Assembly (NCBI RefSeq): GCF_028583425.1
Contig: NC_072795.1
Coordinates: 73,856,001 to 73,920,000, forward strand
DNA length: 64,000 bases
From: Eublepharis macularius
Taxonomy: Eukaryota > Chordata > Lepidosauria > Squamata > Eublepharidae
Direction of reading: 5' to 3'
Shown: one piece after another, positions 1 through 64,000 of the stretch
How the letters are laid out: each line of letters starts with the position of its first letter
How positions within the stretch are numbered: the first letter of the stretch is position 1
Made by a program: the position numbers and the translations under genes
Notes under the pieces: model-generated
What the model saw: only the letters and a program-made list of their open reading frames with translations
Database searches by the model: none
What the model was told of the DNA's origin: nothing

Positions 1-1150
1 TATCATTGATGTGGAAGAACCATGTAATTGGTAGGGAATCCATGCTCTGCGTAGCTTTTGTATTCATTGAACTTCCACCATGCACAAGCATTGGCAGCAG
101 CTTCTAGGTGGCCCCAATAAAGTAAGATTTCTCTGTGAATCCTAGGTAAATTAGGTGATACAAAGCCTTTGTACTAGCGTCATCTAGTTAAATCTTTGTG
201 TGTCCGGGGGGAAAAAAATCATGATTTGCCTCTTAGTAATTATAGCTCTTATCTACAGGGAATGTGCAATTAGTATTCCTAAACCATGAGTTTTGGCAGA
301 ATTTCTGTCTCCACTGTGCCTAAGAGGCAGAGGAAGCAGTGTCTGGCTTGGGATATGCACTGTACAGTAGAACTACAGAGCTATGCAGTAAATGCTCATA
401 AAAATAGGCTTCCTACCAGAGCATTATATAATCAGAGGGAGTGATGTCATTTGTAACTGTGGAGAGTATTCTCTGAAATTGCAGCCCTCTGCAGATGGGC
501 AACCACTCACCAAGTGGGAGGAGGAGGAAGAGGCAGCCTGTCTGATCTGGTGACGAATGCAAAGTGGGGCTTTATACATCGAGTAAAGGAGAAACTGACA
601 CAGTCTGGCAGGGAAAGCAATCCGTCTTATCACACATACTTGAGTTGAACATTTTGTTCCAGGAAAATAGAAAATGTGCATTCGTGCAGGACATTTCAGC
701 CAGTGCAGTCTTTCTTGTCCCTGCATTCAAGGTGCACCTCAGACTGTTCCTTCTGAGCAGCTGTTAAAGGCACAGGCACCACAGCTTCCTTTGCATCTAC
801 TCTCCCTTGTTCTGCAAGAATCCATATTGCATTGCTTTCAAAGCTATCCTGCTGCATTAGTACCTTTTTTTAAATTGCAAAGACTAGATGGGAAGCTTTT
901 CATGGTGAAGAGCAGTTTTCTGATGAGGGATGCAGTTGTTGCAGAATTCTGGATGTGGTTCTATATCAGAGTTGAATATGACCTACGGGGTATACAACAG
1001 AAGGGTTCTCTGCATTCTAACTTGTAGCCTGGTTGAAAATGTAAAATGGTGATAAGGGGGCAACTTGAAATGGAGGTAGGTCTCCTGCAGTCTTCTCTTG
1101 TTATGCTCCTTTGTAATAATATCTTACTAAAGGAAATCTTACATTTCCAG
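1..1150. other. MXI1 intron, no recognised feature
   Basis: This stretch lies upstream of the first visible MXI1 exon and is inferred to be intron of that gene. I see no exon with credible splice sites and no clear repeat. The open frames here are short, lack similarity to anything I recognise and overlap on both strands. Confidence 0.5.
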
Positions 1151-1395
1151 TTTGGTGTAGTGGTTAAGAGTGCGGGACTCTAATCTGGAGAGCCGGGTTT
1201 GATTCCCCACTCCTCCACTTGAAGCCAGCTGGGTGACCATGAGCTAGTCACAGTTCTCTGGAGCTCTCTCAGCCCCACCCACCTCACAGGGTGTTTTGTT
1301 GTGGGGATAATAATGGCATACTTTGTAAACCACTCTGAGTGGGCATTAAGTTGTCCTGAAGAGTGGTATATAAATTGAAAGTTATTATTATTACG
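1151..1395 (+). repeat. tRNA-derived SINE (Sauria-like)
   Basis: It begins with a tRNA-like head: an A-box region TGGTGTAGTGGTTAAGAG and a B-box-like GGGTTTGATTCCCC. A body with CCCACCTCACAGGGTG follows, and it ends in a TTATTATTA tail after TATAAATTG. The same family recurs on the minus strand at 33638-33908. It is a retrotransposed non-autonomous element and not a tRNA gene, since no cloverleaf can be completed. Confidence 0.85.
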
Positions 1396-1500
1396 TTGAA
1401 TGTTATTATTTAAGAACTAGTACTTCCTGTCTCTGCAGAACATTGTGCTTTCTACTTTCGATGGGGTTCAGATGACCCTTTCAGACCCAGTTAAGAGCCA

Positions 1501-1806
1501 TGGGGAGCCTCGTGGCACAGAATGGTAAGCTGCAGTACTGCAGCCCAAGCTCTGCTCACGACCTGAGTTTGATTCTGGTGGAAGTCGGGTTCAGGTAGCT
1601 GGCTCAAGGTTGACTCAGCCTTCCATCCTTCCAAGGTTGGTAAAATGACTACCCAGTTTCCTGGGGGTAAAGTGTAGATGACTGGGGAAGGCAATGGCAA
1701 ACCACTTGTTAACAAAAGTCTGCTAAGAAAACATCGTGATGTGACATCCCCCCATGGGTCAGTAATGACTTGATGCTTGCACAGGTGACTACCTTTACCT
1801 TTACCT
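1501..1806 (+). repeat. tRNA-derived SINE with ACCTTT tail
   Basis: A second SINE family. The head GGGGAGCCTCGTGGCACAGA resembles an A box and GAGTTTGATTCTGG resembles a B box. The body contains GGGGAAGGCAATGGCAAACC, and the element ends in repeated TACCTTTACCTT. It sits directly before an L2/CR1-clade LINE fragment. Confidence 0.8.
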
Positions 1807-1809
1807 TAA

Positions 1810-2830
1810 AAGCCTAGGAGTTATGCTGGATCCAGCACTGCTGTTAGAGAAGCAACTTAATGCAACTGCAAAAATGCTTTCTTCCAACTTCATTTGGCCC
1901 AGCAGAAGATGGCCCCCTACCTTGACATAGCGGATCTGGACTAATACTGCTCTCTACGTAGGTCTCCCCTCAAAGTCAACATGGAGACATGCAGCTTGAT
2001 AATAATCAGGAGCTAGTGGAGCCTGCATATTACTCCCATTCTGTAGTCACTCCATTGGCTGCTCATCAGTTACCTGATTTAATTCAAGATATTGGCTAAG
2101 CAGGATTGGCCTTGGTTAGTAAATGGATGGGAGACCTCCAGTGAAGACCAGGGTTGCAGAGACAGGCAATGGCAACCCACCTCTGTTAGTCATTTGCCAT
2201 GAAAAACCCACCGGGGGGTGGGGTGGGGGGGGTCACCATAGGTCAGCTGTGACTTGAGGGCACTCTCCACCACCATTGGCTATCACATATAAAGCCCTTC
2301 GTTACCTTGGCCCCTTGTATCTGCAGGACTGTCTCTCTCTCTATGCTCTGCTATGGCCTTCTGCAGGTGCCACCCTGTCAATTGGATAAAATCAACAGCT
2401 GCCCAGTTGTGCACATTCTCTGTTGTGGCCTCCACCTTATAGAATGGCCTGCCTAAAGAGGTCAGGAAAGCAAACTATACAAAACTGAATTATTCAGAAG
2501 TGCTTTTTTGGAGAGGTAGGAGGACTGTACTGTAAGGGGGAATTGTTCAGACAGCTGCTTTGGTAATAAGATGGGGACAGTGGTTTATACTGCTGTGTAC
2601 TGTGTGTTACTATAAGTATGCTCCTATGGGGTAGCTTCTGTATTGTTTAATATGTCTTACTAAATTGCTTATGTTTTCTTTCAGCATTGTTAGAACTCTT
2701 TATCAGATTTCTGCTTGTTTTCAGTTTTTGCAATCCATAACGTATTGAATTGTTTATGGAGTGTTCCCAGTACACTGTGTAATCCGCCTTGAGCCTCAGT
2801 GAGAAAGGTGGACTATAAATAAATAAATAG
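1810..2830 (+). mobile_element. L2/CR1-clade LINE, ORF2 C-terminal relic plus 3' end
   Basis: Plus-strand translation gives decayed LINE ORF2 C-terminal motifs: GVMLDPALLLEKQ and later YKALRYLGPLYLQD, matching the family's usual LDPALLLEKQV and FKALHGxGPxYLRD segments. Stops and frameshifts interrupt the frame. The 3' end near 2788 reads CCGCCTTGAGCCTCAGTGAG and finishes in ATAAATAAATAAAT. The same family occurs on the minus strand at 28795-29740, and a similar 3' end is seen at 62180-62480. A 5S-derived SINE has inserted within it. Confidence 0.75.
2099..2274 (+). repeat. 5S rRNA-derived SINE, 5' truncated, nested in LINE
   Basis: The start reads like the interior of 5S rRNA: AGCAGG, GCCTTGGTTAGTAAATGG and ATGGGAGACC. 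The body carries CAGGCAATGGCAACCCACCT and ends near GTCAGCTGTGACTTGAGGGC. It is flanked by an 8-bp direct repeat, ATTGGCTA (2091-2098 and 2275-2282), which splits the surrounding LINE. The 5S-Sauria SINE group is known in lizards. The start corresponds to the mid part of 5S, as expected for 5' truncation. Confidence 0.82.
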
Positions 2831-3029
2831 TCAAAAGAGCCTTGTCTCAGCCACTCTCCCCAATAAAGGCAAGGAGTGAGGATGATGTGTGGCCAGGTAA
2901 AATCAGGACACTTTCGTTATCTGTTTACATGAGTTAAAAAGGATGTATTTTCTGCTGCCTGCCAAACCTGGTCAGAAAACTGCAGTCATATGACTGTTTT
3001 GATACCTTCTTCAGAAAGAAAGCTACCTA

Positions 3030-3208
3030 GAGCTGCCAACAGCCTGGAGAAAAAATGTTCTGCTTCTTTGATAGAGGCTTAATGGGATGTTATTGATCAG
3101 ATGATCTTATTTAACCCCATGCCATGAAAAAGCTTCAGCTGCCCGTTTCCACACTTTAAGCCTCTGTTAAAGGGGTGGAACATTTTTTCTCCAAGCAGCT
3201 GGCAACTC
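3030..3208. repeat. Inverted-repeat element (MITE-like)
   Basis: The left end GAGCTGCCAACAGCCTGGAG with GAAAAAATGTTC and AGAGGCTTAA is mirrored at the right end, where GAACATTTTTTCTCC precedes AGCTGGCAACTC. The arms are about 60 bp with several mismatches. This suggests an old non-autonomous DNA transposon or foldback element of a dispersed family. Confidence 0.6.
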
Positions 3209-3339
3209 TAAAGGTGGGATTTCCCCCCCCCCTCTGTTTTACACCAGCATAGCTTTCATTCCATAGGATATGCTTTCATTCAAAACTAAATCATTTACCT
3301 GCTATGTTATTTCATCACAGAAAAGGATATTATTTTATT

Positions 3340-3480
3340 TATCTTATTTTACTAGATTTGTATCCCACCCTCCTCGCAAATGGGCTCAGAGTGGCTAACA
3401 TCAGCAAAATATCAATAAATACAGGCTTAAAACACATAAAACTATAAATATTATCACCAATCACGGTAGTTAAACTCAAA
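3340..3480 (-). repeat. Probable LINE 3' end fragment
   Basis: TTTATTTATCTTATTTTACT followed by GTATCCCACCCTCCTCGC and GGGCTCAGAGTGGCTAACAT looks like the reverse complement of a reptilian LINE or SINE 3' end. No ORF is left, and family assignment is uncertain. Confidence 0.4.
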
Positions 3481-3539
3481 TTCTACAGGGTCAGCTGTGG
3501 AATGGCACTCAGAGCAGGATGGAAAACAGGGCATGGTAG

Positions 3540-3995
3540 TAGGATTGCCAGATCCCCCACCCTCCCTGGTGGGAGATGGGAGGCCTAGCACTCACCTTAC
3601 ACTCCCCTGTCAAGTGTGTGTGTAGCACACGTTTGCACCGGGCTTGCATGATGATGTCATCGTACGAGTCACAGGCTGCTGTGGGAGCACTTCTCTGCTG
3701 CCCAGGGGGCTGAATTGGGCTGAAATCAGCCTGAATCTGGCCGCTGCAGAGCGTGGGAGTGCTGCCATGCTCTGTGGTGGCCCGATTGGGCTCAAATCCA
3801 GCTGTTGCAGAGCGTGGGAGCACTCCCGTGCTCTGCAGTGGCCCAATTCAGGGCTCAGTCCAGCCAAATCGGGTGTGATTTTGGCCACTGCGCCAGCTGG
3901 GAGCACACTGCATAGTCTTGCGGCACGCCCTGGGAGACACATTCCCCCTGTGGGCCAGGTAAGTGGGGGTGGGAGGTGGAGGGTGAGAGCAGGGG
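3540..3995. repeat. GC-rich degenerate dispersed repeat
   Basis: A GC-rich block starting AGGATTGCCAGATCCCCCAC, similar in style to the block at 5930-6345. Internally the motif GCAGAGCGTGGGAG(T/C) occurs twice (about 3746 and 3806). Overlapping open frames on both strands are most likely by-products of GC content. It resembles squamate dispersed elements beginning GTTGCCA but cannot be classified from the sequence alone. Confidence 0.4.
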
Positions 3996-4029
3996 ATCCC
4001 TACATGGCAGTCAGAATGAAAGATGGAAG

Positions 4030-4330
4030 AGGGGATGGACACCGGTCCTCAACCAAAGGCTTGATGGAACTGCAACAGATCCCACAGGGCCCAAATCTCC
4101 AGCAGGAGTGTGTTCCACCAGGACCAGAGCTATAGCCGAAAAGGCCTTGGCCCTGATAGAGGACAGGCAAATGTCCCTTGGGCAGGGACCACCAGTAGCT
4201 GCTTTTCTGCAGAGCACAAGCCCTGCAGGGGACATAATGGAAGAGATGGTCCCGTAGGTATGTCAACCCCAGTCCATTAAGGGCTTTGAATGTCTTTTCC
4301 ACTATGCTTACCGTACCTCTATAATTTTTT
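4030..4330 (-). mobile_element. L2/CR1-clade LINE ORF2 C-terminal fragment
   Basis: Minus-strand translation contains TFKALNGLGLTYLRDHLFHY, the L2/CR1-clade ORF2 C-terminal signature, followed by a degenerate tail. Only the end of the ORF remains, with no reverse transcriptase core. It is related to the larger copy at 28795-29740. Confidence 0.7.
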
Positions 4331-5929
4331 TCTCTATTTGAGCCAGTTAACACTACTATGTCATGACACCAGGAAAATAGCCTAACCGTAAAAAATAATA
4401 GAAGTAGAAATGGTGACAATTTGCAGTGGTGTAACAGCTCCAGTTTTTGAAAAATGGTGACCTCAGCAAGTTGTTTAGAGGTTGACAGGCATAATTATGC
4501 TTTCCAACATGCTCCAGAACTTGCGCTTTCCTAAGACCACAGAGAACTAGCAGAGACCATCCCCACACCACGGAGGTTACACTTCTGTTTTGCACAAAAG
4601 CAAAAACAAAGCAGCAAGTCAGTTTCTAGAAAAAGCAGGACCATAACAAGGAAAGAATGGGAGTGCATTGATGGCAATGTCATTTGCACCACTCATATAA
4701 GTGAATGTACAAATTATAGTAATTGCTCTATATGCTTGGTTAGTTTGGAACCACCCTGACAGTGAGATTTGGGAAAAATTCAGTAATACTACTCCTCTGT
4801 TTGTTTTAATGGCATATGAGGTTTTATGAGATTTAATGACACATGAGATTTTTAATTTATGTTTTAATTTGTTAGTCGTCTTGGTGGCCCTATGAAGGCG
4901 GAAAGGAGGAGTAAAATTTTTGTTAAATCAGTATTTAGATGTATTTCTTTTTCTTCTGTTTTCCCATACTCAGTACCTACATCAAATAGCATCTGGTCTT
5001 CTTGCCAGGTACTTTGACTGCATTTGGGATTTATGGTGAATAAGAGATCCTGTAGCTGGACAGGAGCCCTTCAGACTCAGGAGAAGGATTTGACTTGGAT
5101 GGGTATATGAGCCCCTCTTTACATATCAAAAATGGATAGGGAAGCTAATAATTTGGACATAAGGGTTTAGCCTAACACAGTTCATCTGCTTATGAAGCAT
5201 CCCGTTTTGCTTGATTTCATTGTGATACAAAGCTGGACATGGCCCACACCCATCCTGCTGAGTTTCCAGGATGCCTGTAAGAAGCTTGGTGTACTCAGCA
5301 CATTCATTGAGCAACGTTCCAGGAAATAGCTATGTAAACTACACTAAGGCAGTAAGTCAGTGATTCCCAAAAATTGGTTACAAAAAGAAGTGGCAGAACT
5401 TTGTCTTCCTTCAGGTCCAACTGACCAGGTTCAGCCTCTTGCCCGAGTGTGAAGCTCAGCTGTGCTGGCTCTACACCCATCACTGACTATCTGTTGAGCC
5501 ACCCATTACCCTCCTGCAATCCGCCGATGGGTCCACTTAATACCATTTGAAAATCACTGCTTGAAGGACAAGGCTGCTTAGAGTACCTTACAGCAAAACT
5601 GCATTTTATGTACAGTTCCATGATCCTTTTATTAAAACTTTGCAACTTCTGGGGATGCAGTTGTAAATGGAGAGGGTCTCATTTTCTCTTCTGTGTGTCC
5701 CACTTTCCTGCCAACACTAACCAGGCCCATACTTCTTTTGTCTGGTGGGAGAAATGATGGGTAGTCATAAGTTTTTTCCCCATTGAAGATCTTGGGGTAC
5801 CCATGGTGGTAGCAGTTTTCATTGGGAAATGGGCCCAGAAGGAAAGGTTTTAGAAGACTTTTCAGTAGTAGATTGTACATGAATTACAAATTGCAGGTGT
5901 TAGATTTACCACTTTGAATTTAAGCTCTC
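4331..5929. other. MXI1 intron, no recognised feature
   Basis: AT-rich sequence with no credible exon, RNA gene or clear repeat. Short open frames on the minus strand look like chance. Confidence 0.4.
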
Positions 5930-6345
5930 TGTTAGGGTTACCAACCCCCCTGCTGGGAGCAGTGGATCCCCTGCCCCTTGCCGGTGCCTCCTGCAGCCAG
6001 GTGGTTGGAGAGAAATGGGGCGGTGGGCTTACTGAAAGTGCAGGCCTTTGCCAATGACTTTGTCATGCTGCCAGTAACATGCTGGCACCACTTCCTGTAC
6101 ACTAGGAAGTGGTGTCATAACATTGATAGGCAAATCCCTGATATGTAGGCAAAAACCATAGAGGTTTTGCCCAAATATCAGAGTGTTTCCAGCAGGTTGG
6201 CAACATGACATCTCTTTTGGAAGTGATACCAGCACATTGGTGGTGATGTAGTTATGTCACCAGCTAGTGGCCCAGCAGCCCAGTGGCCCATCCCTTTACC
6301 CCGTGGTCCCCCCAGTCCCCCTCCAGTTTCCATGGGGAACCTGAC
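5930..6345. repeat. Degenerate dispersed repeat with GTTGCCAAC-like ends
   Basis: The block opens with GGGTTACCAACCCCCCTGCT and closes near GGGGAACCTGACAACTCTCC, so its two ends are loosely complementary. This resembles the better preserved element at 46195-46412, though it is longer and more decayed. It may be a composite of more than one insertion. Confidence 0.4.
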
Positions 6346-6474
6346 AACTCTCCTGTCTGTACTGCTCAGTGTACATCATCATCAGTTTCATGTAATACAT
6401 GGAAACTTGACTCTGTATTTAATAATTAGAATTATGTGAACCCTCATTTATTGTATAATTTATTGATTATACTT

Positions 6475-6665
6475 TAATTCCCACCCTTCCTTTGAGGAGT
6501 ACAGGGCATGTTTTCCTTTCTATACTGTATCCTCTTAACAGCCCTGTTGGGGTAGGTTAGGCTGATAGACAGTGACTGGCTCAGGTCACCCAGTAAGCTT
6601 TATGGATGGATTTGAACACAGGTCTCTCTGGTCCTAGTCTGACTTCAAACTAGTACATTACATTG
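6475..6665 (-). repeat. tRNA-derived SINE (Sauria-like), degenerate
   Basis: On the minus strand the head contains a B-box-like stretch around TTCAAATCCATCC. The plus strand shows CCCTGTTGGGGTAGGTTAGG and CACCCAGTAAGCTT, the usual body of Sauria-type SINEs. The tail region near 6475-6500 is eroded. Confidence 0.55.
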
Positions 6666-6707
6666 GCTTGATGTGATTCAGCTGTGGTCTCTGTAAGTCC
6701 CATGATG

Positions 6708-6835
6708 GCTGATTCCGCACATGTTGGATAATGCACTTTCAATGCACTTTAGCAATCGTTTAGAAGTTGTTTTTTAGTTCCAAATGGTCTATAAAGAGGA
6801 TTGGAAATGCATTATCCAACGTGTGCGGAATCAGC
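6708..6835. repeat. 128-bp MITE with terminal inverted repeats
   Basis: The left end GCTGATTCCGCACATGTTGG is mirrored at the right end, where CCAACGTGTGCGGAATCAGC closes the element. The arms extend about 30 bp with only a few mismatches. No ORF is present, so this is a small non-autonomous DNA transposon. A single-ended relic of the same family lies at 63717-63752. Confidence 0.8.
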
Positions 6836-6839
6836 AGAT

Positions 6840-8460
6840 ATCCTGTTCATTCTGGTGAAGGAGTTGCCAGTCATTGCAGATCTTGCTTGGGCTTGAAGGT
6901 CTGTTAAGAGTTTGAAAGCCCTTTGTGAAGCATTTGCCCAGTGCACCTGTTGCTGGGGCAGACGCTATTAATTGTCTCGCTCCCTAAAGTCGGCAGCTGT
7001 CAATTTGAAAACATCTTCTGAGTTAGAAGACCCTCTTGACAGTAATATGGATTAGATGTCATTGTTTTAGGAATGATGCTGAAGTCAGGGCAAGAGTTAA
7101 AGATATGCCTTTAGCTTTCCAGTTTTTTAAAATATTTTTTTTTTAATCTTAAAAATTCAAAGCATTTTAAAATATCAGACAAAGACATTCTTGTACAAAA
7201 TCCTTGTTTGCAAAGTCAGAGAGCCTTGAGGCTGTTTTTCCAAGTGAATGAGAGGGCTTTTGTCAAGGGAGGCTTAGAATGCAAACTCTGACAGGCTGTC
7301 CTCTCTAGTGGGTGCTGCTCTTCTTCTGACAGTTCATCAGCCAAACCCCTGACCCCACCACCCTTAATCATCCTTGCTTGTCAGTGATATAATTGCACGA
7401 TTACCCACTCTACGCCCCCTCCCCGCCCCAGACTCCTTTCAAATGTCTAACAGTAGTGGATTTGAAATACAAAATGTAAATAAAGCATCAAGACAAAAAT
7501 TTTGGCCTCCATTCAGTGGGATTGAGCTCACACTCTCCTCCTTTGTCTATGAACATGACTGATGAAGGTGTTCAGGGACCAGGATGCCTTCACTGCCAAC
7601 AGAGAGACTGACGTCATTGTGTTATTGATCTGGGGATTTGTGAATAAGCATCAGGAAGATTTGTTCGAGCTAAGGATAGTAGGTATACATGAATGAATGA
7701 ACAGCAATCAACTTTCTATTAGTTGGTTTAGATCAGAAGATGGCTTAAAACTATTGCAGAAGAGAAAGATTCTCAAAAAGTAACTCAGCATGAATTCTGA
7801 GATTCTTATTACCCTGCAAAGTAATCTAATTCCTGTTGTAGGCTCCTCTGAATTGCAACTTAGCTTTCTTGGTTATGTTGCTCTATAAATCCCCATAAAC
7901 ATTAATGGTATCATATAAACAGAATATAATTTAAGACCCAAACGTTTTAATTATTTGTAAACTTTTAACTGGTTTGTCTGTTTTGTGATTTAATTGTAAT
8001 TATCTTGTTTTTATTTGGGATGTAAAATATGAAACAATAAGAATTCATTTATCACTTACATTTTGCTGTAAACGTTTAAACATTTTTCTAAAGCTTGGAA
8101 AACTGGCAGAGTTACCTGTGAACTCTAAGACCATCTGTGCCTGTGGAATCTGCATTTTTCCCATTCTGGTTAATCATCTGTACACAGGACTGATGCATGA
8201 GCATGTTAACATATTAACATATTTATTAAATGAAATTTACATCTCCAATCTTTATCTTCACAGAATGTTAGATGTTGATGTTTTTAAGCTCTTTTGTATT
8301 TGGGTAACATGCTGGCTTGTTGATGAAGACCCTTTTGTCAAAAAATGATTGATTTTACAGTTTTAAATGTCTTTGTTTTTTTTAAGAAGAAATTTTGTTT
8401 GAAAAAGTTGATGTTTTATTATGGTGGTACAGTAAATCTTGAATATTCTGCTTCTGAGAT
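6840..8460. other. MXI1 intron, no recognised feature
   Basis: AT-rich intronic sequence without a recognisable gene, RNA or repeat. I searched by eye for the MXI1 basic-region exon (a His-Asn-Glu stretch ahead of a GT donor) and did not find it. Confidence 0.4.
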
Positions 8461-8464
8461 GAAG

Positions 8465-8570
8465 GTCATCCAAGGCCACTCAGTAAGCTTCCATGGCAGA
8501 GTGGGGATTCAAACCTGTTTCTCCCAGAACCTAATCCAGCAACTCTAACCACTGCACCATGCAGAAACTA
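8465..8570 (-). repeat. tRNA-SINE head fragment
   Basis: Reverse-complement reading gives a tRNA-like head. On the plus strand, AGTGGGGATTCAAACCTG is the B-box side and CTAACCACTGCACCA is the A-box side. Only about 105 bp remain. Confidence 0.6.
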
Positions 8571-8574
8571 TGCA

Positions 8575-9645
8575 GTATGCTGGAAATTGAAAATACTCTA
8601 TACAGGTTAGTTATCATAGCAGAAGTAACAGCCTTGCGTGTATCATTGGAATGGAATCCAGAGCAAAGGGCCAGTTCATCCATGTGTGTACATTGATTGG
8701 TTCAGTGACAACTAGCTGAATTTATGAATTGCCTCCCCTGAAACACATTGGGTGATGAAATTATGTCAGGGAATACAAAAACTCTGGCCTATGGTGGTAG
8801 CAACTTCATACATGAAAAGACATCACTTGATCTCATTGCTGATGTGTGGCGTAACAGCATATGTGAATTCCCATGCCATCCCATGTAGGTCCTTTTCTGC
8901 AGATCTGAGAATCTTACTCTGTGTGGTCAAAACTATTCATTATTGAGGACTGTGGAAAAGAATTGTGGAAAGAAATTTGCATATTAAGATACATATAATT
9001 GACACAATTTGCATGCACATTGAGTCAAGACACAGCTGGTGTATGTCTTGCACTCAGCATGTAATTTTTATCATGCCATATTCTCGTTCAAACTCCTTGT
9101 TAATCCCTACTAGGAAACCTCTTGAATTAGTTCTCTTGAAACAATGGCTGGATGTTGAAAACATTGCAAGTGGTGGGGCAGAGGAGACAATGATATGGTG
9201 TTCCATCATGTGTGGTTGCTACACTTATCTTTGTTACGTTGGCTGAATGAAAGCTGAGATTTTCTTGATTGTGCCAAGAGTTTATATGATGGATGTAGCT
9301 TAATCCTTGCCAAACTAATAATCACATGTATGACAGTTTGTTATATTTATATTGCATTTTCCAGCTGAAATTAGCTCCCAAAGCATCTTTAAAAAGTTCA
9401 AAGTGTCATTAGCAAACTTAGAAACATGATTACAATGAGGAAAGGTAGTTCTCTACTTTGAATACTCAAAATAACCGAAAGGGAGGCCCAGATTTCTTCA
9501 TTGTCCACTTTTTAAATGCTTTGCTGCTATCACAAAAGTTCCTGTGTGGTTAGGAGGAGGAGTACCTTGGAAGCCACTGTGCCATGTTTATGTGTATGAC
9601 TTGACTTTTGTGCAAACTGGCAATACATATACCAGTTTATAAAAG
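8575..9645. other. MXI1 intron, no recognised feature
   Basis: No exon, RNA gene or repeat could be supported here. Open frames up to 93 codons lack any recognised motif. Confidence 0.35.
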
Positions 9646-9647
9646 TT

Positions 9648-9880
9648 AAAAAGGAGTCTGTTGGCACTTTAAGGACTAACAGATTTTTTTTCATCATGAG
9701 CTTTTTTGTGTCTTATGCATGGAGTATACATTCAGAGGATATATATTTATGCTACACACATCTGACTTACAAAAGCTTACGCTGCAGTAACCTTTGTTAG
9801 TCTTTAAGGTGCCATTGGACTTCTGTTTAATTTTGCTGGAACAGACAAACACAGCTACCCTTCTGGAATTACTAGTCTGG
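9648..9880. mobile_element. Degenerate Penelope-like terminal fragments, inverted pair
   Basis: GTTGGCACTTTAAGGACTAA near 9660 is the reverse complement of the motif that appears directly at about 9796 as TGTTAGTCTTTAAGGTGCCA. Between and before them sit AAAAGCTTACGCTGC and similar words. The same terminal motif recurs at 23575-23660, 42522-42720 and 61540-61605. Here the hammerhead core is no longer readable. Confidence 0.5.
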
Positions 9881-10151
9881 AAAAGTATCAGATCTTTTGG
9901 CACAGTAAATGGCAACAGCCACTCTCGCCCAAATCTTCAAGTCTGAAACAGGGGACAGCAAGAGCATGTGTATTTTGGACCCCTTCTGTATGTTCATCAG
10001 ATCAAGGCAAGCATCATGATTGTAGCAGAGAAATATAGTTCATGTCAGAGGCTTGACACAGAAGGATAAATGCCCTTGAATGTCAGGCATTGGTGTGCTT
10101 AAGCACCAAAGTTGCTGCAGTTATTTGAGGGAACTGGGGTGGACTTTCTAG

Positions 10152-11978
<1,827 letters not shown>

Positions 11979-12150
11979 AAACTTGAAGAGGCTGACAGGA
12001 GAAGCCAGCATCAGCTTGAAAACTTGGAAAGAGAGCAAAGGTTCTTAAAGCGAAGACTGGAGCAGCTGCAAGGCTCGCAGGAGATAGAACGAATACGAAT
12101 GGACAGCACTGGATCCACCATATCCTCAGATCGCTCTGATTCAGAGCGGG
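11979..12150 (+). CDS. MXI1: MXI1 exon encoding leucine zipper and adjacent acidic segment
   Basis: The exon begins after the acceptor CATGGCAG and ends with G|GTGAGT. It is 172 nt: 57 codons plus one base that completes a glutamate with the next exon. The zipper starts [20 protein letters not shown] and continues [11 protein letters not shown]. The segment after the zipper includes IERIRMDS and the serine-rich SSDRSDSER. All are conserved MAD-family features and match MXI1 closely. The heptad leucines are intact, so MAX dimerisation should be preserved. Confidence 0.93.
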
Positions 12151-12855
12151 GTGAGTAGCTAAAAGACTCATAGAAGCTTTTCACAAACATTATCCTGATA
12201 AACCGAGGGAGGGGTGATCTTATTATAGATGTGATTTTGTAGGGGGATGTCAGGCAGGCAAGCCAGCCTGCCTGCCATACCTGTAAATGTATTTCTACTG
12301 GGGGGGATGGGTAGTGGGGTAGCTTTCCTCCTTCACTGTATCTTGCTTTGCTTGGGCCGAGTGGTGTTATCAATGCATCTGGAGCGGTGTGGGAACAGAC
12401 CTTGGGAATTTCAGCTCTGCGTCTCTTTCATGACTTTCATGCCAACTTCAACTGACTGAAGGGGACTGGAGGTATGACCTCTTGAGGACGACTTGGCTTT
12501 GGCATGCCAGGCAATTCTCTGAACTCGTGCACTACTAGGGAGCATAATAAAGACCTTTAACTCACACAACCGTGTTTGATGAAGTGGAGAGTCTTGAGAG
12601 AATCCCCTAGCGAGGCCTGACATTTTACCTGTGGCTTTTACTTGTGACTGTCGCAGCTGTCAGATAAAGATGCAAAGGGTAGAGAGGTCTTACACACACC
12701 TTGCTTTTCTTGGCTGCTTCATCCATTGTTTTAAGTTGGTTCAATGGACAAGAGGACTTGTTTCTGCCATCATCTAAATCTTGAATGCTCTGTGCATGTT
12801 TTCCTTAAACAGCTTCACAAATGATTCCAGATAACAATTTTAACCCATGGGGCTA
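12151..12855. other. MXI1 intron, start
   Basis: Intron sequence following the zipper exon. A short near-palindrome of GGCAGGCA and TGCCTGCC words lies at 12247-12281. Nothing else is recognised. Confidence 0.4.
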
Positions 12856-12857
12856 TG

Positions 12858-13028
12858 AAAGAGAGCCAATTTGGTGTAATGGCTAGTGTGTCACACAAAG
12901 AATGGGGACCCCAAGGTTCAAATCCCCAAGAAGCCACTGGGTCTTGGGCTGATGATACTCTCAGGGTTGTTGTGAGGATGAAATGGAGGAGGGAGATGCC
13001 TATATATGCCATCCTGAGCTTCAGGGTG
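12858..13028 (+). repeat. Sauria-type tRNA SINE
   Basis: The head is AAAGAGAGCCAATTTGGTGT, the B-box-like region is AGGTTCAAATCCCC, and the body is CTCAGGGTTGTTGTGAGGAT followed by AAATGGAGGAGGGAGA. The 3' end abuts a BovB fragment. Compared with the copy at 28330 the middle part is slightly shortened. Confidence 0.85.
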
Positions 13029-13400
13029 TGTGTGTTATGTGCCATCAAGTTGTCTCCGACCTATGGCGACCCTATGAATGAAAGACCTCCAAAACATTCT
13101 ATCTTTAACAGGATTCCTCAGTTCCTGCAAACTGGAGGATGTGGCTTCTTTTATTGAGTCAAGCCATCTCATTTTAGGTCTTCCACTTTTCCTGCTGCCT
13201 TCCACTTTTCCTAGCATTACTGACTTTTCCAGAGAATCTTGTCTTCTCATGATGTGACCAAAGTACGATAGCTTTAGTCTTGTCATTTTAGCTTCTAAGG
13301 AGAATTCAGGCTTGATTTCATCTAGTACCCACTTATTTGTCTTTTTGGCTGTCCAGCACCACATTTCAAATGAATCAGTTTTCTTCCTGTCAGCTTTCTG
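13029..13400 (-). mobile_element. BovB/RTE LINE 3' portion
   Basis: Minus-strand translation gives LKLSYFGHIMRRQDSLEKSV, then GRPKMRWLDSIKEA and SSLQELRNPVKDR, the characteristic C-terminus of the BovB (RTE-clade) ORF. The plus-strand start, GTGTTATGTGCCATCAAGTT, is the usual lizard BovB 3' end in reverse. Only the 3' part remains. It lies against a second BovB piece in the opposite orientation. Confidence 0.88.
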
Positions 13401-13429
13401 TACTGTCCAACTTTATGCTTAGTCTACAT

Positions 13430-13695
13430 TCCAATCCCCCCAAAAGGGGATGCCAAGGAGTGCAGCAACTATTGGACAATCGTGTTAATTTCCCATGCAA
13501 GCAAAGTGATGCTCAAAATTATACAATAAAGACTCTTACCGTATATGGAATGAGAAATGCCAGATGTTGAAGATGGATTCAGAAAAGGAAGAGGTACCAG
13601 AGATCACATTGCAAATTTACAATGGCTAATGGAACATACCAGGGAATTTCAGAAGAAAATCAGCCTGTACATAAGTGCAGAAGTGCAGGGTTCAC
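13430..13695 (+). mobile_element. BovB/RTE LINE internal reverse-transcriptase fragment, inverted
   Basis: Plus-strand reading across frames gives reverse-transcriptase motifs: a degenerate relative of the KKGxxxECxNYR segment near 13440, and then DGFRKGRGTRDHIANLQWL near 13572. This is a more 5' section of the same BovB ORF as the neighbouring minus-strand piece, but oppositely oriented. It is broken by frameshifts and is not functional. Confidence 0.82.
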
Positions 13696-13699
13696 AAGA

Positions 13700-16432
13700 T
13701 AGGTGGTCAAGAGCACCACCTATGCTTATTGTTTCTGTATGGTGTAATTACTCCTTCCATTCCTCCCCCCTTTGCTAGTCCTGATCAATACTGAGAAAAA
13801 CTAGTAGTGACATGTTACACAATCAAGCCAAAGATATGCCCTTTGATTTTACGAGATGCATGGGAAATTTTTTCTGTTGCCATCAGTAGCACTTAACCTT
13901 ACTTCACTTTGGCTGAATTTTGCACACTTACGTTTGTACAAGTTTTACTATCCATGTGGGATCCATATAGACAATTCCCCAAGCAGGAATGTAAATACAG
14001 CATGCATGTAATCACTTGGTAAACCAACGTTAGTAACATCTAGCCGAAGTCTGGAAAATGTCACCATGATTTTGCATATGATCAAAAATCCACAGAAGCA
14101 GAGGAACGGTAAAGGTCTCTTCACAATGTGGCCAAAGAATACATCCACAATTTTGGTAAATAGTTTCACTTTCCATTTTTGAACCTCCACTGATAATTAA
14201 ATGGGTTTCCACTATCAAGCTGTTCTCTGTAGTTGCAAAATACCACAAAACACATTTTTGGAAAACTCTTAAATGCATGTGTGACAGAAATGTCTTTGAA
14301 TGCAGCTTCTTACCAGTATTGCCACCATAATAAAAAACTTATCTATCATAAATCATAACAAAGGCAGTAATGTAATAAAAATAACTTACTTGTACAAACA
14401 TCACAAGTAAATTAATGGCCTACCTGAGTTATCACATGATAATTTACAACTTTTATTGCATGAAGTATATCATATTGAAAAGCCAGGTAAATTACAGAAA
14501 CTAAACTGAAACCTATTTCAGCTTAATAATAATTACAAAGACTGATGAACCTTGATCCTCTTCGGGCACTAAAATGTCCTTCCTGCAGGTCTCCGTGTCT
14601 ATATTGACAGAAGAAGCAACAGCATATATTTTTAGGATGCATAAGAAGTGGAACAATAGATTAGTCTGTTGGAATGTTTTAATTTTAAATGTTCAAAAGT
14701 CAACCTGATATATCTTGTCTACCCTACAAAACTTTGTTGATTCAGGCTTGTTATTGGAATCTGACACTATATTTTTCACCCAGTTTCAACATGGATTAAC
14801 AAGAGACAAGAATGCTTGATTTGTGTTCCCCCTAAGAATGTATCTGCACAAATAGCTGTTTCTGTGGAATCTGTCTTAGAACTTTGTATCTTCAGATCAT
14901 TCTTAACTGTACCTGAAGGGGGCGAATTGTTTTGGGTTCCCTCCAAAGTGACTCTAAATTCAAAAGCATTTCTGGTTTTTTATGCTTTCCTGTGGAAGTC
15001 CCTGTTTGCTTTCTAAGAATGATGAAGCCATGTATTTGATGCACCCAAGTATGCCTATATTTTTATGGTATAGTGGTCCAAGTAATATCCCACGTTCATG
15101 GAGGATGCCCTCCTTGCCTCTTCCCTCCCACTGCAGCCCTGAATGTGCCCTGGGGACTCCCTGCAGCATTTCAGGGGAGGGGAGATTTGGGGCAGATATT
15201 GGAATAATGATTTTAATTATTTTTATGTTTCACTGTTGTAAAAAGAAATTGTAATAATGTAATAAACTTGAAATTTACAATCTTTGGCAAAGCTGTCAGA
15301 ACCAATTCAAACATTCAAAAAGAGGATTAGTTCCCCCCTCCCTGAGATTCCTATGTTTCTACTCTTTACAAAATTTAATATACCCGAGCGTCCAGGTGTG
15401 CTTCCTGTCAGCTTTCCAAGGCAGTGTAGTCCTGGGCTGTACCGTTTCCTTTTTCTGAGTTTTTGACTCAGTTCCAAAGGTGCAGGCACCAGTCATTCAT
15501 CCTTCCAAGAGGGACAGAGTACTTACGCTCTGCATAACTTCTTTCCATCCCTCAAACTATCCCAATGCTTCATACATTTCTTTCTTCATTTCTTCCTTAA
15601 AATCTGGTAAGAATATAAATTTAGCAATTTTAGCAAGGTTTTCAAGTTAACCTCCATTATTTGTTCAAAACGCAGAATTATGTGATATTAACATGTAAAT
15701 GTATAGGGCTAGATCCAAGGGTCATCCCCCACCCATGAAAGGCACTTCCGTTAGTGAAACAAAACTTTCTTGCCTCTCCCTCCCGTTGTAGCTCACTGAA
15801 CTCCCCAAAAATGCTGCTGGGGGGGGGCATGGAATCTACAGGAAGAGAGTGGAGGGGAGAGCTGGAGTGAGAAGGGGAATTTGTAAAAATTGCCTTCCTC
15901 TCACCAGCAAAAAATGACTCTTGCATTCAACTAGTGTAATATAATTAACATTCCTTCCCTGGTTTGTGACAAAGTTCTTCAATTTGAACTGACAAGGCAA
16001 GGGCAGGGAAATCTTTTTCCTGGGTAGTGTGATTTCAAACTGTATTGGTAATTATTAGTCTGGGCAGTATATACCAGTGTTCTATCTTCACTTTATTCTA
16101 ACCAAGAACCTTTTAACCAAAATGATTGCACTTAAATCATTTTGCAGTAATAAACCGTTTTTCTCGCCAGTAATCAAATACAAATCCAAAGGCTGCTAAA
16201 CTGGGAACCCAGGTCATCTGGTATCTCCTAAAATGTTATAATTCCTGCAAAGCAGTAATATAATATGGCAATTTTTAAACTCTTCCTTGCCTTGATGAGT
16301 TTATAGCAGACCTTCCAAAGAAAATCTAATGACTTGACCAAAACATTAGCAGTCCCTCGCCTTTTCAGTGCTCTTAAAGGAACAGTGACCTTGTACTGAC
16401 ACTACCCTAATCTGCGTCTCCTTCTTTTGCAG
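13700..16432. other. MXI1 intron, mostly unclassified
   Basis: No exon is supported. Patches around 15080-15200 and 15700-15900 look like decayed dispersed repeats (GC-richer, with short similar words), but I cannot classify them. Open frames on the minus strand at 13948-14278 overlap each other in different frames and match no family I recognise. Confidence 0.35.
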
Positions 16433-16596
16433 AAGAAATAGAAGTGGATGTGGAAAGCACAGAGTTCTCCCATGGAGACGTGGATGATATCAGCACAACC
16501 AGTACGAGTGACATTGATGACCACAGCAGTTTGCAGAGTGTCGGGAGTGATGAGGGTTACTCCAGCGCTAGCGTCAAGCTCTCCTTCACTTCCTAG
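16433..16596 (+). CDS. MXI1: MXI1 terminal coding exon
   Basis: The acceptor CTTCTTTTGCAG precedes the exon, and the reading frame joins the previous exon through a split glutamate codon. It encodes 53 residues and a TAG stop at 16594-16596. The sequence begins [14 protein letters not shown], continues with the serine- and aspartate-rich [20 protein letters not shown], and ends [17 protein letters not shown]. This acidic, serine-rich tail is conserved in MXI1 and distinguishes it from its paralogues. No disruption is seen. Confidence 0.94.
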
Positions 16597-18530
16597 AGCA
16601 TGGTGCTAGGGCAGAGCAGATGATATCTTTGGGGCAATTGAAGTTCACGCGGCAGGGCTTAGATACAGTGTTTTTCTTCTCCAAACCACACATCAACAGC
16701 TAAGCTTCAAAAGATGCAACTCTAGAACAGTTCCATGGCCCAACAAGAGGGTGGGAATCCAACAGGGGAATGAACCACTCTCCATACTGTCCTAGTCCCA
16801 AATTCCTGACTTAGCGCTGAACCCATAGCTATTTTGAAGTCTGAGACATCACTCCAGTAGGCTTCAGTTGGACTGTGTTCAGCTGTACTATAAATGTATA
16901 GTGAAAGGTTTTGCTCAGAGATTATTTGATTGGACAGGGGATCTTAGTGATTCACGCTCTGATTCTTTCATAATTTGTCACGTCTCCTGAAAAGTGACCA
17001 TTTCTCATCCCCTCTTGTGGTGCTAAAAAAAACAAAAGTCTGTCCAATATATATGGTAATAATTTAGCATACTTGGAATATCCATGTATATGTCCCAAGC
17101 TATGGGGCAAAGTAGCTATGGTGGTAGTTTATTGGATCTGCCTCTCCTGATGAGTTTGCACAATATTTTAAACTACAAAGCACCTTTTTCAGGCTTCTGA
17201 AAATCCCAATACTCAGCTCAAGCAGATTTTTGTTCTTAACCTGAACAAGAAAACTACGAAGTTGGACAGTTTGTGTACTCTCACCAGCAGAAGCTTATCC
17301 AGTCACTGCTTTCTACCCACGGGGTTTTTCTAGCCAGCTTTGATCATTCTTACCTAAGAGTAATAACAGTGAGGAGCTCCGCTCATGCCCTGTGAAAGAG
17401 AGGTGCTGCAAATCTGGAAGCAATTCCCATTCAACTCAACTTTCCACTGGACCTCATTTCGAGGCAAGAGCTTGTGCCACATAGTTTAGCACTAGGGTAT
17501 GAAGCTGTAATTTACCAGCACGCAGTGCAACTGCTCTCTGGATTCAGTGGCTGCAGAAGTAACTCCCAACATAAAATGATGCTCCCAACACAGACAGTGA
17601 AAGAAAGACGAGCCTGTAAAAGGCCTGACGTGCAGGAATGGCACAGCCTCCGTTCTGAGCCACAATGACCTTTTTTTTGCAGATTATTTTGATAAATGTT
17701 TGTAAAAGTGTTCAGATGACAGAACCTACATGCAACAATGTCTTTTTAGAACTCATAGGCATGATTCTGCAAACGTTTTTTATAATTGACACAATGAAAA
17801 GGGACCCCTGTTACTCTGCTGCAAGGCACAAAAGGAACAGGAACTCTCCGGGGTTTTATGGCTCTTCATTTGTGTGTGTGTGGATTTTTCTTGTTTTTTT
17901 GTTTTGGCGTCCCTTTGCAAACTTTGCCATCTGGATTGCTATCCTAGTCACAAATCTGTAGTTAACAAAGCATGTCTCTCATTGCAACAGTGCGCCAGCA
18001 TGGATTTCTAAGGAAGGCCTACAGTTCCTACCTGTGCAGAAACTGTTGCTATTAACAAAACAATATTGTATCCAATGTTTTATTATTTTTCTTTTACAAA
18101 TGAGCTTTCTAACCTGCACTTTGAGGTCTTCTTAGCTTTTCTTTAAGCTTTTTATCCACAAGGATGGTTGTTCGTTTACCAAGTTTTAAACTTCGCTCCT
18201 TTTTAAAAAAAGAGACCTCATAAATGACACGTTTGACTTTTTTCACCTTTAAGTAATTTGCCTATCCCTAATAATTACTAAAGAAAAAGAGAGAAATAAG
18301 GAAAAATGCTTTATAAAACTCATAACTTATTACCGATTATAATTAATGGGTTGTTAATTTCAATCCTGTAGATTTAATTTTATTATTTTTAGATAGGGCT
18401 GGGCAACAATTTTTTTTTTTAAAAAAAGGTAACCTCATTTAGCAGTGCAGTGGAATTGTGTTTAAATGTTAGCAATGGTTCTGCTTAATAGTAGCACTTT
18501 AACACCATTAAACATTTCTGTATCTGAAAT
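16597..18530 (+). other. MXI1: MXI1 3' UTR, inferred extent
   Basis: The sequence after the stop is AT-rich and free of recognisable transposons, as expected of a conserved 3' UTR. The end is set by a candidate ATTAAA at 18507 followed by a GT-rich stretch. The true end could be elsewhere: a canonical AATAAA also occurs at 24965. Confidence 0.45.
18507..18512 (+). terminator. Candidate poly(A) signal (ATTAAA)
   Basis: ATTAAA is followed about 20 bases later by GT-rich sequence (CTGTGTTCTG). It is the first such combination I noticed after the MXI1 stop. It is not proven, and alternative ends are possible. Confidence 0.35.
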
Positions 18531-21500
18531 GCGCTGTGTTCTGCCCTCTTGGTCACTCATGAGACTTTAGAATACCCATGTTTGTTGTGCCTGGATTTTT
18601 TTTAAAAAACCTATAGGTCATGTGATTAGGTGACCCCCAAATGACTTATGTAGATTTTGTCTTAATACTGATATGCTGTGTGTGCATTTAAACCCATGTT
18701 ATTCATTCACTCCAGAGCTATTATTGTGTCATATAATATACAAGGCACAAATTTTAGAACCTGTGTCATGAAATAGAAACCTAATGCCACAGGGTTATAG
18801 TGTGTTTATAGCAGGGTGTTGTTCCCCCTCCCTCCCCATTTATTAAAGCGTGGATCCAGTTGTTTATCCATTGATCTTCCCTGTGTGACTAATATATCTG
18901 GTTTACTGCATGTGGTACTCTCTCCCTCTAGTGGCTGGAATAAGAACCCATTAGTTGTAGTTAAAAGGGAGAAAACTTTCAACTGAACCAAGAGTACTTT
19001 TATAGATTTGGCCCATTAATCTGCATGTTTGAAGCTATAGGGTTTTAGCACAGTTCTATGAGATTGGCAGAATAACTGATGAGAACTCAAATGAGTTACT
19101 TTGTGGCACTGAGTTATTACCAGCCCATAGCTAGTGATTTCACCTAATGAAAATCAGCTGTGGTAGCTCTTTTAACCTATTTGTGTTGAATGGGTGAGAA
19201 TCATAGTAGCTTGGCTGTAACCAGGCAAAGGTTTTGTGGTGTCTGGCACTTCCTGGGGTTTTTTTTGGGGGGGGGGAGAAGAACCTCAGGTACAGGAACC
19301 AGGGAAAACACCCCCCCCCAAAAAAACGGCTGTGTCCCAATGGCAGGCGGCCTGGACAGAATACTGGTCCCTTATGGTGTATCAACCCCTTATGGTGCAT
19401 GCAGATCATGTCTAGTTGATATTTCTGGGATAGAAAAATGAGGCTTGGCTGCCTAGACCACATTTTACACACACACTGGTTGATGCTTATATAAAATCAC
19501 CATAACCCTTGGTATGATGGCTCAGTGAGATACACATTCATGTCTTAAGATACAGCAGTCAGGGTGAATTTGTCAGCATCTTTTTCAGTCTGTCTTAGAA
19601 AGAAGAAAATGGCCACTCTCCTCTATGCAACTTGCTTTGAATAGTGTATCTTGCTTCACCTATTATTGCCTCTAGTGAGACAAGCAAACCACAGTTCATT
19701 GCCAGAAGTATACCAGCCTTCGGTTTAACATCAGAATAGATATGGTTGTTGATGAAACCATGTACTTACTTTGCTAAATTCTGCTCTGTGTCTTGGAACA
19801 TCCTCACAGCACTTCAGAGATCCTTTTTACATATAAATGGATGCACACTCTTCCTCTACACAAACCTTGTCTTTCTGGTAGGTATAGTTTAGGCTGACTG
19901 CTAAATGCTGCTCATAGTGCTAAAAAAGTGTAAATTTTTTATTATGATTGACCAAAATATCACAAAATAGCTTTTGAGTTCCCTGGAACTGTTCATTAGG
20001 TTGGTGATGGATGCAAGACAAAATTCACTATGCATTGCAGACTTTGGATTTGCCAACATGCCCTGGAAATGGCTCTTGCTTCTTGTTTGTACTTAACATG
20101 CAGCCTGATGAAAAGTGCTTGGGATCTCAAAAGCTTGCACTGTTCTGTGGTATTTTGGTTGATCCTAATAACAAGGTATTATACTATTTGTTGTCTTTGG
20201 AATTTTTTCTCATAGGCCAATATATATACTATTTTTGTTAAACTGGTAAGATTCTTTTTCTGAATGTTTAAAATGTTTTTAAAAGTGCCATCAGTTATTA
20301 TTCAGCTCTCAACATCTATCTTTTCCTGCGCATAATTTTTAGGTGAAGGGAGACAAGAATGGAACAAGTCTGATTTGTTTATACCAGTTAAGATTTGGTC
20401 AGTTAGAGCTGAATGCCTTGTCTCAGGTAAGCTCAGGATTTGAGTTCCATGGTGTATCACTTCTAGGGAGGCATTCCTTTCAGCGGCATGGGATTTCCAT
20501 GCCTTCCTGCTCCCTCTCCCACTTGAAATGCTGCTGATTAGGAACAGGAAACCCAGGAACAACATAAAGGGCAAGTTAGAAAAGGAAAATCTACAAAACA
20601 TATTATGTTCCATTAATGAAAATTAACTGTGGGCTCCAAGCCCATGTTCCCCCACCCCCCACTCCTCTACTATGCAAGGAATCTTCTGCTGTAGGAAGGA
20701 AAAACATGTATGTTTCGTGTGTTCTTTACTAGTGCATTAAGTTTTTGCCTCTACACAGGTTTGCACTGGAGCTCTGTTTTCTTAGTCTTGTGTGCATTAG
20801 TGTTTCATTGTGGCCTATACTGAAGTTATTTTTAAAGCCATTAAAGCCTTTCATTCCACTAATCTGGATGGAAGCTTATGGCTAGTACTTTCAAAATGGT
20901 GTTGATATACATCCTGGATTTATCAGTCTCCTGGGGGGCATCAACAGACCTGCACTGAACAGGAAATTCTATTGTCCCAAAGGTTAAAAGCATAAAAGCC
21001 AAATTGTAGCCAAATTGGTATCCCGACTTATCAGTCATCAGGAACGTTAATGTTTATTTCAAGAGATGAGGCAACCAAGTTTGTCCCCGTGCTACTTGTG
21101 AAGATCCTTTTATTTTATATATGTGACTGTGTGCATATAATACTAAGAGCAGTTCTTTACCTCACAAAAAGGTGTAGAAACAGACTAATTATGTCTGAAA
21201 AGAGAAATTGTACAACTTGCAAGAGAATTAGTGCACACAAACTCTATTGCCTACTGTAACTGGCAGCTCTTCCTCAACCTTCCAGTCAAAATTCTATTAA
21301 CAGCAGGTACAGGGACTGAGCCTGGCAGCTTCTGTTTGCAAATCATGTGCCCTACCATCAACTTGTGTTCCCTGCCCACCACAGAAATATTATGATTGAG
21401 AAGTGATAATAGAAAATGGAAACAGCTATAACCTAATGCCTGTTCTCCCCTATATGTTGTCCTGGCTGAAGCACTAGAGTGACATTAATTATAACCACAT

Positions 21501-22904
21501 TCTATTTTTGTGTCATGACTTGCAACTGAGGATATATATTAGGATATGACTATTATTGGAATGAACCACAAAGATTGTCAATTCACAATTGATTTAAAAT
21601 TCATAGTTGATAAAATTGGGATCCTACTTGGTAGTTAGTTCATTGGTCTTCATTAAAAAAACTATAAAATTCACTTATGTTAGGACCTGGCTAATCTGTC
21701 ACCAGGAAAACAGCCATTAACTTCAACTACAGCCATGATTGCTTTATGAGAAGTACAGGAAATGGTGAAACAATTATCACAGCAGCTTCCAGTATCAGAA
21801 AGGTGAAGTACTGTTTTCATGAAATCAAGGCCTGGGTATTTCATGCATAATGAGAGCCTGCTGAAAACATGGTCTAGTCTCAGTCTTACTCTCTTTACAA
21901 GCTGAAGTATTTCCTTCTCCACTTTCATAATACTAGCTGCTGACATGCATTCATCATCCTACTACATGGGATGAAAAGTTCCAAAGGATAATACAAAGAT
22001 TTCCAAGTTACTTCACTTGTACATGCTTAACAAAAACTACTGAAAACAGCACAAGCCACATTCCATGTCACTTTTTTCTGCAACCACACTGCCAAGATAA
22101 ATTTCTTGACTGTACAGTTCTCTGGACTGTCAACCATAATTTTTTGTTGCTAGTCAAATCACATGTTTATATACACAAGTGGCATTAAACCTATTCTTAA
22201 AGAGTTTAGGAACTAAAATCAGAATATCCCGTTAACATTTGGGTAAAAACAGTATGCATACCACTTACTAATAAACCACTGAAGGTGACAGCAGAGTCAA
22301 GTTATGCCTCAACAGCAAAAGTTAACAGCAACTAAGAGCTCCTAGTTTAAGATTGCTATGCACTACTCTATCATACTTCAGGTACCTCTAGTATCTCTGT
22401 AATTTAATACCCCATCTCCTTTTTACCATTTGTCACACAATATGGTGTAGATTTTATTCTGTTCCAGTACAGTGACAGTACAGTACAGCTACTATTGTAC
22501 ATGAGACAACCTGCCACAGTGGAAGGAACAGGACTGGATAATATCTCACACAATTCCTGAGCAGATGGTAGCTGTGGGAAAACTGAACATTCTATACTGG
22601 CCCACTTTTCATCCCATCATATGTTCATCTGCCACCAGGTAGAGGATTCAGTTTTCAGAAAGTGTTCAAAAAGCAAAGTTTTCTAGGCATAGTAAAAGCT
22701 GTATCCTGCACATGGCAATAGTTGGACAAAAACAGCTAGTAACTGTTTCAGAAGTTATGTGGGCAGAATTTTCCAGTGGCTTAGATCATGGGCTCAAGCA
22801 TGTGTGAAACGTATTTTTATGACTGTGCACGAAAGACGGTCTTTCACAAGGAAGCAGAATATATGCCCAACAATGGAATTATAGTAGCATCATATAACTT
22901 CTTT
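18531..22904. other. Intergenic or distal 3' UTR, no repeats recognised
   Basis: More than 4 kb with no SINE, LINE or MITE that I can recognise, apart from a G/C-run hairpin at 19252-19328. No coding exon is supported. It could be an extended MXI1 3' UTR or contain regulatory sequence. Confidence 0.4.
19252..19328. repeat. G-run/C-run hairpin
   Basis: A T-run followed by a run of ten or more Gs at about 19258-19277 faces a C-run followed by an A-run at 19311-19326. The two sides can pair over about 17 bases around a loop of about 35. It could be a decayed palindromic insertion or a local structure. Confidence 0.5.
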
Positions 22905-23125
22905 GATACATAGCTGTAGCATAGTGGTTAAGTAGTTGGGCTGCGAATGAGCACTTTGCTGGGTTGAATCCCACTACTGCCATCAGTAGTTGGCTATGAG
23001 TAAGCCATTCTCCTCATCCCCAGATCTGTTGTGGGGATAAGAGCAGCAGTGACATAGTTCATCACTCTGTGGGGTACTAGTTTATCTAGAAGAACGGCAT
23101 ATAAGAGTTATTATTAAAAATAAAG
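22905..23125 (+). repeat. tRNA-derived SINE
   Basis: The head region AGCATAGTGGTTAAGTAGTT is followed by a B-box-like TGGGTTGAATCCCACTAC. The body has GTTGTGGGGATAA and the element ends ATAAGAGTTATTATTAAAAA. It resembles the SINE at 1151 in its 3' half but has a different tRNA-like head. Confidence 0.75.
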
Positions 23126-23574
23126 ACCTAGTCTCTAACATGCGAAGTTCAACATGGCAAAAGTCTTGTCGATTCTAGTAAGGTTAAACATGACCACACT
23201 GTATTGGTTTGTAATTAGAAACATTCCTCACTGAAGTGGCAATCAGTGAGCAATGCTCACGATGCAGATGTCCTGCAGCAAAAATGAACTTGGCATGAAT
23301 GGGAAATAAAATAACAAAACCTACAAAGACATGGATCGCTCTTCTGTCATGTAAGAATTAAAAACTTAGTTACTGAATTCACTGTGAAAGGGACTTAAGG
23401 ATCATCATGGACAACACAAGGTAGAATCAAGACATTGGGCAAATATTTAATATTTAACCTGTTTTGCAGCATTACTGCACTGCTGTAGGTAATTTGAGAG
23501 TAGTGTTCGCCTCAGCAAACTATTTCATCTTTTTTTAAAAAAAGAAACTGAAATCCAATAGTTCCCTTCACTAT

Positions 23575-23660
23575 ACACCAGTAGCACCTTTAAGACTAAC
23601 CAACTTTACTGTAGTATAAGCTTTCGAGAATCACAGTTCTCTTCGTCGGATGATCTGCTT
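23575..23660 (-). mobile_element. Penelope-like terminal fragment with hammerhead-like motif
   Basis: Reading the minus strand from 23649: CCGACGA, a stem GAGAA/TTCTC closed by CTGTGA, then GAAA, then GCTTATAC and TA, followed by GTTGGTTAGTCTTAAAGGTG. The order matches a hammerhead ribozyme core (CUGANGA, stem II, GAAA, short stem III) as known from Penelope-like elements. The second base of CUGANGA is changed to C, and one pair of the tiny stem III is lost, so cleavage activity is doubtful. Confidence 0.6.
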
Positions 23661-23689
23661 CATCCCATCATATGTTCAACTGACCCACA

Positions 23690-26600
23690 AGCAAGAAATA
23701 ATGCATAATTCTCCAGCTGGCAATAACCAGGGGATGTATTGTGAGTTTCCTTGCGTAATAGCTTGCTAGGGTTTTTTTGTCAAATTACTAGAATGGCTTA
23801 AGCATCTTGAATGAAGCGCTTATCAACAAAAGACATTATTTTGTGTATGTGAAATCCCTTACCTATATACAAAGTTCTCTATCAAATTACCCCAAGCAAA
23901 CATTTAAGATAGCTACCACAAAGGAAAAAAAATGTGCTTTTTTGAAGAATTTCTGTCTTGGTGCTTTTGCCTGAAATAATGTGATGGCCATATTTCACAC
24001 ATACTAAGTTACATGCTACATGTATTACTTTATAAAAGCACAAGTGACAAAAAACTGGCATTTCTCATCAGCAGCTAAGTTCTGTGACAGTCCTGCTAAA
24101 TAGCCGTATATAAAATAAAATCCTGCTACTGATACTCAAACCTGCTACTGAAATTCGAAAGAACTTGAAACTCTAGTGTGACATCTGTTTGAAAATAACA
24201 TTTTCCTTATGCTTGCAGGCTTCTGAAGCTTACTACTTAGCTATTTTTAATCAGTTAATAAAAGTCATGTAATTTGTATTGGGCTTAAATTTTCCATTCT
24301 GAGTTATATTCTGAAAAAAACAAATAATAGTCAGAGGTAAAACATACCCAAGACAGGTCTTAAAACCAAATACATTTCATCTTCTCCTTTTCCATATTAG
24401 CCAGTTTCTGACATGACTCGGGCTTGTGCCATTGTAATTTCCCCCAAATGTTCAAAATGCTTACCAGCAAGCCTCTTTCAGCTTTTACTGAATTATGAAT
24501 TTTCTGAGCAGTTTGTGCATAACGGGGAATTACATGTACAGTGCTATGGTTTTATGTAGTGATACTGTACTTGTCTAAGAATGATGTTCTGAGTTTAAAC
24601 AGATGTATCCTTTGACAAATATTTTTCTAATATGTATGTAGTTCAGTGCAAGTTTATTTTTTCAGTTTCTGCTATTGATATTTTTGTTTCCTCTGAGATT
24701 TCTTAAACTGGTGCAGTTACTGTAATGGTGCTGTAGCCAATTGCTACTTTGAGGAACCGAACGAGACAAAACAAAGAATCCGAACCAATCCCTGTTTGTC
24801 GTTCAGATGGACCAGTGCCAGTCTTCAAAAATCAGTACTGAAATGCTGACCACACCTCTGTCTGTAATGATACAGGGATGGTGCTGACAAAATGTTACAT
24901 TTTTTCATCATTGTAAAAATTCTTTTGTTTGTGGACGTCTATATTAACTTGTTTAAAATATATGAATAAATTTTATGAAGTTTTATTTCTAGTAAGGTTT
25001 TATTAAGGTCCTCCCCCCTTTCTGTATCAGTAACATGAAAAGCAAGCATTAAATAGATGGTTGCCATAATTACAATTAGAACTGGCTGTCCTAATAAAAT
25101 ATTCCAAATATTGCTCTTCCACAGCAACCAGATGCTTATATAGGCTGTTCACTGTTGGGAACTGCAACCCACCATTCCATGGAAGTGCATAACAGAATTC
25201 CAATGCAGGGTTACTTATATATAAATCCGTTGATTGAGACTGAAGTAACACCACATAAGATTATACTGTATGTCCCCCAGTGTCATATAGCAAAAGTAAA
25301 AAGCTGCTGTGTACACTACTGTGCCCATATTGGGTGTGTGGACTGCATCTACAAAGCACAAAAAAGGGATAAATATATCTAAAGAACTTGGCCCAGATCC
25401 AAAAATCCACATCGTAAGCTGCTTTTGAAAGTTGCCTGTATCTCAAGAGTAGATGTCCATGTTGCACAGAGGACTTTAAACAAGAGGCAGATGAACAAAA
25501 TTTTCTCTGCCTGAGTGGAACTGGTCTGAATGTAGGTCATGTCTTCTCTTTGCCAAAACCCCAAATTTTACCTGTTTTGAAAACAAGACAAATGCTTTCC
25601 CTCTCAAGAAAGCTACCTAGTAACTAAATAGTATAGAAGTAGCTGAAGATGATCGCTTCTTTGCTCTGAGATTCAGAATACAAAGTGACTTCCACTATTA
25701 AAGAGCAGGACTAACTGAAGAGAGTGCCTTTTTGTACATTTTGATGACAGCTGAATCACAGAACTCACCAAGTGTTTCACCGTTTTCCAGAGAAAACCAG
25801 TTTGACTCTTTAAGTTCAACATATTTCCCCCCCCCCGCCCCCCGGTAGACAGCAGTAACAATCCACTTTTCTTACTTTCTGTCTATAGCTTCCATGATTA
25901 TTTTGGCAGTTATTGTCATTTTTGTACCACAACATTTTAATTCCAGGGGGAGGGACATAGTCAAGAGATTTTAAACACTTTATTTTAATAAAAGTTAAAC
26001 ATACAAAACTGAAATCAACACAGTAATAAAAATTCACCTCCTCCTCCTCCTCTTAACAGGAAGAACCTCTCAATGGATGGATTCTAACCTACTAAATATG
26101 GATTTTCAAATCAGGCAAGCTGACAGACATTTTCACCAATCAGTGCATCAACAAATGCTGATGGTACCTGATCTTATTTTAGTTCAGCAAACGAATTACA
26201 AAAGGGAACTACAACAACATAATATACACGGGGAATGGAGTCCATATTAATGAGCAATACCATTGAATTATTCAGTAAGAGAAATAACTAAATTCAATCT
26301 TGTTCATTAACTTAACCCCTTATTTTACAAAAATAATTATCTACACTGTATACAGGGCTATACATTAACTTTTTGCTTCGAACACATTTTAGAATTGAGA
26401 GATGGCACTACTACCATATGGCAGAAGAAAGCAACTGCATCTGCAAGATACAAAAAGGCCAGAACTTTTACATACAGTTTCTCAAATAAAATCAATGTAG
26501 CCCAGCAATGCTAATGTAGCTGAAGTTAGACATTCCTTCTGAAAAACTTCCTGCTGCATTTAAATAGTTGGATAAGCCAAAAAGCTGATTCAGCAGAATG

Positions 26601-27110
26601 GTAGCAAACTTGCTGGACATTATTAATACCACAAATGTATCAAAGAACTTAATTAGTTCTCCGGCAGAAATAACTACTTCCAAATTTATCATTTAACTCT
26701 CTCAGTACTTAATATTTTAAAAATTTACTCTGGAAGGTGACTAGAGAAATCTAATTCATCCTATAGCTAGACCCTGCAGATTTCGTATCTAAAATATTCT
26801 GTTCATAAGGAAGAAAGATTGCCCTAACTTCTCCTGCCCTGTATATTTCCTGTATATCTGAATTTCAAACTGCATTATTTCTGGCTCATGAATCATCACT
26901 AACAGGAGAGTCTTTGGCCCAGATCATTACAACTGTGCAAACCATGGAAGCAGATGTGGGCTGTGCTCAATTAACATTTGACCTTACATTCGAACTAGGA
27001 TGAAATCCGAGTAAATCTCTTACAGCTTGAGCAACTCTATAAACAGCACCCCACATTTGTCCATGCAGCAAGACAAGAGACTGAAAGCACATTGGCAGGA
27101 GCAAGAAAGC
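23690..27110. other. Intergenic, no recognised feature
   Basis: AT-rich sequence between the convergent genes. It has an AATAAA at 24965-24970 on the plus strand and homopolymer C/G runs near 25829. No exon or clear transposon is supported. Confidence 0.4.
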
Positions 27111-27428
27111 TGGGGCAACAATTTTATTATACAATTGTTGGTTCTGACAATAGCCTCACTAAATGCCTGTGAAAACATTCTAGAGCTCTGCAAAGGGAAT
27201 TTCTCAAACAAACATTTGACTTATGTATATTTATGCTAAGTAAGTTCTGTAACAGGAAGGGGATCATCTCAACAGCTATTGTTTTACTTAAGGCTTGTAC
27301 CAGCATAAGCCAAGTGATGGTTACAACCATTTTCACTATGCACCAATAGTTTACTTTTAGAAAAATATAACAATAAAAAGATAAATGTAAAGCCCTGCAG
27401 AGGTGACGCTTAGCCATTTCCCCCTCTA
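27110..27428 (-). other. SMNDC1: SMNDC1 3' UTR, inferred
   Basis: This is the sequence directly after the SMNDC1 stop on the minus strand, ending just past an AATAAA at 27128-27123. The length of about 300 nt is inferred from that signal only; a longer UTR is possible. Confidence 0.5.
27123..27128 (-). terminator. Candidate SMNDC1 poly(A) signal (AATAAA)
   Basis: On the minus strand TATAATAAAATTG contains the canonical hexamer about 300 nt beyond the SMNDC1 stop. No transcript evidence is available. Confidence 0.5.
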
Positions 27429-27566
27429 TTACTGAGGCATTAAATGTCTGACATTGTACTTGGATGTATCTTGGTACTGCGTCATGGGTTTGTCTGCAAT
27501 TCCACATGTTCCAACTCCAACCTTCCCTGTTACACTCTCAGGAGAAGCAAAGATGCTCCGTTTTAC
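27429..27566 (-). CDS. SMNDC1: SMNDC1 exon 6, C-terminus and stop
   Basis: The acceptor TTGTTCCACAG precedes 45 codons and a TAA stop at 27431-27429. It begins VKRSIFASPESVTGKVGVGT, continues CGIADKPMTQYQ and ends RHLMPQ. This C-terminal segment is very strongly conserved in the family and is known to be important for interaction with spliceosomal proteins. The frame is phase 0 from the preceding exon. There are no odd substitutions or breaks. Confidence 0.95.
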   Translation of the reverse strand, partial: VKRSIFASPESVTGKVGVGTCGIADKPMTQYQDTSKYNVRHLMPQ

Positions 27567-27664
27567 CTGTGGAACAAAATAAAACCATAATTTGTATTCA
27601 TTTCTGAACTTCAAAGACACAAAATACTGCTAGTGATAAATCACATGAATATATGAAGCTGCCT

Positions 27665-27830
27665 TTAGCAGAATCACACCATTGGCCTATCAGATAAGCA
27701 GGTCTCCAATGTCTCTCCATGGTCTTTCATGTCACCTATCTTTTAAGTTAGAGATGCTGAGAACTGAACCTGGGACCTTCTACATGCAAAGTAGCTGCTC
27801 TAACATTGAGTTATGGCTTGAAGGTGTACG
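27665..27830 (-). repeat. tRNA-derived SINE
   Basis: On the minus strand the head reads like a tRNA: CCATAACTCAATGTTAGAGC then a B-box-like region, from plus-strand GAACCTGGGACCTTCTACAT. It lies in SMNDC1 intron 5. The same family occurs at 39370-39590. Confidence 0.65.
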
Positions 27831-28329
27831 TGGATTAGTTAAAACAAACTGACATCTTCAACATAAGACAGTAATTTTTCATGACAAATCTAAGACTGTA
27901 AACAAAGCACTTGCATTCTAACCATGCTACTAGGCGAGCTTCTTTCAGTAGGAGTTTTAAACAACTCAAATTCATGGAATCAGCTTGTATTCCACAATGG
28001 AGAACAAAAGAACAATGTGACATGGCAACTGTTTGTTATTCCTACAAGAAGGCATCTCATAAAACGCTGCTTGCCTCAACAGCACAAGAATCTTTCCCTG
28101 AAGACTCCATTAAGGACACCTTTAAGCTGCTGCTGTATACAGTGTTCTTCATGGGATAGCACTGGATACCATTCTGTTTCACTCGCACCAGTGCATTCCT
28201 CCACCAAAATAATCCTTTCACCAAGAAAAGAATCTCTTGCTCTGGCATAATGCTTGTGATGGAGCAACGTACCAGCATGAGCAGAACGGAACAGTAAGAT
28301 CTAACACATTATAATTTACAGTGTGGCAT

Positions 28330-28555
28330 AGAGAGCCAGTGCGGTGTAGTGGTTAGAATGCTAGACTGGGATCTGAGAACCCACAGTTCGAATCCCCACT
28401 GTGACACGGAAGCTCGTTGGATAACGCTGGGCCAGCCACACCCTCTCAGGCTAATCTACCTCACATGGCTGTTGTGAGGATAAAATGGAGGAGACTGATG
28501 CAAGCTCTTTTCAGTCCCCACAGGGCGAAAAGGCAGGGCATAAATAAAATAAATG
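28330..28555 (+). repeat. Sauria-type tRNA SINE
   Basis: The head AGAGAGCCAGTGCGGTGTAG carries an A box, and CACAGTTCGAATCCCCAC carries a B box. The body has CTCACATGGCTGTTGTGAGG and AAATGGAGGAGA, and the 3' end is GGCATAAATAAAATAAATG. This is the best preserved copy of this family in the window. Confidence 0.9.
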
Positions 28556-28794
28556 CACAACAAGGACTTAAGTCACACAGACCAAGGATCTAAATATCAA
28601 AACAAAACTATCTCACTCATACAAATTCTCTTATATTCAGCTTGATCCAATAACATATATTTTGATTAAATCATACTTTACTGCCAGAGTCCCCTAACCT
28701 TGCTAAGCCTATGGGAATTACTGGAGGAGAACAGATAGTGGGTGCCACCAACTGCAAAATGGTTGCCATGGCAAGGAGGGGAGGGAGATGACAA

Positions 28795-29740
28795 AATTAT
28801 TATTTTTATTATTTATGGTCCGCCTTTCTCACCAAGATACAAGGCAGATTATACAGTATGAGTGAAAACAACAGCTAGAACATTCACTGAGCAAAGTACA
28901 ATAATGAACAATAGTTGGAACATTCAGTGAAACAGATACAATAGGGAATGGTTGCAGAAAAAAATTTAAACAAGCACAAAGCTGAGCACAGAGATGAAAT
29001 CTATATGAAACAAAGCATAACTATTTTCCATGGCATGTTTAGCAGCCTGGAAGCTCCCTAGTAGGCATGTATCTACATGAGCAGACAGTACCCAACAGCA
29101 CTGCATTTAGTCCCCATTCCTACCAAGGCATTTCTCTGAGCTATTTCTTATGACACAATCCTCTAATCTGGGTAGAAAGTCCTCCTGAATAATTCAGTTT
29201 TGCATGGCTTGTGGATAGCAGGACATTCCATAAGTTGCAGGTGGCTGTTGATTTTGTTCAACTGCAGGGTGGTATCTGCAGAAGGCCCTGACTAGATGAG
29301 CAAAGCTGCTATGGCAGAACATAGGGGAGAGGTGGTCACGCAGATATGAGGGGCCCTGTCCATGAAGGGCTTTGAATGTAACAGTCATGACCTTGAATTG
29401 AGCCCGGTAACTGATGAGAAGCCAATGGAGTGACTGCAGAATGCGAGTGATATGCATGCTCCATCTATCTCCTAAGAATAAACGATTTGCAATATTCTCC
29501 ACCAGCTGGAGTCTAAGTCAGCTTTGAAGAGAGACCTATGTAAAGTGTGTCACTGTAGTCAAGCCTTAATGTTACTGTGCCATGAATCCAGGTGGCCAGA
29601 TCAGCCATGTCAAGGTAGGGGGTTATCTTCCAGGCTAGGCTGAGTTGTGGGAAGGTCTTTTTTGCAGCCCCATTTACTTGTTTCTCTAGCAGCAGTGCTG
29701 GGTCTAGTATAATCCCTTAGTTCTTAACTGAGTCAGCCAG
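28795..29740 (-). mobile_element. L2/CR1-clade LINE, ORF2 3' part and 3' end
   Basis: Minus-strand translation recovers DPALLLEKQVNGAAKKTFPQ near 29690, then a degenerate RLDY(S/C)(N/D)TLY motif, then YRAQFKVMTVTFKALHGQGP and SYLRDHLSPM. These are the conserved C-terminal motifs of L2/CR1-clade ORF2. The 3' end, at low coordinates, carries the family ending (GAAAGGCGGACCATAAATAA in reverse). Stops and frameshifts show it is dead. It lies in SMNDC1 intron 5, in the same orientation as the gene. Confidence 0.8.
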
Positions 29741-30322
29741 GGTCAACTGAACCCCATCAATGGTATGAAAATGTTAGGAAATTCCAAGCCAGATGTCTTC
29801 CTATGTTGCAGGCAGCTGTTTCTGAATGAGTGTTTCCTAAAATCACAACATTGATACCTCCTGGACTCTTCCTGCTTCAATGAGTTAGTGGAAAGACTGT
29901 ACTGGCTCTTTACTTTGGAAAAGAAGAAAGTGGGTGCCAGGAAAGATATGCGCAGGCGCCATGTTATCAGTGTTTGCATTACTGCATCTTTAAAACTATA
30001 ATGCAGAGAGGGCCAGAAAAATCATAAAAACTGAGAAACGTGTACCTAAAAGATTACAGTATGGGAGCATCATAGGGCGATCAATATTCTCCAAGTTTTA
30101 CATGCACAACCGTCTAGCTTTCCATCATTTTCTTATCCTACTCTCAAATGACATCTATCTAACAACATATTAAAATACTATAAAAGAATCTCACTGTTCC
30201 TGCTTTGCCTGCAGTATTCTTTGCTTCTCATTGAGCAAGATATCCCAGTGGTGCTTTACAGTTGTATAACTCCTCTATAGTAAGTAACATGTATTTGCTA
30301 GATGCTAGCCGCCTGTACAAAC
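29741..30322. other. SMNDC1 intron 5, no recognised feature
   Basis: Intron sequence up to the donor of exon 5. No exon, RNA or repeat is supported. Confidence 0.4.
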
Positions 30323-30476
30323 CTGGCCCTTTTTGTTTTTTGAATAGGCTCTGTTGTTGAACTGCTGCCATTTGACTTTCTGATCCTCTCGCTCCTGCTC
30401 CAGTTCTTTGATTCGCTGAGCCTTTTTCAAAGCTTTCTTCTTTTTATATTCACGTTGCTGAGCAATCATTTCTTTC
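30323..30476 (-). CDS. SMNDC1: SMNDC1 exon 5, basic coiled segment
   Basis: The exon is 154 nt: one base completing a lysine codon and 51 codons. It encodes a long charged helix, KEMIAQQREYKKKKALKKAQ then RIKELEQEREDQKVKWQQFN, ending KNKKGQ before the donor CAG|GTTTGT. The lysine-rich stretch serves as a nuclear localisation signal in the family. Identity to the human protein is near complete as far as I can recall it. Confidence 0.95.
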
Positions 30477-31613
30477 CTTTAAAAAAGTACAGCAATTAAG
30501 TTACTTTTGTAAATCAATTTCCCTTAAAAAAAATCTAAGGATCATGGTGAGCTATAAAAAGAAACTTGCTATATAAGCAAACACTATGAGGGTATATTTT
30601 CATACCTCAGACATGATGGCACTATCTTGAGCTGATTAATCTTGTGTTAGCAGCCCTACATCCATACTTTTACCCACTTTACCTATCCCATTTTTGCATG
30701 ACCAGGAGCTCTGCAGCACTTCAAAGTAATGTTGTCTTCTGGACAGTTACTTCTATATAGCAACTGAACCAGAAGCCCTGCTTTAACTTCTTTTTTGGTC
30801 TCAGAACATGTAGACAAAAGCAAGGATACACCGATTAAGAGAGTCTCACCTTGGGATAGGTGAATGTAAAGATAAACTCTCAGTACAATGGGGCTTCAGC
30901 TGTCCAGGCCCATTTCATTCTCCAACTGTAGAAAGTGTTGTCATTCCTTCTGTAAAGCAATCTGTGCATTGCAAGTTTCAATAAAGCACAGCAATCCTAC
31001 TTTCATGCACTACTAAGAACACAGGCTCTTTTTAGAAATCATGTGAACTCTTTGCTAAACAGAAAATAAATCTGGGCTAACTCTGAATTTCCCAGGATAA
31101 AATAAGCTACCTTAACAGGCTCAAAACAACTGTCCTGAAAAAACAGAATGACTGCCCCCTTCCCCAGCCAAATTTAAGCAAGATGCTGAACAACCATTTT
31201 AAAATTCTGTGCCATAAAGCATAATATTAATTTCTATCATGATTTCATTTCTATCATTTCATTCATATTTCACTATTTCATTTCTATCATTATTTGCCTA
31301 CTAAATGACCACAACTGAATCAGCCCTGGGATATCAAAACTGTTTTGGATCAAGTTAAAAACACTGACCTAGTTGGGTCTACAAAAATTGGGCAGTTAAA
31401 CTCATATCCTAAACTTAATCCTAACAGGAAAGGGTGGGGGAGCTTGCTTACATCATCTCTTTATCATACACTATGCAGAGTAAATTTAAAGACTGTGCTT
31501 GCTGTAAAGCCATTTTGTGGAGGGATAATCCATTAGCAAGGATAACCTGAGTACAGCATTATCTTAACTCCTATATTATACACTGAAAACTGAAAACAAT
31601 TTCAGCTACTTAC
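30477..31613. other. SMNDC1 intron 4, no recognised feature
   Basis: AT-rich intron bounded by GTAAGT and TTTAAAG splice sites. A simple ATTTCTATCAT repeat lies around 31230-31290. Nothing else is recognised. Confidence 0.5.
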
Positions 31614-31775
31614 TTAGACATGGGTTTGTTGCCACTGTCTTCCTTTGCTTTCCTTCCTTCTTCCACAGGTTTCAGGTTCAACAGGGGTGTGACTTCAGCA
31701 TTGCCATATCCCGCAAAGGTGACTGCAGCTGTGCCATTTTCTTCATCTATCTCTTCAATTTCAGCTTCATAACAC
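31614..31775 (-). CDS. SMNDC1: SMNDC1 exon 4, Tudor domain second half
   Basis: The exon is 162 nt after the acceptor CTTTACAG and before the donor GTAAGT. One base completes a glutamine and 53 codons follow, ending with two bases of a lysine codon. It encodes the remaining Tudor strands: CYEAEIEEIDEENGTAAVTF and AGYGNAEVTPLLNL, whose aromatic residues (Tyr of CYEAE, Phe and Tyr of FAGYGN) form part of the methylarginine cage. The linker KPVEEGRKAKEDSGNKPMS follows. No defect is seen. Confidence 0.95.
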
Positions 31776-33162
31776 CTGTAAAGATATCATGGCTGTAAGC
31801 ATGTGAGTAAAGGTTTAACATTCAACCCTACAAACTTTCAGTTATTAATCTTAAAATTTAGCATATTTCTATTTCATTTTAGACTTGCATTCAAGTCAGA
31901 CCCAGGAATAAACTCTCTTTGTGTCACTAATCAGTAGTCTGGGACCTAACGTACTGGATGTACTATAAATTTGTGACAATATTAAAGTCCAAGAGAGTCC
32001 AAATAAAACTTTGGCTCCATATCTTATGCTACTGCAGAGACAAACATTGCCCCCCTGCAAAATATTTACTATAAAAACAGTTTTTTTCTGTAGGGACAAA
32101 TTTAGTTAACTGAATTCTGAGGATTAATCCTTGGAAAGACCAGGCTCTAATTTTCACTAAGGTTTCTCAACAAGAAAGTAATTTAAAATGTAATTTAGTA
32201 GCTACTCCACTGATGTATTCTTAAGCAAGAACTAAACACTAATATGACAAGAATGGCACTGTGCTAAGCAACACTGAAAGAGAAAAAATAGTGCTTTCTA
32301 CAAAGCTAACTTTAAAGAAAACATTAAAATATATAATGGATAGCTCTGAAACAGGTTTACAGTGATGAATATTTGAAGATGTTAAGAATACTGTGATGAA
32401 AATAATGCTTATTCTATGTTTATAATTTAATTCCTCTGGTATAATTTACATAATATGTGCATCTATGCACGAACAATAAATAATTAAAAACAAAATACTC
32501 CACTTATGTTAAAAGGTGTGCTCTTCATGGAGATTATTTGGTTTTTTTCCCCCAAGAACAAGCTCCCAAACTTAAAAGCATCTGAATACACCAGTTTGTA
32601 TTTATATCACTGTGTTTATCTGTGCAGTCATCCTAGGGGCCAAGGTAGGAGACAAGCCCTGCCACTGCTCAAAGGAAGCAGTTGACTGTTCTCCCCAAAC
32701 CCAACCATGTCATGCCGCTAGAAGCTGAGGCAGCACACAAGCCCTGGCCCAGGATCTGCCAGGGAACTGTGTTGGCTGCATTCCACTAAGCCAACATGCT
32801 CCCACCAATCAGGAGGACTCTGGGGAAGCTGCCGAGGGAGACGAGAGCTTGCTTGCTTTCTTGCACACATGAAAGCACCGCCTGCAGTCATTCTGGAGTC
32901 AAAGGGGGAGAGGGAAGAATTGGGATCAGAGACAGCATGCTCAATTGGCATATCACCTTTGAGCCCAGGTCCTCTTTGTAACTGTCAGCCTTTCCATCAT
33001 CCCTGAAGCAAGATCTGGGTAGAAGGACTGAGCTTATAGTCAATGCTCAACTAGGCTGATCCTCCTCAAAAGGTGGGGAGAGTATAAACCAAAGGGAGGT
33101 ATCTTACCATGGAATTGAATTATTTCATGTAACTTTTAGAGAAGTTTGTTTTCTACACTTAC
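31776..33162. other. SMNDC1 intron 3, no recognised feature
   Basis: Intron sequence with no clear repeat. A GC-richer block at 32610-33060 might be a decayed insertion but cannot be classified. Confidence 0.4.
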
Positions 33163-33305
33163 TGTCCATCTTCACTCCATATTGCCATACATCTGTCTCC
33201 AACCTTCCAAGTGTGAATAGGCAGAGTAGAAGCAGAACTATCAGAACTTGTAAGAGTTTCTGAAGGTTGTGTTGAAAGGAGGTCTTTGGTTAATTCTATA
33301 ACTTC
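33163..33305 (-). CDS. SMNDC1: SMNDC1 exon 3, linker and Tudor domain start
   Basis: The exon is 143 nt after the acceptor CTGTCCAG and before the donor ACA|GTAAGT. It carries 47 codons plus two bases of the glutamine finished in exon 4. It encodes EVIELTKDLLSTQPSETL, a serine-rich linker, and the first Tudor strands WKVGDRCMAIWSEDG, including the cage tryptophan of AIWSEDG. Residues in the serine-rich linker vary from the human protein, as expected for a flexible region. Confidence 0.95.
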
Positions 33306-33552
33306 CTGGACAGAAAAAAAGTTTTCAGTCAATGTTAAAGTCTTCCCCACACTCCTGAAAACTCAGTGCCTGACATAATGCTGGTAGGCAAGAAGGAACT
33401 TGCCCATGTGTTCTTTCATGCACCCAGTGTTTCATTTGAACTGTGTTGGCTATGCATACAGTGTTGTTAATATGTACAGGATTAGCATTCTACTGAAACA
33501 CTCACTTAGCCTACGGATCTCTAGCATGCTAAATTTGCCTATAAAGCAGTCA

Positions 33553-33988
33553 AAAAACAGTGTTGCGCTTACCTGTAACTGTTGTTTGTCAAGTGTCTTC
33601 TGTGCAGGCACACATGGGACAGCGCATATGCAGGCCACCCTTGGAAATAATAATAATAATAACAATAACATTCAATTTATATACCACCCTTCAGGACAAC
33701 TTAATGCCCACTCAGAACGGTTTACAAAGCATGTTATTATTATCCCCATAACAAAACACCCTGTGAGGTGGATGGGGCTGAGAGAGCTCCAAGAAGCTGT
33801 GACTAACCCAACGTCACCCAGCTGGCTTCAAGTGCAGGAGTGGGGAATCAAACCTGGTTCTCCAGATTAGAGTCCCACACTCTTAACCACTACACCAAAC
33901 TGGCTCTCATTCTATAGCTTCATACTTACAGGGGGCGCTCCAATCACCGAGCACGCATGCGTGGAGCCTTCCCACCAAAATCACGCTG
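33553..33988. repeat. DIRS 3' inverted terminal repeat (SINE-interrupted)
   Basis: It starts AAAAAACAGTGTTGCGCTTA. Its reverse complement matches 39190-39326: shared words include GATTGGAGCGCCCCCTGTA, CTATAGAAT and GGCCTGCA. A SINE of about 270 bp splits it; without the SINE the repeat is about 165 bp. Confidence 0.85.
33638..33908 (-). repeat. tRNA-derived SINE inside the DIRS terminal repeat
   Basis: The reversed tail ATAATAATAATAATAACAAT is at the low-coordinate end and the tRNA-like head is at the high end (GGGGAATCAAACCTGGTTCT, then CTTAACCACTACACCAAACT). It is the same family as 1151-1395. It interrupts the DIRS inverted repeat and therefore inserted later. Confidence 0.88.
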
Positions 33989-34083
33989 TCGATCGGAGCA
34001 CCCCCCCCTTCCCTCAGTTCTCACTAGCTGCCACAAGACCAGGAACAAGCAACCTTCTTTCACAGCGGGGCAGGAGGGAGGGA

Positions 34084-34190
34084 ATGTGTGCCTGCACAGA
34101 AGACACTCAACGAACAACAGTTACAGGTAACCGCAACACTGTTTTTGTTGTTGTTCTTCTGTGCAGTCCTACATGGGAGAGTAACAAGCT
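34084..34190. repeat. DIRS internal complementary region
   Basis: The first half (GCCTGCACAGAAGACACT through CCGCAACACTG) is the reverse complement of the low-coordinate terminus. The second half (TTCTTCTGTGCAGTCCTACA and on) is the reverse complement of the high-coordinate terminus. Joining complements of both ends in one internal block is the defining layout of DIRS internal complementary regions, thought to template the circular junction. Confidence 0.8.
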
Positions 34191-34620
34191 ATTCACCAGT
34201 GGGAGTGAGTGTGAGAAGACGCATGCGAACAGCGAATGAAGTACTGCTGTTCCAAGAGCTGCATCGGTCCTGAAGATCATGTCAACTGAGTAGTGTCGTA
34301 TGAAGGTGTCTGCTGATGCCCAAGTTGCGGTCTGACAGATGTCCTGAAGGGGAGTTCTCCTCAGGAACACGGCTGATAAAGATTGAGCCCTGGTGTACTC
34401 TGACTGTTACAGGAAAGGGTGCTCTTGCTATGCGATAACATCTTCTGATTACTGCAACAATCCACCTGGAGAATGACTGGTTAGAGACAAGTAGACCCCC
34501 ACATGGACCCGAGCAACAAATAAAGAGTGCTTGTGATTTCCTGAAAGGTTTTGTTCTTTGCAAGTAATAAACAGTGCCCTTCTGGCATCTAGGCTGTATA
34601 GTATCCATTCAGAATCTGAA
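34120..34620 (-). pseudogene. DIRS tyrosine recombinase C-terminal domain, broken
   Basis: Minus-strand translation gives QRTKPFRKSQALFICCSGP, SNQSFSRWIVAVIRRCYRIA and APFPVTVRVH in one frame, then TPLQDICQTATWASADTFIR and HYSVDM in another. This is the conserved DIRS recombinase end, with the HxxR region and the terminal tyrosine (HYSVDM). A frameshift falls right at the HxxR motif, so the enzyme cannot be made. In live elements it inserts the DNA circle. Confidence 0.8.
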
Positions 34621-35432
34621 GTGGGATTAGGGATGAACACTGGAAGTGTAACCTTCTGCTGGAGGTGGAACTTAAAGAGACCACTTAAGAGATCACCTTG
34701 GGGAGAAACTGTAGACTGGAGTGCAAAATAACCTTATGTTGAAAAAATTGGAGGAATGGAGGGTCCACCCTCAAAGCATCCAACTCACCCACCCATTTAA
34801 GGGATGTGATAATAAGGCCACCTTCCAAGAAAGTAGGCCAATACGACTAATGACAAATTCCATTGAGGAACCGGTGCCATTTGAGGGGGAAAGGAGTTTA
34901 TTGCTCTTTTCAGAAATTGCCTTGAGGCACTGTGGGAGAATACTGTCTTACCAACTATATTTTCATGAAAGGCTGATATAGCTGCTAGATGTAGACAGGC
35001 CCCTTTGCAGTAATGAAAAATGGTATTCAAAAATGATGGCAAGAGAACATGTAAAAGGGGAATGCCCCTTATCGGTCAACCGTTTAAGAAATTTGTCCCA
35101 TTTTAGTTTGTAAGCAGCTCAAGCAGAGCGTTTGTGAGCATTCAAAAGGATCTGAGTCACTTCTGTAGCGGAGGGCTCTTGTGAAAGAGGAGCCATGCTG
35201 ACAGACTCAACACGGTTGGGTTGTGGTGATAGACTGGTCCTCTCTGTAAGAAGTCTGGTTCCATCAGAAGTCAGATGACTTGGCCCTCAGCCAGTTCCCA
35301 AAGAATGGGGAACCAGTCCCTGCGGGGCCATAATGGTGCAATAAGGATACACTATGTCCTGAAAAACACTACTCTGCACAAAGCCCTTGGGAGCAGAAGT
35401 ATAGGGGGGAATGCATAGTGAAGTCCCTCGTC

Positions 35433-35936
35433 TCAGGGGACCTGGAACGCATCCCCTATGGAGTTCAGATCCCACCCTACCAGGGAGCAAAATGTTCTGG
35501 CTTTTGCGTTGCTGGAGTCTGCAAATCTGCAAATCTGCAAATAAGTCTGCAAATAAGTTGACATCTGGAAAACTCCACTGATGGAATATGGGTTGCTGAT
35601 CGACCATTCATGGTGAGGGCGAAATAGGCAGCTGAGAGAATCTGCCCTGACATTTGTATGTATAGCCTGAGAGTATATGTTTCTGTCTTTTGCCCACATC
35701 CAGATCTTTGTCACCTTGACACACAGGGTGAGTGATGCTGTTCCTCCCTGTTTGCTCAGGTAAAAGAGTGTCGTGGTGTTGTCAGTGTGTATCTGAACCT
35801 TCTTCTTGCATAGTAATCTTGCAAAAGAAGTAAGGGAGAAATGGATCACTCCCAATTCGAGTAAATTGATGTGTAGCCCAGACTCACTAGGGGTCCAAGT
35901 ACTCTGAGTGGAAAGATCCAGACAGTGGGCCCCCAA
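35433..35936 (-). pseudogene. DIRS RNase H-like domain, decayed
   Basis: The minus-strand frame contains GLHINLLELGVIHFSLTSFA, VQIHTDNTTTLFYLSKQGGT and HTNVRADSLSCLF. These match the ELxA, TDNxxxxxY and ADxLSR signatures of DIRS RNase H (ADSLSC here in place of ADxLSR). The frame is not continuous with the reverse transcriptase block because of intervening stops. Confidence 0.75.
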
Positions 35937-36177
35937 CCTACTAAGGAGGTGTCAGTAGTAACTGAAATCTCTAGGTGTTGCATGCCAAATGGTATCCCCT
36001 TGAGAAGGTTATCCTGTAGGGACCACCACTGTACGAAACGAACGATAACCCTTGGGATGGATAGAAGTCTTTCAGGGGAGTCTGTCCGGGTGTTAAAGCA
36101 TCAAACACACCAGTTCTGAAATGGTACCATGAAGAGTCTGGCAGAAGGGGCTATGCAGGTAGTCGCAGCCATGAATC

Positions 36178-36972
36178 CTAACACCTTCTGAATGGACTTA
36201 GCTGACTAGAAATGATTAGATCCTCGTTATGGTCTGTAAGAAGGTAGCTCTTTCTAAAGACAAAAATGCCCTTCCCTCCACAGAGTCTAACCTGGCTCCA
36301 ATGAAAAGTATGTTCTGAGAAGGGGATCAGAGAGGATTTTTTCCAGTTGACTAGGAGACCTAAAGACAATATGGTCTGAAGTGTCAAACGTACCTGATTG
36401 GCCAGGCGATCTCTTGACTGAGCAACTAAAAGCCAGTTGTCAAGGTACAGATAAATGTGGCACCCCTTGGAGCTAAGAAATCCCACAACAGCAGCCATGC
36501 ATTTCATGAAGACCCTGGGGGCTGAGGACAACCCAAAGGGGAGGGAAGTTTATTAAAAGATGTGTGTACTATATAGAAACCTTAAGTATCTTCTGTACTG
36601 AGAATGGATGCTTATGAGGAAATAGGCATCCTTAACATCTACAACTGCAAACCAGGAACCAGTTTGCAGGAATTGAATGACAGTGGACAAGGTTAACATT
36701 CTAAACTTTTCAACTTTAATGAACTGATTTAACTGGCGGAGGTCCAGAATAGGCCTGATTCCACCATCCTTTTCATCAACTAGGAAATATCTAGAATAAA
36801 ATCCCATCTGGGATTCTCCAGACGGAAAGGCTTGAATGGCCCCTTTCTGCATTAGTTCAGTAATGACAGCATATAGCTGAGGTGAAGTAGGGACCGTAGA
36901 GCAGCCCAGAGGGGTCAACGGTAGCAACTCCTGAAAGTGTAAACAATAACCAAACTGAACAATGGAGAGCAC
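36178..36972 (-). pseudogene. DIRS reverse transcriptase, broken
   Basis: Two minus-strand frames cover the palm. The N-terminal part has ELMQKGAIQAFPSGESQMGF, YFLVDEKDGGIRPILDLRQL and VDVKDAYFLISIH. The C-terminal part has CMAAVVGFLSSKGCHIYLYL then DNWLLVAQ. The catalytic box reads YLDNW where DIRS enzymes usually have YLDDW, so one metal-binding aspartate is lost. Stops separate the two parts. Confidence 0.82.
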
Positions 36973-38599
36973 CCAAGAGCTGGTTGTTATGGCTTCCCAT
37001 TGCAGTAGAAAAGGAAGAAGCTTGTCCAGAAAAGTCCCAGAGCCTGCTGCATGCGTGTCAGTTAATCAGAATAGGGACTTTTGCCCCTGAGATTGCTTGG
37101 GTGACTGTGGTTGGGATTGCTTATTCCTGGGTTTTGAAGAACGATGCCCTGAAGAGCACTGGTAAGGGCTATAATCTCTCTGCTGCTGCTAAGATTGGTA
37201 AGGATACCTATTGGAACGCTGCTGATACTGTTGCCGCCTTTGATAACGGTATCTTGAGCCCTGTTGGAATTGCTGATGTTATTGCTTCTGGCCTTGAGGC
37301 GTGATCACTCCCAATGAGCGGGCTGTTTGGTGGTTCTGCTTCATCTGGGTAAGGGGCTCATTCGTCTTATCTGAAAATAAGGAGGGTTCTTCAAATGGGA
37401 AGTCCTCAATTTTACTACACTTGTCATGCAGTAGTACTGTTGCCCAGAGCCATGCATGTTGGCACAGGACTACGGCAGAAGCCATGGCACATGCAGAGCA
37501 GTCGGCTATTTGCTGGCAGACATTTCCTGCTTTACCAACTTGATGGCTTCACCCTGGAGAATCCATACCACAGGTCTCTTGTCCTCTAGAAGGTCTTGGA
37601 TGTAGCTAGACAGTTTTTCCCAGAGGAAAAGGTTGTATGAGCCTCTAATTACTTCAAAGTTACCAATTCTGAAATTCAGGCTGAAGAATAGACCTTTCTG
37701 TCGATATTGTCAAGTTTCCTTCCCTCACGGTCGACAGGAGACGAGTGAGAGCCATACCTGTATCTGGATTGAACTTCTTCTACAAGAGAAGAAGAGTGTG
37801 GGTGAGCAAACAAAAAGGCGTAATCTTGTTGTTTCAATTTATAGTAATGCTCAATTTTTTAAGATGTTGCTGGGGTAGAAGCTGGTCTCTCCCAGATACT
37901 GTGTGCAATGGCAAGGAAGTCTTCCACCACTGGAAAGGCTACTAACTCAGGTGACTCAGAGTATAGAGCCTACAAGACTTTAGTTTTCATTTTGGTGGTG
38001 GAGGCAGACACATCTAGGTCAAGTGCCTTAGCCATCCTGGGCATCTGCTCTGAATAGAGCCTAAAAGCCTCATTTGGTGACACTGCAGCAGTGTCTCCCA
38101 CCATTTCCTCTGGAGAGGGATTGGAGGCCACATCAGAAATAACATCTATGTGAGATCCTAAGTCTTCCCCATCATCTTTTTCAGATTCAGAGCATGGTTG
38201 GAATCAAGGCCCCGAACTTGCCAGTTCTGACAGCGGTGGATGGCTTGGAACAGACATCATGAAATCCTGCCAGTTTGGGGCAAGGTTCGGAACCGGTGTT
38301 TGAAAAGATCAAGGCGTTGGAACCGGTGCAGTTCCCAATGTAGACGGTCTGAGGCTGGTTATAGCCAGCAGCCAGAAACGTCATTGGAACTGTGGGAGTT
38401 AAAGAAGTCGGCACCGAGGGTAGCAGTGCTGCAGTTGATTACATCAAATTATCCAGCGGACTCTCCTCCTGATCTTCATGTTGCAAAGAGGGAGTAGGTG
38501 GGGGAGACTGAGTAATCTCTTCTTCCACTATCAGAGACACAGATGAAACCAAGTCGTGCTTTTGATGGGTATAAGTTGGTTTCTTGAGGTGATTCGTCT

Positions 38600-39060
38600 T
38601 CAATTTCGACGTCTTTGCGGGCAGTTCTGAAGAGGCCCGTTCCGAGTGTCCCGGTTTGAGAGAGCGCCTTTTAGCTCATTTGGCAGCTCATTTGGCGACT
38701 TAGCCAAGGACGGTTCTAAATAAGTAGTTGGAACTGAGTGGTGTGATTTCGAGGGTTCCAAATAAGCTGACCTAGGAGTCGCAGAGGGCTCTGCCCTGGG
38801 AAGTAGGTTCCTGCTCAACAGATAATTTTCCCGCCGGCTTACCTGACCCAGATAGCACCATTTCCCATACAGCAGCCTTGAGGCGGGTGGCCTGGTCACT
38901 ACGAGCTTTTGTAGTAAACTTTTGGCAGATATGGCAAGTTGAAATGTTGTGAGCTTCACCAAGGCAAAGTAGGCACAGGCAGTGCTCATTGGAGTGCGGC
39001 ATTTTGGTATCGCACTTCAAGCACTTCTTAAATAGTGCTTTCTGAGACATGGTGCAATTC
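38600..39060 (-). pseudogene. DIRS gag-like ORF with cysteine knuckle
   Basis: Near the 5' end of the element the minus strand encodes ALFKKCLKCDTKMPHSNEHC, then LCLLCLGEAHNISTCHICQK and FTTKARSDQATRL. The CxxC, CxxCLGxxH and CxxC spacing is typical of the DIRS ORF1 product. The frame shifts near 38800 and a second frame carries the serine-rich remainder. The expected role is RNA binding. Confidence 0.7.
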
Positions 39061-39189
39061 GATCGACAGAAAAGATGAAGAGTCAAGAAAAGCAGGAAAA
39101 AGAATTAAAGAGAAAAGCAAGCCGGAGCGGAACAGAAACGAACCTCTAAGGTGGTGAGAGAATTGAGAGAAGGGGGATGCTACAATTGA

Positions 39190-39326
39190 CAGCGCAATTT
39201 CGGCAGGAAGGTGCCGCACATGTGCGCTGGGTGATTGGAGCGCCCCCTGTAGGTATGGCGCTATAGAATCGCTTTCTGAGGTTGGCCTGCACATGTGCTG
39301 TCCCATGTGAGACTGCACAGAAGAAA
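39190..39326. repeat. DIRS 5' inverted terminal repeat
   Basis: The block runs CAGCGCAATTTCGGCAGG to GACTGCACAGAAGAAA. It pairs as an inverted repeat with 33553-33988 once the SINE there is ignored. Confidence 0.82.
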
Positions 39327-39369
39327 GATGACAAACTCTAGTTAAAATGGGACACTGAGCCTGAGAAAG

Positions 39370-39590
39370 ATCACACAAGTACATGATGAAATTGCCTTAT
39401 ATGGAGTTTGACCATCAATGTATCAATGTCAGTATTGCCTACTCTGGCAGTGACTCTCCAGAGACTCATGTAGAGGTCTTTCACATCACCTATCACCTGA
39501 TACTGAAGATGCTGGGGACTGAAACAGGGACCAACTCTAAGCAAAGCTGATGTTCTCCACTGAGCCATGGCCTTGCCCGCAAAAGGCAAG
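39370..39590 (-). repeat. tRNA-derived SINE
   Basis: On the minus strand it starts with a tRNA-like head (plus-strand end CCACTGAGCCATGGCC). The body includes plus-strand CTTTCACATCACCTATCACC, the counterpart of CTTTCATGTCACCTATC in the copy at 27665. It is diverged. Confidence 0.6.
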
Positions 39591-39599
39591 TTCTTTTTG

Positions 39600-42515
39600 C
39601 CCGTGTGACATTTAAATCAGGCCTTATCCAGTATACATCCATACTAGTCCCGAGCTGATGCACACAGCACCATATCCCACTTCAAGAAATGCATGGCAGT
39701 TAGGTAACCTTGCAGCAGGAGGATCAAGAGTGCCATACAGAAATCACTCAGCTACATTTTTTCTTTGATTAATTATAAATGTGATTTTATCGCATGGTAT
39801 ATGAGCATGGATAATGCACGGAAGTAATGCAATTTTAACAGCTATTTAAAAATAAAAGATAGACTACAGAAAGGGGCAGGCAACTGCTTTAGTGGAAGGA
39901 GAGAGACTTGCCAGTGTTGCAGTTTCACATTGCCCCTGCTGAAGAAGGGATTATTGAGCCTTTCAAAAAGAGTTAATATTAAAAATTAATTTAATGTTTA
40001 CAAACTGGTAATTACAAGAGGAGAAATACCTCCTTTGTCATTGATGATGTTCATGAGCCAGCAAATGTTTGTTGCAGTCCCATAACCAGTTTCTCAGCAA
40101 TTTAACTTTTTTGTTTGAATACCAGGTAACTATACAATCATCTCAGATAAACACACACACAGAAAATAACATTTTCTCTAAAAGATATCTATAAATAGTA
40201 ATCCATTTGCTTCCAGCTCATATACAAGCAAAAAGAAAAAAGTGATTTAATACAAATATATTTTATGATGTGACCCTCTTGTCTTTTGCTCTCCAAAATT
40301 GACAGTCAAGTACAGAACTTTGTGGAAAAGGCCAGTTTCAAATGAGAATGTGGCAAAGAAAATTAGCAGAACAGACCTTATAATAAAAGCCTTTCATATA
40401 ACATGGCGTAAAGAACAGAAGGAGAACCAGAACTAATATTGAACACACTTGAATCATATTCTAAAGACCATATGAAGATTCTAAATAATGTGTTAAGCAG
40501 CACTAAATGTTTATATTTTTCTTCGGCAATTCAAGCGTAGTATTCTGTAACTTCTTTAAAAAATGAAAATCCAAAGGAATACAGACATTCAACACTGAGA
40601 AATAAAATAACTAACATGTAGCGACCTGAAAGAACTTGTGGGGCATCTCATTTTCCCTTCTCCCATCATGTTCTCTTTCCCTTCCTTACCTCCAAAAGCC
40701 TCTTCCCCCACTTCCTGGTTCCTTCTCTCTTTCCCACCCTTCTTGCTGGGGGGATTTCACTTTCCCCTCTATCCCCTTCCCAACTCTTGGATTCTACTCT
40801 GAAACACTAACCACTACACTACACTGGCTTTAGTGGGGAAACCAAGCCTGAAATACTGGCTGAACTGTTATGGTTGCCGAGCAAGAGCCATTGAGGGCCT
40901 CTAGTTAAAGCGTCTTTTATCGTTTTGGATTTTTAAAACCCCCAATGTATTTATTTTTTTTAGACTTCAGATTTTTCTGCAAACTGGTGGCATTTTTCAG
41001 GTGTGTAGAAAGATCTGTCATGTCCATTGTGGCAGATTGCACATTTTAAAAAGCCTGGAAGGGCTATACAGCTGCAGGACTGTTAAGAGTTAATCCTTCA
41101 CAGAATCAGAGAGCTTTGAGTGATAGGCTAATCCAAGGGATCCGATTGGGTAGCATAAACTGGAAAGAGGAGGGTCTGTTTTTAGTCCTAGCAGAAAGAG
41201 GAATCAAGCGTGAAGAGTTGGGAGACAGAGTCCTAACGGACAGCAGTTTTAACACTGGCAGGAGAACAGGAGAAAGTTGGCAAGGAAGTTTGAGAAGTAG
41301 GAGCAGACTCCCAAACAGGCCAGAGAAAGGGGACAGATCTTCCAAGGAGAGGAGATTTTCCCTACCCAGTCAAACAGGGAGGTAGCTCTGGAGAGAGGGT
41401 TGGAAACTGCCTGTGAAGACAGTCAGATTCCATTAACGGCTGAAGGAAAGCACTGGTGTTTGGAGAGAAGGAGATTGGAGTACTAGAATGTGGGTACCAG
41501 CATTCCTAACTCCAAAAGTGAGAGAATACTAAAAGAAAGTATACTAGAGTGCTTGGGGAAAAACAAGAGAACCAAAGCCTCAAAACAGAAGTCTTTAAAT
41601 ATCTGTGAAGAGCGTAAGAGCTGAAGTCTGTGCATGTTCTGATTTTACCATATATAATTCAACATATATATATATAATTTATACACACACACACAGACAC
41701 ACACATACATATACAAATACAAAATTTTAAAAATGCCTCTGGTGCCATTTCTGTTGTTTAAGGATGAAAGAACGTCATATCCGTTTATGGCTCCAGTCTC
41801 CAGATTTAAGTATCCTCAGATCAGGACCATTTGGCTATTAGTATATTAGATAAGCACTACTACCAGATTTTGATTTTTAAGCACATCTAAATGGTCAACT
41901 TCCAAGACTTTAAGACAAATAAATATGTAATTAAAACTAAACCATGTTTCACCGTAATAATGTATTTTTGATAGAATATTTTAAAAATGGAAACAATATC
42001 TTGCATTGTAACTAAGTAGCTTTCCCAGGATGATTGTAATTAGTTAATGAGTTACCGTTTAATGAAACCCTCTGGTGCGGTTCCCTACTCCTGGAACATC
42101 CTCCACCTTTCCCCATTTTGACAAACTTAGGGGTGGCATGCTAACAGGGGCCAAACACTTACACAATGCCTCTCTAGCCACTTCACTACATAGGGACAGA
42201 CTGTACAGATTACCACCTCTGCAGTTTACAAGTTCTTTTCCACTTTAAAGGAGGAAAGCCACAGTGAAATCCCACCTCACTCCAGCTGTTGCAAACTGAA
42301 TAGGAAGGGAGTGACCGTGCTGCACACTGCATCCTTTAAAGTGGCGAAATGCTTGTAAATACCAGGGCAATAACTTTCGACTGGCAAACATTTTCTTCAT
42401 TTAGACATGACCAGTCCAGGAAACACTGCCCACATTCTAATTTGGCAACATGTGTAATTAGTGACATCCTCACATGCTATACAGTCTCTGACTGGCTGGG
42501 CTTGGAACCTCTCTA
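39600..42515. other. SMNDC1 intron 2, unclassified sequence with a CA repeat
   Basis: No exon is supported. A short TA/CA microsatellite lies at 41662-41712. A purine-rich block at 41070-41460, with overlapping open frames on both strands, looks repeat-derived, possibly LTR-like, but has no diagnostic motif. Confidence 0.35.
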
Positions 42516-42521
42516 AAAAGT

Positions 42522-42720
42522 AGAGAGTCCAGTAGCACCTTTAAGACTAACCAACTTTATTGTAGCATAAGCCTTTGAGAACCACAGTTCTCTTTGTCAG
42601 ATGCATCTGACGAAGAGAGCTGTGGTTCTCAAAAGCTTATTCTACGATAATTTTGGTTAGTCTTAAAGGTGTTACCGGACAGTTTACTATTTTGCAACTA
42701 CAGATTAACATGGCTAACTC
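42522..42720. mobile_element. Head-to-head Penelope-like termini with hammerhead-like motifs
   Basis: The block is an inverted repeat centred on CAGATGCATCTG (42597-42608), with arms of about 80 bp. The plus arm reads CTGACGA (42607), a stem-loop GAGAG-CTGTGG-TTCTC, AAAA, then GCTTATTCTA and GGTTAGTCTTAAAGGTG. The minus arm reads CTGACAA, a stem-loop GAGAA-CTGTGG-TTCTC and GGCTTATGCTA. Both follow the Penelope-like hammerhead order, but each has lost an invariant core base, so neither is expected to cleave. Confidence 0.6.
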
Positions 42721-42966
42721 ATCTGGACCTAAAAAACAGAGGAAAAGATGGTGCTGAAGCAGCAACAGCTCAAAGAAAAAAGAGCATCAAGAATTATCTC
42801 CCCCCCCCCCAAAGCATAGTGTTCACCACAAAAACGCTTGCTGGTTTGTTACTACTTCCAAGATGTACTCCTTGCCAAACAGGAAAGACATAGAAAAAGT
42901 TCTGTATTATATAAAAAAGTAAATTTTCTCATGCAATATGTAAAGATTTTGCTTTTTAATTCTCAC

Positions 42967-43086
42967 CTGTAAGTCTTTCTTTAATTTTAGTAAATCCTCA
43001 TTATCTCCATTTCCAGTTAAAGCAGCTTCAACTTGTTGGAGCTGAGCTTTATAGCTAGCTAATTGTTTTGCGAGGTCTTCGGACAT
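42967..43086 (-). CDS. SMNDC1: SMNDC1 exon 2, start codon and N-terminus
   Basis: ATG (43086-43084) directly follows the acceptor CTGACAG, and 40 codons run to the donor CAG|GTGAGA. The sequence MSEDLAKQLASYKAQLQQVE then AALTGNGDNEDLLKLKKDLQ forms the N-terminal helical segment of SPF30. The start is chosen because it equals the conserved family start and no in-frame upstream coding sequence exists. The 5' UTR is in a separate upstream exon. Confidence 0.95.
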
Positions 43087-43189
43087 CTGTCAGAGAAAAA
43101 TTATTACCAAACAGAAGGTAGTACAAAGCATTTGAAAAACTGGCTTCTGAAAGTAACATGGTCACTTCAAAGTTAAATAATTAACAATG

Positions 43190-43270
43190 GCACCCTAAGC
43201 AGTTATACGCTTCTCAGCCGATTTATTTTAATGGGCTTAGAAGGATGTAACTTTGTTTAGGATGGTACTC
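43190..43270. repeat. Palindromic MITE, diverged copy
   Basis: CACCCTAAGCAGTTATACGC on the left mirrors AGGATGTAACTTTGTTTAGG on the right. It is an older copy of the 86-bp palindrome at 63111-63196. It lies in SMNDC1 intron 1, just upstream of exon 2. Confidence 0.6.
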
Positions 43271-44490
43271 TCAGTTTACAGAATTCTACTGCAAGTCTCT
43301 ACTTTCAACATGAACCAAGTTTAAAAAGATCAGTGATATTTCAATTTTTCATCAATATTGTTGGATGTATTTATTAATATCTGTCCTTCTGCCCCATTTG
43401 ATACTTAAAACAGTTTAATTTTTTTATTTAAAACTATTATGATCAACACATAATTTATTACTAAAAACAATCATTCTACCAGCAGCAAATTCTATGACAC
43501 TAAAACCTTGGCAAAACATTATTATCTTGACTCATTTCTAATTTCTTTAAGAAATTTTTATCAGGAAGGCCTGGGCTTAATCAATCTTATAAAACTGACA
43601 AATTCATTCATCAACCATGTAGTTTCTGATATTGAAGACATATGAAGCAAGACTTCACATGAAGAATTCCTGAATGAGAGGATACGTATTGAAGTCAAAA
43701 AAGCACAATCAACTGTGTCTAAAACCAACCAGCACCCAATGCAACTAGTTTAATAACAGCAAGGTATGATATCTGCAATAAGTCAATTATTTTATTTTAG
43801 AAGACTGATATCCTGTTTTTATTATTTGTGGGTGCTTCAAGTGATCAATAATTTTTAAAAAACAACAATAATTCAATGGTAAGCAAATGCTAACAATAGA
43901 GCTGCAAACCAGATTTAAAACCCAAGGAAATAAAATGCCATTCCATTTTTTGCTCTGAAGAAATCTGCCTTCACATTTCTCAGCAGGAAAACCTGTAAAG
44001 CAAGGGATAGATGCACCCCCTGTGGGTGAATCAACAGCTACGCAGTCCAAACTTGACTTTCCAAAGTTTTATCAGCAACCATGTTAAACATGTTGTCAGT
44101 AATTAATTTACTGAATCACATTCCTTCCTGTGGCTGGTTTCCCCTACTAGTTCATCAGTGCTAAACCACAGCATCACATGCAAATTTGAAGTCCTGATGT
44201 CAACAGTGCCAGGAAGGGGACCAACCATTTATGAGACTTACAGAATTTTGCACATGCTCAAAAAGAAACACACATAGTCAGAAGTGATAAGTTTTGGCTC
44301 ACTGAGTGTTATCTCATGCTTCTCAGCCACCCCTTCTCCTTGCTTCAATCCTCTAAAAAGATTCTGGCTTGACTGTTTGCCAACTTGAAGTTACCTAGCA
44401 CATAAAACTGGAAGTTCTGTCCCTAAATTCACATAATCAGATGCTGACCTTGATTACTTAGTGGTGAGAGAAATAAATATTATGTACTTC
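43271..44490. other. SMNDC1 intron 1, no recognised feature
   Basis: AT-rich intron sequence. No exon, RNA gene or repeat is supported. Confidence 0.4.
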
Positions 44491-44494
44491 AGGC

Positions 44495-44700
44495 AAGTCT
44501 GATCTCATCAGATCTCAGAAGATAAAACGGGCAGCCTTGGTTAGTAATTGGATGGAAAACCTCCAAAGAAGACCAGGGTTGTAGAGGCAGGCAATGGCAA
44601 AGCCCCTCTGTTAATCTCTTGCCTTCTTGCCTTGAAAACCCCAGCAGGGGGTTGCCATAAGTCAACTCTGACATGATAGCACTTTCCACCACCACAGTCC
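44495..44700 (+). repeat. 5S rRNA-derived SINE
   Basis: The head AAGTCTGATCTCATCAGATC and then TCTCAGAAGATAAAACGG, GCCTTGGTTAGTAATTGG and GGATGGAAAACC follow the interior of 5S rRNA. The body has AGGCAGGCAATGGCAAAGCC, and the end is GTTGCCATAAGTCAACTCTG then ACATGATAGCAC. It is longer at its 5' end than the copy at 2099, so it shows the 5S origin better. Confidence 0.85.
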
Positions 44701-45304
44701 CTATGCTATAGGTCATTTATAGTCACATTTCCAAACCAGAATCCTGGAGCAGAAATGACAAGTAAAGCTGCCACCATCACAATAGTCTCTCATTCTCAAC
44801 CATTCTCAATTGTTTTGGTACATCAAACAGCCACACAGCCACTATTTGGCCAAATTTTCTTCTCTTAGCCTTAGTTTCCCATCTGTATAAGGGAATGAAT
44901 TGGGGGTCTTGAACAGATTGTGTTTAACAAGCTTCTACTACAGACTAATGAACTTGTAGAAGTCACTTTAGATGGAGGGAGGTGAAAATCTGGAATGTAG
45001 AAGGAGAGCATCCAACTTAATGGTAGCACTTCCTTTCAAAAGTCAAAACCAGCAGCAATCCAGACTGACAGGTCATATATAAGTCCAACAACTAAAAAAT
45101 ATAAATAAAAATAACTACAATGATATGCTGTATATTAGAAATAATGGTTTAAGTTGAGAAATAGAGTGGATACACAAACTGTAAAAAGCAAATTGCCTAG
45201 TGTTACTGAGAAGATGGAGGCACGAATGTATTACTGCCCCTGTCCCCCTCCTCCACCACAGTGCCCAGACTTACTTCTACAGGTGTTGAAAAATATGGCT
45301 AGCA

Positions 45305-45631
45305 TAGAATAGTAATGATATCAGCTTATGTAATTCATTAATGTTGTAGAGCACTTGAGACATTTAACAATCAGATCTTGACTGTTACTCAGTAATAATA
45401 CCTGATTCATGTGTTACCAAAACCTGTAGCTGTTGCTTCTTTATATCTAAATCTTCACCCAAACATTACTGGTGGGGCAGAAGATTTAGATATAAAGAAG
45501 CAACAGCTACAGGTTTTGGTAACACATGAATCAGGTATTATTACTGAGTAACAGTCAAGATCTGATTGTTAAATGTCTCAAGTGCTCTACAACATTAATG
45601 AATTACATAAGCTGATATCATTACTATTCTA
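45305..45631. repeat. Perfect 152-bp inverted repeat with 23-bp loop
   Basis: Arm 45305-45456 (from TAGAATAGTAATGATATCAG to TATATCTAAATCTTC) is an exact reverse complement of arm 45480-45631 by base-by-base reading. The loop 45457-45479 reads ACCCAAACATTACTGG and on. No repeat family is recognised inside and no ORF is present. It lies in SMNDC1 intron 1, so the pre-mRNA could fold into a 152-bp duplex. The alternatives are a recent template-switch or inverted duplication, gene conversion, or an assembly artefact. Confidence 0.95.
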
Positions 45632-46190
45632 GGGATGAAGGGAATGAAGATAATATCTCTGTTCTAAGCACATACACTTGGATACAAGCTCCACTGGAAA
45701 CAAATAGGACTTGTTCCTAAATAAAAAGTGATCAGGGTACAAGAAACTGGAGCCACATCAAGAAATCCACAAAAGCGCTAACATCAAATTCAGTAATCTT
45801 GAAGGCTTTGACTTGTACTTTCCCTTTTTAACTCCAAGAAGTTTTAATTAAAAGTCTCACAGGTTTGACACAGATGCAACTGCAATTATTAAGCTCTCTC
45901 TCTTAAAAAATACTCTGATGATGATGAGCTTCACTTTATTATTTGATACATTTGTCACATTAGTAGCAATTTACATACACAGCACGAGTTATTCATTCCC
46001 GCCATCAGCTCCTTGAAAGAAGAGCAGGACAAAAAAGTATCAGAAAGAATTATTAGGAAGCTTCAGCTAATTTCCAAAGGGAAATCAAGAAGGTGGAAGC
46101 ACAGACTGAAATCCTGGAGAAAACAGCTATTATAAGCGAAGAATTCATCATGAGGAGTGAAAAAGCCAGAAGAGGGCGGACAGTCAAAGG
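45632..46190. other. SMNDC1 intron 1, no recognised feature
   Basis: Intron sequence between the inverted repeat and a promoter-proximal MITE-like element. Nothing is recognised. Confidence 0.4.
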
Positions 46191-46194
46191 TCTC

Positions 46195-46412
46195 GGGTTG
46201 CCAACCTCCAGCTGGGCCCTAGAGGTCTCCCAGAATTACAACTGATCTCCAGGCGACAGAGATCAGTCACCTGGACGAAAATAGCTAATTTGGAGGGTGA
46301 CATCTATGGCAATATACCCTGGTGTGGTCCTTCATCTCCTCAAACCCCGCCCTCCCTAAGACTCCACCCCCAAATCTCCAGGATTTTCCCAACCTGGAGT
46401 TGGCAACTTCAG
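46195..46412. repeat. Non-autonomous repeat with GTTGCCAAC termini
   Basis: The left end GGGTTGCCAACCTCCAGCTG and the right end AACCTGGAGTTGGCAACTTC are near complements over about 15 bp. The body has ACAACTGATCTCCAGGCGAC and CCCCAAATCTCCAGG. This is an abundant type of dispersed element in lizard sequence, consistent with a MITE. It lies in SMNDC1 intron 1, within 300 bp of the non-coding exon. Confidence 0.7.
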
Positions 46413-46692
46413 GCCTCCCTCCCCTTTTGGGACACAAAGCCCATGGCACTCAGGAAGGCTTCAGAAAGCAGCAAGAGAGGAATGGAGAGGAGGGCCAGCA
46501 CCGCAGAGAAGAGGAAAGTGGACCTACAGAGGCCCGGAAAGGAAGGGCGCCAGGCCAAAGAAAGAACCATGGGGGAGCAAGCTCCAGAGAGGCCTGGCGC
46601 TCGGGGCTCGCAAAGAGTCGGCCAAGGCCGCGCTCCCTTCGGGCGGAACTCGCAGAGGGAAACGCCAGGAAGCGCCAGCGCCCCGGCCTCAC

Positions 46693-46860
46693 CTTGGCCT
46701 CGCGCGCGGAGGGCCGTTCTCGGTTTCGTCAGGCCTCGGCGAAGGGCTCTGCGCGCGCAAGTCTCCTTCCTGCTGCTCCTAGCGACGCCTTCGAGAACCC
46801 GGTCGGCTGAAAGGAAAGATCGCGAGAAAGTCGCGCAAGGAGAACGGGAACTGAGGGGCC
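46693..46860 (-). other. SMNDC1: SMNDC1 non-coding exon 1, inferred
   Basis: On the minus strand the CpG-rich block ends in CCAAG|GTGAGG, a good donor, at 46693/46692. Exon 2 begins exactly at its ATG, so a 5' UTR exon is required upstream. The 5' limit is a guess based on the end of the CpG-rich block. Confidence 0.55.
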
Positions 46861-46863
46861 GTG

Positions 46864-46871
46864 TCACGTGA
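46864..46871. promoter_or_regulatory. Palindromic E-box TCACGTGA
   Basis: GTGTCACGTGACCAC lies at the upstream edge of the SMNDC1 CpG block. CACGTG with flanking T and A is the class of site bound by USF, TFE/MITF and MYC/MAX or MXI1/MAX dimers. Occupancy is unknown. Confidence 0.55.
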
Positions 46872-47149
46872 CCACTGCCGGTTGCACCAAGGAGAGGCAA
46901 CAGTAACGTGGTTCAATAGATATTTCAGGCTCTCCGGCGCGGGCTGGGTCATGCTTTACGTGCAAGGAAATAACTGGCGAGTGTACAAAGGAGCTTGAAT
47001 AATAACTCTTTAATATAACAGACGTGTAAAATGTCGCGCGGGGGCTGGGGGAGTGAATTTCGTTGTGGTGCTTTTTGACGTAATCTTGTTCTCTAATCAA
47101 AGAAATTTTTACTGTCAGGGTTTCCGCTTTTTCATTCTGGGTTTCAGTT

Positions 47150-47300
47150 AATACAAAATGAAATGGGGAAGGGGTAAAAGCCGGAATGGGCATTAAACAA
47201 ATAGTGGTACTGAAAAGAACAGTGGGATGTATTAAAGACATTGGAGAACAGCATTTTAGAAATGAAAACATGAAAATATCATGCTTTTATAACCTTTCCC
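47150..47300 (-). repeat. Isolated unit of the roughly 155-bp repeat family
   Basis: The reverse complement matches the tandem units at 60.8-61.3 kb, sharing TACCACTATTTGTTTAATGC, GGCTTTTACCCCTTCC, ATGTTTTCATTTCTAAAAT and related words. Overlapping open frames here and at 61229-61423 are parallel by descent and not coding. Confidence 0.65.
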
Positions 47301-47424
47301 CAGCCAAAATGCTCCCAGAAGAGAACAAAACAGGCGCGAACGGGCTATAAAGAACTGGTAGTACCACAAGAAATTGGGAAGCATTAAAGACACAAGAGTT
47401 CAAGGGACATACTAAAACTAAGGA

Positions 47425-47612
47425 CACCGATTGCCCATAGACAATACGTGATTGCCAATAGAGAATGCATGATTGTCCATAGGGAAGAATGAAGACCACG
47501 CTTGCCCATAGAAAATAATGGAGGCTATGCTTGCCCGTAGGCAATAATATAGAGCACGCTTGCCCTTCGAAAATAAGTCCATGCTTGCTCGCAGGGAATA
47601 ATGGAAACCACT
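47425..47612. repeat. Minisatellite of about 34-bp units
   Basis: Repeated words GCTTGCCCATAGAAAATAAT, GCTTGCCCGTAGGCAATAAT and GCTTGCCCTTCGAAAATAAG recur about every 30-38 bp, with earlier diverged units around TTGCCAATAGAGAATGCATG. About five to six units are visible. Confidence 0.75.
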
Positions 47613-47649
47613 CCTCATGGAGGGCTTAGATCCTCCTTACCTTCCCTCC

Positions 47650-48175
47650 GAAGTTCCCTCTAAGCTGTGCAGTATAGAGAGCCAAAAATCTATTTCGTGA
47701 GCAGAAACAGCAACTTGCATTAAAGTTTTGAGCGCACCTCCTTTAAAAAAAAAAATTCTGTGGACAAACATCCAAAACATACAAACATAAAATATAAACT
47801 ACTTTGATTTGTATTACAAATCATATATTTATATGAAACATACTTCTAATTGGTTGTAATATTTCATTTGACTGTTGGGTAAATTAGTTTTTAGAACCTA
47901 ACCATAACCTTTTAAAAATCTGAGAATGAATTTTTTTAAACTGTATTTTAGAAATGCTTTATACATTATACATGGTAACAGAATCGAGTCAAATTTCATT
48001 ACAGATACTGTTTTAATTTAACTTCTCTCTTCTTTCCTTCTCTTTTCTAGAACTTGAAAACATTGTCAATATTAATATTATATCCATTAGACATGTGCAC
48101 TTTAATTCTCATTAAGTTCTCCAGGTGCAGCACAAAGCCCTTCTCCGCTCTATACCCCAGTTTAAAATACTTCTC
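47650..48175. other. No recognised feature
   Basis: AT-rich sequence with no gene or classifiable repeat. Confidence 0.35.
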
Positions 48176-48627
48176 TCCAGGGCTTTGGGGGGGGGGAGGT
48201 GGTGGAACTCTCTATTATCACATGTATGCGCGTAAAGTGCGCGTGCGCGCTCCCGGAAATGTGTCATGACGTCACTCCTGGAAGTGACATCACTCCCAGA
48301 AGTGATGCCGCTTCCCGGAACCCAGCACAATGCATTAGGACAAGGTAAAGCTTAGTAAGCTTGGAAAACTATTATGAGAAAGGGTTTGTTTCCTTTCTGT
48401 ATCCTCTACAAAAAGTGAAATCTTCCATTCCCTTTCCCAGACATTTCATTTCTTTGGAATCATATTTTAAAATATGCAGGAAGGAGGGGGCCTCTAAAAA
48501 TCCAAAACCCATCTCACAAATCTAAATTCTAAGAGACTCCCTCTGCCAGTGTAGAAAAAACAATTCCAAAATTCTTTCTAAAAATTCCACAGCCTGAAAT
48601 TCCTAATCTTATTAATATTGAATTTTC

Positions 48628-50137
48628 GGTTTCGTTTTCCCGGCCATGTCGGATGCTCCTCTCCGCAGGTCCGGGAGGAAGCGCCCGAGCAGCCTGACCG
48701 GGTGGTTGACCTGCGAGGGTTAACCCCCAGGACTCCCAGTGAGGGGGCCAGGGTCCGGAGCGCTGCAGGAAGAGCCCCCTGAAGTCGATGCAGGTTGTAA
48801 ATTGCCCGTTTGCTCCTACGGAGGCCGGCAGACTTGCGCAGCACATCGCGTGCTGCCGGGCCATGGAGAACAGCAACAAGCAGATTTAAGGTGAAAACCT
48901 GTAAGTAAGCGAATCTCTTCTGTTATTCCAAGCGTATGCGAAGGATTGGTGGGAGTTGAAGCTAAGAAGGCTCAGATATCTTCCCCTTCATTGAGTTTTG
49001 AAACTTAGTTGGCGGACTCCCCCCCCCCTAAGATGGCGACGAAAAAGCAGAGCCCGGCTGTGGGCAAATCTGTCTCGGCTGCATTGCTGGGGAAAGGAGA
49101 GTCTCTTGAAGAGGTGGTTAAACGGTCGATCGTTGAAGCTATGAAGCCTTTTGTTGATAAGCTAAATGAAATCGGTCAAAGGGTTGACACAATTGAGAAT
49201 GAAGTGAAAACCATTAAAGATGTAGCGTCTGGGACAGAGCAGTCTGCTTGGGAAAACGCAGCACTCATGAAAACTACAAACAAAGAAGTAACGCTTTTGG
49301 AGAATCAACTGATAGGGCTACAAGTGGAGCGTGCTCAGACGGTATTGCGTCTTCAGAATGTAAAGGAGGAGGAAAATGAAAATTTAAAGGATTTGGTGTC
49401 GGAACTTTTGGCGTCATCCGCAAAGGCAACTAAAGAAGAGTTAAAAAGCGATATTTTGGAAGTCCGCCGGACATCTTCAAAATATGCAATGAAGCGTCAG
49501 CTGCCTCGTGAGATTATTATTGACTTTTCAACTAAGAAGACTCGGGACACCATCTTATATAATTCGTATAATGTGGACTTGGACTTTCTGGGTAACAAGG
49601 TTAAGATATTGAAGGACGTTCCATTTCTAGCTCAGAAAAGAAGATTCAAATACAAAAGGTTTGCAGCTCTTCTGAGGAAGCGTGAAATAAAATACAAATG
49701 GTTATTTCCGGAAGGCATCTGGTTCAGTTTTAAAGATCAAGCCTGCAAGATAATATCAGAAGCACAACTGAGGGACTTTGTGTTTAATCATCAAGAGTTT
49801 CAGCAAGGAGAAGATCCAGAATCTGGAGGGGGGAGGGGGGGAGGCAGTGAGCGCAGCTACTATAGCTGTTCAGAGAGAGCTGCGACCGAGACGCAGGGGG
49901 GGGGGGAAGAAGACCTGATCCTGACTGTAGTTTGTATTTTATAAGGTCTACCAATCTAATGGCATATGAGAAAGTTTAACTTTAAATAACTGTATTATGA
50001 AGGGAATGCAAGACTTGTAGTTGTAGTTGTAGTGTGTGTTTTTTATATGTTGTTCCTTTCCTTTCCCCTTGTTCTCCCTTTTTCCCTTTTGTAGTTTTTT
50101 GAGTTTAGTAATTAAAAAATAAAAATCTATAAAAATG
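48628..50137 (+). mobile_element. ORF1-only L1 element (HAL1-like)
   Basis: This 1.5-kb insertion is flanked by the 14-bp direct repeat AATATTGAATTTTC (48614-48627 and 50138-50151). It has a GC-rich 5' UTR of about 400 bp, one open ORF1, a 3' UTR of about 190 bp and an A-rich end (ATTAAAAAATAAAAATC). There is no ORF2, endonuclease or reverse transcriptase. The clean duplication shows it moved as this short unit, in trans. ORF1-only half-L1s (HAL1) are known in mammals. An internal deletion of one L1 copy before mobilisation is the other explanation. Confidence 0.75.
49033..49944 (+). CDS. L1 ORF1p-like protein, open frame
   Basis: The frame is open for 303 codons from ATG 49033. A longer reading from a TTG at 49009 is not favoured, because the ATG follows a short C-run leader. 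Order: basic N-terminus, amphipathic coiled coil (about residues 40-105, VDKLNEIGQRVDTIENEVKT), RRM-like segment (TVLRLQNVKEEENENLKDLV), then a C-terminal domain with FLAQKRRFKYKRFAALLRKR and IKYKWLFPEG. ORF1p forms trimers on L1 RNA as a nucleic-acid chaperone. The end is unusual: a glycine-arginine run (GGGRGGGSERSYYS) from a G-rich tract. It has no ORF2 partner in this copy. Confidence 0.75.
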   Translation: MATKKQSPAVGKSVSAALLGKGESLEEVVKRSIVEAMKPFVDKLNEIGQRVDTIENEVKTIKDVASGTEQSAWENAALMKTTNKEVTLLENQLIGLQVERAQTVLRLQNVKEEENENLKDLVSELLASSAKATKEELKSDILEVRRTSSKYAMKRQLPREIIIDFSTKKTRDTILYNSYNVDLDFLGNKVKILKDVPFLAQKRRFKYKRFAALLRKREIKYKWLFPEGIWFSFKDQACKIISEAQLRDFVFNHQEFQQGEDPESGGGRGGGSERSYYSCSERAATETQGGGEEDLILTVVCIL

Positions 50138-50344
50138 AATATTGAATTTTCAAATTTTCAGGGAGGGTTTTGCTTTACTGGAGCAATTCAAAATTAGATA
50201 CTCAACTTTAGCTGCATTAGAGTTATACTTAGTTTAAAATGGCTTTTTTTTGTTGCCTGCCAACTCTACCTTACTAGTGGCTAAGCTGTTGTGACATTGT
50301 GAAATGCTCATAAATATTCCAATGTCCCAGACAAACAAATAAGG

Positions 50345-50515
50345 CTAGTATAATCTTAGGGTGTATCAACAGAGGCATAACATCCAAATCGCAAGATGTC
50401 ATAGGGGGACATGATTGCTCTCTTTAAGTATTTGAAGGGCTGTCACTTAGAGGAGGGCAGGGAGCTATTCCTGTTGGAAGCAGAGGATAGAACTCAAAAC
50501 AATGTTTCAGACACC
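50345..50515. mobile_element. LINE 3' fragment (CR1/L3-like)
   Basis: ATTTGAAGGGCTGTCACTTA followed by GAGGAGGGCAGGGAGCTATT and GGAAGCAGAGGATAGAACTC matches the recurrent CR1/L3-clade 3' segment known from reptiles and birds. Only about 150 bp remain. Confidence 0.55.
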
Positions 50516-51060
50516 ACAGTTGCCAATATCCAATGCCACCATTGTCTCCAATGTAGGTAAAATAGGTCATATGGAATTCAGTTGAAATGGAAAGCTCTCC
50601 GGGCATGACAACTCTGATATGGATGGTCGTCAGTGGGGTATAATTCCACAGAAGCCACACTCTAAAGCCACTGTTTTATTCAAGATAATTTAAATCTGGC
50701 ATTTGAAAGTCATTTGTAATTCTGGGAGTTCTCTAGGTGGGTGGCATCAATTGTTAGGTGGTACCTAAGTGCAGTATAATTCCACATAGGTCAGCCTAAG
50801 AAGCCTCCATGTCTCTGAGAATGTTAAAATCTGTCATTTGGAGATCATCTGTAATTTGTGGAGATCACCAGGAGGGCTGGCAAGTACACTACTGTCATCA
50901 AGCCAGGAGGCCTTAGCATGGACCTGCCAGCTATCAGAACTGCCACTGTCTCCCAAAGAACCCCAGGAGCAGAGAAGGTTGAGAGTAAGGGCAGAGGCAT
51001 AGACCAAGCCCAGGAGTGCATGCCTGGCAGCTCAAGGCCTTCCCCCTGCTGAGGAAATAT
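50516..51060. repeat. Decayed GTTGCCAAC-type repeats
   Basis: Words such as GTAATTCTGGGAGTTCTCTA and GTAATTTGTGGAGATCACCA are reversed forms of the element at 46195. At least two old copies seem to be present. Confidence 0.4.
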
Positions 51061-52900
51061 CAGGAGAGCCCTGAGTCAGTACAGGATTTGATCTACTCAT
51101 CATAAGTAGCAGAGATGAGTCAGCTTGGAGAAAGGCACCTAATGAACCCAGCCTCACCTGTAGGGGAAATTCCCTTTAAAATGCAACAGCCAGTGTGGGG
51201 TTAACTTGTCACAATCTTGGTGTTCTGGACTTGAGCTCTTAGACTCTGGCTGCCTGAGCCTTGGAGAGCCACAGTCTTTGATTTTGGAATATGTTACCTG
51301 ACCTTAGATTTTGACCTGTGGGCCCTGGTTTTGCCAGGACTTGCCTCCAACCTGCTTAGCAGGACACTTTTTATCCTTCTATTTATGTTTGTTGTTCTCT
51401 GATATACTCTTAGCATTGTGTTGCTGCTGTTTCTGCTGGTTTGTCATGAAAATATGCTTTAGAGCCTATTACATTTAGTGATACACATGTATTCTAATGA
51501 ACTTTGTAAGTTTTGGAATTTCATTAGGTTGTTGCTCCTAAGTTTTGTTTCTAAGGTTTCTATTAATTGGTCTATTGTTTACAGTGAAAGTGTGATAATA
51601 GTGGTGTGAGCTGGTTCTGCTGGCTGGTGTGTGTTTAGAAGAGAAAATAACAGCATACACTTGTTTATAATTAGAAAGGAAATGTGTTCTTTATTATAGG
51701 AACTCCATACTCTGGTAGGAAAGGAGAAAAGATAGAGCCTATCTACCTATCTAGTCTAAAGATGGGAATGAATGTGTCATGGGTCAGCCTGACCCAGAGC
51801 CAGAGCTGAGTTCTAGTGAGGACTACATAGGAGCAAGGGGGCCTAGTATAGTCAGTGAGGATTCCTCAGAAGAAGTAGAGCCGAGGGTAGCTGTGGACTA
51901 TTTGGGAGGAGGGAAGTCCTAGGCAAGCAACCCCAATGCAGTTGACACTGGCAATCAGGGAGAACAGCTGCTGGCAGAGCAGAGCCCACTGGCAACAGCT
52001 GAGGCCCCAACAACCTCAGGCTCACACGCCACTGGTGAAGCCCGGCCTGGGACTTCCCACTCTCCTAGCTCATCCCCACCCAGGGAACACTGCAGGCAGC
52101 AGCAGAGGATGAAACTGCAGGAAAGGTGACGAAGTTCTCGCCTCATGAGCCAGCACCATCGCTTCTAGAGAACGATGATGAGTAAGCAAGGAGCTCTCAC
52201 GCAGCTAACTATGATCAGCAGCTTAACTATAAAGGATAGCACAGGAGAGCTCCAGGGCGTAGAAGCAACAAGTCTATACTCTTGACACTGTGCCCACTGC
52301 CTGAAGCCTTGCCTGAATCATAGTGACCTCAGACTGTGTTGACCTAGCTCTTGCCTGATTGTTTGGACTTACCAATATTGGACCCTTTGGACCCCCTTGA
52401 CCTTGCTTAATGGACTGGCCCTGAAACAACGTTCCTATGGGCTGGATTTTTGTGCCTCAGCTTCGGACCGACTCTTGACTACTCTTCCACAGCCAGTGCC
52501 CCTGACCACTTTGCTCCATCTCAAGCAAGACTGCCTGCACCAGGCCACCCTGCCCACGAGAGGATGCTAGGACAAGTCCTGCATTCATGGTTCCAAGATG
52601 GAGGGAGAAGAAGGAGAGAGATGGTGCCTGGAACAAAGCCAGGAAGAGAAGTGTGAGAAGGATGTCACGAGGAGGAAGTCCTAAGAATAGCAATCAAAGG
52701 GATAGTTAGAGCAGTAAACTGGAAACAGAATGCCCTGACCTCTCTATCTTTCTAACTCTTTCGTTTGTCATCCTCTGAAACCTGAGAAAAGGGACAGCTC
52801 TGAGTCCTCTGCTTCTAACACCCCCTATCACTGTCGCTTGTATCAGTCTATGAGATTCATCTTGTCTCGTAGAGTTTGAAAGTGAAGTCTTGGTAGCAGG
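51061..52900. repeat. Unclassified, LTR-like repetitive sequence
   Basis: No coding potential. It contains TGTCATGGGTCAGCCTGACC near 51774, a TATA-like AACTATAAAGGAT near 52224 and CT-rich words (TTGGACCCCCTTGACCTTGC) similar in style to reptilian LTRs. The paired LTR, primer-binding site and polypurine tract were not found, so this is only a suspicion. Confidence 0.3.
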
Positions 52901-53231
52901 GCTTTTTTACTGGGAAAAGAGGTGGTGGGACTATTTATTGTTTCATATGCGCACACGAAGTGCACACAGACTCCCAAAAATGCGTGATGACGTCACTCCC
53001 AGAAGTGACACCGCTTCCCGGAACCCAGCACAATGCATTACGACAAGATAAAGCTTAGTAAGCTTGGAAAATTACACTATTATAAGAAAGGGTTTGTTTC
53101 CTTTCTGTATCCTCTACAAAAAGTGAAATCTTCCATTCCCTTTCCCAAACATTTCATTTCTTTGGGATCATATTTTAAAATATGCAAGAAGGAGGGGGTC
53201 TCTAAAAATCCAAAACCCGTCTCACAAATCT

Positions 53232-56200
53232 TTTTTTTTCCAAATAGTATTTTATTTGGATTTTAAATTTCAGTTATCAATGATAACTACAACAACAGTA
53301 AACACCAACAGATAATTAACAATAAAATATTGTTACAACTTGAATAAAAAGCACACACAAAAAGTAAAAATAGAAAATAAAGTGAGAGTTATCATCACAT
53401 CTCTTGTTCACAGTACCCAGGTTACTTATATCCTAATAATACAAGAAGAGAATCGATATGTACAATGGTTAAAGGTATGCCATAGAATAGTAGAGGTCTT
53501 ATTTTATTTGAGGACCATTTTTCCTCTTTAGTCAAATAATCTAAGATTAGAAGCCATTGTTCCAGAAAATATGACTTGTAGTTCGGGTTTTCCCTCTGCG
53601 CCAGTTGATCAGTGATTTTCTGCATTATAAAGTGGTCTCAAATTCGAGATTTCCAGCTACTTACAGATGGGGCAGATTTTTCTTTCCAATATGAGGCTAT
53701 TGTTGATTTTGATAATGCCAAAAGCGAATAGATAAGATTCAAACTAACTGTTGGGATCTCCGGATCTTCCCAAACATTGAATAGGATTACTTCTAGAGAC
53801 TTCGGGATCATATATCCTGTTATGAAGTTAATTTCTTTAAGTATTTTATCCCAAAACAAGCTAACATATCTGCAGTCTCACCAGCAGTGTAGATATGAGC
53901 CTAATTCACCACATTGCTTCCAGCAGATGGCAGACTGGGAATGATTGATGCGGTGCAGCCTGACTGGTGTCATGTACCAGCAAGAAATAAGTTTTAGGGT
54001 TTGCATCTTTATGTTTACTATGTTTGATCGAAAGTTGAGTGAATTCCAAATTAAGTTCCATTTATCAGTTGAAGGGTCAAGAGTACATTCCTTAAACCAG
54101 ATATTTTGATAAGAAAGAGCTGTATGATTTTGTTTTTTTCCGAAGAGGATTAGGTAGATTTTGGATAATATGCCTTTCAGTTTTTCTGGTCTTTCTTTCA
54201 GGAGCTTTTCAAAATCTGTTAGGGGTTTATCTAATGAATCTTTAAACTTAGTTGATTCTATAAGGTGTTTGACCTATAAATATTCATACCACGGAATGCG
54301 TGACTCGGTATTTATTTCTAATTTTGATTTTTCTTGGAAGTTCCCTTTGTCAAGAATGTCTATTATGCGTCTTTTGTTGTTAATCCTCCACCACTTATAT
54401 GAATACATATTATAAGCTGGGAGAAACCAGTGCTGTTCCACAAAGGGAGAAATTCGGGAATATGGCCTAATTAATTTGCTTCTGAGTCAGTCCCAGATCT
54501 TTATGTCACTCATTAAAAAAGGGTTAATATGTAGATTGGGTGGGCGTTCATTATTCTTATTCCATAAGCATTCGTTTAAGGGTCTACCTTCTAAATAGTT
54601 TTGTTCGATAATCTTCCAATCGGGTAGCATAGAATCATTAGCTAACACTACAGAGTTTTTAAGGTGAGTAGCCTCGTAATATGTTTTTAAATCTGGTAGG
54701 TTGAGGCCACCCCTAGTGGATGGTCTTTTTAGGGTATCCAATGAAATTCTGGGCTTTCTGTTATTCCAGATGAATTTACTAATTTTGGTTTGCCACTGAT
54801 TAAAGGTTTTATTTGGGATTGTAATGGGTATAGCACGAAACATAAAGAGGAATTTAGGGGAAATTAATGATTTAATAAGGTTGATTCTTTCTATTAAGGA
54901 GAGATAGTTTTTTCCTCACTCCTCCAGCAGTGTATCGATTGAATGGTTAATCTCAAAGTAGTTAATATTCAGTAGATCTTTCAAAGTAATTGGTATTTTA
55001 ATTCCCAGGTACTTCCAACATTTTTAACCCATTTATAATTATAGGTGCTACTAATGAGATTGGATAGGTCAAGGGGCATATGTATTGGGTAGATTTCACT
55101 TTTGTTTTTGTTGATAGATAGGCCTGAAGCTTTTGAAAATTCCAGCGTGATTGTCTCTAATTTTTCCATAGAACGTAGGGGATCAGATAGGTATAATGCC
55201 ATATTGTCGGCAAATAAAGAAAGTTTATATTCCTTGTCTCCAATATTAATTCCTTTTATGTCAGGGGATGCTCTGATATGAGTTGCGAAGGGTTCGATTG
55301 CCACTGCAAAAAGGAGTGGGGAAAGTGGACAGCCCTGCCTAGTACCTCGGGACAATTTAATTTTTCCTGGTTTGTGTCCATTGATTTTGATTTGGGTAGT
55401 GGGCTAGTGTAGAGTGTTTGAATTGCCCTTAAAAAATTATCTCCAAAATTCATTTTCCGTAGTAGGTCTTTAAGGTAAGTGATTTCTACATGGTCAAATG
55501 CTTTTTCAATGTCAAGGGCTAAAATAAGCGAATTCAATTTGTTCAGTTTTCCATAATTAATTATATTTAATGTTTTCCTTATATTGTCTGTGAGTTGGCG
55601 ATTTGGGATGAAGCTGGATTGATCTATGTTGATATAATTTGTAATAATTTTATTCAGTCTGGCTGTAAAGATTGCTGTGAAAATCTTCATGTCCTGATTC
55701 AAAAGAGTAATTGGGCGATACGAAGCAGGATTAGTGGAATCTTTGTCTGGTTTTAAGAGGATCACCGTATTCGAATCAGCCCAGGAAGAGGGCATTTTCC
55801 CATCTTCCAAGATTATGTTGCAGACTTTGGTGAGGTGAGGAGCCAGTAGGTATGAGAATTTTTTATAATATTCTGCAGGGAATCCATCATTGCCTGGGGA
55901 TTTGTTATTTTTTAGTTTTTTGATCACCTCTTGAGAGTCTCTTTAATTGAAATTTGCTTATCAATTAGTTGTTTGTGGGCTTCTGTCAATTTATTATGGA
56001 TCCCTACTTTTTCTAGATAGTTATTGATTGTTGTTGTATCTGGGGTGTCTGATTTGTATAGATTATTATAAAAGTTTTGGAAAACATTTATGATAGATTC
56101 TGTTTTTGCTTGAATTTGGTCATATTCATCCCTTATATGATTTATAAAACTTGTAGCTCCCCCCCCCTCAACTTTCCAAGAAAGTAATTTTAAATTTTTA

Positions 56201-56648
56201 GAAGTATTTTGCAAGTATTTTTGTTTTAAGAAGATTAGATTTTTCTGGATAGATGTAGTTTCCAGGGTTTCAATTTTTTTTTCTTTCCATTAAAAGTTTC
56301 TTATAAATTTTCTTGCTACAGGTTTTTTTATGGGCCTGTTCTAATTGGGTTATTTTACTCAGTAAATCTAATTTAATTTTTTCTTTCTTTTTCTTATAGG
56401 CCGATGCAATAGCTATACACCTACCCCAAACTACGGCTTTCATTGCATCCCAGACTATTTCACTCAGGACACCACAGTTCGAATTTTGTTCAAAATAGTT
56501 TTGTATTTCTTCTGATATAGCTTTTTGAGCTGCTGTGTCAAATAAAAGAAATTTATTTAAACTCCAGTTTGGTACTCTAGCTTTTTCTTCCGATAATGTT
56601 ATTGAGCATTCCACCCATGAGTGGTCTGACCACATCACAGGGTCTATT
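53232..56648 (-). mobile_element. L1, 5' truncated, ORF2 decayed
   Basis: The target-site duplication ACAAATCT flanks it (53224-53231 and 56649-56656), and the minus-strand 3' end has a poly(A) tract (the T-run at 53231). The remaining ORF2 starts at the end of the endonuclease domain (SDHSWV near 56630), followed by the linker, reverse transcriptase and C-terminal region. It lies in opposite orientation to the ORF1-only element in copy A and belongs to a different L1 lineage from the one at 58420. Confidence 0.85.
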
Positions 56649-56720
56649 ACAAATCTAAATTCTAACAGATTCCCTCTGCCAGTGTGGGAAAAAAAATCCA
56701 AAATTCTTTCTAAAAATTCC
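54487..56720 (-). pseudogene. L1 ORF2 reverse transcriptase relic
   Basis: Successive minus-strand frames give NNKSPGNDGFPAEYYKKFSY, ASYRPITLLNQDMKIFTAIF, DQSSFIPNRQLTDNIRKTLN, LALDIEKAFDHVE, SRGTRQGCPLSPLLFAVAIE and then LSLFADNMALYLSDP. The catalytic FADD box reads FADN here. Further down are WQTKISKFIWNNRKPRISLD and RGGLNLPDLKTYYEAT, the L1 C-terminal region. At least three frame breaks separate them. The open frame reaching 56722 runs past the element into flanking repeat by chance. Confidence 0.85.
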
Positions 56721-57224
56721 ACAGAGTCTGAAATTCCTAATCTTATGAATATTGAATTTTTAAATTTTCAGGGAGGGTTTTGCTTTACTGGAGCAATTCA
56801 AAATTACTCAACTTTAGCTGCATTAGAGTTATACTTAGTTTAAAATGGCTTTTTTTGTTGCCTGCCAACTCTACCTTACCAATGGCTAAGCTGTTGTGAC
56901 ATTGTAAAATGCTTGTAAATATTCCAGTGTCCCAGACAAACAATATTCATAAAAACTTCCTTAACACCCATATGTCCACTGCAATTTCAGTGATGTTAAT
57001 CAGCTGAGGGTGGGGAAAACCATTTGAGTTACAGCTATTAAGACATAACAGCACCTATATGCTGATGAATATATTGATGAAAGCCTTCTGTGACTTGGAC
57101 ACAGCTATCCATTCCTAGCATAAAACTGGAATAACCATCACTGATATTTTAACTAATACAAATAACTGTAACTGATATATTTAACTAACACAGAACCAAT
57201 CTGCATTCAAAAGCTGTGGGAACC

Positions 57225-57654
57225 ATAACAATGTCAACTTCAGTCAACAAAAGAATGAAAGCAACACACACACACACACATATACGCACAGCCCCACCTG
57301 CCCCATGAAAAGAAAGCAGAATGAACTCAAAGCAGCACACACACACACAGAGCTCCCACCTCTCACGGAAAGAAAGCAGAATGAACTCAAAGCAGCACAC
57401 ATACACACACAGCCCCACCTGCCCACCCCGAATGAAAATAAAACAGAATGAACTCAAAATAGCACACACATACAGAAAACCCTGAATGAAATGAAAGCAG
57501 AATGAACTCAAAGCAGCTAAGCCTCCTCTTGAGAGCCAGCCCCAGCAGCTCTGCTTGCTCTCTCTCCCTCTCTTCTCTCACAGAGGAATGAGAAGAAAGC
57601 AGAATGAACTCAAAGCAGGTAAACCTTCTCAGGAGAGCATGCACTGGGCCCCAG

Positions 57655-57694
<40 letters not shown>

Positions 57695-58015
57695 CTCAAT
57701 CTCTCTCTCATAGAGGAATGAAAAGAAAGCAGAATGAACTCAAAGCAGCACATGTACACACAAAGCCCCACCCACCCACTCCCCCAATGAAAATAGAATG
57801 AACTCAAAGCAGCACATACATACACAGAAACCACTGAATGAAAGCAGAATGAACTCAAAGCAGCTTAGCTCTCCTCTGCAGAACCTGTGCCGAGGCCCAG
57901 CTTGCTCTCTCTCTCTCTCTCCCCCCCCCTCCCCGAGGAATGAAATAAAAAGCAAAATGAACTCAAAGCAGCTAAACCTCCTCTGCAGAGCCTGTGCTGG
58001 GCCCCAGCTTACTGA
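57225..58015. repeat. Compound minisatellite with CA and CT tracts
   Basis: About nine copies of a core GAAAGCAGAATGAACTCAAA followed by GCAGC recur at uneven 50-110 bp intervals (near 57322, 57377, 57444, 57499, 57600, 57733, 57794, 57846, 57953). Between them lie variable CA runs, CT runs (57658-57691, 57903-57921) and CCCCACC(T/C)GCCCAC words. Minus-strand open frames rich in CFEFILLSFH are translations of this repeat and not genes. Confidence 0.88.
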
Positions 58016-58419
58016 AGTGAGCTAAATACCAGTATCCCAAAACAGCAAGCCCAAATCGGGAAACCCAAATCTTTTGGGGGTGCACACCCCTAGTCTTTAT
58101 TACTTCCCACTGTTTCTTGTGGTACTAACATTTCTTTCATGCCATTCCAGCCTGTTAAGTGGGAGCATTTTGGAAGGGTAAGGGTTAATAAAAGCATGCC
58201 ATTTCAGTGTTTTCACTTCTAGAATCTTGTTCTGCAGTGTCTTTCATGATTTCCACTGTTTCTTGTGGTACTAGCATTTCTTTAGCGCTCGTTCTGGCCT
58301 ATTCTGTGGTGTTCTGGGAGCATTTTGGAAGGGAAAGGGTTAATGAAAGCCTGATATTTCCATGTTTTCATTTATAGGATACTGTTCTCTTGTGTTTTTA
58401 ATCCTTCCTGCTGTTTCTT

Positions 58420-60810
58420 TCTTTCTTTTTTTTAAATAGATTTTTATTGGATGGGTCAATATATAATCAATTTTGAATACAAATACATTCCATTTCAATT
58501 CCCCTGTGTATATTTCCCCCCCTCCCCTCCCCCCTTTTCGATAGTGACTTCCAACAGCACTCCAACCCCCCATTATTAATGATACCTTATATAAAGTTGT
58601 TCTGTTATTAGTAAAGATCTTAATTATATCTTATCTTACTTAATTTCTTTAAAACTCCTCGAAAGACCATAATTGTCCCTTAACATCCCATTTCTTTTCC
58701 ATATATTTTTTCAACTTTTCCAATCTTACAAAAATACATCTGGATCTTGCTCCTTCAAATTTCTTGTTAGTTTGTCCATTTCAGCCATGTACAACAATTT
58801 CCTTGTCCATTCTTCGATTTCAGGTATTTCTTCTCTCTTCCAGTACTGAGCATATATTATTCTAGCTGCTGATATCATATAATATAACAATATCTTATCA
58901 TTTCTATTAACATCTTTCAAATGCAATGATAATAATAACAATTCTGGATTTTTTGCAACATTATAACGAAGTATCAAAGACATCTCAGTACATATTTTGG
59001 TCCCAAATTCTCTAGCCTTACGACAAGTCCACCACATATGAAACAGAGAACCTTCAAGCTCCTTACATTTCCAACACTTATTAGATAGCTGTTTGTTGGC
59101 TATGGCTAATTTTTTCGGTGTTAAGTGCCATTTATATAACATTTTATAGCCATTCTCTCTAATACTGGTACATGTTGATATTTTTAAAGTATTTTCCCAT
59201 AATTGTTCCCATGCTTCCATCGTTATTTCATTATTACAGTTTATAGCCCACTTTACCATTTGCACCTTGACTGTTTCATCTTCTGTAAACCACTTCAATA
59301 ACAATTTGTACATTTTAGAAATTATTTTACTATTATCTCCCAACAATAATTCTTCTAGCTCTGAATTCTTGGTTCTAAGGCCTGTTTTTCTTTGGTCTGA
59401 ATCAAGTAAGTCTTTGATTTGTCTATATTGCAACCAACCATATTTGAATGGCAACTCCTCATTTGGTTTAAGGTTCAACTCATTATTTGTGACTTCTGTT
59501 AAGTCTTTGAGAGTAAGCCATTCTTTTCCTTTATATTCTAAGTTTGGGTTGATCACCTCAGCTGGTATAATCCAAAGTGGTTTCTTCTGGTCTATAAATT
59601 TTTTGTACTTTAGCCAAGTCAACAATAAATTACTTCTCAAATGTGCTGAAACATTGCGTCCACTTTATACTTATCGTACCACATATATGCATGCCATCCA
59701 AATAGTTTATTATAACCTTTCAAAGTTAGTAGTTTGTGATTGGTTAAAGACACCCATTCTTTTAGCCAGACTAAACATATCGCTTCATGGTAAAGTCGAA
59801 GATCAGGTAACTGCATTCCACCTCTTTCCTTAGCATCACAAAGAACTTTCATATTTACTCTTGGTTTCTTTCCTGCCCACACAAATTCCGATATCTTCTT
59901 CTGCCATTTTTCAAATTGTTTTTTGTCTTTTACAATTGGTATTGTTTGCATTAGGAACATCATTCTAGGCAACACGTTCATTTTGACTGTGGTAATTCGA
60001 CCTAACCACGACAAGTTTAGTTTATTCCATTTTATCATATCTCTTTCAATTTGTGTCCAGAGCTTTTCATAGTTATTCTTAAATAAATCAATATTTTTAG
60101 CTGTCAGCAATATTCCCAAATATTTAGTCTTGTGTACCACTTCACAGTTTATTATTTCACTTAGTTCCTGTTGTTTCTTCTTGGTCATGTTCTTAGTTAT
60201 TACTTTTGACTTCTTTTTATTTATATAGAAGCCTGCCAAATCTCCAAATTCCTTAATTTTTTCCAGTAGTCTTGGCAGAGTTTGTAATGGATCTTCTACT
60301 ATAAACATCACATCGTCTGCAAACGCTCTTAACTTATAGGAAGATCCCTTTATTTTTATTCCTCTTATGTCATCATCTTCTCTGATCTGCCTTAGTAATA
60401 TTTCTAAGATCATCACAAATAACAACGGTGATAGTGGACATCCTTGTCTTGTACCTTTTCTTATTTCAAACTTCTCTGTCAGGTAGTCATTGACACAGAT
60501 TGTCACTCTTTGTTCCTTATATATTGTTTTTACTGCTTCTATAAATTCTTTGCCTAGGTCCATCTTTTCCATTGATGCGAATATAAAGTCCCAGTTCAAG
60601 TTGTCAAAGGCCTTCTCTGCATCTGCAAAGAAAAAGCCAACTTCTTTGTCTGGTTGCTTATCAAAATATTCAATGGCATTTATAACCACTCTCAAGTTGT
60701 CCTTTAGTTGTCTGTTTGGTAGGAATCCAGCCTGGTCTTCTCCTATAAAGTCCATTAGCCATATTTTAAGCCTGTCTGCTAATATTCTTGCCATTATTTT
60801 ATAGTCATTG
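58420..60810 (-). mobile_element. L1, 5' truncated, relatively young
   Basis: It is flanked by the 15-bp duplication TTCCTGCTGTTTCTT (58405-58419 and 60811-60825). The 3' end at low coordinates has an A-rich tail on the minus strand. About 2.4 kb remain, starting within the reverse transcriptase domain. It interrupts the 155-bp tandem repeat, so it is younger than the array. Confidence 0.9.
58726..60794 (-). pseudogene. L1 ORF2 reverse transcriptase and C-terminal part, one frameshift
   Basis: Minus-strand frame 60794-59637 encodes 385 residues: ADRLKIWLMDFIGEDQAGFL, PNRQLKDNLRVVINAIEYFD, FFFADAEKAFDNLNWDFIFA, KGTRQGCPLSPLLFVMILEI and LRAFADDVMFIVEDP, with the catalytic FADD box intact. Further on come KKISEFVWAGKKPRVNMKVL and GGMQLPDLRLYHEA. 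A single frameshift near 59640 leads into a 304-residue frame with the C-terminal cysteine region (NKCWKCKELEGSLFHMWWTC). The N-terminal endonuclease is missing. ORF2p would nick DNA and reverse transcribe L1 RNA. Confidence 0.9.
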
Positions 60811-61512
60811 TTCCTGCTGTTTCTTGTGATACTAGCATTTCTTTAATTTCCATTCCAGCCTGTTCCGTGGTGTTCTGGGAGCATTTGTCAGGGAAAGGGT
60901 TAATAAAAGCATGCCAGTTCATTGTTTTCATTTCTAAAATCTTCTCCAGTGCCTTTAATGCTTCCCACTGTTTCTTGTGGTCCTATCATTTCTTTAGTGC
61001 CTGTTCCAGCCTGTTCTGTGGTGTTCCGGGAGCATTTTAGGAGGGAAAGGGTTAATAAAAGCATGATGTTTCCATGTTTTCATTTATAGACTACTGTTCT
61101 CGTGTGTCTTTATCTCTTCCCACTGTTTTTTGTGGCACTAGCATTTCTTTAGTGCCCGTTCTAACCTATTCCGTGGTGTTCCAGGAACATTTTGGCAGGG
61201 TAAAGGTTAATAAAAGCATAATATTTCCATGTTTTCATTTCTAAAATTTTATTCTCTGGTGTCTTTAACACATCTCGCTGTTTTTTGTAATACCACTATT
61301 TGTTTAATGCCTGTTACGGCCTGTAACGGCTTTTACCCCTTCCTGTTTAGATCTATACATGTAGCAGAAGGACAGAAATCCTTCTCTTTTTGCCTGAATG
61401 AAATCAAATGTTCAGAATATTAACAGGATTCTCATTGCCAATGGATTGAAGGTGAAAGAAAAGGTCAGAAAAGTGCCCGCTCTCCTGACTTTCCACAAAC
61501 CATGCAAAAATT

Positions 61513-61605
61513 AAACTGCTGTATCTTAAGAAGGAAGCTCATACTCTGAAAATCTTGTTGATCTCGAAGGTGCCACTGGACTCAAATCCTGCTATGCAAA
61601 ACTGA
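61513..61605 (+). mobile_element. Penelope-like terminal fragment, degenerate
   Basis: AGGAAGCTCATACTCTGAAA followed by TCTTGTTGATCTCGAAGGTG and CCACTGGACTCAAATCCTGC resembles the 3' end of the elements at 42522 and 23575. The hammerhead core is missing. Confidence 0.45.
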
Positions 61606-62480
61606 ATTATGCAAAAAGGCATTTTAGATAGGAGAGCTGTTCTGTAAAGAAGTGGACTCAAAGAGTGGTATAAACAGGGCTCATTTCAAGGGGGAACGCA
61701 GAGGAACGCAGGCCCCGTCCACCTGACTTTTGGCCATTTGGGGCTTGCTTTGGCCTGGATTAGGGCCAAAACGGCCCGGATTGTGCCTTCTGTGTGTGTG
61801 TGTGTGTGCCTCTATAGCAATGGTTCCCTATAGCAACCCGGCATTGCTGACCATAGCAAGGAAGACGTCCTTGACACGGATCAGGCCTCTGACAGGTGGT
61901 GGATCACTCTCCCGCTCATCAGTGGCCCGATCCTGACCATTTTAGGCCCCTTTTCAGCCATTTTCAGCCTCTTTTTCCCATTTTGGGTCCAATTTCAGCC
62001 CCGAATGCCCTGGATTGGGTCCAAAACAGCCAGAATAGGTGATGTCAGGGGGTATGGCATATGCAAATCAGTTATACTAATGACACACTTCTGGCGATGG
62101 CAAGAGGCGTGGCATATGCTAATGAGTTATGCTAATGAGTTCCTCCAGCTCTTTTTCTACAAAATGACCCCTGGGTATAAGTAAAGGGATAGGGGGACTT
62201 TAGACTTTACTATTAAATACTGTCTGTTGCTGTAAGTATGATCCTACTGGATCGTGTCGATGTTGTTTAATATGTCAGTCTTAGAATCTCATGCTCTATT
62301 TTAGCATTTCTTTAACTCTGTATTGGATATTTGTTAGTTTTAAATGTCTGCAAATGTGCATTTATATACCCTATGACATTTTTATTGACATTTCTTTCAA
62401 TTTAACTTTACTGACTCACACTGTGTAATCTGCCTTGAGTCTCAGTGAGAAAGACAGACAATAAATGGCATAAATAATAA
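61606..62480 (+). mobile_element. LINE 3' UTR (L2/CR1-clade), split by a hAT-like MITE
   Basis: The ends at 61606-61674 and 62174-62480 follow the same order as 2490-2826: GGAGAGCTGTTCTGTAAAG, TACTGTCTGTTGCTGTAAGT, and the final TGTAATCTGCCTTGAGTCTC then AGTGAGAAAG and an AATAATAAT tail. No ORF remains. Confidence 0.7.
61675..62173. mobile_element. hAT-like MITE, 499 bp
   Basis: The left end CAGGGCTCATTTCAAGG and the right end CTACAAAATGACCCCTG are near-complementary terminal inverted repeats beginning CAGGG. The flanks GGTATAAA (61667-61674) and GGTATAAG (62174-62181) form an 8-bp duplication with one mismatch, as made by hAT transposases. There is no transposase ORF. A TG microsatellite lies at 61792-61808. 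Confidence 0.75.
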
Positions 62481-62484
62481 TAAT

Positions 62485-63110
62485 TTTTAGAAGTGATAGT
62501 AAGAATACCTTTTTTTTGTCTTGAGCTTGTCACTTGTGAATACCCTTAAAACATGGCAAAATATGGAAGAGTTTAAAATTTGTCTTAAAATTTTAAGCCA
62601 AATAAATATGCTAGGTTTTACATTCAACTTGCACTTGGGATATAGCAAAAGCATTTTATGTGTTGCCTTTAAAAACAATGGTGAGGTTTGAGGACAATTC
62701 ATCCATTCTTTCTCCTGCAGATGTTTGTGGGGAGCACTAGATGGCAGTTCTGTTGCATTTATTTTTTTTAAAAAAAACTTTCAGAAGTCCTCTGTTATTT
62801 CCTGTGCATATGTGGCTAGTGATAAAGTCACTTTGGGTTTATTGCAAGTCTCTGTACTGTGGTTTTTATATCTAATCAGCAGAAGGCAGCTTATGCTTTT
62901 TGAATCTGATTAATATTGACTTGGGGCAGACACTGAATCGCCAACTTTCCTAGGTATGTCCACAATGTTGAGGTTTTTCAGCAGAATATCCATCATGATG
63001 CACTGACTCAACAACAAATATTGCAACAAAATTTATTTGATTTGGGGCCACTTATACCAGCAAATTATCTGTGTACCAAGGCAGACAGTGTCATCATAAG
63101 GAGAGTTACC
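62485..63110. other. No recognised feature
   Basis: AT-rich sequence with no gene or repeat supported. Confidence 0.35.
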
Positions 63111-63196
63111 CAGCACAATCTAGCAGAGTTACACCCTTTTAAACCCATTGACTTCAATGGATTTAAAAGGGTGTAACTCTGCTTAGGATTGTGCTG
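63111..63196. repeat. 86-bp palindromic MITE
   Basis: CAGCACAATCTAGCAGAGTT at the left and AACTCTGCTTAGGATTGTGC at the right are near-perfect complements. Pairing continues through ACACCCTTTTAAA/TTTAAAAGGGTGT to the centre CCATTGACTTCAATGG. The whole element can fold into one hairpin. A diverged copy is at 43190-43270. Confidence 0.85.
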
Positions 63197-63716
63197 AAAG
63201 GTGACACATAATATGAGCAGTTGCCCACTCATTTGAACTGCTCCTTCCCTTCGCCATTTTTGAGTTCCTACCACTGACCTTCACGTCTCCTATTCGTTTC
63301 CACAGCCAGAAGCACTTCCTTCATATGACTTGAAGAGCTGAAATACAGTTGGAGCTTTGTTTGTAAAAACAGTAATAAGATGCAGGCAAGACCTAATTCC
63401 AGCCTTGGAGCAAGAGGTGTGAGGAACAGCTGTCTTTGTGAGGAGTACTGAAACATGTACGGAAAAGGGTTGTTTCACATTCTGTTCAGAGACCTTCAGC
63501 GCAGAGGCCCTTTTAGCAAATTAAGAAACTGCCCGACTATTTAACTGGAAGGTTTGTGGATTCTTACATGAGCTCCTATTCCAAAGCTAGCAGAAGGGCT
63601 AGGCAAGCTCTGTTAATTTTACTAGGATGCAGTCGCCTCCTGATTGGTGGTAATTTGTAGCTTCTGAACATTCCCCAGTTCCCAACACTTTTCACAATGA
63701 TTTGGAGGCATCACTG
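63197..63716. other. No recognised feature
   Basis: No gene or repeat is supported here. Confidence 0.35.
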
Positions 63717-63752
63717 GCTGATTCCGCACATGTTGGATAATGCATTTTCAAC
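63717..63752. repeat. Single end of the 128-bp MITE family
   Basis: GCTGATTCCGCACATGTTGG and then ATAATGCATTTTC match the left terminal repeat of the element at 6708-6835. The right end is absent. Confidence 0.6.
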
Positions 63753-64000
63753 TTCAGGCTGGAGATTGGAGCTCCAGTGATAATATACCAGCAGAAAATC
63801 CCTCTGTACATAGAAAACCAAAGTGTTAGGAAGAAAACTAGGCCATGGTATCTAGTTATCTAGGTGCAGGGAGTTAATTTTTTATTGAGGAGAATTTAGT
63901 CATGCAAGTCCTTACCAGCAGAGAATTAGCAGTCATGTGACAGCTTCTTCATGAATTCAGCTTGCATCTCAACTCATATGTATTATACCAGTGTAAACCT

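Follow-up and report, generated by a model that had tools for sequence, protein, structure and literature searches.

Short-range template switches yield perfect inverted repeats, and in a gold-standard set of 1503 such events from great apes the reverse-copied length is at most 128, with a median of 12 (PMC7954356). For RNA hairpins, another study argues that a single switch can create a stem and also that existing stems are fixed in this way; the largest template-switch-like pattern that it gives for rRNA, at 59 bp, failed quality control (PMC8794818). Fold-back events in yeast strains are longer, with medians of 160 bp for the inverted fragment and 30 bp for the spacer. They are found chiefly in strains without the flap nuclease Rad27 (rad27-deleted), and also in FEN1-associated cancers. 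Each is a triplication whose junctions share about 6 bp of microhomology, and neither wild-type yeast nor the 15 human genomes studied yielded any small inverted triplication (PMC13334657). The same study describes the progressive loss of inverted triplication structures from plasmids, which suggests that long hairpins may not persist easily (PMC13334657).

Long inverted arms are also familiar from two other settings. Palindromic MITEs and fold-back elements have such arms around a short loop, with TA at both ends, while inverted Alu pairs in introns give rise to intronic double-stranded RNA, a possible substrate of ADAR.

The inverted repeat described here lies in a 64-kb stretch of the Eublepharis macularius genome (the window), with repeat motifs suggestive of a squamate reptile. 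Its left arm (45305..45456, plus strand) is 152 bp long and free of CpG, the spacer or loop occupies 23 bp (45457..45479), and the right arm (45480..45631, minus strand) is the exact reverse complement of the left, again 152 bp. An inverted-repeat search together with a test of string equality gave 100% complementarity of the arms across 152 nt with a gap of 23 nt, in agreement with the original prediction of perfect arms of that length and spacing. The ends are sharp, since pairing fails at the next position both outwards (45304 A against 45632 G) and inwards (45457 A against 45479 A), and TA stands at both ends of the repeat (TA...TA). When 20 windows of 64 kb were simulated under a first-order Markov model, exact inverted repeats whose arms stood up to 1 kb apart reached a greatest length of 12-15 bp, against 152 bp in the real window. 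The pair is also the sole one with 100% identity among the 10 inverted pairs of at least 60 bp listed for the window (seed 14), the remaining nine ranging from 74 to 94%.

The repeat appears to sit within the first intron of SMNDC1, a 5'-UTR intron on the minus strand. Exons were placed by tblastn with a human SMNDC1 query, which gave minus-strand coding exons at 27432-27569, 30320-30478, 31613-31777 and about 33162-33308; the end of the last is an estimate, as the match (33162-33419) includes non-exonic alignment. The first coding exon (42967..43086, minus strand) is 95% identical to the human query over residues 1-40. An acceptor-like CAG directly precedes the SMNDC1 ATG, and a donor-like AAG/GTGAGG is found inside a CpG-rich stretch (46601..47200; CpG observed/expected 1.08-1.12) that is likely to hold the promoter and a 5'-UTR exon ending at 46693. 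These two sites would delimit an intron 1 of 43087..46692 (minus strand) that contains the repeat, as had been claimed. Both arms thus lie well inside a single intron, with the putative donor about 1.1 kb away and the putative acceptor about 2.2 kb. Elsewhere in the window, an open frame at 11766-12155 (plus strand) has a Pfam match to MAD (PF05557) below the cut-off. It resembles MXI1, a neighbour of SMNDC1 in human.

The arms are single-copy in every collection searched. The window's own assembly (2,236,738,225 bases in 72 contigs) was queried with the arm, which returned its own two places only, and with the left flank plus arm (45180-45400) and the right arm plus flank (45560-45800), which at E up to 10 returned this locus only; all three results come from a search that skips very common words. 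The arm has no further match beyond 13 nt in the window (E up to 1), and the arms have none elsewhere in a 264-kb sample (E up to 1e-5). The 2 kb on either side contain no exact copy of any 11-mer from the arms or the spacer. The claim that the arms resemble no repeat family was therefore borne out in the window, the 264 kb and the assembly. As for the proposed comparison of the arm with multi-copy elements, the single-locus results of the arm and flank-plus-arm queries argue against a multi-copy MITE. With these results and no match elsewhere in the 264 kb, such an element was set aside as the leading idea. A viral or phage source was likewise rejected, as the phage collection held no match to the 327-bp unit and viral_contigs no exact match to one 30-mer of the arm.

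The 264-kb sample consists of the window and 20 stretches of 10 kb, taken non-randomly at round positions: 14 from the window's contig, four of them directly adjoining the window, and three each from two other contigs. Five inverted pairs with arms of at least 100 bp, identity of at least 96% and spacing of at most 100 bp were found among the best 40 of 84 pairs in this sample, namely the SMNDC1 pair, L006:1665-2014, L010:8933-9196, L013:2170-2425 and L023:2281-2538. All but the SMNDC1 pair, which has no further match, are multi-copy, with 8-15 further matches in the 264 kb. Two of these multi-copy pairs, L010:8933-9196 (102 bp) and L023:2281-2538 (126 bp), also have perfect arms, so that perfect arms alone are not unique here.

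The 264 kb were then searched, at E up to 1e-5, with arms from 19 of the 84 pairs, drawn from the best 40. Matches elsewhere numbered 2-15 for 13 of the 19 and zero for six, the SMNDC1 pair included. The other five match-free pairs are L011:6357-6860 (200 bp, 94%, spacer 104), L010:5929-6146 (108 bp, 91%, spacer 2), L008:6331-6706 (63 bp, 100%, spacer 250), L022:354-1147 (112 bp, 92%, spacer 570) and L020:4713-4817 (45 bp, 89%, spacer 15). Among these six match-free pairs of the 19 compared from the best 40 of 84, only the SMNDC1 pair has perfect arms of over 100 bp. Near-perfect, short-spaced inverted repeats are not rare in this genome; the SMNDC1 pair is distinguished by having long perfect arms of single-copy sequence.

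Several other repeats of the sample deserve a description. The arms of the inverted pair L006:1665-2014 are 161 bp long with a spacer of 28 and a mutual identity of 99.4%, and the other sampled matches of at least 90 bp reach at best 90-91% over 97-100 bp and 84% over 145 bp. Because its arms are more alike than either is to the other sampled copies (at most 91%), this pair may be a second local inverted duplication, arisen inside a repeat family. The palindromic pairs L023:2281-2538 and L013:2170-2425 have arms of about 125 bp and a loop of 6 bp, and in L005, L007 and L024 their family is represented by single arms (96-99% identity); it has perhaps been active recently. A head-to-head palindrome in the window (42515-42692, 85%, no spacer) belongs to a family common to L010:8933-9196 and window positions 23578-23652. 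The window also carries retroelement reverse-transcriptase fragments (Pfam RVT_1) on the minus strand at 36181-36549, 55259-55942 and 59640-60842, and complex tandem arrays with periods of 60, 102 and 353 bp at 57275-58008.

The repeat was probably left by a single, fairly recent replication error, a fold-back template switch that set an exact inverted copy beside the original. The growing strand would have turned back on itself, or moved over to the opposite strand, and copied some 152 bases of adjacent intron in reverse before returning to its own template, leaving the exact copy 23 bases from its source too recently for the arms to have diverged. One such switch and return is suggested by the exact identity of the arms, their sharp ends, the different single-copy sequences that flank them and the lack of a third copy in the searches made. 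The exact arms and single-copy flanks thus favour the very recent inverted duplication by template switching that had been put forward. Two features expected of template switches are present: the copy is an exact reverse complement close to its source, and the copied unit is local rather than a dispersed repeat in the 264-kb and assembly searches, the latter skipping very common words. By eye, the junctions have 0-1 nt of microhomology whichever arm is taken as the original, so that microhomology is uninformative as a pointer to the original arm; any homology that primed the fold-back would be hidden inside the arms.

Compared with the described systems, the locus shares with the switches of great apes and RNA hairpins a reverse-complement copy made locally, beside its source, with a perfect hairpin possible in one step. 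It differs in scale, since its 152 bp exceed the great-ape maximum of 128 as well as the median of 12, and the present case is read from one genome. The fragment and spacer are close in size to those of the inverted triplications of yeast and FEN1-associated cancers (152 and 23 bp here; medians of 160 and 30 bp in the yeast strains). However, no third, direct copy was found, and the visible microhomology of 0-1 nt contrasts with the 6 bp or so given there. These contrasts weigh against the template-switch reading, as do the length beyond the great-ape maximum and, from the literature above, the 59-bp limit in rRNA, the lack of triplications in wild-type yeast and human genomes, and their loss from plasmids. 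An inverted triplication was rejected, there being no exact 11-mer within 2 kb on either side and no third place in the assembly search. Unlike palindromic MITEs and fold-back elements, the repeat is confined to a single locus in the assembly searches and has no flanking direct repeat beyond a possible TA. Unlike inverted Alu pairs, its arms are fully identical, and the searches made linked them to no repeat family.

At a substitution rate of about 0.8e-9 per site per year, zero differences in 152 pairs would, at the 95% level, make the duplication younger than about 12 million years. Both the switch and this age are inferred from the sequence. Identity of this degree is not unusual for an event so young, and thus neither selection nor gene conversion is needed to account for it.

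Other origins are less likely. An older inverted repeat might owe the identity of its arms to gene conversion, or to template switching that recurs between them. For short repeats, such homogenisation of the arms through template switching is described in PMC8604942, and the fixing of existing stems is argued in PMC8794818. This upkeep is nevertheless unlikely here, because identity is total up to sharp ends with no paired shoulder, and because zero differences in 152 pairs call for no special explanation below about 12 million years. Somewhat less likely again is an assembly or library fold-back artefact, with only one arm present in the animal. A copied artefact would yield exact identity, but the assembly, with 72 contigs for 2.24 Gb, was probably built from deep long reads; moreover, a simple fold-back would run on into the reverse complement of the flank, whereas both sides of the repeat exit into different single-copy sequence, so that an artefact would need a second switch as well.

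A low-copy palindromic DNA transposon, either a MITE or a fold-back element, would explain the TA at both ends as a hidden target duplication, and near-perfect, short-spaced pairs that are multi-copy do exist in this genome (e.g., L023:2281-2538 and L013:2170-2425). Such an origin is very improbable given that the assembly search, with very common words skipped, returned no second copy and that the 264 kb held no match elsewhere. By eye, no direct repeat adjoins the ends, but a TA duplication would be masked by the palindrome. The least probable of these readings, to which we give hardly any weight, is a hairpin kept by selection, as a young microRNA or siRNA precursor or as an element of SMNDC1 splicing control; this would be compatible with a template-switch origin. 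The sense strand is predicted to fold into one very stable 152-bp stem (-268.6 kcal/mol, z -35.9 against 100 shuffles), but duplication alone accounts for this stability, as it would for any duplication of the kind. The window has no Rfam match at the gathering score, and the arms lie far inside the intron, at the distances from the predicted splice sites given above.

At the RNA level, a known structured RNA was rejected on the same null Rfam result, and ARAGORN found no tRNA. The SMNDC1 pre-mRNA can form a duplex of 152 bp, which is probably a bystander. It is possible that the duplex affects splicing, and A-to-I editing or dicing of it is possible as well. The backsplicing that had been proposed for the transcript is unlikely to be driven by these arms and was rejected on anatomy: they share a single intron, and the 23 bases that separate them include no exon. 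Template switching is reportedly a source of de novo miRNAs, the subject of a 2023 paper. On a far more speculative reading, to which we attach very little probability, the hairpin would truly exist, have reached fixation and serve a function. The first intron of this splicing gene would then encode a double-stranded RNA of 152 bp, of very recent origin, that is diced or edited and so feeds back on the output of SMNDC1, and local inverted duplications of this size would keep arising in the lineage (L006:1665-2014 being a possible second case).

As a lone case without shown function, the repeat would be ordinary. If real, it would offer a clean case, found in nature, of long fold-back duplication within vertebrate DNA that is single-copy, exceeding the longest event of the great-ape gold-standard set (128 bp, PMC7954356). 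With a chromosome-scale assembly at hand, close relatives could reveal how frequently such hairpins are born and how well they persist.
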